Shown one piece after another: positions 1-47,864 of a stretch of 47,864 nucleotides of DNA. Each line of letters starts with the position of its first letter. Within the stretch, counting starts at the first letter, position 1. The notes beneath the pieces are model-generated. The model saw nothing but the letters and a program-made list of their open reading frames with translations. It was not told the DNA's origin and searched no databases. Both the position numbers and the translations under genes were made by a program. Source of the stretch: Methylomonas koyamae (GTDB lineage: Bacteria > Pseudomonadota > Gammaproteobacteria > Methylococcales > Methylomonadaceae); assembly GCA_945877625.1 (NCBI GenBank), contig CAMCSF010000003.1, positions 1 to 47,864 on the forward strand, given 5' to 3'.

Positions 1-540
1 CAATACTTGCTGATTGATGAAAATGCCTACAGCGAATCACAACTAGCGTCGGTGAATAATTTAGTGGCGGCGGTTTTCAGACTAGAACACCCTGCCAACC
101 CACAAACTATTAGCGATTTAATCACTTCGTTGAATGATTGGTTAATTGATCGACCGGATTTGCGGCGAATGTTTGCACTGTGGATTCGCGCCACATTGAT
201 GCGAAAACCCGAGTACGGTATCGTACTTCCCCAAGTAGATGATTTACAGGAGATTAACGTTATGTTGTCACAAAGACTTGAAGAATGGGCTCACCGCTAC
301 AAGGCTGAAGGGGTTTTAAAAGGCATAGAACAAGGCATTGAACAAGGCATTGAACAAGGCTTGGTCAAAGGTGAATCTAAGTTACTGAGAAAATTACTAG
401 AGCATAGGTTTGGCCCATTACCCGTCACAATAGCCGACAGATTAAATAATGCTACTGAAATGGAACTCGAGCACTGGGGGGATGCGGTATTAACCGCTAA
501 CTCTCTTGACGCTGTTTTTGATGATAGCAATAAGCATTAG
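1..540 (+). CDS. Rpn-family putative nuclease/transposase with DUF4351 tail, 5'-truncated by window edge
   Basis: The reading frame is open to the left edge, so the TTG at 7 in the ORF track is not the real start; about 179 C-terminal residues are visible. The tail (LLRKLLEHRFGPLP... then a Leu/Ala-rich helix ending SLDAVF) is the DUF4351 pattern that commonly closes Rpn/YhgA-like PD-(D/E)XK proteins, known as recombination-promoting nucleases. The nuclease core would lie upstream and cannot be seen. A hydrophilic GIEQ-repeat linker joins the two parts. The gene is on the same strand as the flagellar genes but has no evident functional link to them; Rpn genes are often present in many copies per genome and mobile. 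Family assignment is moderately sure; activity is not established. Confidence 0.6.
   Translation, partial: QYLLIDENAYSESQLASVNNLVAAVFRLEHPANPQTISDLITSLNDWLIDRPDLRRMFALWIRATLMRKPEYGIVLPQVDDLQEINVMLSQRLEEWAHRYKAEGVLKGIEQGIEQGIEQGLVKGESKLLRKLLEHRFGPLPVTIADRLNNATEMELEHWGDAVLTANSLDAVFDDSNKH
322..357 (+). repeat. 12-bp in-frame tandem repeat (three copies) coding for GIEQ
   Basis: Three consecutive copies of ggcatWgaacaa lie inside the Rpn/DUF4351 gene and encode GIEQ-GIEQ-GIEQ; the last two copies are identical. The unit is a multiple of three, so slippage would change linker length without breaking the frame. Confidence 0.8.
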
Positions 541-630
541 ATCAATAACCTAATTTAACCGATAAGCTAATCAAGCATTACTATCATGAATGCAGCGCCT
601 AACTATTCATATAAACAGGTCAATTAAGTA

Positions 631-930
631 ATGACAAAACCTGAAGCTAACAAAAACATCCATAAAAATGCAGTGGCATTGGCTTATCAAAGTGGCGGTG
701 CGCCTAAGGTAGTAGCATCGGGTAAAGGCTTAATTGCTGATCAAATTATCAATCTGGCTAAAGAAAACGGCGTTTATGTCCACGAATCTAAAGAAATGGT
801 GGCTTTGTTAATGGATGTGGCGTTAGATAAAGAGATTCCGCCTAATTTGTATCGAGTCGTAGCTGAATTATTGGTTTGGTTGTATTCAATTGAAAAAGCC
901 ACCCTACCGAAAAATCTTGTCGCCGATTAA
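631..930 (+). CDS. FlhB C-terminal-domain homologue (FhlB-type), no membrane part
   Basis: This 99-residue protein matches only the cytoplasmic half of FlhB (FlhBc): AVALAY..GGAPKVVASGKGLIADQIINLAKENGVYVHES...LDKEIPPNLYRVVAELLVWLY. Compare the FlhB of this window (23064-24209), which ends NHAPLVIAKGMNEVAAKIKQIA...DEEIPTTLYTAVAQVLAYVF. It starts after the NPxH autocleavage site, so it resembles the post-cleavage C-terminal fragment. Stand-alone copies (FhlB) occur in many flagellated proteobacteria, often near fliK; a role in export-substrate switching is possible but not shown here. Its stop is 6 bp from the stop of the converging fliE. The start at 631 is the only good ATG; the ribosome site is weak. 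Confidence 0.85.
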   Translation: MTKPEANKNIHKNAVALAYQSGGAPKVVASGKGLIADQIINLAKENGVYVHESKEMVALLMDVALDKEIPPNLYRVVAELLVWLYSIEKATLPKNLVAD

Positions 931-936
931 AAAAGA

Positions 937-1281
937 TTAAATCTGCATATTCATAATGTCATGGTAGGCAGAAACCATTTTATTGCGAACTTGAATCGTC
1001 GTTTGCAAGGCGATACTGGATTTTTGACCGGCAATCATCACATCAGATAGATTGACTGAGTCATCTCCCATGGAGAATCTATGACTTAATTGTTCGGCAT
1101 TGGTTTGAATATGATTAACACGATCTAGATGAGTCTGTAATTCTTTGGCAAAATCAATTCCACCTTGCGTCTGTTCAGTTTTATCTAGTGTTGGCGTTTG
1201 AGGAGATTCAACATTGGCAACGGCTGTACGCATTTGCGCCAACATGGCTTCAATCCTTGAGTTATCAACACTGCTAATCAT
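937..1281 (-). CDS. fliE: FliE, flagellar hook-basal body / MS ring-rod junction protein
   Basis: FliE joins the FliF ring to the proximal rod and is an early export substrate. The 114-residue product has the normal length and the typical C-terminal half: VNLSDVMIAGQKSSIALQTTIQVRNKMVSAYHDIMNMQI. I chose the ATG at 1281 rather than the ORF-track start at 1335 because AGGAGCGAAG lies directly before it and the family N-terminus (MISSVDNSRIEAML) starts there. Its orientation is odd: fliE normally leads the fliFGHIJ operon on the same strand, but here it is divergent from fliF. Confidence 0.95.
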   Translation of the reverse strand: MISSVDNSRIEAMLAQMRTAVANVESPQTPTLDKTEQTQGGIDFAKELQTHLDRVNHIQTNAEQLSHRFSMGDDSVNLSDVMIAGQKSSIALQTTIQVRNKMVSAYHDIMNMQI

Positions 1282-1473
1282 CTTCGCTCCTGAGCGTGGC
1301 ATAATTATAATTGACACATTACCACAGATTAACAAAGGCGAATTATTAATTAGCAGGTAATTTTGGTCTTATTTCTCGCATTTCAGATTGAACTAGAGAG
1401 CAGATAATAAAACAAACTAAATCAGGATAATTTGTGCGCTTAATCGTCAATTTAACAACCCTTACTGTTGACT
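1282..1473. promoter_or_regulatory. Divergent fliE / fliF promoter region
   Basis: About 190 AT-rich bases separate the divergent starts of fliE and fliF, so both promoters must lie here or overlap here. I looked on both strands for a sigma-54 box (GG-N10-GC) and a sigma-28 box and found none that fit in both sequence and spacing, so the sigma factor is undetermined. Confidence 0.5.
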
Positions 1474-3111
1474 ATGGCATTGGAAACTGAAGCTAACACC
1501 AATCCAATCAATAACTTCCTGAAAAGCCCCTTAGGAAACAATCTAGCACTTGGTGCTGGTATGGCCTTGGTTATGGGAATTATGGCAGCTGTCTGGTTGT
1601 GGGGACAAAAGCCTGATTACCGAATTTTACTCTCAAATTTTTCCGATCGCGACGGGGGCTCAATTATCGCTGCCTTGCAGCAAATGAACGTACCTTATCA
1701 ATTTGCGGAAGGCGGAGGCGCCATTCTAGTCCCTGCTGATCGGGTGCATGATGCACGCTTAAAATTAGCCGCTCAAGGTTTACCTAAAGCCGGTAATGTT
1801 GGCTTTGAATTAATGGAAAATCAGAAATTGGGTGTGTCACAATTTTTGGAGCAAGTGAACTTCCAACGCGCACTGGAGGGTGAATTAGCCCGCTCAATCA
1901 ACTCAATTGCTTTCATTCAATCGTCCAGAGTCCATTTGGCGATCCCCAAACCGACCGTATTTGTTCGCGATAAACAAAGACCTACGGCATCGGTTTTGCT
2001 AAATCTGCATCCTGGTCGTAGCTTGGATGAACATCATGTCAGCGCTATTTTGCATTTAGTTTCTAGCAGTATTCCTGAACTAAGCCCTGATAACGTTACG
2101 ATTGTCGATCAAAACGGCAACTTACTCTCATCCAAAGATAATATCTTAAACAAAAAGGATCGACTTGATCCTACCCAACTTAAATACGTTCAAGAGTTGC
2201 AAGAAGGCATTATTCACCGAGTTGAATCAATCTTAACCCCAATGATGGGAAAAGGTAATGTACGCGCAGAAGCAACGGTCGATGTTGATTTTTCTCATTC
2301 TGAACAAGCCGCAGAAATTTTTAAACCGAACAACACCCCCGAAAACACCGCCAAACGTAGCGAGCATAGCAACGAGTCCAGCAATTCAGAAAGCAACAAC
2401 ACCGGCGGCGTCCCAGGTGCAAGTTCTAACCAGCCAGGCCAACAAAAACAATCTGAATCAGGCAATAATTCCAATAATTCTCAAAGAGAAAACACAGTTA
2501 ATTACGAACTCGATAAGACTGTGCGCTATATTCAAAACCCAACTGGCAGCATTAAACGCATAACAGTAGCCGTGCTTGTGAATAACAAAACAGAGCTGGA
2601 TGCGGACGGTAAACCTGTCTCCAAACCTTTGACTGACGCTGAAAAAGAGCAAATTAATGGCTTAGTCAAAGAAGCAATGGGCTTCAATAAAGATCGCGGT
2701 GACTCTCTGAATGTCACGAATACTGCGTTTACCTTCCAACCTAATGAAGATATTCCAGAAGATCCATTATGGAAACAATTTGCGACTGTCGATAATATTA
2801 AGAGCGCTTTCCAATATCTGGTTGCAGGATTAATCATTCTGTTCCTGTATTTGAATTTGTTAAAACCGATGATTCAAAGGATAGCCCCTCCGCCGCCTAA
2901 CGAAACATCACAAGATGCTGAAACTGCGGCTGAAGCAGGCATGCAAGCCGCTGGAATGCAGGAGGCTAACCAACAGCAGTCCTCTCAATCGAGCACCAAT
3001 CCCCAAGAAGAAATAAATCCCCAGAAAAATAAATTGGGAATGGCGAAAAAAATGGCAATGGAAGACCCCAGAATGGTCGCTAATATTCTTAAAGAATGGG
3101 TTAGCGAATGA
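1474..3111 (+). CDS. fliF: FliF, flagellar MS-ring protein
   Basis: FliF forms the inner-membrane MS ring that is the assembly base of the motor. The 545 residues contain an N-terminal membrane helix (about 25-45), the ring-building motifs region with the PxxRVHLAIPKPTVFVRD segment, a long Asn/Ser/Gln-rich periplasmic loop (about 290-345), a second membrane helix (FQYLVAGLIILFLYLNLL, about 450) and a cytoplasmic tail ending in the FliG-binding DPRMVANILKEWVSE. The track start is a TTG at 1468; the ATG six bases on is more likely. No clear Shine-Dalgarno sequence is seen for either. fliG overlaps by 4 bp (ATGA), so the two are probably translationally coupled. Confidence 0.97.
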   Translation: MALETEANTNPINNFLKSPLGNNLALGAGMALVMGIMAAVWLWGQKPDYRILLSNFSDRDGGSIIAALQQMNVPYQFAEGGGAILVPADRVHDARLKLAAQGLPKAGNVGFELMENQKLGVSQFLEQVNFQRALEGELARSINSIAFIQSSRVHLAIPKPTVFVRDKQRPTASVLLNLHPGRSLDEHHVSAILHLVSSSIPELSPDNVTIVDQNGNLLSSKDNILNKKDRLDPTQLKYVQELQEGIIHRVESILTPMMGKGNVRAEATVDVDFSHSEQAAEIFKPNNTPENTAKRSEHSNESSNSESNNTGGVPGASSNQPGQQKQSESGNNSNNSQRENTVNYELDKTVRYIQNPTGSIKRITVAVLVNNKTELDADGKPVSKPLTDAEKEQINGLVKEAMGFNKDRGDSLNVTNTAFTFQPNEDIPEDPLWKQFATVDNIKSAFQYLVAGLIILFLYLNLLKPMIQRIAPPPPNETSQDAETAAEAGMQAAGMQEANQQQSSQSSTNPQEEINPQKNKLGMAKKMAMEDPRMVANILKEWVSE

Positions 3112-4106
3112 GTGAAGTTGGCGTTAGAAAAGCAGCGGTTTTATTACTTGCTTTAGGCCAAGATGAAGCTGCTGAAGTCATGAAATATTTGGATCCGCGT
3201 GAAGTGCAAAAAATAGGCAAAGCAATGTCTACTATGAGCACAATCTCAAATGCTGATCTCAATTCTGTATTGGAGGATTTTGAACACGAAGTCCAGCACA
3301 ATACCGCATTTGGTGTCGATTCTGAAGACTACATACGCCAAGTATTGACCAAGGCACTTGGCGATGACAATGCTGGCAATTTGCTGAACCAAATTCTGGT
3401 CACTCACGATGCCACGGGGATTGACAGTTTAAAATGGATGTCCGCCCCAGCGATTGCTGATTTAATCCGCTTTGAGCATCCACAAATTATTGCCACTATA
3501 TTAGTACAACTTGAACCCCCTCTAGCCAGCGAGGTACTCACTGAATTATCTGAACGTACTCGGGGAGAGGCGATTTTACGGATTGCGACTTTAGATGGCG
3601 TTCAACCTGCCGCACTACATGAACTGAACGAAGTGCTAACTAGCCTTCTGGCAGGTAGTGACAACCTAAATAAAAAGGCACTCGGTGGTATTCGTGCAAC
3701 AGCCTCTATTATGAACTTTTTAAGCAGCGAGATTGAATCTACGCTGATGGGCAAGTTAAAAGATTTCGACGAGGAAGTAGCTCAGCAAATTACCGACCAC
3801 ATGTTCGTATTCGACAATATTTCCGATCTTGAAGATAGAGATGTGCAAATTATGCTACGGGAAATACCATCTGAACCGTTAATTATTGCTCTAAAAGGTG
3901 CAAAATCGGATATAAAGAACAAAATTTTCAAAAACATGTCGAAACGTGCAGCAGAAATGATGCAAGAAGACTTGGAATCCAAAAGTCCTGTACGTTTGTC
4001 AGATGTCGATAAACAGCAAAAAGTCGTATTACAAATTATTCGCCGCCTCGCCGATGAAGGCCAGATAAATTTGAAGAAGAAAGGATCTGAGGATGATTTC
4101 ATCTAA
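3108..4106 (+). CDS. fliG: FliG, flagellar motor switch / torque protein
   Basis: FliG sits between the MS ring and the C-ring and carries the charged helix that interacts with MotA. The 332 residues have the normal length, with the N-terminal FliF-binding domain (VRKAAVLLLALGQDEAAEVMKYL), middle domain with FEHPQIIATILV (EHPQ motif) and C-terminal torque domain (VFDNISDLEDRDVQIMLREI ... KNMSKRAAEMMQEDLE). The start overlaps fliF by 4 bp and the end overlaps fliH by 14 bp. Confidence 0.98.
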   Translation: MSEVGVRKAAVLLLALGQDEAAEVMKYLDPREVQKIGKAMSTMSTISNADLNSVLEDFEHEVQHNTAFGVDSEDYIRQVLTKALGDDNAGNLLNQILVTHDATGIDSLKWMSAPAIADLIRFEHPQIIATILVQLEPPLASEVLTELSERTRGEAILRIATLDGVQPAALHELNEVLTSLLAGSDNLNKKALGGIRATASIMNFLSSEIESTLMGKLKDFDEEVAQQITDHMFVFDNISDLEDRDVQIMLREIPSEPLIIALKGAKSDIKNKIFKNMSKRAAEMMQEDLESKSPVRLSDVDKQQKVVLQIIRRLADEGQINLKKKGSEDDFI

Positions 4107-4794
4107 CAAGAGAACTCAAACTGCTTATGAGCGATGGGAACTCGCCTCTTTAGACCAAGAGTCTGTTGCACAACCAGCAGAGGATTCTGTTCAATCTGCT
4201 GCTGATAAACAGGCTGAAGAACTAGCCGCTATCAAAGATCAAGCTTATCAAAATGGCCTAAAAGAAGGTCACACAACGGGCTACGAAGAGGGACGCACTT
4301 TAGGCTATGAAGATGGCTTAAACGAAGGTAAACAACAGGCATTGGCTGAGGGTCGAGAAACCAATGAATTGATCGGCCAACAACTATCCGAGCTTATTAG
4401 TTTATTTGAGTCGGATGCTAGACAGGCGCGAGAGAACATTGCTCAACAATTATTGTTATTGTGCTTGGACATGACTCAGGCCATGTTGAAAACCGCTTTG
4501 TCAATAAAGCCTGAATTGATATTGCCGATTATCGAACAAAGTCTTCACACCCTACCTTGCCTGCAACTTCCCGCCACCTTGCATCTAAATCCCGATGATT
4601 TCGCCTTAGTAGAACAAGCTTTGGGGGATAGCTTAAAAGAAAATGGCTGGCGTTTAATCAGCGACAACCAAATTGAAGCAGGCGGTTGCCATATAGAAAC
4701 AGGCACTAATCAGATTGATGCAACCCTGCCCAGTCGCTGGCAACAACTGCAGCAGACATTAGGGCAAAACACTGATTGGTTAGCTAGTCATTAA
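4093..4794 (+). CDS. fliH: FliH, export ATPase regulator / stator
   Basis: FliH dimers bind FliI, link it to FliN and FlhA, and resemble the peripheral stalk of V/F-type ATPases. The sequence shows the family hallmark, a run of GxxxG repeats ([25 protein letters not shown], shown in part at residues about 55-80), followed by a C-terminal domain with the conserved pattern up to [11 protein letters not shown]-like LHLNPDDF and a Gly-Gly-Cys strand. Length 233 residues is usual. The ATG lies inside the 3' end of fliG behind GGATCTGAGG. Confidence 0.95.
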
Positions 4795-4798
4795 CACC

Positions 4799-6190
4799 AT
4801 GAATCAATCATTTTCCCATTGGCAAGACTTCTTACAAGATTGTCAGCAGCGAGTTAAGTCAGTCAATACGATACAAAATTTTGGTCGTGTTTCTCGGGTT
4901 GCTGGTTTAGTAATGGAAGCCTCGGGGCTAAAATTAGCCATCGGCACCCCCTGCTATGTTCCCCTACCTAGCGGCCATCGCTTAGAGGTTGAAGTAGTGG
5001 GATTCGGTAACGATCGTTTGTTTTTGATGCCTTTGGGGGATGTGGAAGGTTTACAACCTGGGGCGTTAGTAATTCCGACTCAGAGTGAAAAAACCCCGCC
5101 ATCACTGCTAAATCCTTATTCTTCATCTTTCAATAATCAAAATGGTAGACGATTACCCGTTGGCGAGGCTTTACTCGGCAGAGTTTTAGATGCTACTGGA
5201 CGACCTTTGGATAACTTAGGACCTTTGGTGGGCTATCAAACCGCACCATTATATGTACAAGCCGCTAACCCGCTGATGCGAGAACCTATTTCGACGGTGT
5301 TAGATGTCGGTATCCGTCCAATTAATAGCATGCTCACGGTAGGTAAAGGTCAACGTATGGGTTTATTTGCTGGCTCAGGGGTGGGTAAATCAGTTTTACT
5401 GGGCATGATGGCCCGCTTTACTGAAGCAGACGTGATTGTGGTCGGTTTAATCGGTGAACGGGGACGCGAGGTTAAAGAATTTATTGAACAAATTCTCGGC
5501 ACTGATGGCTTGGCTCGCTCGGTGGTAGTTGCCGCACCAGCCGATTTACCACCATTACTTCGACTCCAAGGCGCAGCTTATACGACTGTGATTGCCGAGT
5601 ATTTTCGCGATCAAGGCAAAAGTGTTTTGCTGATTATGGATTCCTTAACGCGCTATGCAATGGCACAACGTGAGATCGCTTTAGCTATTGGTGAGCCGCC
5701 CGCCACGAAAGGTTATCCCCCCTCGGTGTTTGCCAAACTACCTGCTTTGGTTGAGCGTGCGGGTAATGGCCAAGCTGGTGGCGGTTCTATAACGGCTTTT
5801 TACACAGTCTTAACCGAAGGCGATGACCAACAGGATCCAATCGCTGACTCGGCTCGGGCAATTTTAGATGGACATATTGTTCTTAATCGCAGCCTAGCGG
5901 AAGAAGGCCACTATCCTGCCATTGATATTGAGCAATCAATTAGCCGAGCAATGCATAACATTACCAATAGCGAACACCAAAAAACCGCTCGTCGTCTGAA
6001 ACAATTGCTATCAAGTTATCAGCGTAATAAGGATTTAATCAATGTTGGCGCTTATAACCATGGCAGTGACCCGTTATTGGATCAAGCTATTGCTATGCAT
6101 GGGCGAATTATGAGTTTTTTGCAGCAAAGCATCCATGAGCAGGTTGGCATTGAGCAGAGCTTAGGGGAACTTTCCGCTCTATTCAACTAA
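4799..6190 (+). CDS. fliI: FliI, flagellum-specific export ATPase
   Basis: FliI hydrolyses ATP to help unfold and load export substrates on the cytoplasmic side. The 463-residue chain is a typical F1-beta-like ATPase: beta-barrel N-domain, Walker A GSGVGKS near residue 195, [10 protein letters not shown], Walker [18 protein letters not shown], and the family signature around [16 protein letters not shown]. It begins 4 bp after fliH. Confidence 0.98.
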
Positions 6191-6222
6191 TTAAGCTTGT
6201 TAGGCTTAAGTAATAATATGCC

Positions 6223-6663
6223 ATGACTAAATTAAATGCGATTCAAACACTTACCGATTTGGCTGCGCGAGAATGCGAGGAAGTGGCTATACGTTTAGGC
6301 CAAGCTAATCAGGCGCGCGAACAGGCGAGGCAAAAACTTGAACTATTGGAAGACTATAGAAATAGCTATGCGCAACAGTTGCAAGATCAAATGAGTCAAG
6401 GCTTAAATCTTAGTGGCTTTAATAATTTTCAAAAATTCTTAGCTTCGTTAGATCATGCGATTGCCCAACAAAAGCAATTAGTACAAAACAGTGAATTAGT
6501 GGTGAATAGATACCGCGGCGAATGGCAGCAATCCGAACGCAAACGTTTATCTTTTAAAACACTGACTCAACGCGCTGAAATTAGCCGACAACGTAAAGAA
6601 AATAAGTACGAACAAAAACAAACTGACGAACATGCCTCCCGTTTAAAGCAGGTTAAATTATGA
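6223..6663 (+). CDS. fliJ: FliJ, export chaperone-escort / ATPase stalk
   Basis: FliJ is a small coiled-coil protein that sits in the FliI hexamer like a gamma stalk and contacts FlhA. The 146 residues are strongly helical and charged, with few hydrophobic stretches and many Gln, Arg and Glu, matching the family's size and composition; sequence conservation in FliJ is low, so position after fliI is a main support. fliK overlaps its end by 4 bp (ATGA). Confidence 0.92.
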   Translation: MTKLNAIQTLTDLAARECEEVAIRLGQANQAREQARQKLELLEDYRNSYAQQLQDQMSQGLNLSGFNNFQKFLASLDHAIAQQKQLVQNSELVVNRYRGEWQQSERKRLSFKTLTQRAEISRQRKENKYEQKQTDEHASRLKQVKL

Positions 6664-7592
6664 GTACTATTTTGCCAGCATCACCTTCTTCTACTGTTTC
6701 AAATGCCAAATTTGAATCTTTAGATAACCAAACTAAAACGACAGGTAATAACAGTTTTGATTCGATATTAAAACAAGCCTATCCACTGGATACGATTGAT
6801 TTTAACGCGCCAACTGAAACCAATCAGACAACAGAAACCAAAACTGAAGATAAGCCGGACAAAGAACAAGACAAAACATCCGATGATTCTCAAGCACAAC
6901 CATCACCCGATTTATTGGCGATGATGCTTTCTGGGTTGATAACAACCAACGATAAATCTAATCCAAAACCTGTTGATGAATTACTACAAACCCTGAATAG
7001 CAATATTGGTAGCCAAGGCGCAGCTTTAGCTACCAATATCAATATACAATCAGAGCCGAATATTAATGCGCTTGATACCGAAGATAATCAGGTCGAAATG
7101 CCTGTCAATATCCCTCAATCATCACAGTTTTCAACCGCTTTACCTGAAACGCCTGCTTTAAATACAACACCAACCTATCAAGTAGCACCGTCTCTGAATC
7201 AATCGGGTTGGGATCAGGCTATCAGTCAACGGGTGGTATGGATGGCGAATCAGCAAATGAAAAGTGCTACCTTAAACATTAATCCTGAACATTTAGGGCC
7301 GATACAAATACAAGTACAAATTGATAATCACCAGCAGGCTAATGTTCAATTTATCGCTACTAACCCCGAAGTAAGACAAGCGCTACAAAATGCAATCCCT
7401 TTATTGAGTAATATGTTGGAACAATCGGGGATTCAATTGGGGCATAGCGATGTTAGCTCGCAAAATCCTGGCTCTGGCAATCCACAATATAGAAGCAATG
7501 CTTCCGAAAACGATAGCATTACACCAGAGAAAGAAACCTTAAAAATCACTGCTACTAGTAGCGGTCAAGGTTTAATTAATATTTACGCATAA
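6660..7592 (+). CDS. fliK: FliK, hook-length control protein
   Basis: FliK is a secreted ruler that measures the hook and then flips FlhB from rod/hook to filament substrates. The first 180 residues are low-complexity, rich in Thr, Asn, Asp and Pro; the last third is the conserved Flg_hook domain: WDQAISQRVVWMANQQMKSA then LNINPEHLGPIQIQVQI...ATNPEVRQALQNAIPLL. Length 310 residues lies in the lower part of the family range. The gene is coupled to fliJ. Confidence 0.95.
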   Translation: MSTILPASPSSTVSNAKFESLDNQTKTTGNNSFDSILKQAYPLDTIDFNAPTETNQTTETKTEDKPDKEQDKTSDDSQAQPSPDLLAMMLSGLITTNDKSNPKPVDELLQTLNSNIGSQGAALATNINIQSEPNINALDTEDNQVEMPVNIPQSSQFSTALPETPALNTTPTYQVAPSLNQSGWDQAISQRVVWMANQQMKSATLNINPEHLGPIQIQVQIDNHQQANVQFIATNPEVRQALQNAIPLLSNMLEQSGIQLGHSDVSSQNPGSGNPQYRSNASENDSITPEKETLKITATSSGQGLINIYA

Positions 7593-7623
7593 ATTTTCTT
7601 GTTCAACTTATTATTTAAAATCT

Positions 7624-8085
7624 ATGGCAGAAGCAACCCCAGAAAATGGAAGTACAAAAAGCAACAAATGGCTATTATTGGTAGTTTTAATGGCTGTTTT
7701 AGGCGCTAGCGGCGGTGCTGGTTGGTACTATATGTTTAGTCATGATTCGGCAGATCATGGTCCTAAAGAACCACCACCACCTGTTTTTGTTGATTTAGAG
7801 CCTTTCACGGTTAATTTGCAACCTGATCGTGAATTCTTGCAAGCCACTTTTACCTTTCAAATCGCTGATGAAAAAAGCGCTGAGATATTAAAACGCTATA
7901 TGCCTCAAGTGCGTAGCCGTATTTTATTGATGCTGTCAGCAAAAACAGCGGAGATTTTAGCTAAACCCGAGGGTAAAACTGCTGTAATCAACGAAATCAA
8001 AACATTAATTGAAGAACCTTTTGAACTGGGAGTACAACCCATCAAACTCAATAATGTATTTGTTTCTTCGTTCATTATTCAATAA
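7624..8085 (+). CDS. fliL: FliL, basal-body-associated stator-supporting protein
   Basis: FliL forms a ring around the MotA/MotB stator and stabilises it under load. The 153 residues have a short cytoplasmic N-terminus, one membrane helix (WLLLVVLMAVLGASGGAGWYY, about 16-36), a Pro-rich linker and the periplasmic stomatin-like domain (FVDLEPFTVNLQPDREFLQATFTFQI). It opens the second half of the fli operon after a 31-bp gap. Confidence 0.95.
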   Translation: MAEATPENGSTKSNKWLLLVVLMAVLGASGGAGWYYMFSHDSADHGPKEPPPPVFVDLEPFTVNLQPDREFLQATFTFQIADEKSAEILKRYMPQVRSRILLMLSAKTAEILAKPEGKTAVINEIKTLIEEPFELGVQPIKLNNVFVSSFIIQ

Positions 8086-8093
8086 GCATTCTC

Positions 8094-9098
8094 ATGGATG
8101 ACAAATTTCTTTCCCAAGACGAAATTGATGCACTCCTCAAAGGCGTCACTGACGATGAGGAGAGTGAAAGTATCCACGAAGATAGTAACCCGGGTGAAGT
8201 AAAGGCTTACAATCCGGCCACTCAAGAACGAATCGTTCGTGGCCGTATGCCTTCTCTCGAGTTAATTAATGAACGTTTTGCACGCTTGTTTAGGGTGGCC
8301 TTATATAATTTTATGCGGCGATCATCAGAAATATCCGTTAAACCGATTCGCACGATTAAATACAGTGAATTTTTAAGGCATCTGCCTGTACCCGCTAATC
8401 TTAATTTAGTAAAAATTCACCCGCTATTAGGCACTGCATTGATTGTCATGGATCCTTATTTGGTATTCATGCTGGTGGATAATCTTTTTGGCGGCGATGG
8501 CAAATTTCAAACCAGAATTGAAGGCAGAGATTTTACTCAGACTGAACAACGCATTATTCAACGCGTATTAAATATTGTATTCGAATCATTATCCAAAGCT
8601 TGGGAACAGGTTTATCCGGTTAATTTTGAATATCTTCGCTCTGAAATGAACACTCAATTCGCCAATATTGCTACACCAAACGAAGTCGTAGTCGCAGCTA
8701 CGTTCCGAATTGATTTTGGTCCAACCAGCGGTGATCTACATGTTTGTATGCCATACAGCATGATAGAGCCTATCCGCGGCTTATTGCGTAGCAGCATCCA
8801 TAGCGAGTCACTTAGCCATGATCATCGCTGGGGATTATTATTAAAACAACAAATCCAAAGCGCCGAAGTCGAAGTGGTTGCTAATTTAACCACTATCAAG
8901 TCAAATTTACGCCAAGTCATGAATATGAAAGTCGGTGACGTTATTCCGCTGGAACTACCAGAGTCAATCGAGCTAAAGGTTGATCATGTGCCAATCATGG
9001 AATGCAGCTATGGGAAATTAAACGGTCAATATGCTTTACGTGTAGAAACGTTAATTCAAAGTTCGGGCGAGTTGCCTGTTGGAGTACAGAATGAGTGA
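8094..9098 (+). CDS. fliM: FliM, flagellar motor switch protein, CheY-binding
   Basis: FliM forms the middle of the C-ring and receives CheY-P. The N-terminal CheY-binding peptide is intact (FLSQDEIDALL, residues 5-15), showing that switching by a CheY is expected. The CheC-like middle domain and the C-terminal SpoA domain (IPLELPESIELKVDHVPIMECSYGKLNGQYALRV) follow. Length 334 is typical. Its last codons contain the ribosome site of fliN. Confidence 0.98.
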   Translation: MDDKFLSQDEIDALLKGVTDDEESESIHEDSNPGEVKAYNPATQERIVRGRMPSLELINERFARLFRVALYNFMRRSSEISVKPIRTIKYSEFLRHLPVPANLNLVKIHPLLGTALIVMDPYLVFMLVDNLFGGDGKFQTRIEGRDFTQTEQRIIQRVLNIVFESLSKAWEQVYPVNFEYLRSEMNTQFANIATPNEVVVAATFRIDFGPTSGDLHVCMPYSMIEPIRGLLRSSIHSESLSHDHRWGLLLKQQIQSAEVEVVANLTTIKSNLRQVMNMKVGDVIPLELPESIELKVDHVPIMECSYGKLNGQYALRVETLIQSSGELPVGVQNE

Positions 9099-9456
9099 AG
9101 AAGATTTAACAGATGATTGGGGCGCTGCGCTTTCCGAACAATCTGAAGCGAGTGTTTTTAAAGACTTAACAGAAGACTATATTCAAAGTAGTCACCCAAA
9201 TATTGATTTCATCCTAGACATTCCTGTTCAGTTGACAGTAGAACTTGGCAGAACCAAAATTGCGATTAAAAATCTGTTACAACTTAGTCAGGGATCTGTT
9301 GTTGAACTTGATGGTTTGGCGGGTGAACCAATGGATGTCTTGGTCAATGGTTGCTTAATCGCTCACGGTGAAGTGGTGGTGGTCAATGAGAAGTTTGGCA
9401 TTCGACTGACTGATATAGCAAGTCCATCAGAGCGTATTCAAAGACTGAATCGATGA
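9091..9456 (+). CDS. fliN: FliN, flagellar motor switch protein
   Basis: FliN makes the lower C-ring and docks FliH. The 121 residues end in a SpoA domain: ILDIPVQLTVELGRTKIAIKNLLQLSQGSVVELD...GEVVVVNEKFGIRLTDI. I chose the ATG at 9091, which overlaps the fliM stop by 8 bp and has GGAG at a good distance, rather than the TTG at 9079 in the track. fliO overlaps the end by 4 bp. Confidence 0.97.
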   Translation: MSEEDLTDDWGAALSEQSEASVFKDLTEDYIQSSHPNIDFILDIPVQLTVELGRTKIAIKNLLQLSQGSVVELDGLAGEPMDVLVNGCLIAHGEVVVVNEKFGIRLTDIASPSERIQRLNR

Positions 9457-9791
9457 CATCTGATTACTTCTTAGGCTCATTATTATCTTTGTCAATTGTA
9501 TTGGGCCTGATTTTATTATTGTCTTGGTTTTTGAAACGTTTTTATAAACCAATCGCTGAGAAAAAAAATGCTTTATTAAAAATCCAAGCAAGTATTTCAG
9601 TTGGCCCTCATGAAAAAGTTGTATTACTAAAAGTAGCTGAACAATGGCTGATTCTAGGCGTAACTTCTAGCCAAGTAAATACCTTACTTACCTTACCTGC
9701 TGATGCGTTCTCTGAATCCGACCTCAATATATCGAATCAAACCGAATTAGCTAAATATTGGTGGGAATATTATAAAAATGCATCACTATGA
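9453..9791 (+). CDS. fliO: FliO, export-gate assembly protein
   Basis: FliO helps FliP assemble its pentamer. The 112-residue protein has one membrane helix near the N-terminus ([19 protein letters not shown]) followed by a small basic cytoplasmic domain with the usual [19 protein letters not shown] pattern. Both ends overlap the neighbours by 4 bp (ATGA), a sign of translational coupling. Confidence 0.93.
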
Positions 9792-10552
9792 TTAAACTCC
9801 AACTCAAAAACTCACCATGGTACGGTAGCGCTTGCCTAATTGTTTTAAGCCTATTATTACCCTGTGGCGTTGAAGCTGCTATGCCATCTTTTGTTAATGC
9901 GACACCGACTGCAGGTGGCGGTCAGGCATATAGCCTGAATTTAGAATTATTGATTCTGTTAACCTCATTAACACTTCTACCATCAGTGGTATTAATGATG
10001 ACCAGCTTTACTCGCATCATTATTGTTTTATCACTATTTAGAATGGCACTCGGAACGCAAGGCACACCACCGAATCAAGTATTAATTGGTTTAGCACTAT
10101 TTTTGACCTTATTCGTCATGAGCCCTGTATTAGATAGAATTTATAGCGAAGCCTATATTCCTTTATCGGAAAACAAAATTTCAGTAATAACTGCGCTTGA
10201 GAGAGGTAGCGAACCGCTTAAAGAGTTTATGTTAAAACAAACTCGCCAAAGTGATTTAGCTTTGTATGTAAGACTATCTAATTCAGGGCCTGTAGAGTCT
10301 GAGGCCGATATAACTTTTCGTATTTTAGTACCAGCTTTTGTGACAAGTGAGTTAAAAACTGCATTCCAAATCGGTTTTGCAATCTTCATCCCGTTTTTGA
10401 TTATTGATATGGTGGTAGCCAGTGTCTTAATGGCAATGGGGATGATGATGTTGTCACCTGCCATGATATCTTTACCTTTTAAGATTATGCTATTCGTACT
10501 CGTTGATGGCTGGCAGTTATTACTCGGCTCTTTAGGCCAAAGTTTTAGTTAA
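9788..10552 (+). CDS. fliP: FliP, export-gate core protein
   Basis: FliP with FliQ and FliR forms the helical export gate. The 254 residues begin with a cleavable signal peptide (hydrophobic [14 protein letters not shown] then AMPS), then show the family core [42 protein letters not shown] and the C-terminal helices [32 protein letters not shown]. Length and motifs are normal. Confidence 0.98.
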
Positions 10553-10559
10553 AATCGCC

Positions 10560-10829
10560 ATGACTCCCGAAATAATCATGTCGATGGGTCGGCAAGCAAT
10601 TGAAGTGACCTTAATGGTAGCCACGCCTTTATTGCTGGTTACTTTAGTGATTGGCTTAATCGTCAGTATTTTTCAGGCAGCAACCCAAATCAACGAAACA
10701 ACGTTGTCGTTTATCCCTAAATTAGTAGGTATCTTTATCACGTTAATTATTGGCGGCTCTTGGATGTTGTCAGTACTTACTGATTACCTGCGTTCTGTGC
10801 TTAATAACATTCCCAATCTGGTCGACTAA
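10560..10829 (+). CDS. fliQ: FliQ, export-gate protein
   Basis: FliQ is the small two-helix subunit of the export gate. The 89 residues contain both helices (VTLMVATPLLLVTLVIGLIVSIFQAATQINE and LSFIPKLVGIFITLIIGGSWML) and the conserved QAATQINE..LSFIPK loop. It lies 7 bp after fliP. Confidence 0.97.
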   Translation: MTPEIIMSMGRQAIEVTLMVATPLLLVTLVIGLIVSIFQAATQINETTLSFIPKLVGIFITLIIGGSWMLSVLTDYLRSVLNNIPNLVD

Positions 10830-10838
10830 TCATCAAAA

Positions 10839-11615
10839 ATGGTTGAATTTACTACTCAACAACTTTATGGATTAGTGACTGCGTACTTTTGGCCATTAGT
10901 TCGGATATTAGGGCTATTTACTAGTGCACCGTTCTTTAGCAATCGTAGCGTTCCTGGCCAAGTGAGAGTTGCTCTGGGAACGGCTATGACATTCATTATT
11001 GCTCCCAATCTCCCCCCTTTTCCTGAACAAGATCCTTTATCTTGGACGGGGATTTTAATTGTAATCCAGCAGTTTCTAATTGGCATCTCAATTGGTTTTA
11101 CAATGCGACTGATATTTACCGGCATAGAATTAGCTGGCGAGATGATAGGTATGACGATGGGATTTGGTTTTGCGACATTTTTTGACCCTCAATCACAAGG
11201 GCGCTCATCTTCGTTAAGCCAAATACTGTCTTTATTAACCATGTTATTTCTTATTACCGGCAACTTTCATATTCTATTAATTGAATGTTTAGTTGAAAGC
11301 TTTAAAACCTTACCGATTGGCGAAGCAACACTTAATAAAAACAGCTTCAAACAATTAGCGCTTTGGGGAGGAGAGATTTTTTTTACAGGCCTACAACTAT
11401 CAATGCCAATAGTAACGGCTTTATTTATTATTAATATGGCACTTGGGATTTTAACTAGGGCTGCACCACAATTAAACCTATTCGGAATAGGCTTTCCGAT
11501 AACTTTATTAACAGGCTTGCTGATGTTTGACCTGATGCTACCCTATTGGTCAATACCTTTATTAGATTATGTGCAGAATGGCATTAATATGATTAAACAA
11601 TTAATACAAATTTAG
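10839..11615 (+). CDS. fliR: FliR, export-gate protein
   Basis: FliR is the single-copy gate subunit. The 258 residues form about six membrane helices, with the family pattern FWPLVRILGLFTSAPFFSNRSVPGQVRVALG near the N-terminus and GIELAGEMIGMTMGFGFATFFDPQSQGRSSSLSQ in the middle. It is the last gene of the fli run; flgL converges on it 54 bp away. It is separate from FlhB, not fused as in some species. Confidence 0.97.
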   Translation: MVEFTTQQLYGLVTAYFWPLVRILGLFTSAPFFSNRSVPGQVRVALGTAMTFIIAPNLPPFPEQDPLSWTGILIVIQQFLIGISIGFTMRLIFTGIELAGEMIGMTMGFGFATFFDPQSQGRSSSLSQILSLLTMLFLITGNFHILLIECLVESFKTLPIGEATLNKNSFKQLALWGGEIFFTGLQLSMPIVTALFIINMALGILTRAAPQLNLFGIGFPITLLTGLLMFDLMLPYWSIPLLDYVQNGINMIKQLIQI

Positions 11616-11651
11616 CATCAATCAGAGCCAAAAAATTAGCGATCACGAATG

Positions 11652-11666
11652 GCTATTAAAAATAGC
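11652..11666. terminator. Weak AT-rich hairpin between convergent fliR and flgL
   Basis: GCTATT-AAA-AATAGC forms a 6-bp stem in the short gap between the two convergent operons. It lacks GC content and a clear U-tract, so terminator function is only suggested by position. Confidence 0.25.
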
Positions 11667-11669
11667 TGG

Positions 11670-12575
11670 TTAACCAATAAAATTAAATAAACTTAGATTA
11701 TTAGTTTGTGCAAAAGTTTTCTGAGCTGCTTGCAAAATCATTTGTTGTCGCGCTAAATCTGACAATGCTTTGTTGTAATCAAGATCTTTGAGCGATGATA
11801 AGGTTTGTCCATAACTTAAATCCTTGTCAGAACCTAGCGAATTCAAACTATCAATTTCTTGCATCCGTGTACCAACCGAGGCACGTGAGTTATTGACTTG
11901 ATTCATGGCCGAATTAAGACTCGTTGCTAATTCTGCCAATGAAGTCTGACGAGAAGAAGCCGAAGCTGAACCTGATTTTAAAACATCAATGGTACTTTTT
12001 AATTTGTTAAAAAAATCAGCATTATTAGGGAATAAACTTTCGCCATTAATACTAATATCCATTGAACGAAAAGTATCGACTTTTACACTGACTTGCTCTT
12101 GAGCACCCTGATAACTTACAACACCATTTGATACTGCAAATGGCTTGATATCTGTATTTTGTCCAGCAAATAGATAATGCCCTGCCCCATCCGTAGAGTT
12201 TGCCAATGCTAATAATTGGTTATATTGACCTTCTAATGCACTACCAATATAGCTGAGTTGATCACTAGACAAAACACCATTACCGGCAGAAATAACTTGC
12301 TCGTTGATACTTTGTAAAGTTTCTGTGATGGTCGATAAAGTGCCATCAACAATGCCCAAAGTACTTTGCAAAGACAATCGATTTTTAGCGTATTGAGTGT
12401 TAATCGCAGAGGACTGTTGCACTTCTAAAACCTGAGCCGAAGCAACTGGATCATCAGATGGCGAAATCATTTTTCTACCGCTTGAAACCTGCATAGAAAT
12501 TTTATCTAACTTGCTTTGTTGCTCCATTAATCGCGAGCTAGCGCCATTAAAAATACTATTGGTACTAATACGCAT
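11670..12575 (-). CDS. flgL: FlgL, hook-filament junction protein (HAP3)
   Basis: FlgL links FlgK to the first flagellin. The 301 residues have the flagellin-like N-terminus (MRISTNSIFNGASSRLMEQQSKLDKISMQVSSGRKMISPSDDPVASAQVLE) and a C-terminal coiled coil ending NLSLFNFIG. It is 13 bp downstream of flgK and should share its sigma-28 promoter. Confidence 0.97.
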   Translation of the reverse strand: MRISTNSIFNGASSRLMEQQSKLDKISMQVSSGRKMISPSDDPVASAQVLEVQQSSAINTQYAKNRLSLQSTLGIVDGTLSTITETLQSINEQVISAGNGVLSSDQLSYIGSALEGQYNQLLALANSTDGAGHYLFAGQNTDIKPFAVSNGVVSYQGAQEQVSVKVDTFRSMDISINGESLFPNNADFFNKLKSTIDVLKSGSASASSRQTSLAELATSLNSAMNQVNNSRASVGTRMQEIDSLNSLGSDKDLSYGQTLSSLKDLDYNKALSDLARQQMILQAAQKTFAQTNNLSLFNFIG

Positions 12576-12588
12576 TGGCTATTCTCCT

Positions 12589-13974
12589 TTAATTAACTGC
12601 AAGCAAACTATCAAATAGTTTTTGAGATGTTTGAATCACTTTTCCTGCTGCCTGATAGGCTTGTTGATATTTTAATAAATTAGCGGCTTCTTCATCTAAA
12701 TTGACACCAGAAACATTTTGTATAGCCGCATCAGCTTGTTTAGTAATATTGTCTGCTGAGGTTGAACTTAACTCTAATTCTCTGGTTTTACTACCAATCT
12801 GATTAACCATTTTTGCATAAGCCGTCTGAAAACTGATGGTACCACCATTCATAACTGGCTTGGTTTGCAAGTCAATCATTTTTAGAATATTGCCATTATC
12901 GCCTGACCTAACTGGATTATTAGACGATGCCGCAGCAATTTGACTATTATTTGTCAGATTTAAACTAATACTTGATCCATCAGCAGAAATAGCAAAAAAA
13001 TCGCCGCCTGGGTTACCATCTGCCGTAAAACCTTGAGCATTTTGATCATTCATGCTTTGGGCAAAGGCTTTCATAATATCAGTTAATGCGTTTTCAGCTT
13101 TAGCTAAATCCCCTGATCTAAAATCTAACAAGCCTCTCAAAGCACCACCACCTAGATTATTAGGTGTAATCGTTGCTTGAGCATCATTTGAACCATAAGC
13201 CACGTCTAACTGACTGGCATCAGAAGCTGATTGCACCGAATAGAGCTTATATATCGCCCCATTCACAACCAAAGGTTGACCATTAGCAATGTAAACATCG
13301 TATCGATCATCTTGCCTGACCACATTGGCTTTAACTTGCTTACTGAGATCATCCACCAATTTATCGCGCGCATCTAAAAGATCATTAACCGGTTTACCAT
13401 TAGCGGCTGTTTGTGCTTGACCTATAACAGAGTTTAAGACTGAAATTTGCTCCGCTATATTATTAATATCATCGACACTGGTAGTAATTTGATCATTAAT
13501 GCCTTTACCGAAACTTTTCAATCTATATTGTAAATCGTTAAAACGCGAGGTTAAAGCATCTGCAGTGGTTAACAAAGCCTCTCTTGCGGGCTCATCGCTC
13601 GGCGCTGATGATAGATTGTGTAAGCCATTGAAAAACTCCTGCATGGCTGGCGACAAGCCAGCATCAGGATCAGAAAGCATGTTGTTAATCTGTTGGATTT
13701 GATCAAATTGAGTTTGCAATTGACTACTGGTCGCTTGTGCCGAAACTTTATTATCGACTAAGAAACTGTTGTAAGCTCTCTGCACGCTGGCGACTTGAAC
13801 ACCCGAACCATTATTGGCATAGCCCATAATCGAATCAGGCATGATCGCCACTTGTTGAACCGACTGACGGCTATAGCCAGGAGTAGCAGCATTAGCAATA
13901 TTTTGGCCTGTAGTATTGATTCCCGCTTGAGCGGCGACCAATGCACTTTGTGCGATACTGAAAATGTTAGCCAT
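12589..13974 (-). CDS. flgK: FlgK, hook-filament junction protein (HAP1)
   Basis: FlgK caps the end of the hook before the filament. The 461 residues start with the rod-type signature (IFSIAQSALVAAQAGINTTGQNIANAATPGYSRQSV) and end with the helical YQQAYQAAGKVIQTSQKLFDSLLAV. It is shorter than the enterobacterial protein (about 550), the loss being in the exposed middle domain. AAGGAGG precedes the ATG. A sigma-28 promoter lies 46 bp upstream, so flgKL are probably late genes. Confidence 0.97.
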   Translation of the reverse strand: MANIFSIAQSALVAAQAGINTTGQNIANAATPGYSRQSVQQVAIMPDSIMGYANNGSGVQVASVQRAYNSFLVDNKVSAQATSSQLQTQFDQIQQINNMLSDPDAGLSPAMQEFFNGLHNLSSAPSDEPAREALLTTADALTSRFNDLQYRLKSFGKGINDQITTSVDDINNIAEQISVLNSVIGQAQTAANGKPVNDLLDARDKLVDDLSKQVKANVVRQDDRYDVYIANGQPLVVNGAIYKLYSVQSASDASQLDVAYGSNDAQATITPNNLGGGALRGLLDFRSGDLAKAENALTDIMKAFAQSMNDQNAQGFTADGNPGGDFFAISADGSSISLNLTNNSQIAAASSNNPVRSGDNGNILKMIDLQTKPVMNGGTISFQTAYAKMVNQIGSKTRELELSSTSADNITKQADAAIQNVSGVNLDEEAANLLKYQQAYQAAGKVIQTSQKLFDSLLAVN

Positions 13975-14019
13975 ATTGCCTCCTTGGATAAGCGTGTAAT
14001 AAGTTAAACCGATACTGCT

Positions 14020-14046
14020 ATAACGACCGGAAATTTGAAAACTTGA
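14020..14046 (-). promoter_or_regulatory. Sigma-28 (FliA) promoter of flgKL
   Basis: On the minus strand TCAAGTTT, exactly 11 bases, then GTCGTTAT, against the FliA consensus TAAAGTTT-N11-GCCGATAA (7/8 and 5/8 matches). It ends 46 bp before the flgK ATG in the 89-bp flgJ-flgK gap. The -10 matches the one before flgM (GCCGTTAT) in seven of eight positions. Confidence 0.75.
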
Positions 14047-14063
14047 TAGTATTTAAAAAATAA

Positions 14064-15008
14064 TTAGCTGGACTCAATCCGCTGAATCACTTTCATCAAT
14101 TTATTGGCGTAAGCTGGATCGGTTGCATAACCGGCTTTTTGCAAACCTTGAGCAAAACCTTGAGGGGTTTGACCATTAGCAATTACATTGCCATAGCGAG
14201 GACTATTGCTTAATAACTGCGCATAATCACGAAATGCTTCAGATTCAGAATTATAGGCTTTAAACCTAGCAACCACTTTTCTAGGCACACCATCGATGTA
14301 TTCTGTCGTGGTAATTTCTGCAACTTTGCCTTTCCAATCAGATCCGGCTTTAATCCCGAACAGATTATGACTAGAACTGCCATCAGCCATATTGATTTCA
14401 CGCTGCCCCCAACCACTCTCCAATGCGGCCTGCGCCAGAATAAATGACGATGGAATGCCAGTTAACTGCTCGGCTTGTTTGGCATGAGATTGCATTTTGT
14501 TGCAAAAATCTTGAACCGAGCCTGATGCCGAAGGGTTTTTTGAAACTGATGCCGATTTATCCATCATACTCAAATCAATATCGGCCATTGGTGCCAAATG
14601 AGCGATATTTCTTAACACGGCTGAGCGTAAATGACTTTCCGCTACATTAGGCAGCAGATTCGAGGCGACATAAGCTGTCGATTGTTTTTGAGATAAAGCT
14701 GCATCGGGATTATTTTTATTTATTTGCTGGATTAGCATATCCGCCAAGCCCATACCGCGATTAGCAAGGGTTTGACTGAGCTGTTGGTCGTACATTGATG
14801 TGTACAATGCTTTTTCATGACTTTCAAATAATCCACCTTCCGGCGTCGCTTTGCGCATACTTTGCAACATCATGTTAATGAACAAGGCTTCAAATTGCTT
14901 GGCAGATTGTTTTAACGCTTCGGGTGAATTCTGTTGCGCCATATTTCTTAACTTAGCGACACCTTGCACATCCATCGCCAAATCATTATTACTCACCAAA
15001 CCAGCCAT
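14064..15008 (-). CDS. flgJ: FlgJ, rod-capping protein with peptidoglycan hydrolase domain
   Basis: FlgJ caps the growing rod and opens the cell wall for it. The 314 residues contain the N-terminal rod scaffold domain (FEALFINMMLQSMRKATPEGGLFES) and, after a linker, a C-terminal glucosaminidase-type domain (GIPSSFILAQAALESGWGQRE ... HNLFGIKAGSDWKG ... FRDYAQLLSNSPRYG). This two-domain form is typical of beta/gammaproteobacteria. GAGGTG precedes the ATG and overlaps the end of flgI. Confidence 0.97.
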   Translation of the reverse strand: MAGLVSNNDLAMDVQGVAKLRNMAQQNSPEALKQSAKQFEALFINMMLQSMRKATPEGGLFESHEKALYTSMYDQQLSQTLANRGMGLADMLIQQINKNNPDAALSQKQSTAYVASNLLPNVAESHLRSAVLRNIAHLAPMADIDLSMMDKSASVSKNPSASGSVQDFCNKMQSHAKQAEQLTGIPSSFILAQAALESGWGQREINMADGSSSHNLFGIKAGSDWKGKVAEITTTEYIDGVPRKVVARFKAYNSESEAFRDYAQLLSNSPRYGNVIANGQTPQGFAQGLQKAGYATDPAYANKLMKVIQRIESS

Positions 15009-15009
15009 A

Positions 15010-16068
15010 TTAAATCACCTCAAGTTCGGCATGTAAGGCGCCGGCAGCTTTCATTGACTGTAAAATCACCAACAAATCTTGCGGTGATGCACCGATACTA
15101 TTTAAAGCTTTAACCACATCCGACAATAAAACCCCAGAATTCAAGACCATCATTTTACCTACCGATGCAGGTACAGGCTGAGTGACCAATGGATTGTCAC
15201 TAACAACAATCGAAATATCACCATGCGATACCGCACAATTATCCAAAGTTACAGCCTGATTCATCACCACCGAACCAGAACGGGTGTTTAAGACGACTTT
15301 GGGCACAACAGGCTCAGCAGGAACATCTAACATTTCCATTTGACCAATAAATGCCACTCTATCGTTGTAATTTTGTGGTGCACGCACTTGAATCACGCGA
15401 CCATTTTGGGCTTGTGCAGCGCCATTACCAAAGCGCAAATTAAGCACTTCAGCAATCCGCCCCGCGGTACTAAAGTCGTTATCTTTCAGTTCGAGCATGA
15501 CATAATTTTCATCACCCAAACTACTTTCCACTAACCGCTCGACAGTCGCACCATTTTTAATCATGCTGACTTTACCCGCCAAGGCTTGAGGCCCTGACGC
15601 GATGGGTGTTAAACCATTACCAATAGTTAGATTGCCTTGCGCAATGGCATAGATTTGACCATCAGCCCCTTTCAATGGCGTCATTAATAAGGTCCCTCCA
15701 CGCAAACTTTTGGCGGTACCGATTGAAGAAACCGTTACATCAAAGGTTTGTCCAGGTTGAGAAAAGCCTTCCATTTGACCGGTTACCATCACTGCTGCAA
15801 GATTTCTACTTTTAGGATTAGTCCCTGGCGGCAAATTAACCCCCATTTGCTGCATCAGATTCAAAACCGTTTGATTGGTAAATGGGGTTTGGTCTCCAGT
15901 TCCTTCCAAGCCACTCACTAAGCCATAACCAATCACCTGATTATGTCTAACGCCTTGAACTCCTACTAAATCTTTAATTCGTTGAGCGTTAGCAATAGAG
16001 GGATAAATCAACACAATGGCTAAACAGACATTGAACCAGCGTGACTTTTTAGTGCAAACAATGTTCAT
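15010..16068 (-). CDS. flgI: FlgI, flagellar P-ring protein
   Basis: FlgI forms the periplasmic P ring that bushes the rod. The 352-residue precursor has a signal peptide (WFNVCLAIVLIYPSIANA) and then the highly conserved RIKDLVGVQGVRHNQVIGYGLVSGLEGTGDQTPFTNQT segment; the C-terminus reads LNSIGASPQDLLVILQSMKAAGALHAELEVI. Its ATG overlaps the flgH stop (ATGA). Presence of P and L rings shows a Gram-negative cell. Confidence 0.98.
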   Translation of the reverse strand: MNIVCTKKSRWFNVCLAIVLIYPSIANAQRIKDLVGVQGVRHNQVIGYGLVSGLEGTGDQTPFTNQTVLNLMQQMGVNLPPGTNPKSRNLAAVMVTGQMEGFSQPGQTFDVTVSSIGTAKSLRGGTLLMTPLKGADGQIYAIAQGNLTIGNGLTPIASGPQALAGKVSMIKNGATVERLVESSLGDENYVMLELKDNDFSTAGRIAEVLNLRFGNGAAQAQNGRVIQVRAPQNYNDRVAFIGQMEMLDVPAEPVVPKVVLNTRSGSVVMNQAVTLDNCAVSHGDISIVVSDNPLVTQPVPASVGKMMVLNSGVLLSDVVKALNSIGASPQDLLVILQSMKAAGALHAELEVI

Positions 16069-16718
16069 AACAGCAATACTGTAGAGAAGATTCGATTCAG
16101 CGATTTTAATATTTCAGCAGGATCTACTTGGGTGTTGGTGCGGTATTCGACTCTAGCGTCGGCTAATTTAGTTGAAGGTATCGTATTGCCAATCTCGATA
16201 GTGATAGGGGTAACCACGCCTGATAAGCGAATAAACTCTGTGCCTTTATCCATGCCAATTTGCTTTTCACCACTGACCAACAAATTGCCATTAGGTAATA
16301 CTTCGATCACTGTCACAGCAATACTGCCAGAGAAGTTGTAACTAGCACTACCCGCGGCTTTGCCATCAGATTGAATTTTGGTTTCCTCAGCCGCTTCCAT
16401 GCCTGCAATTTTCAAACCAAACATTTTGTCCAAATGTGCATCAATCTTACCGGTTTTGTTATCTGACGCGGTATTCTTCTTATCAGCAGAAACCTTTTCT
16501 CTAATAACAACCGTTAAAACATCGCCTACAGCACGAGCACGGTAGTCCTCAAACAAAGGTCGAAATGAAGCAGCTTGAAAAATAGCGCCATTCTTACTGA
16601 CAGGAGGCGGCATGACCGCTTCGGGACGAGCGGTGGTCTGATGCGGCACAATTGATGTTGGTGCTACAGCACAACCGGTCAGCACCAAAAACATAGTCAT
16701 CAATAAACAGCGGATCAT
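16065..16718 (-). CDS. flgH: FlgH, flagellar L-ring lipoprotein
   Basis: FlgH forms the outer-membrane L ring. The 217-residue precursor starts with a lipoprotein signal (MIRCLLMTMFLVLTGC, lipobox LTGC) and shows the family features LFEDYRARAVGDVLTVVIREKVSADK, SGSIAVTVIEVLPNGNLLVSGEKQIG and VDPAEILKSLNRI. It is 16 bp after flgG. Confidence 0.97.
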   Translation of the reverse strand: MIRCLLMTMFLVLTGCAVAPTSIVPHQTTARPEAVMPPPVSKNGAIFQAASFRPLFEDYRARAVGDVLTVVIREKVSADKKNTASDNKTGKIDAHLDKMFGLKIAGMEAAEETKIQSDGKAAGSASYNFSGSIAVTVIEVLPNGNLLVSGEKQIGMDKGTEFIRLSGVVTPITIEIGNTIPSTKLADARVEYRTNTQVDPAEILKSLNRIFSTVLLL

Positions 16719-16734
16719 ATTGATTCTCTAACTA

Positions 16735-17517
16735 TTACAACTGAGCAAGTTTTTGTAACATTTGATCAGAAGTAGTAATCGCTTTACTACTAATTTCATA
16801 CGCTCGCTGGGCTTGAATCATATTGGTCATTTCTTCAACCACGTTAACATTAGACGTTTCTATATAACGCTGTGCCAGATAGCCCATCCCATTACTATCG
16901 GGAAGATTAACAACTGGCGCACCGGAAGCAGCCGTTTCCACATAAAGATTTTCACCTTTTGCTTCTAATCCGGCTGGATTGATAAAGCTGGCTAATTCGA
17001 TAGCACCAATTTGATTCGGAGTCACAGCACCAGGCTGAGTAACCGAGACGGTGCCATCACGACCAACGGTTAAGCTCAATGCATCGATAGGTACAAACAT
17101 TGCCGGCTGGACTTGATAACCACTCGATGTCACTAACTGACCTTGACTATCAACCTGAAAAGAGCCATCACGGGTATATGCCAAAGTACCATCCGGCATC
17201 ATGACTTGGAAAAACCCTGAGCCTTGAATAGCAACATCTTTATCATTACCGGTTTGTTGTAAGTTACCTTGTGTAAACAAGCGCTCTGCAGCCACTGCTT
17301 TCACCCCGGTTCCCAACTGCAATCCTGATGGCAACTGGGTTTGCTGAGATGACTGGGCACCAGGTTGACGAATATTCTGATACAACAAGTCCTCAAACAC
17401 CGCTCGGGAACGTTTAAAACCGTTAGTACCAACATTAGCTAAATTATTGGTAATAACATCAAGCTGAGTTTGCTGAGCTTCTAGTCCCGTTTTAGCAATC
17501 CATAATGACCGTATCAT
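16735..17517 (-). CDS. flgG: FlgG, distal rod protein
   Basis: FlgG builds the distal rod. The 260 residues have the normal length and the rod signature [43 protein letters not shown] and C-terminal [27 protein letters not shown] good GAGGGG site precedes the ATG. Confidence 0.98.
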
Positions 17518-17549
17518 AGCCCCTCTTTATTTAATAATCGTGATGAGCA

Positions 17550-18290
17550 TTAGCTCAGGTTCATAATCTGACTAGCTTTGGTCGCATTATCTTCAGCTTT
17601 TTTCAGCATGTCGATTTGCATTTCAAACTGGCGCCCCAAACTAATCATCTTAACCATGGTTTCAACCACATTGACGTTACTATCTTCCAATGCCCCGCCT
17701 TGTACACGCACCGATAAATCCGCTGGTGCAGGAGCACCATCAGTAGTACGAAACAAACCATCATCGCCTCGCTTCAGGGTTTCCTGAGGGGGATTGACTA
17801 ATTTGATTCGACCAATCATTTCCATAGCCACCGGCGTAGTTCCCGGCACCAATGAAGAAATCGTGCCATCTTTACCGATCATCAACGGCGAATCGTACTG
17901 AAGTGTAATTGGTCCGTTTTCACCCACCACAACCTGCCCCGCTTCGGTTTGCAAGGTACCGTTTTGATTCACTTTTAAGGAACCTGCTCTGGTATAAGCC
18001 TCGCTACCATCAGCGGCTTGAACCGCAATCCATCCATTGCCCTCAATGGCCATGTCTAAATTACGCCCCGTTTGCTGAATAGCACCGGGTGAAAAATTAG
18101 CACCTGCTGTTTGATCAACAACATGAACCCGAGTCTGCAAGCCTTTACCGAAAATAGGCACTGCGCGAAAACTATCAATTTGCTCGCGAAATCCTGTAGT
18201 CGCTGCATTTGCCATATTATGAGAAACAGTGGTCTGCTGCTCCATAATATGTTTAGCGCCAGTCATAGCGGTATAAATTAAACGATCCAT
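17550..18290 (-). CDS. flgF: FlgF, proximal rod protein
   Basis: FlgF is a minor rod subunit. The 246 residues begin MDRLIYTAMTGAKHIMEQQTTVSHNMANAATTGFREQ and end with EDSNVNVVETMVKMISLGRQFEMQIDML, both typical. It sits between flgE and flgG as in most proteobacteria. Confidence 0.97.
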   Translation of the reverse strand: MDRLIYTAMTGAKHIMEQQTTVSHNMANAATTGFREQIDSFRAVPIFGKGLQTRVHVVDQTAGANFSPGAIQQTGRNLDMAIEGNGWIAVQAADGSEAYTRAGSLKVNQNGTLQTEAGQVVVGENGPITLQYDSPLMIGKDGTISSLVPGTTPVAMEMIGRIKLVNPPQETLKRGDDGLFRTTDGAPAPADLSVRVQGGALEDSNVNVVETMVKMISLGRQFEMQIDMLKKAEDNATKASQIMNLS

Positions 18291-18324
18291 ATCAATAATC
18301 CCAAAACGATAAGAAATTTAAGCG

Positions 18325-19620
18325 TTAACGTGACAGATTAACTATATTCTGCAAAATTTCATCCTTTTTCTTCGAAACTTCCGCTGCTGATTGAAACGCC
18401 CTTTGTGCTGAAATTAATTTCATCATTTCTGTGGTTAAATCAATATTAGAATCCTCAGTAGCAGAACCTTCGATAGAACCGAATTTCAGATCAGCATTTG
18501 AACTGGTAGAATCTATCATATTAGGGCTCTTTTCCCATTTACCTGAAAATGGGACCGGACTACCATCCCAACCGACACTGAAACTAGCACTTTCTTTCCA
18601 TTTATTACCCCCCGTTGCTATTAATCCATTTAAATTATCAAATCTTATCAATGCAACTTGAGCTACTTTAACACTATTACCATTACTATATTCGGTCGTG
18701 ATGACGCCGTTTGGCGCTACTTTATAGCTCACCACATCACCTTTTCCAAAACCATCTTGCCGATTACTTTCTGCAGCAAAACTACCACTATATTGACTGG
18801 TCCCAGCAAAATTTAAGTTAAAATTAGGTGAGTTAAAATCGGTACTACCGTAGGGATCATTAAACGTCATATTTGGATCACCATCAATTACCAACGCACC
18901 CGAAGAAAAATTTAATGAAATACTATTTTCTGCAGGATATATTTTAGATGGAATTGCCAATGAATCAACCAACTGAGAATTAACCGCCCATGTTGAAGTA
19001 TCTTTTTTAGTATAAAAAGTTTTCAAATCATATTGATCACCATTATCATTATACACTTTGGTAACTGTTGAATGATTATAGGTTTTAGGATCTATAGAAT
19101 TAAAATCAACATCAATTGGATCAACCCTTGAATCTAAAGTAAGCTTTAAATCCACATTCTTTGTTGGAGTGGATTCATTTGTAGTAGGTATTTTTATAGG
19201 AACTAAGTCAACATCCGAAGCCTTTTGATAACCCGTTAGTCTATCTCCAGCCATATTGACAACATACCCCTCGCTATCGACCGAAAACTGACCATTGCGG
19301 GAATAAACAACTTCACCGCTGTTAGTATTAGTATTGGTAGTATTGCTATTAGTCGTTTTGCTTTCCAATCTAAACAAACTATTACCATTAATAGCCATAT
19401 CAAGCGGATTACTGGTAGCAGTAATATTGCCTTGCGTGAAATTCTGAATAGAATCTACACGTCTAACATTGTTACCTACCGGTGATAAAGCGCTAGCAAT
19501 AATATCGTTAAAACTAGCACCTTTAAAACCAACCGTATTAGCATTAGCGATGTTATTGCCTAATATTTCAAGATTACGCTGCGCGGCTTGTAAAGCCGAT
19601 GGATCAAGTTGAAAACCCAT
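18325..19620 (-). CDS. flgE: FlgE, hook protein
   Basis: FlgE polymerises into the hook. The 431 residues start MGFQLDPSALQAAQRNLEILGNNIANANTVGFKGASFNDI and end EDSNIDLTTEMMKLISAQRAFQSAAEVSKKKDEILQNIVNL. A Thr/Asn run (around residue 85-100) is coded by a short AATACT-type repeat and lies in an exposed domain. AAGGA precedes the ATG. Confidence 0.97.
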   Translation of the reverse strand: MGFQLDPSALQAAQRNLEILGNNIANANTVGFKGASFNDIIASALSPVGNNVRRVDSIQNFTQGNITATSNPLDMAINGNSLFRLESKTTNSNTTNTNTNSGEVVYSRNGQFSVDSEGYVVNMAGDRLTGYQKASDVDLVPIKIPTTNESTPTKNVDLKLTLDSRVDPIDVDFNSIDPKTYNHSTVTKVYNDNGDQYDLKTFYTKKDTSTWAVNSQLVDSLAIPSKIYPAENSISLNFSSGALVIDGDPNMTFNDPYGSTDFNSPNFNLNFAGTSQYSGSFAAESNRQDGFGKGDVVSYKVAPNGVITTEYSNGNSVKVAQVALIRFDNLNGLIATGGNKWKESASFSVGWDGSPVPFSGKWEKSPNMIDSTSSNADLKFGSIEGSATEDSNIDLTTEMMKLISAQRAFQSAAEVSKKKDEILQNIVNLSR

Positions 19621-19649
19621 AATAATTCCTTGATTTTTACTCTAAATAA

Positions 19650-20309
19650 TTACCGAATTTCTCGTATATCTGATAATGCAAAATCACCTAAATTGGTTGA
19701 ATTCAGTTTAGCAACCCCACCTGAAAGCGAAACGTTATCAACCTTACCGAGTGATAAGCTAGGTACAGTTATAGCTTTACCGTCTTGAAGCGCTTCTATT
19801 TGGAAGCTATAAACCCCATCACTAGCTACTGAGCCGCTATCGGTTTCGCCATCCCATAATAAACTTTGCACACCTGCGGTTTGTGGCCCTAAATCCATGG
19901 TGTGAACAACATTACCGCCACTATTAAGAATGGTCACTTTTAAGTCATCAACACCTTGAGACAATTCCATACCCATTTCAGCACTGCCTTGGGCCAGCTT
20001 TAGACTGTTACCAGGCACTAAAACAGTATGCCCTAATAAAGAAGCCGCTTTCATTGAATCACTACTTTTCACATTACCGGCAATTGCTGAGAGCGTCTCA
20101 TTCAGTTTGTTGATACCAGACACCATATTGATTTGCGAAATCTGGGTTGTCATCTGTGAGTTATCCATTGGATTTAATGGATCCTGATTTTTCATTTGCG
20201 CAATCAATAACTTCATAAACCGAGATTGAGTTTCATCGGGACTACTAGTCGTTATCTGATTATTTGTAGCTGTGGTTGTACCCGCACTACTCACACTATT
20301 AATTGCCAT
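19650..20309 (-). CDS. flgD: FlgD, hook-capping / hook assembly protein
   Basis: FlgD caps the growing hook and is shed at completion. The 219 residues include the N-terminal FlgD motif (SRFMKLLIAQMKNQDPLNPMDNSQMTTQISQINMVSGI) and a C-terminal FLG-type beta domain (LKVTILNSGGNVVHTMDLGPQTAGVQSLLWDGETDSG). I use the ATG at 20309 because AGGAGG stands 8 bp before it; the track start at 20318 is a GTG that overlaps this ribosome site. Confidence 0.96.
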   Translation of the reverse strand: MAINSVSSAGTTTATNNQITTSSPDETQSRFMKLLIAQMKNQDPLNPMDNSQMTTQISQINMVSGINKLNETLSAIAGNVKSSDSMKAASLLGHTVLVPGNSLKLAQGSAEMGMELSQGVDDLKVTILNSGGNVVHTMDLGPQTAGVQSLLWDGETDSGSVASDGVYSFQIEALQDGKAITVPSLSLGKVDNVSLSGGVAKLNSTNLGDFALSDIREIR

Positions 20310-20326
20310 AACAGCCACCTCCTGAA

Positions 20327-20731
20327 TTATTGACCTAGCGTCAGTGTTTTAAGCAGCATCGATTTAGCTGCATTTAAAGTATCAATGTTGTTTTGATAAG
20401 AACGGGAAGCGGACAGCATATTCACCATTTCTTCAGTGACATTGACATTGGGCATAGCCACATAGCCATTACTATCGGCATTGGGGTGACCTGGGTTGTA
20501 AACCATTTTAGGTGGCGCCGTATCTTCGATAACTTTAGAGACTTTAACAGTAGCATCCTTATCACCACCAACAGGTACTGTCATAAATTCAACTTGTTTT
20601 GCTCGATAAGGCTGGTCATTAGGGCCTACTGCACTATCAGCATTTGCAATGTTACTGGCGACAGCATTTAAGCGTTTGCTTTGTGCCGACATCGCAGAGC
20701 CAGCAATGTTAAAAATATTGAGTAAAGACAT
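20327..20731 (-). CDS. flgC: FlgC, proximal rod protein
   Basis: FlgC is a rod subunit of 134 residues, normal for the family. The N-terminus [33 protein letters not shown] and the C-terminus [41 protein letters not shown] are diagnostic. AAGGA lies before the ATG. Confidence 0.97.
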
Positions 20732-20736
20732 TGGGG

Positions 20737-21141
20737 TTATCCTTGAAGAACACTTAATAATTCTTTGATGTCATGGTGAGCCATCGCTACATCTGATTCA
20801 TAACGCATGGCATTTTCAGCAAATGCATTGCGCTCAACATCCATATCAACCGTATTGTCATCAAGATTATTTTGCGTAGGTTTACGAAAAAAAACGCTAG
20901 GATTTTCAACAATGGATTGGCTAGATAGATGGACTGGATTAGTCTTTACGAGCGGTAGACTATTAGCATCCTGAGTTTGCGACATTGCTGACTGCATGGC
21001 TTTATTGAAATCAAAATCGCGGGCTTTAAAACCGGGAGTGTCGGCATTTGCAATGTTAGACGCCAAAATTTGCTGACGCTGACTACGCAAACGCAATGCG
21101 TTTTCATAATACCCTAGCGCACTATCTAATTTTCCTGCCAT
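20737..21141 (-). CDS. flgB: FlgB, proximal rod protein
   Basis: FlgB is the rod subunit closest to FliE. The 134-residue form starts [45 protein letters not shown] and ends [24 protein letters not shown] use the ATG at 21141, which has GAGG 8 bp before it and fits the family start, instead of the track start at 21186. It is the first gene of the flgBCDEFGHIJ run and is divergent from flgA. Confidence 0.97.
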
Positions 21142-21314
21142 TACAATACCTCTTGGCTGTCTAAAATGTTTGAAATCCAAAACCAACGGATTTTTAGATC
21201 TCTGATTTTAAGCAAATTTGACACAGTTCATTTGACTAATAAGCAGTCAAAATAGACTTTAGTTCAAGGCTTTGAATTGTGTTATTTAACCCCTTGAATC
21301 GATATACTGACACG
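21142..21314. promoter_or_regulatory. Divergent flgB / flgA control region with a 7-7-7 inverted repeat
   Basis: The gap between the two divergent starts holds a perfect inverted repeat, TTTGACT (21231-21237), seven bases, AGTCAAA (21245-21251), centred between the genes. A TAAAGTCT lies on the minus strand but without a sigma-28 -10 at the right distance. The operator role is inferred from position only. Confidence 0.4.
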
Positions 21315-22052
21315 ATGAAACAAAAGACCTCTTCACGCAAAAAGCGCTATCAAAAACTGATATTGGTAACATCAGTAGTGTTATCTGAGCTAATGCCTCA
21401 AATCGCTTGGTCTCAACAAGCCAATCCAGCACAAAATCTTCAACAACTGAGAGATGCCGCCATTGTTTACCTGCATCGCTTGCCAGCACTAGACCCCGAT
21501 AGCCAAATTAACGTCCCTCCACTCGATCCAGCACTAAAACTAAGCCAATGCAGCAATTTGGATTTTTTTCTGCCTAATCCTAATATACAGCGAGGTAATT
21601 TTCGCTTAGGTGTACGTTGCGCAGAACCACAAACTTGGTCAACATTCTTAAGCGTCAGCGTCATAGAACCTAAAACCTACTTTGTTACACGAAGAGCTTT
21701 GCTAAAGAACCATCGATTGAAACTTGAGGATTTGGTTCGCAGTAAATCTTACAATTTAAACAACATTGCCAACCTAATCACCGATCCGCAACAATTTATC
21801 GACCGTCATTTAGCTCGCCCACTACCGGAAGGTAGCACACTAAAAACCTACGACTTGGGTGCCGACCCCAGCTTAATGAGAGGTCAAACGGTAAAAATCA
21901 TTATCTCGAACTCAGGTTTTAAGATCACTAACCAAGGCCAACTATTAGCGAATGCAATTCCAGGACAAACCGCACGAGCTAAAACAGCATCGAATCAAAT
22001 CGTCACAGGCATTGCTAGAAGCGGGGGCATCTTAGAAATCGACTTACATTAG
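21315..22052 (+). CDS. flgA: FlgA, P-ring assembly chaperone
   Basis: FlgA is a periplasmic chaperone for FlgI. The 245-residue precursor (ATG at 21315; the track starts at an upstream GTG) has a basic N-terminus and hydrophobic signal segment (LILVTSVVLSELMPQIAWS). The C-terminal SAF-like domain reads YFVTRRALLKNHRLKLEDLV...RPLPEGSTLKTYDL...GQTVKIIISNSGFKITNQGQLLANAIPGQTARAKTASNQIVTGIA, diagnostic for FlgA. It lies in the usual place, divergent from flgB and ahead of flgM. Confidence 0.96.
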   Translation: MKQKTSSRKKRYQKLILVTSVVLSELMPQIAWSQQANPAQNLQQLRDAAIVYLHRLPALDPDSQINVPPLDPALKLSQCSNLDFFLPNPNIQRGNFRLGVRCAEPQTWSTFLSVSVIEPKTYFVTRRALLKNHRLKLEDLVRSKSYNLNNIANLITDPQQFIDRHLARPLPEGSTLKTYDLGADPSLMRGQTVKIIISNSGFKITNQGQLLANAIPGQTARAKTASNQIVTGIARSGGILEIDLH

Positions 22053-22079
22053 AACGTGTGAAAAAAATTTCCTAAACCC

Positions 22080-22106
22080 TAAAGTTCCTCTATTATCTGC
22101 CGTTAT
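22080..22106 (+). promoter_or_regulatory. Sigma-28 (FliA) promoter of flgMN
   Basis: TAAAGTTC, exactly 11 bases, then GCCGTTAT, against FliA consensus TAAAGTTT-N11-GCCGATAA (7/8 and 6/8). It ends 58 bp before the flgM ATG. This gives the well-known loop in which FliA drives its own anti-sigma factor. Confidence 0.85.
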
Positions 22107-22164
22107 AAGTAACAAAGATCAATCATAAACACTTTACCCTCACAAAAAGACAATAGGTATCGCC

Positions 22165-22452
22165 ATGAAAATAGACACAACATCAGGAAAAGTGTCCGCA
22201 CTTAACAATATCGGCCAGCCTAAAAGCAATTCCAAAATCGCCAGTAACGAATCTACTAATAAGGCTAACGCTGATACAGTGCAAATATCTAGCCAACTAT
22301 CGGACACATCGCCCACATTTAATTCAGAGAAAGTGGCTGAGATTAAGGCTGCAATTGCTGAAGGTCGCTTTACAGTGAATCCTCACGCTGTTGCTGACAG
22401 CTTGATTTCAACTGTTCAAGACTTAATTAAATCAAGCACTGACGCTGATTAA
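22165..22452 (+). CDS. flgM: FlgM, anti-sigma-28 factor
   Basis: FlgM binds FliA until it is exported through the finished hook. The 95 residues are mostly disordered and polar at the N-terminus, with the conserved C-terminal FliA-binding helix pattern (FNSEKVAEIKAAIAEGRFTVNPHAVADSLISTVQDLI). It follows a sigma-28 promoter and precedes flgN by 4 bp. Confidence 0.96.
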   Translation: MKIDTTSGKVSALNNIGQPKSNSKIASNESTNKANADTVQISSQLSDTSPTFNSEKVAEIKAAIAEGRFTVNPHAVADSLISTVQDLIKSSTDAD

Positions 22453-22456
22453 ACCG

Positions 22457-22930
22457 ATGAGCACTGTCGATCAATCACTATCGTCGCTACTATCTGACGA
22501 GCTCACTCTAATTGAGCAACTTGAAACAGTATTACAGCAAGAACGTGATTGTTTACTGACAGATGACCTAGAATCACTGCAGACCAACACACAAACCAAA
22601 TCAGAGTTAGTGCTGAAGTTGACGATTGCTAACCAACAGCGATTGGCGAAACTGACTGAAAATGGACAGCCAAAAGATGCACAAAGCATGAAAAACTGGC
22701 TAGCGCAATCTACTGATCAAGCATCAGAAAAACTCTGGGAAAGATTGCTAACTATCACCCAAAACACCAAAGAGTTAAATAATGCCAATGGCTTATTACT
22801 TAACAAGCTTGTCGCTCGAACTCAGAATGCACTAAATTTCTTAGAGAGCCATTCTAACAATACAACCACTCTCTACGGCCCAGATGGCCAAAACGCCATT
22901 TCATCATTTAAGCTAAACATCTCCATCTAG
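22457..22930 (+). CDS. flgN: FlgN, export chaperone for FlgK and FlgL
   Basis: FlgN is a small helical chaperone that keeps FlgK and FlgL unassembled in the cytoplasm. The 157 residues form long amphipathic helices (LLSDELTLIEQLETVLQQERDCLLTDDLESL) and have the FlgN/LcrG-like length. Its place behind flgM is the standard one and supports the weakly conserved sequence. Confidence 0.92.
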   Translation: MSTVDQSLSSLLSDELTLIEQLETVLQQERDCLLTDDLESLQTNTQTKSELVLKLTIANQQRLAKLTENGQPKDAQSMKNWLAQSTDQASEKLWERLLTITQNTKELNNANGLLLNKLVARTQNALNFLESHSNNTTTLYGPDGQNAISSFKLNISI

Positions 22931-22952
22931 CCCCAATTTTAAGCGTCAAGAT

Positions 22953-22970
22953 TAAATTACGGGTAATTTA
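22953..22970. promoter_or_regulatory. Perfect 18-bp palindrome between flgN and flhB
   Basis: TAAATTAC-GG-GTAATTTA is a perfect 8-2-8 inverted repeat 94 bp before the flhB ATG in a 133-bp gap. It may be an operator for the flhBAFG-fliA-mot run or a hairpin at the flgMN end. No regulator can be named from the sequence. Confidence 0.35.
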
Positions 22971-23063
22971 CCTCGCTAATCTAGCAAACCCCAAAGCTTT
23001 AAAACCGTGATAATTACAGATTCGATACTGCCTTCAATTTGGCACATCTAATAGGGATAAATC

Positions 23064-24209
23064 ATGGCCGAAGAAAGCGATCAGGAAAAGACCGAAGAAG
23101 CATCTCCCCGAAGGTTAGAAAAAGCACGCGAAGAAGGCGATGTTCCGCGATCACGAGAATTGGCTACATTCTGTGTCTTATTAGCTGCTACACTTGGCTT
23201 TTGGATTTATGGCAATGCGATGATCGCTCAACTCAAGCATATGCTATATAAAAGTTTAAGCTTTGAACGTATACAAGTAATGGACCCCAGCCGATTAGCC
23301 ATTGATTTATCACAACAATTGTTTGATTTGTTACTGGTGTTTGCGCCCTTTGTCGGTCTAATACTATTAGCCGCATTAGGGTCACCCATGCTCATCGGTG
23401 GCTGGTTATTTAATAGCAAAGCACTTGGCCCTAATTTTAATAAACTGAACCCAATCCAAGGCATAGCCAATATGTTCTCTAGTAATTCATTAGTTGAATT
23501 ACTTAAGGCTATTGGTAAAACATTATTAGTTGCGAGCGTGGCCTGGGGCGTAATGCGATCCCATGTCGATGATATATTTGCCTTGGTTTCTGAGGCCTTA
23601 ATCTTGGCATGCACACATCAAGGTCAGCTATTATTAGCCTGCTTTACTGCAATGGTTTTTGCGTTTGCTTTAATAGCGCTTATTGATGCACCCTATCAAA
23701 TGTATCATTACTCAAAAAAGTTGATGATGACTCGTCAAGATTTACGCGATGAAGCCAAAGAATCAGATGGCAATCCAGAAATTAAAGCTAAAATTCGCGC
23801 TCAACAACGTGAAATGTCAAGACGCAGAATGATGGCAGCGGTACCTAGCGCCGACGTTGTTATCACTAACCCTAGTCATTATGCTGTAGCCCTGAAATAC
23901 CCAGAAAGCGCGAATCACGCCCCGTTGGTGATTGCTAAAGGCATGAATGAAGTTGCAGCGAAAATCAAACAAATTGCTACCGAAAATAATATAGTCCTAA
24001 TGGAAGCCCCGCCTCTAGCTCGAGCGCTTTATCATCATGCTGAATTAGATGAGGAAATACCAACCACTCTATACACTGCGGTCGCACAAGTCCTTGCTTA
24101 TGTTTTTCAATTACGGACTTGGAAAAAAACAGGTGGCTTAGCACCTATGATTCCAGATTTTGTACCTGTACCCGCTGATATGGACCCCTTAAACTCGGAG
24201 AAACGCTAG
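23064..24209 (+). CDS. flhB: FlhB, export-gate specificity switch
   Basis: FlhB wraps the export gate and switches specificity after hook completion. The 381 residues have four membrane helices in the N-terminal half (KTEEASPRRLEKAREEGDVPRSRE precedes the first) and a cytoplasmic autocleavage domain. The cleavage site is NPSH with Asn at residue 269, the same position as the NPTH site of E. coli FlhB; Ser for Thr is a common variant. The gene begins the flhBAFG-fliA-mot run. Confidence 0.98.
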   Translation: MAEESDQEKTEEASPRRLEKAREEGDVPRSRELATFCVLLAATLGFWIYGNAMIAQLKHMLYKSLSFERIQVMDPSRLAIDLSQQLFDLLLVFAPFVGLILLAALGSPMLIGGWLFNSKALGPNFNKLNPIQGIANMFSSNSLVELLKAIGKTLLVASVAWGVMRSHVDDIFALVSEALILACTHQGQLLLACFTAMVFAFALIALIDAPYQMYHYSKKLMMTRQDLRDEAKESDGNPEIKAKIRAQQREMSRRRMMAAVPSADVVITNPSHYAVALKYPESANHAPLVIAKGMNEVAAKIKQIATENNIVLMEAPPLARALYHHAELDEEIPTTLYTAVAQVLAYVFQLRTWKKTGGLAPMIPDFVPVPADMDPLNSEKR

Positions 24210-26282
24210 ATGAATATGAGCAAATGGCTGACAGGCATTAATGGTTCAGCATTAGCAGCGCCAGCACTAGTGATTATCATGCTGGCCTTAATGGTGTTGC
24301 CTGTTCCATCTTTTGCTTTAGATGTATTTTTTAGTTTCAATATTTCACTGTCGATTATAGTTTTACTAACAGCACTATACACAGTTAGTCCATTAGATTT
24401 TATGGCTTTTCCTGCTGTGTTATTAATCACCACTATGTTAAGACTATCACTTAACGTTGCCTCAACTCGTATAGTTTTAACGGAAGGTCATAATGGCCCT
24501 GATGCTGCTGGAAAAGTGATTGAAGCTTTCGGCCACTTTCTAATTGGCGGCAATTATTTAGTTGGTGTTGTTGTATTTATCATCCTTACCATTATCAACT
24601 TTGTGGTCATCACCAAAGGCGCCGGCAGGATCGCTGAGGTAGGTGCTCGCTTTGCCTTAGACGCAATGCCCGGCAAACAAATGGCGATTGATGCGGATTT
24701 AAACGCTGGGTTAATTGGTGAAACAGAAGCACGAGAACGCCGTAAATCAGTTGCACAAGAAGCCGAGTTTTATGGCGCGATGGATGGTGCTAGTAAATAC
24801 GTACGAGGTGATGCGGTCGCGGGGATTGTCATCGTTATCGTCAATATGGTCGGCGGCTTATTAGTAGGAATGATTCAACATGAGTTAGATTTTTCTAAAG
24901 CTATCGAAACTTACACCATGTTAGCTATCGGTGATGGATTAGTCGCCCAACTTCCTTCCTTAATTATTTCTGTAGCCGCTGGTGCGGTAGTTTCTAGGGT
25001 TGTTAGTGATGAAGATGTTGGTAGCCAAATGGTTAACCAATTGCTGATGAAACCACAAGTCTTGTACATCACCGCCGGTATTATTGGTGGCCTTGGTATG
25101 ATTCCTGGAATGCCTCACCTAGCATTTTGGCTATTAGCTGCCTTAATTGGCGGTAGCGCTTATCATTATCAACACAAACCAAAAACCACGCCTGCAATGG
25201 AACAGGCGCCTAATCCAAGCACGCCCACCGAAGTTGAAGAAGTGAGTTGGAAAGATTTAGCACCCATTCAAACTTTGGGTTTAGAAGTTGGATATCGACT
25301 AATAACCTTAGTTGATAAAGCGCAAGGCGGTGAATTGTTCCGCCGAATAAAAGGAGTTCGCAGAAAATTTGCTCAAGAAGTTGGCTTTTTACCTCCATCA
25401 ATCCATATTAATGACAATTTGGAACTGAGTCCTTCCACTTATCGTATTACACTAAAAGGCGTGGAAATTGGCTTAGGTGAAACACAACCTGGTCAATTTA
25501 TGGCCATTAATCCTGGTATGGTTACTGGTAATTTAAATGGCACACAGACCACCGATCCAACATTTGGCTTACCTGCTGTGTGGATTGGCCCACAGATGCG
25601 TGAGCAGGCGCAAGCCATGGGATACACGGTGGTAGACGCAAGCACAGTAGTTGCTACCCATTTAAACCAATTGATGATGGAGTACGCTAGCGAACTATTA
25701 GGACGTCAAGAATTACAAGCGTTACTTGATCATATTGGCAAAGATTCGCCGAAACTAGTAGAAGATTTAACGCCTAAATTATTACCACTATCAACGCTAC
25801 AAAAAATTCTCCAAAACTTATTATTTGAAGACGTACATATCCGAGATATGCATACAATTATTGAAACCCTTGTTGAATACGCATCTCAAACTCAAGATGC
25901 CAACTTTCTAACGGCAATGGTACGTATTGGATTGAGTCGAGCTATTGCTCAACAAATTGCCCCCAACAGTAAAGAGATTCCTGTAATGGCTTTAGATAAT
26001 CGATTGGAGCAACTTTTACTACAATCACTGCAAAGTAGCGGGCCTGATGGTAGCGCTATCGAACCAGGCTTAGCAGACACATTGATGACACAAACCGCAC
26101 AAAGTACACAGATGCAAGAACAATTAGGCTATATTCCAGTATTACTTGTTCCAGGCCCACTTAGACCTATGTTAGCTCGTTTTCTCCGCCGCAGTTTACC
26201 TCAACTAAAAGTACTATCTCATGCTGAATTACCCGATTCATACATCATTAAAGTAACCAATCTTGTTGGAGCATTAATATGA
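24210..26282 (+). CDS. flhA: FlhA, export-gate component
   Basis: FlhA forms the nonameric ring that docks chaperone-substrate complexes and uses the proton gradient. The 690 residues have about eight N-terminal membrane helices, the FHIPEP-family signature (RLSLNVASTRIVL), the cytoplasmic loop ALDAMPGKQMAIDADLNAGLI and a large C-terminal cytoplasmic domain. Its ATG directly follows the flhB stop; flhF overlaps by 4 bp. Confidence 0.98.
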   Translation: MNMSKWLTGINGSALAAPALVIIMLALMVLPVPSFALDVFFSFNISLSIIVLLTALYTVSPLDFMAFPAVLLITTMLRLSLNVASTRIVLTEGHNGPDAAGKVIEAFGHFLIGGNYLVGVVVFIILTIINFVVITKGAGRIAEVGARFALDAMPGKQMAIDADLNAGLIGETEARERRKSVAQEAEFYGAMDGASKYVRGDAVAGIVIVIVNMVGGLLVGMIQHELDFSKAIETYTMLAIGDGLVAQLPSLIISVAAGAVVSRVVSDEDVGSQMVNQLLMKPQVLYITAGIIGGLGMIPGMPHLAFWLLAALIGGSAYHYQHKPKTTPAMEQAPNPSTPTEVEEVSWKDLAPIQTLGLEVGYRLITLVDKAQGGELFRRIKGVRRKFAQEVGFLPPSIHINDNLELSPSTYRITLKGVEIGLGETQPGQFMAINPGMVTGNLNGTQTTDPTFGLPAVWIGPQMREQAQAMGYTVVDASTVVATHLNQLMMEYASELLGRQELQALLDHIGKDSPKLVEDLTPKLLPLSTLQKILQNLLFEDVHIRDMHTIIETLVEYASQTQDANFLTAMVRIGLSRAIAQQIAPNSKEIPVMALDNRLEQLLLQSLQSSGPDGSAIEPGLADTLMTQTAQSTQMQEQLGYIPVLLVPGPLRPMLARFLRRSLPQLKVLSHAELPDSYIIKVTNLVGALI

Positions 26283-27559
26283 AAGTTCAACGATTTTTTG
26301 CTGTTACTACTCGAGAAGCTTTGGCGCAAGTGAGAGAGGCATTAGGGCCAGATGCAATCATTTTGTCAAATCGCAACATTAATGATGGTGTGGAAATTTT
26401 GGCATCTCATGAACGAGATTTTTCATTCGCTGTTGAACAATCACAACAGGACGCCCCGCCTCCCCCCAAAAAAACTAAGCCGCTTATCACTAATACCGAG
26501 CCAGAGCCAGAGCAACAACCAAAATCAAAGTCAAAGTCAAAGTCAAAGCCAGACCCTGAGCCCGATACAACAGCGCCTAACCAAGACGTTACTAACGATT
26601 TAAAACTAATCATAGATGAAATTCGCGGTATGCGAGGATCGTTAGAAACTAAATTATCGACATTGACATTGAACGAGGAGCAACCACCCAATTCGGCAAA
26701 AGTGGGTATTGTGCGTGAATTAATCGCCATGGGATTTAGCGCCAAATTATCTCGTTATATGGCAGAAAATGCCCCCGAAGACCAAGATATTGAACTGGTT
26801 TTAAGCTGGGCTAAAGGTATATTCGAACGCAACTTATCAACCATCAAAAACGATGCCGAAATCTTGGACTCTGGCGGCATTTATGCGTTAGTTGGCCCAA
26901 CAGGCGTGGGTAAAACCACTACTACCGCAAAACTTGCTGCTCGCTATGTCATGCGACACGGTGCCAGTAAATTGGCTTTAATTACCACCGATAATTACCG
27001 GATTGGTGCCCATGAACAATTACGCATTTACGGTGACATCCTCGGTGTTATGGTGCACTCAGTTAGTAACGAAACTGATTTAAGCATTACATTAGATAAA
27101 CTTAAAACCAAACATACTATATTGATTGACACTGTTGGCATGGGCCAACGCGATAAAATGGTTTCTGAACAAATTACTATGTTATCAGGCACAGAAACAC
27201 CCATTAAACATCTGCTTTGTCTAAATACCACTAGCACTATCGAGACTTTAAATGAAGTTGTGGCAGCTTATCGCGGCTCAAATTTAGCAGGTTGCATTCT
27301 GACTAAACTGGATGAAGCTGTGACCTTAAGCAATGCTTTAGAAGTGGTATTACGACAAAAACTAAAACTGTTTTATTTTGGTACAGGTCAACGAGTACCT
27401 GAAGATTTGCATCTAGTAAAAGCCGGAATATTAGTTGATCACGCTTTTAAATACCGCCATTCCAATAGCGCTAACCGACTTGAAGACGATGAATTAGCAA
27501 ATTTAATGGCTTCAACTACTCCCTACAATTCAGATTTAAAGAGTATTTATGTCGAGTAA
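26279..27559 (+). CDS. flhF: FlhF, SRP-like GTPase for flagellar placement
   Basis: FlhF is a GTPase related to Ffh/FtsY that sets the position of flagella, usually the pole. The 426 residues show the N-terminal B domain (MKVQRFFAVTTREALAQVREALGPDAIILSNR), an unusual Lys-Ser/Pro-Glu linker (residues about 60-100), and the NG domain with P-loop GPTGVGKTTTTAKLA near residue 206-220 and LIDTVGMGQRD. Its presence points to polar or regulated flagellation. It overlaps flhG by 11 bp. Confidence 0.97.
   Translation: MKVQRFFAVTTREALAQVREALGPDAIILSNRNINDGVEILASHERDFSFAVEQSQQDAPPPPKKTKPLITNTEPEPEQQPKSKSKSKSKPDPEPDTTAPNQDVTNDLKLIIDEIRGMRGSLETKLSTLTLNEEQPPNSAKVGIVRELIAMGFSAKLSRYMAENAPEDQDIELVLSWAKGIFERNLSTIKNDAEILDSGGIYALVGPTGVGKTTTTAKLAARYVMRHGASKLALITTDNYRIGAHEQLRIYGDILGVMVHSVSNETDLSITLDKLKTKHTILIDTVGMGQRDKMVSEQITMLSGTETPIKHLLCLNTTSTIETLNEVVAAYRGSNLAGCILTKLDEAVTLSNALEVVLRQKLKLFYFGTGQRVPEDLHLVKAGILVDHAFKYRHSNSANRLEDDELANLMASTTPYNSDLKSIYVE
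26525..26548 (+). repeat. Hexanucleotide (TCAAAG)x4 in the flhF linker
   Basis: Four perfect TCAAAG units encode the KSKSKSKS run between the B and NG domains of FlhF; a GAGCCA doublet lies just upstream. Six-base units keep the frame, so copy-number change would alter only linker length. Confidence 0.8.
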
Positions 27560-28385
27560 TTCAGGCTTAGACCAAGCGGCGGGCTTGCGTAGTTTACTGG
27601 GTACAACGGAAACCCGCCGAGTATCATTTCTTTCAGCCATCCCGGCGGCTGAAAAAAATCAAGTGTTACTTAATCTAGCAGCGGCACTCGTGCAAAAAGG
27701 TAGTGATATACACTTATTGGATGCAAGCCTTGATGTTGAAGGTATCAGTACAATTAACCCTGGTAAATTACATTACAGCCTTTCTGATGTCGCAACGGGA
27801 CAGGCCTCGCTATCGTCTGCTTTAGTTGAACATGACAGCGGAATACATTTAAGTAAATTATCAACACAATCGATAAGCAATTTAGCTAACCAAAACAAGG
27901 CATTAGCAAGACTGTCCGAGGCTGTACTAGCGATTAAGCCGGAAAGTAATTTTTGCTTCATCGACACCCATTTAGATAACGACAATCCGTTCATACTACC
28001 GGAAATCTCGGAAGGTGATGTAGTGGTTATGGCCACGACTACGGCTGATTCAATCAAATCGGCTTATTTACAAATCAAAGCCTTACATGCAAAACTTGGT
28101 CGCCGTCCTTATCATATATTAGTTGTTGGTGGCTCTGAACAACAAGCAAGCTTAATTCAGCAAAATATGAGCCAAGCAACCAATTTATATCTCGCTGTGC
28201 CGCTGATATCTCTAGGCGCAATCCCAACTGATGATTCTCTGGCTCGTGCAACACAAATGAGCAAATCCGTAGTAGAAGCCTATCCTACAGCACCGGCCGC
28301 TACCGCTTTTAGAGAAATTGCCAGTAAGTTGATTGATCACGCAAGAACAATTAGCGCCACACCATCCGACAACCAAGAGGAATAA
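27549..28385 (+). CDS. flhG: FlhG/FleN-like MinD-family protein with degenerate nucleotide-binding site
   Basis: FlhG (FleN, YlxH) is a MinD-type ATPase that limits flagellar number and activates FlhF. The N-terminal FlhF-activating helix is present (DQAAGLR, residues 8-14) and the C-terminal FleN pattern is clear (IPTDDSLARATQMSKSVVEAYPTAPAATAFREIA). However, where the family has the deviant Walker A SGKGGVGKTN, this protein reads SAIPAAEKNQ at the same spacing, and the following LLDAD is LLDAS. It therefore probably cannot bind or hydrolyse ATP in the usual way. It lies in the standard place between flhF and fliA. Length 278 is normal and the frame is intact, so it is not an obvious pseudogene. 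Confidence 0.85.
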   Translation: MSSNSGLDQAAGLRSLLGTTETRRVSFLSAIPAAEKNQVLLNLAAALVQKGSDIHLLDASLDVEGISTINPGKLHYSLSDVATGQASLSSALVEHDSGIHLSKLSTQSISNLANQNKALARLSEAVLAIKPESNFCFIDTHLDNDNPFILPEISEGDVVVMATTTADSIKSAYLQIKALHAKLGRRPYHILVVGGSEQQASLIQQNMSQATNLYLAVPLISLGAIPTDDSLARATQMSKSVVEAYPTAPAATAFREIASKLIDHARTISATPSDNQEE

Positions 28386-28389
28386 CGCC

Positions 28390-29124
28390 ATGTACGATGC
28401 AAAAGGTCGAACAGGTAAACAACAAATTCTCCAGGAGCATATTCAGTTAATAAAAAAACTGGCACACCAACTTAAAGCGAAGTTACCAGACAATATTGAG
28501 ATCGACGACTTAATCCAAGTTGGCATGATTGGTTTATTAGATGCAATGAGCCGTTACCAAGACACCCAGCAAGCCCAGTTTGAAACTTATGCCGCGCAAA
28601 GAATAAAGGGCGCAATGCTGGATGAATTACGAAGCATGGACTGGCTACCTCGTAGCATGCGTCAAAATATGCGCAAGGTTGAAATAGCCATTAACGAAAT
28701 AACACAAACAGTTGCCCGCCAGCCTACAGACCAAGAAATTGCCAACAAATTGGCTTTACCAGTAGACGAATATCATAAATTCCTCGCTGATAATCATGGC
28801 CACCAATTACTGTATTTTGAAGACTTTCATAGCGAAGATGAAAGCGATGACTTTCTTGATCATTTCAACCCCGAAGGCGACAGTGATGATCCACTAAAAG
28901 AACTGATGGATAGTAATTTTCGTTCTGTTTTAGCAGAGGCAATTGAATCGCTGCCAGAACGAGAAAATTTGGTCATGGGCCTATATTACGAGCAAGAGCT
29001 TAATTTAAAAGAAATCGGTGCTGTTTTAGATGTCAGTGAATCGAGAGTCTCACAATTGCACAGTCAGGCAATTGCACGTATCCGCAGCAAATTAAGGGGG
29101 GGCGAATGGATTGGGGAAGCTTAG
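28390..29124 (+). CDS. fliA: FliA, flagellar sigma factor 28
   Basis: FliA directs RNA polymerase to late flagellar and chemotaxis genes. The 244 residues show region 2 (IDDLIQVGMIGLLDAMSRYQ...FETYAAQRIKGAMLDELRSMDWLPRSMRQ), region 3 and region 4 (LPERENLVMGLYYEQELNLKEIGAVLDVSESRVSQLHSQAIARIRSKL). I use the ATG at 28390, with GAGGA 9 bp before it; the track start at 28333 lies in flhG. Two matching promoters are seen in this window (before flgM and flgK). Confidence 0.98.
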   Translation: MYDAKGRTGKQQILQEHIQLIKKLAHQLKAKLPDNIEIDDLIQVGMIGLLDAMSRYQDTQQAQFETYAAQRIKGAMLDELRSMDWLPRSMRQNMRKVEIAINEITQTVARQPTDQEIANKLALPVDEYHKFLADNHGHQLLYFEDFHSEDESDDFLDHFNPEGDSDDPLKELMDSNFRSVLAEAIESLPERENLVMGLYYEQELNLKEIGAVLDVSESRVSQLHSQAIARIRSKLRGGEWIGEA

Positions 29125-29867
29125 CGGGTTTAGTTCTAGGTTTAATCGCAATTATCTTAGGCCAATGGATTGAAGGCGGTCAAATCAGTTCATTAATACA
29201 ACCGGCAGCATTTGTGATTGTCTTAGGCGGCACTTTAAGCGCGGTTTTATTACAAAATGGATTGACCAACATGGTGCGGGGTATTCGTATGCTACGCCGC
29301 GCTTTTATACCTCATAGAGACTTTTATCCCGAGCTAACCGAAACCATTAACACTTGGAGTGCTACTGCAAGAATGGAAGGTTTTCTAAATCTGGATCGAC
29401 ATATTGATACTCAACCTGATCCATTTATTACCAAAGGTTTAAGTATGGTGGTCGATGGCGTCGAATTACAAAAAATTCGCGATATTTTAGACATCGACAT
29501 CAACAGCTACGAACGCGATCAACGATTGGCAATTAAAGTATGGGAAGCCGCTGGCGGTTACTCACCAACCATGGGAATTTTGGGCGCTGTACTCGGTTTG
29601 ATACATATCATGGAAAATCTGACCGATCCTAACTTGTTAGGCAAAGGTGTAGCGGTTGCCTTTGTTGCGACTATTTACGGCGTATCTTTCGCCAATTTAG
29701 TATTTTTACCCATCGCTAACAAACTAAAACAACATTTGCAGATTGAAATTTTGAAACGGGAAATGTTAGCCGATGCATTTTTGTCCATCAAACAAGGCGA
29801 ACATCCCTTGTTAATTGAACAACGTATGAGTAGTTATTGGCATCAGGACCCTAACTATGGCGCGTAA
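29106..29867 (+). CDS. motA: MotA-type flagellar stator protein (MotC-like)
   Basis: MotA with MotB forms the ion-driven stator. The 253 residues have four membrane helices, the cytoplasmic loop with ARMEGFLNLD (the conserved Arg; the later acidic residue is Asp), and the two functionally important prolines in SPTMGILGAVLGL and VFLPIANKLK. It overlaps fliA by 19 bp. Location next to fliA matches the MotC/MotD pair of pseudomonads rather than the E. coli arrangement. The driving ion cannot be told from the sequence alone. Confidence 0.95.
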   Translation: MDWGSLAGLVLGLIAIILGQWIEGGQISSLIQPAAFVIVLGGTLSAVLLQNGLTNMVRGIRMLRRAFIPHRDFYPELTETINTWSATARMEGFLNLDRHIDTQPDPFITKGLSMVVDGVELQKIRDILDIDINSYERDQRLAIKVWEAAGGYSPTMGILGAVLGLIHIMENLTDPNLLGKGVAVAFVATIYGVSFANLVFLPIANKLKQHLQIEILKREMLADAFLSIKQGEHPLLIEQRMSSYWHQDPNYGA

Positions 29868-30783
29868 ACCGATTCCTGAAGAAAACGAATCAAACGACCG
29901 CTGGCTTTTATCGTATGCCGACTTTATTACGCTCATGTTTGCCTTGTTTGTCGTGCTTTATGCCATGTCTTCAGTGCAAGACATGAAATTTCAGCAATTA
30001 TCAAGATCGTTAGGTTCAGCACTAGGCTCTGAGAATATCAACACCGCTATCACTACCAGCACAGAAACGATTGCCCCAATTAATCTCCCCGCATTAACAC
30101 CCGTTGCTCCACCCGCTATTCATATCATCGACACCTTACTTGACGAGGGATTACCCGCTGTCGCTACAGAAACAATTAAACTGCCTCCAGAACCAGAATT
30201 AATAACAGTAGAGCCACAAATAATACAGCCTACAGAAGAAGCAGGACTAACCCCCGAAGACAAACAGCATCAATTACAAATTAAACGCGAACGCTTGGAA
30301 ATGACCAATATCGCCAACCATTTGGAACATCGTTTATCAAGCTTAGTGAATCAAGGCAAAGTAAGAGTAACCCAATCTAACTGGGGCATTACTGTAGAAA
30401 TTAATGCCAGTATTTTGTTTGCACCTGCCGATGCAACAATTAATCCAAACTCGATTGAAACACTACAATCAATCGCAGAAGTCCTAAAAGACCAACCACA
30501 ACTGATCCATGTTGAAGGTCATACCGATGACAAAGCGATTAATACTCAACAATTTCCCTCGAATTGGGAATTGTCAGCAGCGCGCGCGGGTAGTGTGATT
30601 CGATTATTTATTAATGCAGGGATTGAGGCCAATCGTTTAATAGCGATTGGCTATGCCGATAATAAACCCTTGGCAGCTAATGACACCCCCGAAGGCCGTT
30701 TACGCAACCGTCGAGTGCAATTAATGATTATGGCGAAATCGACGCAAGATGTTATACCCCAAGTTGAAGCAACAACGCCGTAA
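29857..30783 (+). CDS. motB: MotB-type flagellar stator protein (MotD-like)
   Basis: MotB anchors the stator to the cell wall and carries the ion. The 308 residues have one membrane helix with the essential Asp (LLSYADFITLMFALFVVLYAMSS, Asp at 22), a long Pro/Thr-rich linker (about 50-140), and a C-terminal OmpA-like peptidoglycan-binding domain (VEGHTDDKAI...WELSAARAGSVIRLFINAGIEANRLIAIGYADNKPLAAN...RRVQLMI). It overlaps motA by 11 bp. It is the last gene of the run. Confidence 0.96.
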   Translation: MARKPIPEENESNDRWLLSYADFITLMFALFVVLYAMSSVQDMKFQQLSRSLGSALGSENINTAITTSTETIAPINLPALTPVAPPAIHIIDTLLDEGLPAVATETIKLPPEPELITVEPQIIQPTEEAGLTPEDKQHQLQIKRERLEMTNIANHLEHRLSSLVNQGKVRVTQSNWGITVEINASILFAPADATINPNSIETLQSIAEVLKDQPQLIHVEGHTDDKAINTQQFPSNWELSAARAGSVIRLFINAGIEANRLIAIGYADNKPLAANDTPEGRLRNRRVQLMIMAKSTQDVIPQVEATTP

Positions 30784-30827
30784 AGACAATAGCCTCAATA
30801 CCGTCATAGCAAAAAACCAGCGGATTT

Positions 30828-30980
30828 TTTAAACCAAAATAGCCATCTATAAAGCCACAAGTATTATTGAGTCGGCATTCTCGCGAAAGCCGGAATCTAG
30901 GTGGCTGGCTTCAAGGACTGGATTCCCGCTTTCGCGGGAATCACGACTATATCCGAGAATGACTGAAATTCCTGCCTAAC
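30828..30980. repeat. Dispersed intergenic repeat, copy A, with ATTCCC-N8-GGGAAT hairpin
   Basis: The gap between motB and the converging receptor gene (30784-30997, no gene) holds a repeat also seen at 47543-47697. The left end TTTAAACCAAAATAG (30828-30842) and the right end (about 45 bp to 30980, including TGAAATTCCTGC) are shared, while the middle differs. The middle here has a 30-bp inverted repeat (30871-30900 and 30918-30947, about 25/30 paired), whose right arm contains ATTCCCGCTTTCGCGGGAAT (30922-30941). That form matches the ATTCCC-N8-GGGAAT pattern known from neisserial dRS3 and similar REP-like elements. It could also end transcription of both convergent genes. Confidence 0.7.
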
Positions 30981-30997
30981 CTCCGTTAATAACAAGA

Positions 30998-33124
30998 TCA
31001 AGCTTGCAAACGAAATACTTCAATTAAGCCGTGCAAATGTTTTGCCTGATCTTCTAACGACTGCGCTGCCGCTGCCGCTTCTTCTACTAATGACGCATTT
31101 TGCTGGGTCACCGAATCCATTTGCAGAATCGCTTGGTTCACTTCAATAATCCCAGTGCTCTGCTCGGCTGATGCCGCCGAAATTTCCGCCATCAAATCGG
31201 TCACACGCTGTACTGAGGTAACGACATCGCTCATGGTTTTACCGGCCTGTTCAACTTGCGCGCTACCGCTTTCCACTTTAGCGACTGAATTGGCGATTAA
31301 GTCTTTAATTTCTTTCGCCGCTGCTGCTGAACGTTGCGCTAATGAACGCACTTCGCTGGCCACGACCGCAAAGCCTCGACCTTGCTCACCGGCTCTAGCT
31401 GCTTCCACCGCCGCATTCAATGCCAAGATATTGGTTTGGAACGCCAAGCCATCAATCACACTAATAATGTCAGCCACTTTATAAGAACTTTCGTAAATCG
31501 ACTCCATGGTTTTCACCACTTCACCCACCGCATCACCACCCTTGACTGCCACATGAGCAGTTTCCGCCACTAAACTATTGGCTAATCGGGAATTATCAGC
31601 ATTTTGTTTTACAGTTGAAGCCAACTGTTCCATGCTGGCGGCATTTTCTTCCAAACTCGCCGCTTGCTGTTCGGTACGTTGTGACAAGTCCAAGTTGCCG
31701 CTGGCGATTTGTGATGCCGAACTATGAATCGCGGCAACCGAATCAACAATTTCGTTAATCATAGCCAACAAATTATCGCGAGTGGCATTGATACCGTTGG
31801 CGGTTGTGCCAAATAAACCGGGGTAATTTTTATCAATTCTTTGAGTTAAGTCACCCTTAGCCAAAGTGTTGGCAATACGAGCAATATCCGACAAACTTTG
31901 GTCCGAAGTTTGATTCAATCGATTCAACAATTTGGCCAAGGTTTTTGCATAACCACGACGACTGTCTTCATCCATCCGATAGCTAAAGTCACCATTCGCA
32001 GCCCCATCAACCGCTTGCTGAACATCAGAAATAATCGACTGCAAATTAGCTCGCATCACAGCCATCGCCGCCAAAATACTGTCACGATCACCATCACGGA
32101 CCAGCAAATGAATATTCAATTCGCCAGCGGCGATTTGATTCGCTGCCAACACCGCATCATCTGGATTACCACCAATTTTATGCAACAAGCCCTGATTCAA
32201 ACGATTTAAAGTTTGGCAAATTTCTAACTCAAAACCCTTTTTATCAGCCAAATTAACATTGCGGGTAAAATCACCTAACACTGCATATTCGACTTGTTGC
32301 TGTAATTGCGAAACAATCCGCTGTAATTCTTGTTGCATCAATTTCACAGTGGCTAACAAACTCTCTTTATCACCAGATTGCAATTTAATCTGATTGGATA
32401 AATTGCCCTGCGCAATTTGCTTAGCAATCTTCACCACCTCTCGTGGCTCTCCACCTAACTGTATAAGCACAGACTGTGCAATCAAAAATCCAACAACCGT
32501 TGTCACCAATAAAGACACTATCAGTATTGCCAGCATAATCGCGCTATCGGTTTCAGTCTGGTCTTTAGCCAAAACCTCATCAGCAGCTGTACGCTGATTC
32601 ACCAACGGGACAACTTTATCAATCACCCAACGATGCGCTCTATAGGCTTGGACCAAACGCGGCATGACGCTATTAACTGCGTTTTTATCACCCTTCTCTA
32701 TAGCGGGAATTAACTGATTTAATGCAAGATCATAAAAATTAATCGCTGAGTTATAGGATCTTTCTAAAAACAACTCAGCCATCTCACCCGTCAGTTCTTG
32801 TTTTAACCAATAGTCATGACGGGTATCGTATTCACCTTTTAAGGTTTTCAGTTTTTCGATTAACTTATCCTGCTCTTTTTTATCATCAGCATTAACCAAT
32901 TCGATACTCACCAAATACGACTCAATAATATATTCGGGCGGCGGCAAAATATCAGCCACCAAATCTTTGCCTTGGACGATACGCTGATACAGGGGGCTAT
33001 TAATTTGCAACTGATGGAGTGTTTGAAACGACCAAAACCCATAAGTCAAAAAGCCAAAAGCAAATAACGCCATTAACGCTGCAAATCGTTGTTTAACAGT
33101 AAAGGCATTAATAATTCTATTCAT
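30998..33124 (-). CDS. Methyl-accepting chemotaxis protein, transmembrane, with tandem HAMP modules
   Basis: This receptor has 708 residues from the ATG at 33124 (the track starts at a TTG 27 bp earlier). Order: membrane helix about 14-34, helical periplasmic sensor about 35-195 (four-helix-bundle type, ligand unknown), membrane helix about 195-217, then two copies of a roughly 90-residue HAMP-containing module (about 223-311 and 317-408), one further HAMP-like unit (GDLTQRI), and a signalling domain with methylation segment EQQAASLEENAASMEQL and tip [39 protein letters not shown]. It ends without a CheR-tether pentapeptide. It is the last gene of the minus-strand cluster, separated from the PAS receptor by 410 bp. 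Confidence 0.93.
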   Translation of the reverse strand: MNRIINAFTVKQRFAALMALFAFGFLTYGFWSFQTLHQLQINSPLYQRIVQGKDLVADILPPPEYIIESYLVSIELVNADDKKEQDKLIEKLKTLKGEYDTRHDYWLKQELTGEMAELFLERSYNSAINFYDLALNQLIPAIEKGDKNAVNSVMPRLVQAYRAHRWVIDKVVPLVNQRTAADEVLAKDQTETDSAIMLAILIVSLLVTTVVGFLIAQSVLIQLGGEPREVVKIAKQIAQGNLSNQIKLQSGDKESLLATVKLMQQELQRIVSQLQQQVEYAVLGDFTRNVNLADKKGFELEICQTLNRLNQGLLHKIGGNPDDAVLAANQIAAGELNIHLLVRDGDRDSILAAMAVMRANLQSIISDVQQAVDGAANGDFSYRMDEDSRRGYAKTLAKLLNRLNQTSDQSLSDIARIANTLAKGDLTQRIDKNYPGLFGTTANGINATRDNLLAMINEIVDSVAAIHSSASQIASGNLDLSQRTEQQAASLEENAASMEQLASTVKQNADNSRLANSLVAETAHVAVKGGDAVGEVVKTMESIYESSYKVADIISVIDGLAFQTNILALNAAVEAARAGEQGRGFAVVASEVRSLAQRSAAAAKEIKDLIANSVAKVESGSAQVEQAGKTMSDVVTSVQRVTDLMAEISAASAEQSTGIIEVNQAILQMDSVTQQNASLVEEAAAAAQSLEDQAKHLHGLIEVFRLQA

Positions 33125-33534
33125 GGAAAAAACCTGTTTAGATGAAAACAAAGAGGGAAAGGAAATCTGTATGCCAAGTCATAACGCTTAACCAATTTTA
33201 AAAATCGGTATCGTACCCTACATGGGTTACCGACTTTTAAAACTGTTGAACCTGTTTTATCTAGTTATTTTAAAAGCTAACGAGCAAGCGCTTTTGCTTA
33301 AGGAAGAGGCTTATTTCGCCTTATTTTGATTTTTTAACAGATTTTATCGACATCATTTAGCTATCGACAAAGGTGTAGACCGGAATAAACGTAGCGTTTC
33401 CGGTGAAGGCTTGATCGCTTGCAATAAGCTCTCTGCCAGAAACGCGACGCTTATTACTGACCTAGTTGTGTCCGATAAATAAGGCTTGCAATGATTGAAA
33501 AGACTAGCGAGAAATATCCCAACCAATAGCGAAT
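33125..33534. other. Intergenic gap between the two receptor genes
   Basis: About 410 bases hold no credible gene. They contain the long hairpin repeat at 33376-33464. A promoter for the downstream receptor is expected here, but I see no sigma-28 box with both halves convincing (an AGCGTTAT -10-like block near 33187-33194 has no good -35). Confidence 0.6.
33376..33464. repeat. Long imperfect hairpin repeat, copy 1
   Basis: Arms GGAATAAACGTAGCGTTTC (33382-33400) and GAAACGCGACGCTTATTAC (33439-33457) pair over 19 bp with three mismatches, and the pairing can be extended outward to about 25 bp; the 38-base centre is itself partly self-complementary. A second copy is at 37601-37677 with the same geometry. 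Confidence 0.8.
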
Positions 33535-35700
33535 TTAGAATAATTCAAAGACAACACGATCAGCCTGGGTTTCTGAACCAGCCGCAGATTCCCCCGCGTG
33601 ACCGCCAGAATCAGCATCATTAGAAAAATTAGCAATCATTTCGCGCAAATAACGGGATTGTTTTTCCAAAATTGAGGCCGCTTCAATCGACTCACCCGCC
33701 AAAACATTGTTCATTTGGGTAATCGAATCGATTTGAGTGATCACATCTTTAACTTGATCAATACCAATGCTTTGCTCAGAAGAAGCCAAGGAAATATCGG
33801 CCATTAGATCGGTAACACGATTAACCGAACTAACCACTTCGTTAATGGTTTTACCGGCGTATTCAACTCGGGTATTACCGGTTTGAACATTGGCCACCGA
33901 AACTTGAATCAAGGCTTTAATTTCTTTTGCCGCAGCGGCAGAACGTTGTGCTAACGAGCGCACTTCACTAGCTACCACCGCAAAACCACGACCTTGCTCC
34001 CCTGCTCTGGCGGCTTCCACAGCAGCATTCAGCGCTAAGATATTGGTTTGGAAAGCAATTTCATCAATCACCCCAATAATATTGGCCACTTTATGCGAAC
34101 TTTGGTTAATCGAGGCCATCGTGCTAATCACTTCGCCAACTGCCTCACCACCTTGTTCAGCGATGCTAGAGGTATCCAATACTAATTGATTAGCCAAACG
34201 GGCGTTATCAGCGGTTTGCTTAACCCTTACCAACAGATTTTCCATACTGATGGCGTTTTTCTTCAAACTCACCGATTGCACTTCGGTACGCTGAGCAAAA
34301 TCCATATTGCCATTACTAATCTGTAACGAAGCGGCGTGAATCACTTCAATCGAACTGGCCATTGCCTTAACCATATCGATTAAGGATTGACGCATTTGAT
34401 TAACCCCGCTCGCGGTTTCACCAAACAAGCCCGGATAATCGGCATCAATTTGCTGGGTTAAATCGCCTTGGGCTAAGTGATTAGTAATTCGAGAAATATC
34501 ACTCAAATTCTCTTCAACAATTTCAAATAAACGATTCACTTGCTCGACCAAGGTTTTATTCGAGCCTTTCAAGTTAAGTTCAGATAATCGACCGCTAAAA
34601 TCACCATGACTAGCGGCATCAACATGATCAATCATTTCATTCAAACGATGTCGACGCTCTTCTAAAGCCTCCATGATGTAATCAAACACCGCTTTGTATT
34701 CACCGACTGCTTGTACTTGCACTTGACTAGAAAAATCACCTTCAGCCAAGGCGGCAATTTGCTGTTTAAACACAGTAAATATCGAATCTAAGGTTGAAAT
34801 AGTGGCGTTGACACTTTGTTTCACCGCCTCAAAATCACCTTCCATCGTCAATTCAACCCGATGCTTAAAATCGCCTTCACTCAGTGCTCTAGTCGATTGG
34901 CTAATATCGGCTAGTGAGGTTTCCACCATGTCAGCACTGCGATTAAATAATCGCGCAATCATGCCCAATTCATCATCGCCGTAGTAATCGATTCTGGCTG
35001 AAATATCACCACGATCAAAATCCCTAACCCCGCGCCAGACTTGCTGTACTGTTGATTTAGTCTGCTCAGCAATCCAGACAGTTAAAGCCAAACTCAGTAA
35101 GGAACTAAACCCCGCTGTCGCAATCACCCATCGTGAATCAAACTGATAGACCGACAATATGCCAGTCCCTAAACTGCCGACAATCGCCACTGTCACTGGT
35201 AAAACACTGCGCGCTTTTAACGATAAACCGCCCAAAATACCCGCCGATTTGCGACGCGTGGCAATGGTATCTAGGACAATTTTCTCGCCGCGATTAATTC
35301 GGCTATACAGTGTTTCCGCTTTAACGATGGCTTCAGGACTAGGCTTTTTGCGAATTGAGCGGTAACCAAAAATTTGGTTAGAGCCTTTGTAAATCGGTGT
35401 CACCGAGGCATGAACCCAATAAAAATCACCATTAGCACAACGATTTTTAATCACCCCAGTCCATTGAGCGCCTGACCTTACCGTACGCCATAAATCCGCA
35501 TAGGCTTCAGCCGGCATATCAGGATGACGAACGATATTGTGACTTTTGCCAATTAACTCGGCTTCACTATAACCAGAAACCCGACAAAAAGCCGGATTCG
35601 CGGCTCGGATAATGCCTTCTGCGTCGGTTTCAGAAATTAAAACCTCACTGGCAAGAAAATCACGCTCTATATCGGTAACAGGCAGATTTGATGTCTTCAT
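33535..35700 (-). CDS. Aer-like PAS-containing chemoreceptor
   Basis: The 721 residues are arranged PAS (about 15-120: SETDAEGIIRAANPAFCRVSGYSEAELIGKSHNIVRHPDMP...FYWVHASVTPIY), two closely spaced membrane helices (about 167-187 and 190-211), about five HAMP-like units marked by GDISARID, GDFKHRVE, GDFSSQVQ, GDFSGRLS and GDLTQQID, and a signalling domain with a canonical tip. The PAS is of the kind that binds FAD in Aer and senses redox or oxygen; flavin binding is inferred. Compared with the neighbouring receptor the methylation segment has EE replaced by KK (SLKKNAISMENL). The chain ends, after a Gly/Ser/Ala linker, in VFELF. Confidence 0.93.
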   Translation of the reverse strand: MKTSNLPVTDIERDFLASEVLISETDAEGIIRAANPAFCRVSGYSEAELIGKSHNIVRHPDMPAEAYADLWRTVRSGAQWTGVIKNRCANGDFYWVHASVTPIYKGSNQIFGYRSIRKKPSPEAIVKAETLYSRINRGEKIVLDTIATRRKSAGILGGLSLKARSVLPVTVAIVGSLGTGILSVYQFDSRWVIATAGFSSLLSLALTVWIAEQTKSTVQQVWRGVRDFDRGDISARIDYYGDDELGMIARLFNRSADMVETSLADISQSTRALSEGDFKHRVELTMEGDFEAVKQSVNATISTLDSIFTVFKQQIAALAEGDFSSQVQVQAVGEYKAVFDYIMEALEERRHRLNEMIDHVDAASHGDFSGRLSELNLKGSNKTLVEQVNRLFEIVEENLSDISRITNHLAQGDLTQQIDADYPGLFGETASGVNQMRQSLIDMVKAMASSIEVIHAASLQISNGNMDFAQRTEVQSVSLKKNAISMENLLVRVKQTADNARLANQLVLDTSSIAEQGGEAVGEVISTMASINQSSHKVANIIGVIDEIAFQTNILALNAAVEAARAGEQGRGFAVVASEVRSLAQRSAAAAKEIKALIQVSVANVQTGNTRVEYAGKTINEVVSSVNRVTDLMADISLASSEQSIGIDQVKDVITQIDSITQMNNVLAGESIEAASILEKQSRYLREMIANFSNDADSGGHAGESAAGSETQADRVVFELF

Positions 35701-35728
35701 AAGGATATTCTCTTAGCGGTAGGCGAGC

Positions 35729-36514
35729 TTAAGGACATAGCTGCAATAGAAATTCACGTAATTGGGCAAAGTCTTCAGCAGCACGGCTTTTAGGTGCGTA
35801 ATAACGAATCGGTTTACCGTGAGCAAACGATTCAGCCAAACTAATATCGTTGCGAATACCGGGTAACACTTTAGAACTACCAAATTGCTGGGAAACCCCT
35901 TCTTTGACGGTGCGATGCACACGAATATGATCCGACGACATCATCGGTAAAAATCCAGCCACTTTCAGCTTTTTATTCGGCCCTGAAATAATCTTAAACA
36001 AGACGCGGGTTAACTGACGCACCCCTTCAAATGACAAGGGATGCGGCACATAAGGCACTAATAACCAATTAGCGGCGATCAAAGCGTTTAACAACAAAAT
36101 GTCATGGGATGGCGGCGTGTCTAAAATCACCACATCAAATTGATCGACAATCGCAGCCTCGGCCAAAGCGGTTTTTAACACCGTTTCATCACGCAAACCT
36201 TCGCCATGTTCAAACAAAGCATCGGCTGGCACTAAGCTCAAACCTTCAAACGCAGTGGACTGAATCGCCGCCGTTAAGCTGGCTTCACGATGACGAAACA
36301 AACTGTGAATCGTCGCATCATCTTTACCGACTTTAACCCCCAAACCTACCGCACAATGGCCTTGGGTATCCATATCGATTAACAATACTCGGCGACCCAT
36401 GGCCGCTAATTCGGCGGCGATATTGACCGAAACGGTGGTTTTACCGGTGCCGCCCTTACGATTAGACACGGCAATCACTTGTAATTGATGTGGCGTAGTT
36501 TGCGGTTTATCCAT
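35729..36514 (-). CDS. ParA/MinD-family ATPase, possibly array-positioning
   Basis: The 261 residues carry a perfect deviant Walker A (RKGGTGKTT, residues 19-27), LLIDMDTQGHCAVGLG and the switch segment VVILDTPPSHDILLLNALIAAN. No ParB or parS partner is nearby. In several gammaproteobacteria a ParA homologue (ParC, PpfA) coded in a chemotaxis cluster places receptor arrays at the pole or midcell; the location here between a CheZ-like gene and a receptor gene suggests that role. I use the ATG at 36514; the track start is an upstream TTG. Confidence 0.9.
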   Translation of the reverse strand: MDKPQTTPHQLQVIAVSNRKGGTGKTTVSVNIAAELAAMGRRVLLIDMDTQGHCAVGLGVKVGKDDATIHSLFRHREASLTAAIQSTAFEGLSLVPADALFEHGEGLRDETVLKTALAEAAIVDQFDVVILDTPPSHDILLLNALIAANWLLVPYVPHPLSFEGVRQLTRVLFKIISGPNKKLKVAGFLPMMSSDHIRVHRTVKEGVSQQFGSSKVLPGIRNDISLAESFAHGKPIRYYAPKSRAAEDFAQLREFLLQLCP

Positions 36515-36533
36515 AGTGATTTGGCTCAATTTC

Positions 36534-37115
36534 TCAGAAAAGTTCTATCTTGGCGCCTGCATCATCATCGCTACTATTGGCATGACGACCTTCTAAAGCC
36601 AGATATTCATCTAATACTTGCTGCATTTGCAATGGCAAGGTTTGCAACTCTTCATCCGAAGAATCGACTTTTTCGACAAACTCTTGGAACAAGGCATTCC
36701 GTTTATTAACCGCATACTCAATGCGCTCAATCCGCTGTCTAACCACATCTTGAAATTGAATTTGCCCCAACATTTCAGCAATTTCTGCCGCTAATTTAGC
36801 GTTATGCTCGGCAACCATTGTGAACAAGGCTTTGTAATGTTGGCGAAGTTGATCGGCACCGTGTTCAATTTCACTGGCTTTCAAGGTCGGACTATCCAAA
36901 TGCTGCAATAAAGCATTGGTTTCGTCGCTGAGCTTGCGCCCCCGCATAATCAAACTCATGGCCGCATCTTCGGTATCAACCACCACACCATTCAATTGAT
37001 CGGCCAATACTTCATCCAGACGCATGTGGTTAACCATCATTAACGCCGCCTGTTGATTAGCGATATGAGATTCCTCGGTTTGTTCGGTGATAGCGTTTTC
37101 AACTGACATAAGCAT
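36534..37115 (-). CDS. CheZ-like protein (putative CheY-P phosphatase)
   Basis: The 193-residue, mostly helical acidic protein has the segment EIAEMLGQIQFQDVVRQRIERIEYAV. The D-x3-Q spacing (Asp123, Gln127 in QDVVRQ) is that of the catalytic pair of CheZ (QDLTGQ), embedded in a similar long helix. The tail is a Ser/Asp-rich linker plus a hydrophobic terminal peptide (AKIELF), which recalls the CheY-binding C-terminal peptide of CheZ. Overall similarity to classical CheZ is low, so this is a likely but unproven phosphatase. Its start (37115, or the second ATG at 37109) overlaps the stop of the upstream cheY, fitting a CheY/CheZ pair. Confidence 0.7.
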   Translation of the reverse strand: MLMSVENAITEQTEESHIANQQAALMMVNHMRLDEVLADQLNGVVVDTEDAAMSLIMRGRKLSDETNALLQHLDSPTLKASEIEHGADQLRQHYKALFTMVAEHNAKLAAEIAEMLGQIQFQDVVRQRIERIEYAVNKRNALFQEFVEKVDSSDEELQTLPLQMQQVLDEYLALEGRHANSSDDDAGAKIELF

Positions 37116-37489
37116 TAAGCTCCGGGTAAAACCTGTTTAATAATCTTGAGTAAATCAGCACCGCCCATAGGCTTAACCAACCAACCAGTAGCGCCGAGTT
37201 TTTTCGCTTCATCACGACGAGTTTGCTGATTTTCGGTGGTTAACACCAAAATCGGCGTGAAGCGTAAATTTGCCAAAGCCCGCGCGTGTTGAATCAATTC
37301 CAAACCGTTCATATTCGGCATATTGATGTCGGTGATAATTAAGTCGGGTTTTAAACCGCCTTTCAACTTATCTAAAGCCTGTACACCATCCGGTGCGGTT
37401 TCTACGATAAACCCGGCGATTTCTAAATTGTTTCTGACACTCATCAAAATAGTTGCTGAGTCATCAATCACGAAAATGGTCTTTGCCAT
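37115..37489 (-). CDS. CheY-like single-domain response regulator (second CheY)
   Basis: The 124 residues form one receiver domain with Asp9, Asp10, phospho-acceptor Asp54 (IITDINMPNMNG), Thr84/85 and Lys106 (LVKPM). There is no output domain. It overlaps the CheZ-like gene at TAATG, so the two are probably made together. It could be either the motor-binding CheY or a phosphate sink; the other receiver (40699-41067) stands next to cheA. Confidence 0.95.
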   Translation of the reverse strand: MAKTIFVIDDSATILMSVRNNLEIAGFIVETAPDGVQALDKLKGGLKPDLIITDINMPNMNGLELIQHARALANLRFTPILVLTTENQQTRRDEAKKLGATGWLVKPMGGADLLKIIKQVLPGA

Positions 37490-37600
37490 AATATTTTTTC
37501 CTAAACTAACGTCTATAAATACAATCTCGGTTGCTGCTATTTCGCCACAACAACCACTTTCAACCTCAATCCCACATTAACCCGTTAAAACCGATAAGCT

Positions 37601-37677
37601 GGAATCAGCACAGCGTTTCCGGCGAAAGCTTTAACGGTTTTCAATAAACTTCCAACCCGAAACGCGGTGCTGATTCG
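37601..37677. repeat. Long imperfect hairpin repeat, copy 2
   Basis: Arms GGAATCAGCACAGCGTTTC (37601-37619) and GAAACGCGGTGCTGATTCG (37659-37677) pair with two mismatches around a 39-base centre that closely resembles the centre of copy 1 (33376-33464). It lies in the 199-bp gap that splits the minus-strand cluster between the STAS gene and the second cheY. Confidence 0.8.
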
Positions 37678-37688
37678 GGCCTACAAAA

Positions 37689-37919
37689 TCACAAAACGGT
37701 TTTTAGCCAAGCGCGTAAATTTTCATCTTTCGGCCAAACCGCAATCTGGATTTTTGCGGCAATCAAAACTTGCAAATTCGCTGGGTGCAAATGGCTGCAA
37801 CGGCTTAAATCGAGCTTGGGATTGCTACGGTTTTGTAGCCAATCCAATAACGATTCGGCTTCATCAACACTAACCACGTCACTAAACACCGCTTGATTTT
37901 TTTTATATTCAATCGCCAT
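37689..37919 (-). CDS. Small STAS-like domain protein lacking the phospho-serine
   Basis: The 76 residues fit a single STAS (anti-sigma-antagonist) fold: LDLSRCSHLHPANLQVLIAAKIQI corresponds to the usual D-L-S-x-V-x-x-I-D-S-A-G-L-x-x-L-x-A block. In this protein the D-S-A-G motif is H-P-A-N, so the phosphorylatable Ser is absent. Its ATG overlaps the cheA stop (TAATG), with GGGAG before it, so it is coupled to cheA. Function is unknown; an adaptor in the chemotaxis complex is a guess. Confidence 0.65.
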   Translation of the reverse strand: MAIEYKKNQAVFSDVVSVDEAESLLDWLQNRSNPKLDLSRCSHLHPANLQVLIAAKIQIAVWPKDENLRAWLKTVL

Positions 37920-40699
37920 TACACCAACTCCCTGACATTAAGCACCATTAACACCGAGCCATCGCCCATCAAAGCCGAGCCAGAATAAGCGCCCAAACCA
38001 GCCAAAACACCGGTTAATGGTTTCTGAATCACATCAATGGTTTCGTGGAAGTCGTCAACAATCATGCCCATTTGCTCATTGCCGATTCTGACTACCAACA
38101 CGGCAATTTCATCATCGTCATTCACAATCGGTTCAGCCGTCAAATTCAACAGATTATTTAAAGCTTTCAAAGCGACAATATTGCCGCGTAACACGGTGGT
38201 TTTGCTTTGTTTAATGCTGACAATGTCTTTACGAGCAATTCGCACCGTTTCGACCACATTATCCATCGGCACACCAAAAATCTGATTATCCGATTCAATA
38301 ATCATCACTTTAGTCACCGCCATCGACAATGGCAAGGAGATACGAATTTTAGTGCCTTTACCGACTTGGCTTTCTAGCTGGATATTGCCGTTGACCTTTT
38401 CAACCGCAGTACGCACCACATCCATACCAACGCCACGACCGGACAAATCGGACACCACATCAGCGGTCGAAAAACCCGCCGCAAATACCAAATTCACCGC
38501 ATCACGATCAGTCAATCGCTCCAGTGCCGCCTCATCAATAATGCCTTTTTCATAGGCTTTACGTTTCACGATCACCGGATCAATGCCTTTACCGTCATCG
38601 CTAATTTCGATGATGACCTGATCGCCTTCCTGATTAGCGCGAATCGTTAAAGTACCCGTCGCCGATTTACCAGCGGCACGACGTACATCAGGGGTTTCCA
38701 GACCATGATCCAAACTGTTACGAACAATGTGAATCAAAGGATCGGCTAAGGCTTCGATAATATTTTTATCGGCTTCGGTATCTTCACCTTCCAAGACCAA
38801 ATGCACTTCTTTGTCTAATTTGCGCGAAATATCCCGCACCAAGCGTGGGAAACGCTGAAACACAAACGACACCGGCATCATCCGCACTTGCATAATCGCG
38901 TCTTGCATTTCTTCGGCGATCCGATTGATCACCGCATACTGGGCTTTAATTTCCCGCGCTAACTCTCGCACCGCATAATGTTCTTCTGCGCGTTGCGCCA
39001 AATAAGGCAGCGCATTTTTCGACACCACCATTTCGCCGATTAAATTCATCAAGCGATCAATTTTGGTTTGATCCACTTTTAAACTTTTGGCACTGGCAAT
39101 TTCTTCAGGACGGCGGCCAAATTTAGGACCTTCCTCAACTGTGCTAGTTTCTGGCGCAGCAAACGGCTGTTCAATAACAGGCTCAGGCGCTACTTCAATT
39201 AAGGTTGTTAAGCCTAAAGGTGGAACAGGTTTGACCACTTCTGGCTCGATGACCGCTTCAACAACCTCAACCTCAATGGCTTGCCGCGAAGCCAGCCAAT
39301 CTAATAGCGGCTGACTGCTTTCTGTACTCAATGACTGCTCAACCGCAATCTCAATCGCCGCCAGCGCTTGCGTGTCGCCCATCGCTTTACAGCAATTTTG
39401 TAACACACCTGCAACCGCTTTAACCCGACCAAACTGCCAAGAAGCGCCATCATCCAACATCAAAATCTGCTGTTGAGCGGCAAAAATAGCTTCTAAGGCC
39501 GCAGCGTCGTCTTCAGAAATACTCGGCGTTTTTACTGGCTCAGGTTCGACCATCGGCTGTTCAACAATCGCAACAGGTTCAAGCACTGGCGCAGGTTGTT
39601 GCGGTTCTGATTTAAGTACTGGTTTGCTTTCAAGCTTGGCTTGCGGATTTAAAACAGACCAATCAGGCGCGGTCAAACTACGCAGTGATTCGATTAAAAT
39701 CGAAATCGCTTGGTGATTCGGTGGCACCGTATCCAGCAATATAATCAACCAACGCAAGGCTGAAGACAGCCATAAATCGGGATTGCTGAGTTGCAACATG
39801 GTTTCGGCAACTTGGCGTAAGCTTGCCAAATCACCGGCTTCTAATTGCTGTAAAGCCTCGGTAACAAAATCTTCATAGACAGGGCCACCATTGGGATTAC
39901 CTTGCGGAATCACCAAGCCCCAAGGCTGAATTTCAATCAGCTGAATTTGATCGGGGACATAACGAAAATGTTCGATTAACTCTTCGCGTGGCGCGGTGCT
40001 AAGGACATGAAAATCCAACACACAGCGATAAGCATCCAAATCCGCCAACAACGGCAATGCTTCACGAACAACAATTTGCCCCCACAAAGTTTCTGGAGTT
40101 TGTCGGGCGGTAAAAAACGGATCATCACCTTGAAAAAAACAACCTTCAATCGGCGTATAAACCAGCCAATACAAACTATCGCCCGCCACCGCGCGTTGAT
40201 AAGCATCGACCCGCACTGATTCGGCTAAATCAGCCAACGGCAAACTCGCCGCATCCAGTGTCGCTACTGGTGTAATAGCAACTGGTTCGGCACTGGCATC
40301 GGTCAGTATGGCTTGCTTAGCCATTAACACCCGCAACGCTTCGGCTAAGCGATAAGAATCCACCGCACGCTCAGCGGCAATTTTGCCGTCTTGCTCGATT
40401 TCGTCACACAACATCGACACGAAATCCATCGCATCTAGCAATTGATCGGCTAAATGCTGCGAATAAGCCACACGGCCATCGCGTACCGCATCCATCAAAT
40501 CTTCGCCAGCATGCAAGACGCGAGTCATTTCAGGAAAATCAAACAGGCCACTATTACCTTTTAAGGTATGAACCAGCCGGAACAACTCCACCATCAAATG
40601 AGCATCATTAGGGGCTTGCTCCAACTGCATCAGCTTTTCGGCAATACCCTGCAAAAACTCACGCGCTTCCGATAAAAATTGCTCTAACAAGGGATTCAC
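37919..40699 (-). CDS. cheA: CheA-type chemotaxis histidine kinase, extra-long
   Basis: CheA phosphorylates CheY and CheB under receptor control. The 926 residues begin with an HPt domain (LVHTLKGNSGLF, His44), followed by an unusually long region (about 110-530) with no clear classical P2 domain and a Pro/Glu/Val-rich linker, then the dimerisation helices (VDQTKIDRLMNLIGEMVVSKNAL, near 540), the HATPase (IHIVRNSLDHGLE near 660, ISDDGKGID, GRGVGMDVV) and a CheW-like regulatory domain (about 790-926). The start is a GTG that shares bases with the stop of the upstream cheY (TAGTG), with GGAGG at good distance. The classical length is about 650-750 residues. Confidence 0.95.
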   Translation of the reverse strand: MNPLLEQFLSEAREFLQGIAEKLMQLEQAPNDAHLMVELFRLVHTLKGNSGLFDFPEMTRVLHAGEDLMDAVRDGRVAYSQHLADQLLDAMDFVSMLCDEIEQDGKIAAERAVDSYRLAEALRVLMAKQAILTDASAEPVAITPVATLDAASLPLADLAESVRVDAYQRAVAGDSLYWLVYTPIEGCFFQGDDPFFTARQTPETLWGQIVVREALPLLADLDAYRCVLDFHVLSTAPREELIEHFRYVPDQIQLIEIQPWGLVIPQGNPNGGPVYEDFVTEALQQLEAGDLASLRQVAETMLQLSNPDLWLSSALRWLIILLDTVPPNHQAISILIESLRSLTAPDWSVLNPQAKLESKPVLKSEPQQPAPVLEPVAIVEQPMVEPEPVKTPSISEDDAAALEAIFAAQQQILMLDDGASWQFGRVKAVAGVLQNCCKAMGDTQALAAIEIAVEQSLSTESSQPLLDWLASRQAIEVEVVEAVIEPEVVKPVPPLGLTTLIEVAPEPVIEQPFAAPETSTVEEGPKFGRRPEEIASAKSLKVDQTKIDRLMNLIGEMVVSKNALPYLAQRAEEHYAVRELAREIKAQYAVINRIAEEMQDAIMQVRMMPVSFVFQRFPRLVRDISRKLDKEVHLVLEGEDTEADKNIIEALADPLIHIVRNSLDHGLETPDVRRAAGKSATGTLTIRANQEGDQVIIEISDDGKGIDPVIVKRKAYEKGIIDEAALERLTDRDAVNLVFAAGFSTADVVSDLSGRGVGMDVVRTAVEKVNGNIQLESQVGKGTKIRISLPLSMAVTKVMIIESDNQIFGVPMDNVVETVRIARKDIVSIKQSKTTVLRGNIVALKALNNLLNLTAEPIVNDDDEIAVLVVRIGNEQMGMIVDDFHETIDVIQKPLTGVLAGLGAYSGSALMGDGSVLMVLNVRELV

Positions 40700-41067
40700 T
40701 AGCCAGCCTCCCCAAGTAATAAACGAACATGGGTTAATAACTGCAACGGCTTAACTGGCTTCACCAAATAGCCATTCGCGCCAGCTTTGTAAGCGGCAAC
40801 TTGGTCGTTAGCAGCGGCTTCGGTAGACACCATAATCGCCGGCACTTGCGAAATATCTTCGCCGCGTAATTCGCGTAAAAAGCCATAACCATCTAGCTTA
40901 GGCATGTTGACATCGACGATGTATAAATCAAACGATTCAAGCAGGGCTTTTTCCAGCGCTTCAATGCCATTTAAAGCTTCATCAACACTATAACCTGCGG
41001 TTTCGAGGATGTTGCGATGGTACATACGTACAGTGGCAGCATCATCAACTATCAAGATGCGTTTCAT
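40699..41067 (-). CDS. cheY: CheY-like response regulator next to cheA
   Basis: The 122 residues form one receiver domain with Asp8, Asp9, phospho-acceptor Asp52 (YIVDVNMPKLDG), Ser/Thr81-82 and Lys103 (LVKPV). Its ATG overlaps the cheR stop (ATGA) behind GGAGG. The direct coupling to cheA makes it the most likely motor-binding CheY, but the second copy at 37115 is equally possible. Confidence 0.95.
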   Translation of the reverse strand: MKRILIVDDAATVRMYHRNILETAGYSVDEALNGIEALEKALLESFDLYIVDVNMPKLDGYGFLRELRGEDISQVPAIMVSTEAAANDQVAAYKAGANGYLVKPVKPLQLLTHVRLLLGEAG

Positions 41068-41918
41068 CGCGCCTCCAGAGATTTTTGGTAAACAATTGCT
41101 TGAGGAAATTTGCGTATTTTGTAGATAGACGAAATCCGGCTCATTGATTCAGCATGACCTAAGCAAAGAAAACCGCCAGGACGCAGAGCATCAAAGAAAG
41201 TTTCTGCCGCCGCTTTACGCGACAAATCATCAAAATAAATCAACAAATTACGACAAAAGATTAGGTCGAAATTCCGATAATTACGGGTATCAGCGGGTTC
41301 TGCTAAATTAACGCGGGTAAATTCCACCGCTTCGCGCAAGTCTTGGCAGATTTGATAATCATCACCGACCCGCGAGAAATACTTGATTAACCAAGGCGCT
41401 GGCACATGCATCACCGAACGGGCTGAATAACGACCGACACGGGCTTTATGCAAAATCCCCGTATCAATGTCGGATGAGATAATCTCAACATCCCAATGAT
41501 GAATCCCCGCCCAGCGTTCAAGCAAATACATCGCTACCGTGTAAGGCTCTTCGCCGGATGATGACGGAATACACCAAACCCGAATCGGGCTGTTATCCGC
41601 TTTACGCTTAACAATTTCCGGCAAAATCGATTCGACCATGCACTCAAATTGATATTCCTCGCGCAAGAAATAGGTTTCGTTAACCGTCATTAAATTGGTC
41701 AACAATTGCAATTCTTCGCCCGACACCTGAAAACGCATCATGGTGAAGTAATTACGAAATGTATCGCTGTCAGTCGCTTCAATGCGTTCAATCAAACGTT
41801 TATCAACAAAATAACGCTTGGTTGGCTCAAAACTAATGCCAGTTTTGCGATAAAAATATTCTCTAAACTTCTGAAAATCATCATCACTAATGGTGAGTTT
41901 GGTTTTCTCAGTTTTCAT
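41064..41918 (-). CDS. cheR: CheR, chemoreceptor glutamate methyltransferase
   Basis: CheR methylates receptor glutamates with S-adenosylmethionine. The 284 residues show the helical N-terminal domain and the Rossmann domain with SSGEEPYTVAMYL (SAM site; the usual CSTGEEPY is PSSSGEEPY here), VEIISSDIDTGILHKARVGRYSARSV, and FDLIFCRNLLIYFDD (NxxIYF-type motif) and GGFLCLGHAES. The ATG lies 11 bp inside the HEAT gene. Confidence 0.97.
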   Translation of the reverse strand: MKTEKTKLTISDDDFQKFREYFYRKTGISFEPTKRYFVDKRLIERIEATDSDTFRNYFTMMRFQVSGEELQLLTNLMTVNETYFLREEYQFECMVESILPEIVKRKADNSPIRVWCIPSSSGEEPYTVAMYLLERWAGIHHWDVEIISSDIDTGILHKARVGRYSARSVMHVPAPWLIKYFSRVGDDYQICQDLREAVEFTRVNLAEPADTRNYRNFDLIFCRNLLIYFDDLSRKAAAETFFDALRPGGFLCLGHAESMSRISSIYKIRKFPQAIVYQKSLEAR

Positions 41919-42531
41919 TAATTCGTCTCAATGCCAAATCAGCGGCGAACTGAATATAAGGCTCATCGCTAAACCGCGCTTTGAGTTGAGCTAAGGGTTC
42001 GAGCGCCGCTTGGCTACCGACTTCGCCTAATAAATCGACTGCTGTAGCACAGACATTGACATGAGCATCGTTGCTAATCACATCAATTAACCAACCTTCC
42101 ACTTCGGGATGGCATAAAGATTCCAAGACATTGACAGTGAAAATCCGCACATCAGGATCAGCATCGGCCAATAAACCCAGCATAATCGGCGCAACTTCAT
42201 CGGGCATTTGCTTCATCGCTTCCACCACTTCATTACGCAAAGCCGCATCTTCACTGCGCAAGCACTCGACCATACCAGCCACCGCGTCAGGATCACCTAA
42301 GCGGGTTAAGCTGGTTAATATCACTTCGCGTACTGATTGTGATTGCTCGACCTTTAATCGCTCCATCAAATCAACCGCATAGCCTGGCAAATCTGCCAAA
42401 TCACGAGCCGCCCAACGGCGAACGCTGGCATCATCCGACTCAAGCTCCGCTAATAAAGTACGGCTATCGCGCACCGGCTCAGCTTGATTTTCAGCAATCG
42501 CTTCACTGCTATTCTTTTTGACAAATGCCAT
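41908..42531 (-). CDS. HEAT-repeat protein embedded in the chemotaxis operon
   Basis: The 207 residues contain about four to five HEAT-type helical pairs: DDASVRRWAARDLADL, QSVREVILTSLTRLGDPDAV, EDAALRNEVVEAMKQM, DADPDVRIFTVNVLESLCHPE and NDAHVNVCATAVDLLGEVGSQ. Such repeats act as protein-binding scaffolds. It has a good GGGAG site and overlaps cheR by 11 bp, so it is made with CheB and CheR and may tether or tune them. No enzyme motif is seen; precise role unknown. Confidence 0.88.
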   Translation of the reverse strand: MAFVKKNSSEAIAENQAEPVRDSRTLLAELESDDASVRRWAARDLADLPGYAVDLMERLKVEQSQSVREVILTSLTRLGDPDAVAGMVECLRSEDAALRNEVVEAMKQMPDEVAPIMLGLLADADPDVRIFTVNVLESLCHPEVEGWLIDVISNDAHVNVCATAVDLLGEVGSQAALEPLAQLKARFSDEPYIQFAADLALRRINEN

Positions 42532-42544
42532 TGATAAACTCCCG

Positions 42545-43621
42545 TTATCGCCCAGCCCAAACCGTCAGCTGTTTAGCGACTTTCGCCGCATCCAACACCA
42601 AATTTGCGCCACCTTTTTTAATTAATTCAGCCGGCATCCCAAACACCACGCAGGATTCTTGGGATTCAGCAATCGTGCGTCCGCCGCGTTTTTTAATTTC
42701 GGTAAAGGCATCAGAACCATCATTGCCCATGCCGGTTAACATCACAGCAATTACATTGGCGGGATCGAAATGTTCCAATACCGAACGTCCCAATAATTCC
42801 ACCGAAGGATGCCAGAGAAATTCGGCTGATTCGGGTTTTGGTAATACCGTTAATTTACCCGCCCGATTGACTAACACCATATCGGCGCCGCCTTTGGCGA
42901 TATAAATCATCCCCGGTTGCAACACCATCGGCGATGCTGCCTCAACCACGTCCAAAGCACAGACCTGATTTAAACGGTCGGCGAACGAGCGAGTAAATGC
43001 CGCCGGCATGTGTTGCGCTACTAACACGGGAAAAGGAAAATCAGCCGGCAATTGCGGCAAAATATCTTCCAAGGTTCTAGGACCACCAGTTGAAACGCCG
43101 ATAATCACCAAGCCATCAGTGTTAGTGAAACCGCTGCGAGAACTAATCGAACCACGCGCCGCGACCTTTTCTCGGTCATCACGCATTTGTTTGACTAAGC
43201 CGGTAATCGCAGGCGACTTGGCCTTAATCTTAGCTCTGGCTGCCGAACGGACTTTGCTGATTAATTCAGCTTTTACCTCTTCCATCGACAAGGAAATGGT
43301 ACCGCCGGGTTTAGCAACATAATCAACCGCGCCTAAATTCAAGGCTTCAAAAGTTGCTAAAGCGCCCTGCTCGGTCAGTGATGACACCATCACCACCGGC
43401 ACTGGCCGCTCTGCCATGATTAATGACAAAGCGGTCAGACCGTCCATTTCTGGCATGTTGATGTCTAAGGTCACAACATCCGGTTGGAAGTCGCGGTTTT
43501 CCGCGACTGCCTCTTGGCCATTTCTCGCTTGGCGTATTTGAAACCCGCCAACAGACTCAAATACTTGTGTTAACTGGCGGCGCATTAACGCCGAGTCATC
43601 AACAATCAGTAACTTGGTCAC
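42545..43621 (-). CDS. cheB: CheB, receptor methylesterase/deamidase response regulator
   Basis: CheB removes receptor methyl groups when phosphorylated by CheA. From the GTG at 43621 it has 358 residues: a receiver domain (Asp53 in TLDINMPEMDG, LVIP-type end at VAKPGG) and a C-terminal esterase with catalytic Ser177 (IGVSTGG), His204 (VAQHMPAAFT) and Asp301 (MLTGMGNDG). I prefer the GTG because GGGAG stands 5 bp before it and it overlaps the CheW stop by 4 bp (GTGA); the track start is an ATG at 43633 with a poorer site. Confidence 0.96.
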   Translation of the reverse strand: MTKLLIVDDSALMRRQLTQVFESVGGFQIRQARNGQEAVAENRDFQPDVVTLDINMPEMDGLTALSLIMAERPVPVVMVSSLTEQGALATFEALNLGAVDYVAKPGGTISLSMEEVKAELISKVRSAARAKIKAKSPAITGLVKQMRDDREKVAARGSISSRSGFTNTDGLVIIGVSTGGPRTLEDILPQLPADFPFPVLVAQHMPAAFTRSFADRLNQVCALDVVEAASPMVLQPGMIYIAKGGADMVLVNRAGKLTVLPKPESAEFLWHPSVELLGRSVLEHFDPANVIAVMLTGMGNDGSDAFTEIKKRGGRTIAESQESCVVFGMPAELIKKGGANLVLDAAKVAKQLTVWAGR

Positions 43622-45189
43622 ACCGTCTCCCATTCGCCACTGCTAATTTTGCTCAACTCATCGCTGTCAATCAGATAAGCGGTTTCAATTAACTGCACCA
43701 TACGTTTTTGTTTTTCCATATTCGCCATCCGCGCCAACAAGCGACCTTGTTCGCTGGATAATTGTGGCGATGGTTCAATCAAGGATTTCGGAATTTTCAA
43801 CACTTCAGCAACATGGTCAACAATAAAACCGGTGCGAACATCGGCAATCATAAACACCATAATCCGCTGTCTATCGGTGCGTGCCAATTTCTCCAAGCCT
43901 AAGCGAGCGCGTAAATCAATCACCGGTAACACAGTCCCGCGCAGATTAATTACCCCTTCGACAGAACCCGGTGCTTTCGGCACATGAATCAACTCATCAG
44001 GCACGCGGACAATTTCTTGTACGTTATTAATCTCGACGCCAAATTCTTCTTTACCGAGATGGAAAACCACCACCTGCTCTTCGTCATCAACGCTGTCATC
44101 GAGCTCGGCGTTATTGTCGATGTCTTGATAGCTATCACTCACAGTATTCAAAGCCTCTTTAATCGCAGAATGATCAAACAAGTTACGCGCCGTAACAATA
44201 GACACCAAACGCTTGCCATCGTCTAAGCGACAAATCTCAGCAATGTCAGCCAGATTGCCTTCGCTGGCTAATAACACCGGCATCGGATCAACCAAATTTT
44301 TCGGCACACGCAACACTTCGCTAACCGCATCGACCGCCAAACCGACTTCTGCACCGCCCAAACTTAACACCACAATTCGGCTTTTTTCATCCAAATCACG
44401 ATCCGATAAGTCAAACAAACGCCGTAAATCGACTAATGGCAACAAACGGCTACGCAAGGTAATCAAACCCAAAACGTGCGGGGCTGAATGCGGGACATGA
44501 ACCACGGTATCAGGTACTTGAATGATTTCTTGCACATCATCAATCGAAATCGCGTATTCCTGACCAGCCACATCAAAGCTAACTAATTGCAATTCATCAC
44601 TGTCTTGCTCGTCGCTGTCAGCGCTATTGGTATCGATGGCCATATTAGCCGCTAAATTGCTGGTTTTCGCTAAAGCAGCAATTTGGGCAAATTCACGGTG
44701 AATCAGCTTTTCAAAATCCAGCACCATAATCATGCTGTGACCACCGACATTGTTAATAATGCCGGTCAACAAATCGCTATCAACGGTGCTGCGAATCGCA
44801 TCAACGTCTTCGATTTGGTTGATATTAACTTCCACCACGCTGGAGACTTGATCAACCACAAAGCCTAAAGGCTGGCCGACATCAATTACCACTGCACGGG
44901 TCGAATCATCATGTACCCGCTCAGCAAAGCCAAACAAGCGACGCAATGACACAATCGGCAATACCTTGCCGCGCAAATTAGCCAAACCATCTAAAGTAGG
45001 CGGCGCTAAAGGTACGCGCACCACCTCGGGTAAACGGATAATTTCCTGAACCGGCGCCATATCCACAGCAAACACTTCGTTATCGGCAATAAAAGTCACA
45101 AATTGCCGAGTGTCAGAGGCCAATTCTTCAAAACCATCCTCACTCAAGCTGGCCTGATCGGCCTGCTGTTCTAGTGTATCGGTAGTCAT
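43618..45189 (-). CDS. CheW-type coupling protein with three tandem CheW domains
   Basis: CheW couples receptors to CheA. The 523 residues hold three full CheW domains in a row: about 28-165 (FVTFIADNEVFAVDMAPVQEIIRLPEVVRVP), about 205-345 (LVSFDVAGQEYAISIDDVQEIIQVPDTVVHVP) and about 372-505 (VVVFHLGKEEFGVEINNVQEIVRVPDELIHVP), each with the NLRGxVLPIVxLRxxxG-type strand. The domains are joined by acidic linkers. A normal CheW has one domain (about 160 residues). GGAG lies 6 bp before the ATG. No single-domain CheW is in the window. Confidence 0.95.
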   Translation of the reverse strand: MTTDTLEQQADQASLSEDGFEELASDTRQFVTFIADNEVFAVDMAPVQEIIRLPEVVRVPLAPPTLDGLANLRGKVLPIVSLRRLFGFAERVHDDSTRAVVIDVGQPLGFVVDQVSSVVEVNINQIEDVDAIRSTVDSDLLTGIINNVGGHSMIMVLDFEKLIHREFAQIAALAKTSNLAANMAIDTNSADSDEQDSDELQLVSFDVAGQEYAISIDDVQEIIQVPDTVVHVPHSAPHVLGLITLRSRLLPLVDLRRLFDLSDRDLDEKSRIVVLSLGGAEVGLAVDAVSEVLRVPKNLVDPMPVLLASEGNLADIAEICRLDDGKRLVSIVTARNLFDHSAIKEALNTVSDSYQDIDNNAELDDSVDDEEQVVVFHLGKEEFGVEINNVQEIVRVPDELIHVPKAPGSVEGVINLRGTVLPVIDLRARLGLEKLARTDRQRIMVFMIADVRTGFIVDHVAEVLKIPKSLIEPSPQLSSEQGRLLARMANMEKQKRMVQLIETAYLIDSDELSKISSGEWETV

Positions 45190-45200
45190 AATCGCTCCCC

Positions 45201-47123
45201 TTAGGCTGCGCTTTGCAATTCGTCAGCAAGTGATGAAATCTCTTCAATCGCAGAAGCCAATTCTTCAGCACCTTTGGATTGTTGTACCGCAGCCGCAGCC
45301 GCTTCGTTAACCGCTTTTTCAGCTTCTTGTGCAGCAGTAGAAATTTGCTCGACACCTTTTTTGGCTTGACCAATCGCAGCGGCAATTTCGACAGAGGCAT
45401 TCAAAATCGCTTGGGTGCCGTTATCCACTTCAACCACGTTAGCTTCGATTTCGTTCAGATTAGCGGTTGAAACTTTTGCTTGTTCAACTTCGGTAACTGC
45501 CGCTTCGACAATTTGTGCCAAGTCAGTGCTCACCGCAAAAATTTGATCTTGTACCGCTTTGACCATGTCTTTAATGCGATCAGCATTTTCAGCTGAATCA
45601 CGGGCCAAATTACGAATGTCGTTAGATACCACCACAAAGCCTTTACCAAACTCACCGGCACGCGCAGCCTCGATGGCGCCGTTAACCGCTAATAAGTTGG
45701 TTTGAATTGAAACTGTCGCAATCGCTTCAACGATTTTGTCGATGCGGCGAGCAACCAACTCAAGGTCTTTGACTTGTTTAATGCTTTGCTGAGTGCCTAG
45801 AACTGAGGAAGAAATACCATCAATCAATTCATCAACCGAAGTTTTGTTAGTCGCTAACAAACCTTGCACACCACGCAGTTTTTCAGCACTGATAGTCGCT
45901 CTGTCTTGAGCCACTTCAATACCTTTCTCGATTTGGTTAACCGCTGCCGCTGATTCTTCACTGGCTGCTGCTGCAGTTTGTGCGCCTTTACGGATTTGTT
46001 CCAACGCCGCCATGATTTGCGCGCTGGCACGGTTAATTTCTTGCACCGCTGACGACAATTCTTCAGCAGATGACGCCACTTCTTCGGCGCTTTTCGCTAC
46101 GTCAGTGGAGTTTTTCAAATCTTCGGCTAATTCAGATAAAGCTTGTGCCGCTTGCTCTGATTCAGCCAAGGCTTGCGCTTGTTCTTCAACAGTTTTGGTT
46201 GATTCTTCCGCCGCCGCTGATTGTTCAACTGAAGCTGAAGCAATGTCTTCAGAACCTTTCAAAGCTTGTTGTGCAGCCGCTTCTGATTGTTTAGCGCCAG
46301 CAGCAATTTCAACAATACCTTTTACAACATCAACTACGTCGATGCGGATTTGTTCCAACTGTTGAGTAATGATTTTGCCTTTCGCTACCTCACCTTCAAC
46401 GGTTTGTGCTGATTCGTTAATACCGTCAGAAATGACTTTAACGTCTTGTTGGATTTGCCCCACCAAGTCTTGAATTTGTTTGGCGCTTTTTTCAGAAGTT
46501 TCCGCCAAAGTCCGCACTTCGTCAGCAACCACCGCAAAACCACGACCATGACGGCCAGCGCGCGCTGCTTCAATCGCCGCGTTCAAAGCCAATAAGTTAG
46601 TTTGGTCAGCAATACGCGCCACGGCTTTAACGATGTCGCCGATATTGGCCGCTTGTTGCTCCAATTCTTCAACCATTTTGACTGAAGCGACTTGGCGTTG
46701 CGCTGCAACACCGACATTGGTAATCAAACCCGCGACATCAGCTGAGGTTTTGACAATTAAAGCTTGAGAAGCTTCGCCTTTAGTTTGGCTAATATCTGCA
46801 TTTTGTAACTGTAAAGCGATGGCGCCTGTGACTTGATTAAAGGCCGCTAATGATTCTTGCGCCGCGCCTGATGCTTCTTCAGCACCGGTGGCGATTTGAT
46901 CAGAGGCGCGTTTTAATTCTTCTGCAGCTGAGGCCGCTTCGTTAATACCCGATGACAACTGCGCAGTGGCGGCAGCAATTCGCTCAGCAGCTTGCTGTTG
47001 TTTGGCTAAAGTTCTAGCACGTTTGCGCTGAGCATCCGCTTCGCGAGAGGTTGCGGCGTTGGTTTTACCGGTATCGACTGCTTGATAGCTAGTAGTAGCA
47101 GTTGGTTTTTTAACGATGGCCAT
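45201..47123 (-). CDS. Soluble chemoreceptor with two tandem signalling domains
   Basis: The 640 residues (ATG at 47123, GGAG 8 bp before it; the track start is upstream of the leader hairpin) have no membrane helix, no PAS and no other sensor, only long Ala/Glu/Gln-rich coiled coil. Two receptor signalling tips are present about 300 residues apart: [34 protein letters not shown] (near 171-204) and [34 protein letters not shown] (near 471-504). Repeated EEL/EEI segments such as [13 protein letters not shown] and [14 protein letters not shown] look like methylation helices. It heads the chemotaxis cluster and lies 11 bp before the triple-CheW gene. Its input is unknown. Confidence 0.92.
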
Positions 47124-47159
47124 GAAACAGCTCCTTTTTTTAATAATTAATGAACACAA

Positions 47160-47180
47160 TAAAAAACCCGAGTCAACGGG
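47160..47180 (-). terminator. Terminator-like (attenuator-like) hairpin in the receptor leader
   Basis: On the minus strand CCCG-TTGACT-CGGG is followed directly by TTTTTTATT, about 40 bp before the receptor ATG. The 4-bp GC stem with a U-tract in a 5' leader would suit attenuation, but the stem is short. Confidence 0.35.
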
Positions 47181-47210
47181 AGGCCACCGAACCAAATAAA
47201 AAGTCAGTTA

Positions 47211-47240
47211 GTGGAAAAAATTACTTTTGTAGTTTTCCAC
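47211..47240. promoter_or_regulatory. Inverted repeat GTGGAAAA-N14-TTTTCCAC
   Basis: Two perfect 8-base arms (47211-47218 and 47233-47240) about 90-120 bp before the receptor start, possibly an operator or part of the leader structure. No regulator is known for it. Confidence 0.35.
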
Positions 47241-47408
47241 GATTCTTCAATTTCCGAATGCTTAATTAGGGGGGCTTTTTCAGCTCTATTCAAAAAAACC
47301 GCATATCCACTGAGTTTTTTTGTGTTTTTTAACAGAGGTTACGCAGTATTTATGATCTTGATGCGATCAACTCTGGCAAAGTCGCCTTAGCGTTTTGAAT
47401 CACTTTTC

Positions 47409-47489
47409 TTTGTCATCCCGTTAGGGAACGCTTGATTTTAAAGGTATTGAATCCCTTAGAGGCTGAGGGATTCCTAACGGAATGACAAA
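47409..47489. repeat. Nested inverted repeat with GTCATYCCGTTAGG ends
   Basis: Outer arms TTTGTCATCCCGTTAGGGAA (47409-47428) and TTCCTAACGGAATGACAAA (47471-47489) pair with one mismatch and one bulge. An inner stem AATCCCTTAG / CTGAGGGATT (about 47450-47472) lies inside. The GTCATTCC...GGAATGAC ends are of the small REP/MITE-like kind. Confidence 0.65.
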
Positions 47490-47542
47490 ACAAAATGTTA
47501 AGGCAGTTAAATAAAGGACTGATTTTTTAAAGCCCTATGGCG

Positions 47543-47697
47543 TTTAAACCAAAATAGTCACGGATGTTACGCAACGCTAACAACGGCTAGCGAAACTGAT
47601 TCTACCTCTGCATAACGTCTACCTAATTAAAACCTTGTCGTTACCGCGAAGGCGGGAATGACGGCCATATCCAAAAATGAATGAAATTCCTGCATAA
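47543..47697. repeat. Dispersed intergenic repeat, copy B
   Basis: The left end TTTAAACCAAAATAG (47543-47557) is identical to that of copy A and the right about 45 bp (to 47697) match in roughly 38 positions, but the middle is different. A hairpin GTCGTTACCGC-GAAG-GCGGGAATGAC (47637-47662) lies near the right end. A GATTTTTTAAA block at 47521-47531 precedes the left end, as if 17 bases had been added relative to copy A. Confidence 0.65.
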
Positions 47698-47864
47698 GCT
47701 CAGTTTTTAACACTGAAGCCAATCGAAAATTTTTTAAACCACCGATTTAGAGCTTAAAACCCGCTGTTATTACCTAATTGAGCAATTAAGCCTCAGCTTA
47801 CAATGCCAACCTATTCAATTAAGCCCAGAGCATTGCCGTGACATCAAACCCAGCCGCCTCCAGC

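Follow-up and report, generated by a model that had tools for sequence, protein, structure and literature searches.

A putative CheZ-type phosphatase descended from a membrane MCP-CheZ-like hybrid carries a C-terminal tail shared with CheD and a PAS receptor

Canonical CheZ uses a C-terminal peptide to bind CheY, and Lys26 of E. coli CheY pairs with Asp143 of CheZ. The D-x3-Q pair is a known phosphatase motif both of CheZ (PMC7750401) and of the HisKA_3 kinases (PMC3510030). The C-terminal pentapeptide of chemoreceptors is defined by the criterion xZxxZ, where Z is F, W or Y (PMC7390727); the dependence of CheR on this pentapeptide follows a rule of beta-loop length, with Pseudomonas aeruginosa CheR1 being pentapeptide-independent and short-looped (PMC3062574), and activated CheB binds the pentapeptide at the receiver-linker junction (PMC8609364). 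Searches of the open literature for CheZ-like MCPs, for a CheZ domain in receptors and for a CheD C-terminal motif returned nothing relevant (subscription papers were outside their scope), and no earlier mention of a C-terminal tail on CheD was found in the open papers searched. As far as that literature goes, the CheZ-like family and the tail described here are previously undescribed.

The window, which is the whole stretch of 47,864 nucleotides that was analyzed, comes from a Methylococcales assembly and contains the second chemotaxis cluster of this methane oxidizer, in which the ATG of the gene for a CheZ-like protein shares one base with the stop codon of the single-domain cheY upstream of it (TAATG). 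The features on which the analysis rests are the following.

36534..37115, minus strand: CheZ-like protein, 193 aa, all-helical, without a transmembrane segment or MCP hairpin; the tree places it among MCP-containing relatives
36735..36758, minus strand: QFQDVVRQ motif, with D123 at 36747-36749 and Q127 at 36735-36737; aligned on CheZ FQDLTGQ by hhalign
36537..36551, minus strand: KIELF tail of the CheZ-like protein, terminating a disordered linker (residues 178-193, pLDDT < 50)
37115..37489, minus strand: CheY2, a single-domain CheY and the presumed substrate; its gene overlaps the start of the CheZ-like gene by one base
35729..36529, minus strand: ParA-like ATPase, between the CheZ-like gene and the PAS receptor gene
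33535..35700, minus strand: PAS-HAMP-MCP receptor, 721 aa
33538..33552, minus strand: VFELF tail of the PAS receptor, kept as FELF in three orthologs
37919..40699, minus strand: CheA of the same cluster
40699..41067, minus strand: CheY1, a second single-domain CheY, between cheA and cheR
41064..41918, minus strand: CheR, with a short beta-loop of 18 residues from YF to VEF, versus 22 in Salmonella CheR

Upstream of the CheZ-like gene and cheY2, the cluster continues with cheA, the second cheY, cheR, a HEAT-repeat protein, cheB, a triple-CheW protein and a 664-residue MCP-domain protein. The HEAT-repeat protein between cheB and cheR and the three-CheW protein (41908-45189) are both kept in the window-type clusters of other genomes, and in the 664-residue chemoreceptor-like protein (45201-47195) a single chain matches the MCP signalling domain twice. 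The ParA-like ATPase probably serves array positioning. CheY2 retains the DD/D/T/K site and has Asn at D+2 and Glu at T+2, like E. coli CheY; at the position equivalent to Lys26 of E. coli CheY it has Glu. The host genome also encodes a canonical CheZ, which scores 187 bits against PF04344 and belongs to the main chemotaxis cluster. In another of the Methylococcales (L045, 9521-14814), a stressosome-like module (RsbRD_N-STAS, STAS, HATPase_c_2 kinases and a SpoIIE-type phosphatase) and a GGDEF-EAL protein lie directly downstream of a CheZ-like hybrid; the gene orders of L046 and L047 are similar, and the same place in the window holds the ParA and PAS receptor genes.

The first-pass annotation had drawn attention to the D-x3-Q spacing of CheZ in QDVVRQ (Asp123/Gln127), in a long helix and next to a coupled cheY, and this observation proved correct. 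D123 and Q127 sit within IQFQDVVRQR and are the equivalents of the CheZ pair. Single-sequence searches with the window protein against Pfam, NCBIfam and the PDB gave no match, nor did it hit PF04344 or NF041271; a protein search of plasmids gave no match. A PDB profile search with its C-terminal segment returned only chance coiled coils, and only MCPs once the hybrids were added. The AF2 model of the monomer is all-helical and weak (pLDDT 67), and Foldseek with this model returned no CheZ match and nothing informative.

A likeness to CheZ emerges at the level of the family. Across 23 diverged sequences in the tail-less alignment, Q120, D123 and Q127 are the sole invariant positions. When a family profile built from 53-98 sequences was compared with 22 CheZ sequences using hhalign, the two aligned with a probability of 91.8-92.4% over 68-69 gapless columns, with FQDxxxQ falling on FQDLTGQ. 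The controls gave 1.1% for reversed CheZ, at most 0.95% for twenty column shuffles, and, for ordinary MCP C-termini, 0.7% against the family and 8.8% against CheZ. Masking the seven motif residues drops the probability against the CheZ profile to 3%, and the short forms taken by themselves give no more than 40%. Family models give sub-threshold scores on the relatives (PF04344 at 3.4e-6, 6.7e-5 and 4.3e-4; NF041271 CheZ at 0.0067 on L006; all below cut-off), and the tail-less model of the relatives scores weakly on canonical CheZ (9.8e-4 and 3.4e-3). The masking result means that the evidence covers the shared catalytic motif and not the common descent of the whole hairpin, and the motif could have arisen convergently, as in the HisKA_3 kinases (PMC3510030). 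Because D-x3-Q is known from both CheZ and HisKA_3 proteins, the motif and the CheY neighbor make a phosphatase function likely without implying membership of the CheZ family. The earlier description of the protein as CheZ-like therefore stands for the family, at about 92% versus about 1-9% for the controls, and not for the window protein alone, which matches no model; the profile-profile comparison that had been proposed as a check is positive for the family, with nearly all of its signal coming from FQDxxxQ.

Close orthologs of the window protein (L002, L003 and L005) are 72-74% identical. More distant relatives are 408-450 residues long; they begin with a hydrophobic segment, and an MCP signalling hairpin separates the regions that correspond to the two halves of the window protein. 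Most relatives across the Proteobacteria are of this kind, about 400 residues with the MCP hairpin and the same D-x3-Q helix; a window-like model finds relatives in 44 of 369 Gammaproteobacteria genomes, and a broader tail-less model in 122 of 399 Proteobacteria genomes. The hairpin (PF00015) is present in most relatives and absent from the window protein and its clade, which is one of three separate hairpin-less groups, the others being proteins of 159-162 residues with FHD-x3-Q and proteins of 137-204 residues. The tree supports the window clade at 100/100 and joins it to its MCP-containing sisters L006 and L007 (100/96), within the hybrid clade (100/99), and the receptor tip, which is deleted in the window clade, is already degenerate in L006. 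As the window clade is nested among hybrids, its lineage lost both the hairpin and the membrane anchor; the window protein descends from a membrane MCP-CheZ-like hybrid and has secondarily lost the membrane and MCP parts.

The relatives occur in three operon settings: the window type; the order hybrid-cheY-cheA-mcp-cheW-cheR-cheD-cheB; and a hybrid placed after cheR-cheD-cheB. In the first two, cheY adjoins the hybrid gene in about 19 of 20 loci, and in another lineage the gene of a 162-residue relative stands directly before cheY. The window's own genome encodes a second short CheZ-like protein (L141, 14714-15193; contig C4:19713-20192) of 159 residues, with the motif LQFHDLTTQ and the end MESGDVELF, whose gene is flanked on both sides by a cheY and neighbors the canonical CheZ cluster. 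Proteins of about 570-606 residues from other proteobacterial families (L195, L196, L197 and L205) match the tail-less model without D-x3-Q and end in DALF or FEMF; they are possibly a degenerate branch.

The resemblance between the KIELF end of the window protein and the VFELF end of the PAS receptor coded two genes downstream, both after linkers, was also confirmed. The CheZ-like protein ends SSDDDAGAKIELF, and the receptor ends ...ADRVVFELF, preceded by a Ser/Gly/Asp-rich linker. The shared element is [IVLF]-x-[LF]-F-COOH, for which "ELF" alone is too narrow a description: orthologs L002, L003 and L005 of the CheZ-like protein keep KIELF, its distant relatives end in QFELF, RLELF, RIELF, QIELF or IVLF, and receptor orthologs L002, L003 and L051 keep FELF although their linkers are unalignable. 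Counted over 41 annotated loci, the ending [ILVF]x[LF]F occurs on all 35 of the CheZ-like and hybrid proteins, on 11 of 20 CheD proteins, on 4 of 43 MCP-labelled proteins (two of them long hybrids, which leaves 2 of 41 true receptors) and on 3 of 200 "other" proteins (two short FHD-x3-Q proteins and one GGDEF protein); it is found on none of 260 CheA, CheB, CheR, CheW, CheY, ParA, HEAT, STAS, CheZ, sigma and Mot proteins. Since the first search model had included the tail, a tail-less model was used for a second round; among the motif-bearing ORFs read, 26/26 and 24/25 carried the tail.

Gammaproteobacterial CheD commonly ends in PVEGDIELF or a similar peptide. One set shows it in about 26 of 29 proteins, in some of them extended by one to three residues or with Trp in place of Phe; a second set shows it in 17 of 17 read, once with five residues added. 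Tails encoded in the same operon match: CheD DITFF goes with hybrid EITFF in L063, NIELF ends both CheD and hybrid in L055, and L134 has hybrid DLTFF, CheD DVEFW and GGDEF DVEFF. In operons with two or three tailed proteins, residue -2 always agrees by a count made by hand, as L/L in 13 and as F/F in two (L063 and L134). The GGDEF protein of L134 (13221-14273, genome G008), whose gene comes right after cheB, terminates in SGDVEFF, a tail like those of the hybrid and CheD from its operon, and forms a possible link between chemotaxis and cyclic-di-GMP.

It is very improbable that the two window proteins share their ending by coincidence. Such a reading can point to the DNA pattern [IVLMF]-E-[LF]-F-stop, which is not enriched across the own genome (18 matches versus 24 for the reversed pattern); however, among ten of these matches examined, real ORF ends occur only in three che genes, and the tail persists in orthologs of each protein and in 35/35 relatives, as opposed to 0/260 other Che, motor and associated proteins. 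On the tally over protein classes, a chance origin was rejected. Rather unlikely, in our judgment, is that the tail is a variant of the chemoreceptor pentapeptide (NWETF/WEEF type), inherited from the receptor ancestor to tether CheR and/or CheB and serving adaptation rather than dephosphorylation. VFELF does have the xZxxZ form (PMC7390727), as does QFELF in L006 and L007, an acidic third residue and terminal Phe are common to DIELF and NWETF, and the own genome has another CheR with a long loop (L142); yet KIELF has Ile at position 2, where an aromatic residue is required. All nine CheRs measured in window-type clusters have a short beta-loop (18-19 residues), the window CheR showing a four-residue gap relative to Salmonella CheR; they resemble P. 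aeruginosa CheR1, which is pentapeptide-independent. Where the MCPs of a cluster end in WEEF or FxRF, by contrast, its CheR has the long loop of 22 residues, as in Salmonella (loop rule in PMC3062574). In addition, there are operons whose MCP ends in WEEF while their CheD and hybrid end in IELF, without mixing of the two. CheR had been the first candidate for the tail partner, given the likeness of NWETF to DIELF and the fit of VFELF; it was marked down on the short loops and this coexistence, and the sequence comparisons make it an unlikely partner. A receiver domain is the better guess, since the CheZ peptide binds CheY and activated CheB binds the pentapeptide, and by this analogy the predicted partner is probably CheY, or CheB when phosphorylated. 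A CheY-binding tail has no obvious fit to a receptor, which counts against docking to a receiver. The proposal that a common end implies a common partner "such as a CheY or CheR" has thus gained a real, conserved tail that is restricted to few protein classes and extends to CheD; of the two proposed partners, CheY (or another receiver domain) is the better candidate and CheR is disfavored.

Taken together, we narrowly favor the reading of the window protein as a CheZ-type phosphatase for the adjacent CheY, with a tail that would dock on a shared partner, probably a receiver domain. The catalysis, substrate and partner that we infer would work as follows. A soluble auxiliary phosphatase would act on the CheY encoded just upstream, its long helix placing Asp123 and Gln127 at the phosphorylated Asp of CheY, where they would position the attacking water in the manner of Asp143 and Gln147 of E. 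coli CheZ. Its ancestor was a membrane-bound MCP-like hybrid with the same D-x3-Q helix below the receptor hairpin, from which the anchor and hairpin were then lost. The disordered linker and [IVLF]-x-[LF]-F tail would form a docking tether for a component also bound by CheD and the PAS receptor, and may raise the local substrate concentration as the C-terminal peptide of CheZ does. Arguing against a CheZ-type phosphatase are the canonical CheZ in the same genome, the Glu of CheY2 at the Lys26 position, the absence of a DDLLSSLGF tail, the failure of any family model to match the window protein, and the weak AF2 model with no CheZ among its Foldseek results. The protein could instead be a non-catalytic remnant of a chemoreceptor that serves as an array scaffold or adaptor, with Q-x2-D-x3-Q as a packing or dimerization motif: the relatives are mostly MCP-hairpin proteins, the CheZ profile signal is limited to the motif, and Foldseek does not group the protein with CheZ. 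We consider such a scaffold improbable, though not remotely so, given that D, Q and the tail stay invariant while the receptor tip degenerates (L006) or is deleted (window clade), that ordinary MCP C-terminal coiled coils do not match, and that CheY genes adjoin.

More tentatively, and with somewhat less confidence than in the phosphatase itself, we suggest that [IVLF]-x-[LF]-F may be a common proteobacterial docking tag, distinct from the CheR pentapeptide. Through it CheD, a large and so far unrecognized family of CheZ-like phosphatases derived from receptors, and now and then a receptor or a diguanylate cyclase would meet at a single partner, which is probably an activated receiver domain. 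In bacteria without CheC, both adaptation and dephosphorylation would thereby be coupled to CheY-P or CheB-P. If these proposals are true, many short proteobacterial "MCPs" would be CheY phosphatases rather than receptors, second chemosensory systems without an obvious signal-termination enzyme would be provided with one, and the CheD tail would be the first lead to the control of CheD in Gammaproteobacteria that lack CheC.

Compared with described systems, the window protein has in common with CheZ (PF04344, NF041271), the CheY-P phosphatase, an FQD-x3-Q in a long helix, a cheY neighbor, and a disordered linker leading to a hydrophobic C-terminal peptide whose last residue is Phe. It differs in that the similarity is confined to the motif, with no significant family-model match, in that its closest relatives have an MCP hairpin and transmembrane helices, and in its end, which is KIELF and not DDLLSSLGF; canonical CheZ proteins mostly end in LLSSLGF, MLADLGF or LLSQLGF (a few divergent CheZ differ), and a CheY-binding peptide of the DDLLxxLGF type is absent from the C-terminus of the window protein. 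With the HisKA_3 kinases such as NarX it shares a helical D-x3-Q pair that in those kinases serves response-regulator dephosphorylation (PMC3510030), but it has neither their phospho-accepting His nor an ATPase domain. The tail resembles the chemoreceptor pentapeptide (NWETF, GWEEF; the CheR/CheB tether) in being a short acidic-aromatic peptide that closes the chain behind a flexible linker, whereas KIELF/DIELF-type tails have Ile or Val at position 2 and are carried by CheD and phosphatase-like proteins and not mainly by MCPs, and the CheR of the window cluster is short-looped. The receptor deamidase CheD (PF03975) has a fold unrelated to that of the CheZ-like protein but in Gammaproteobacteria ends in nearly the same peptide.
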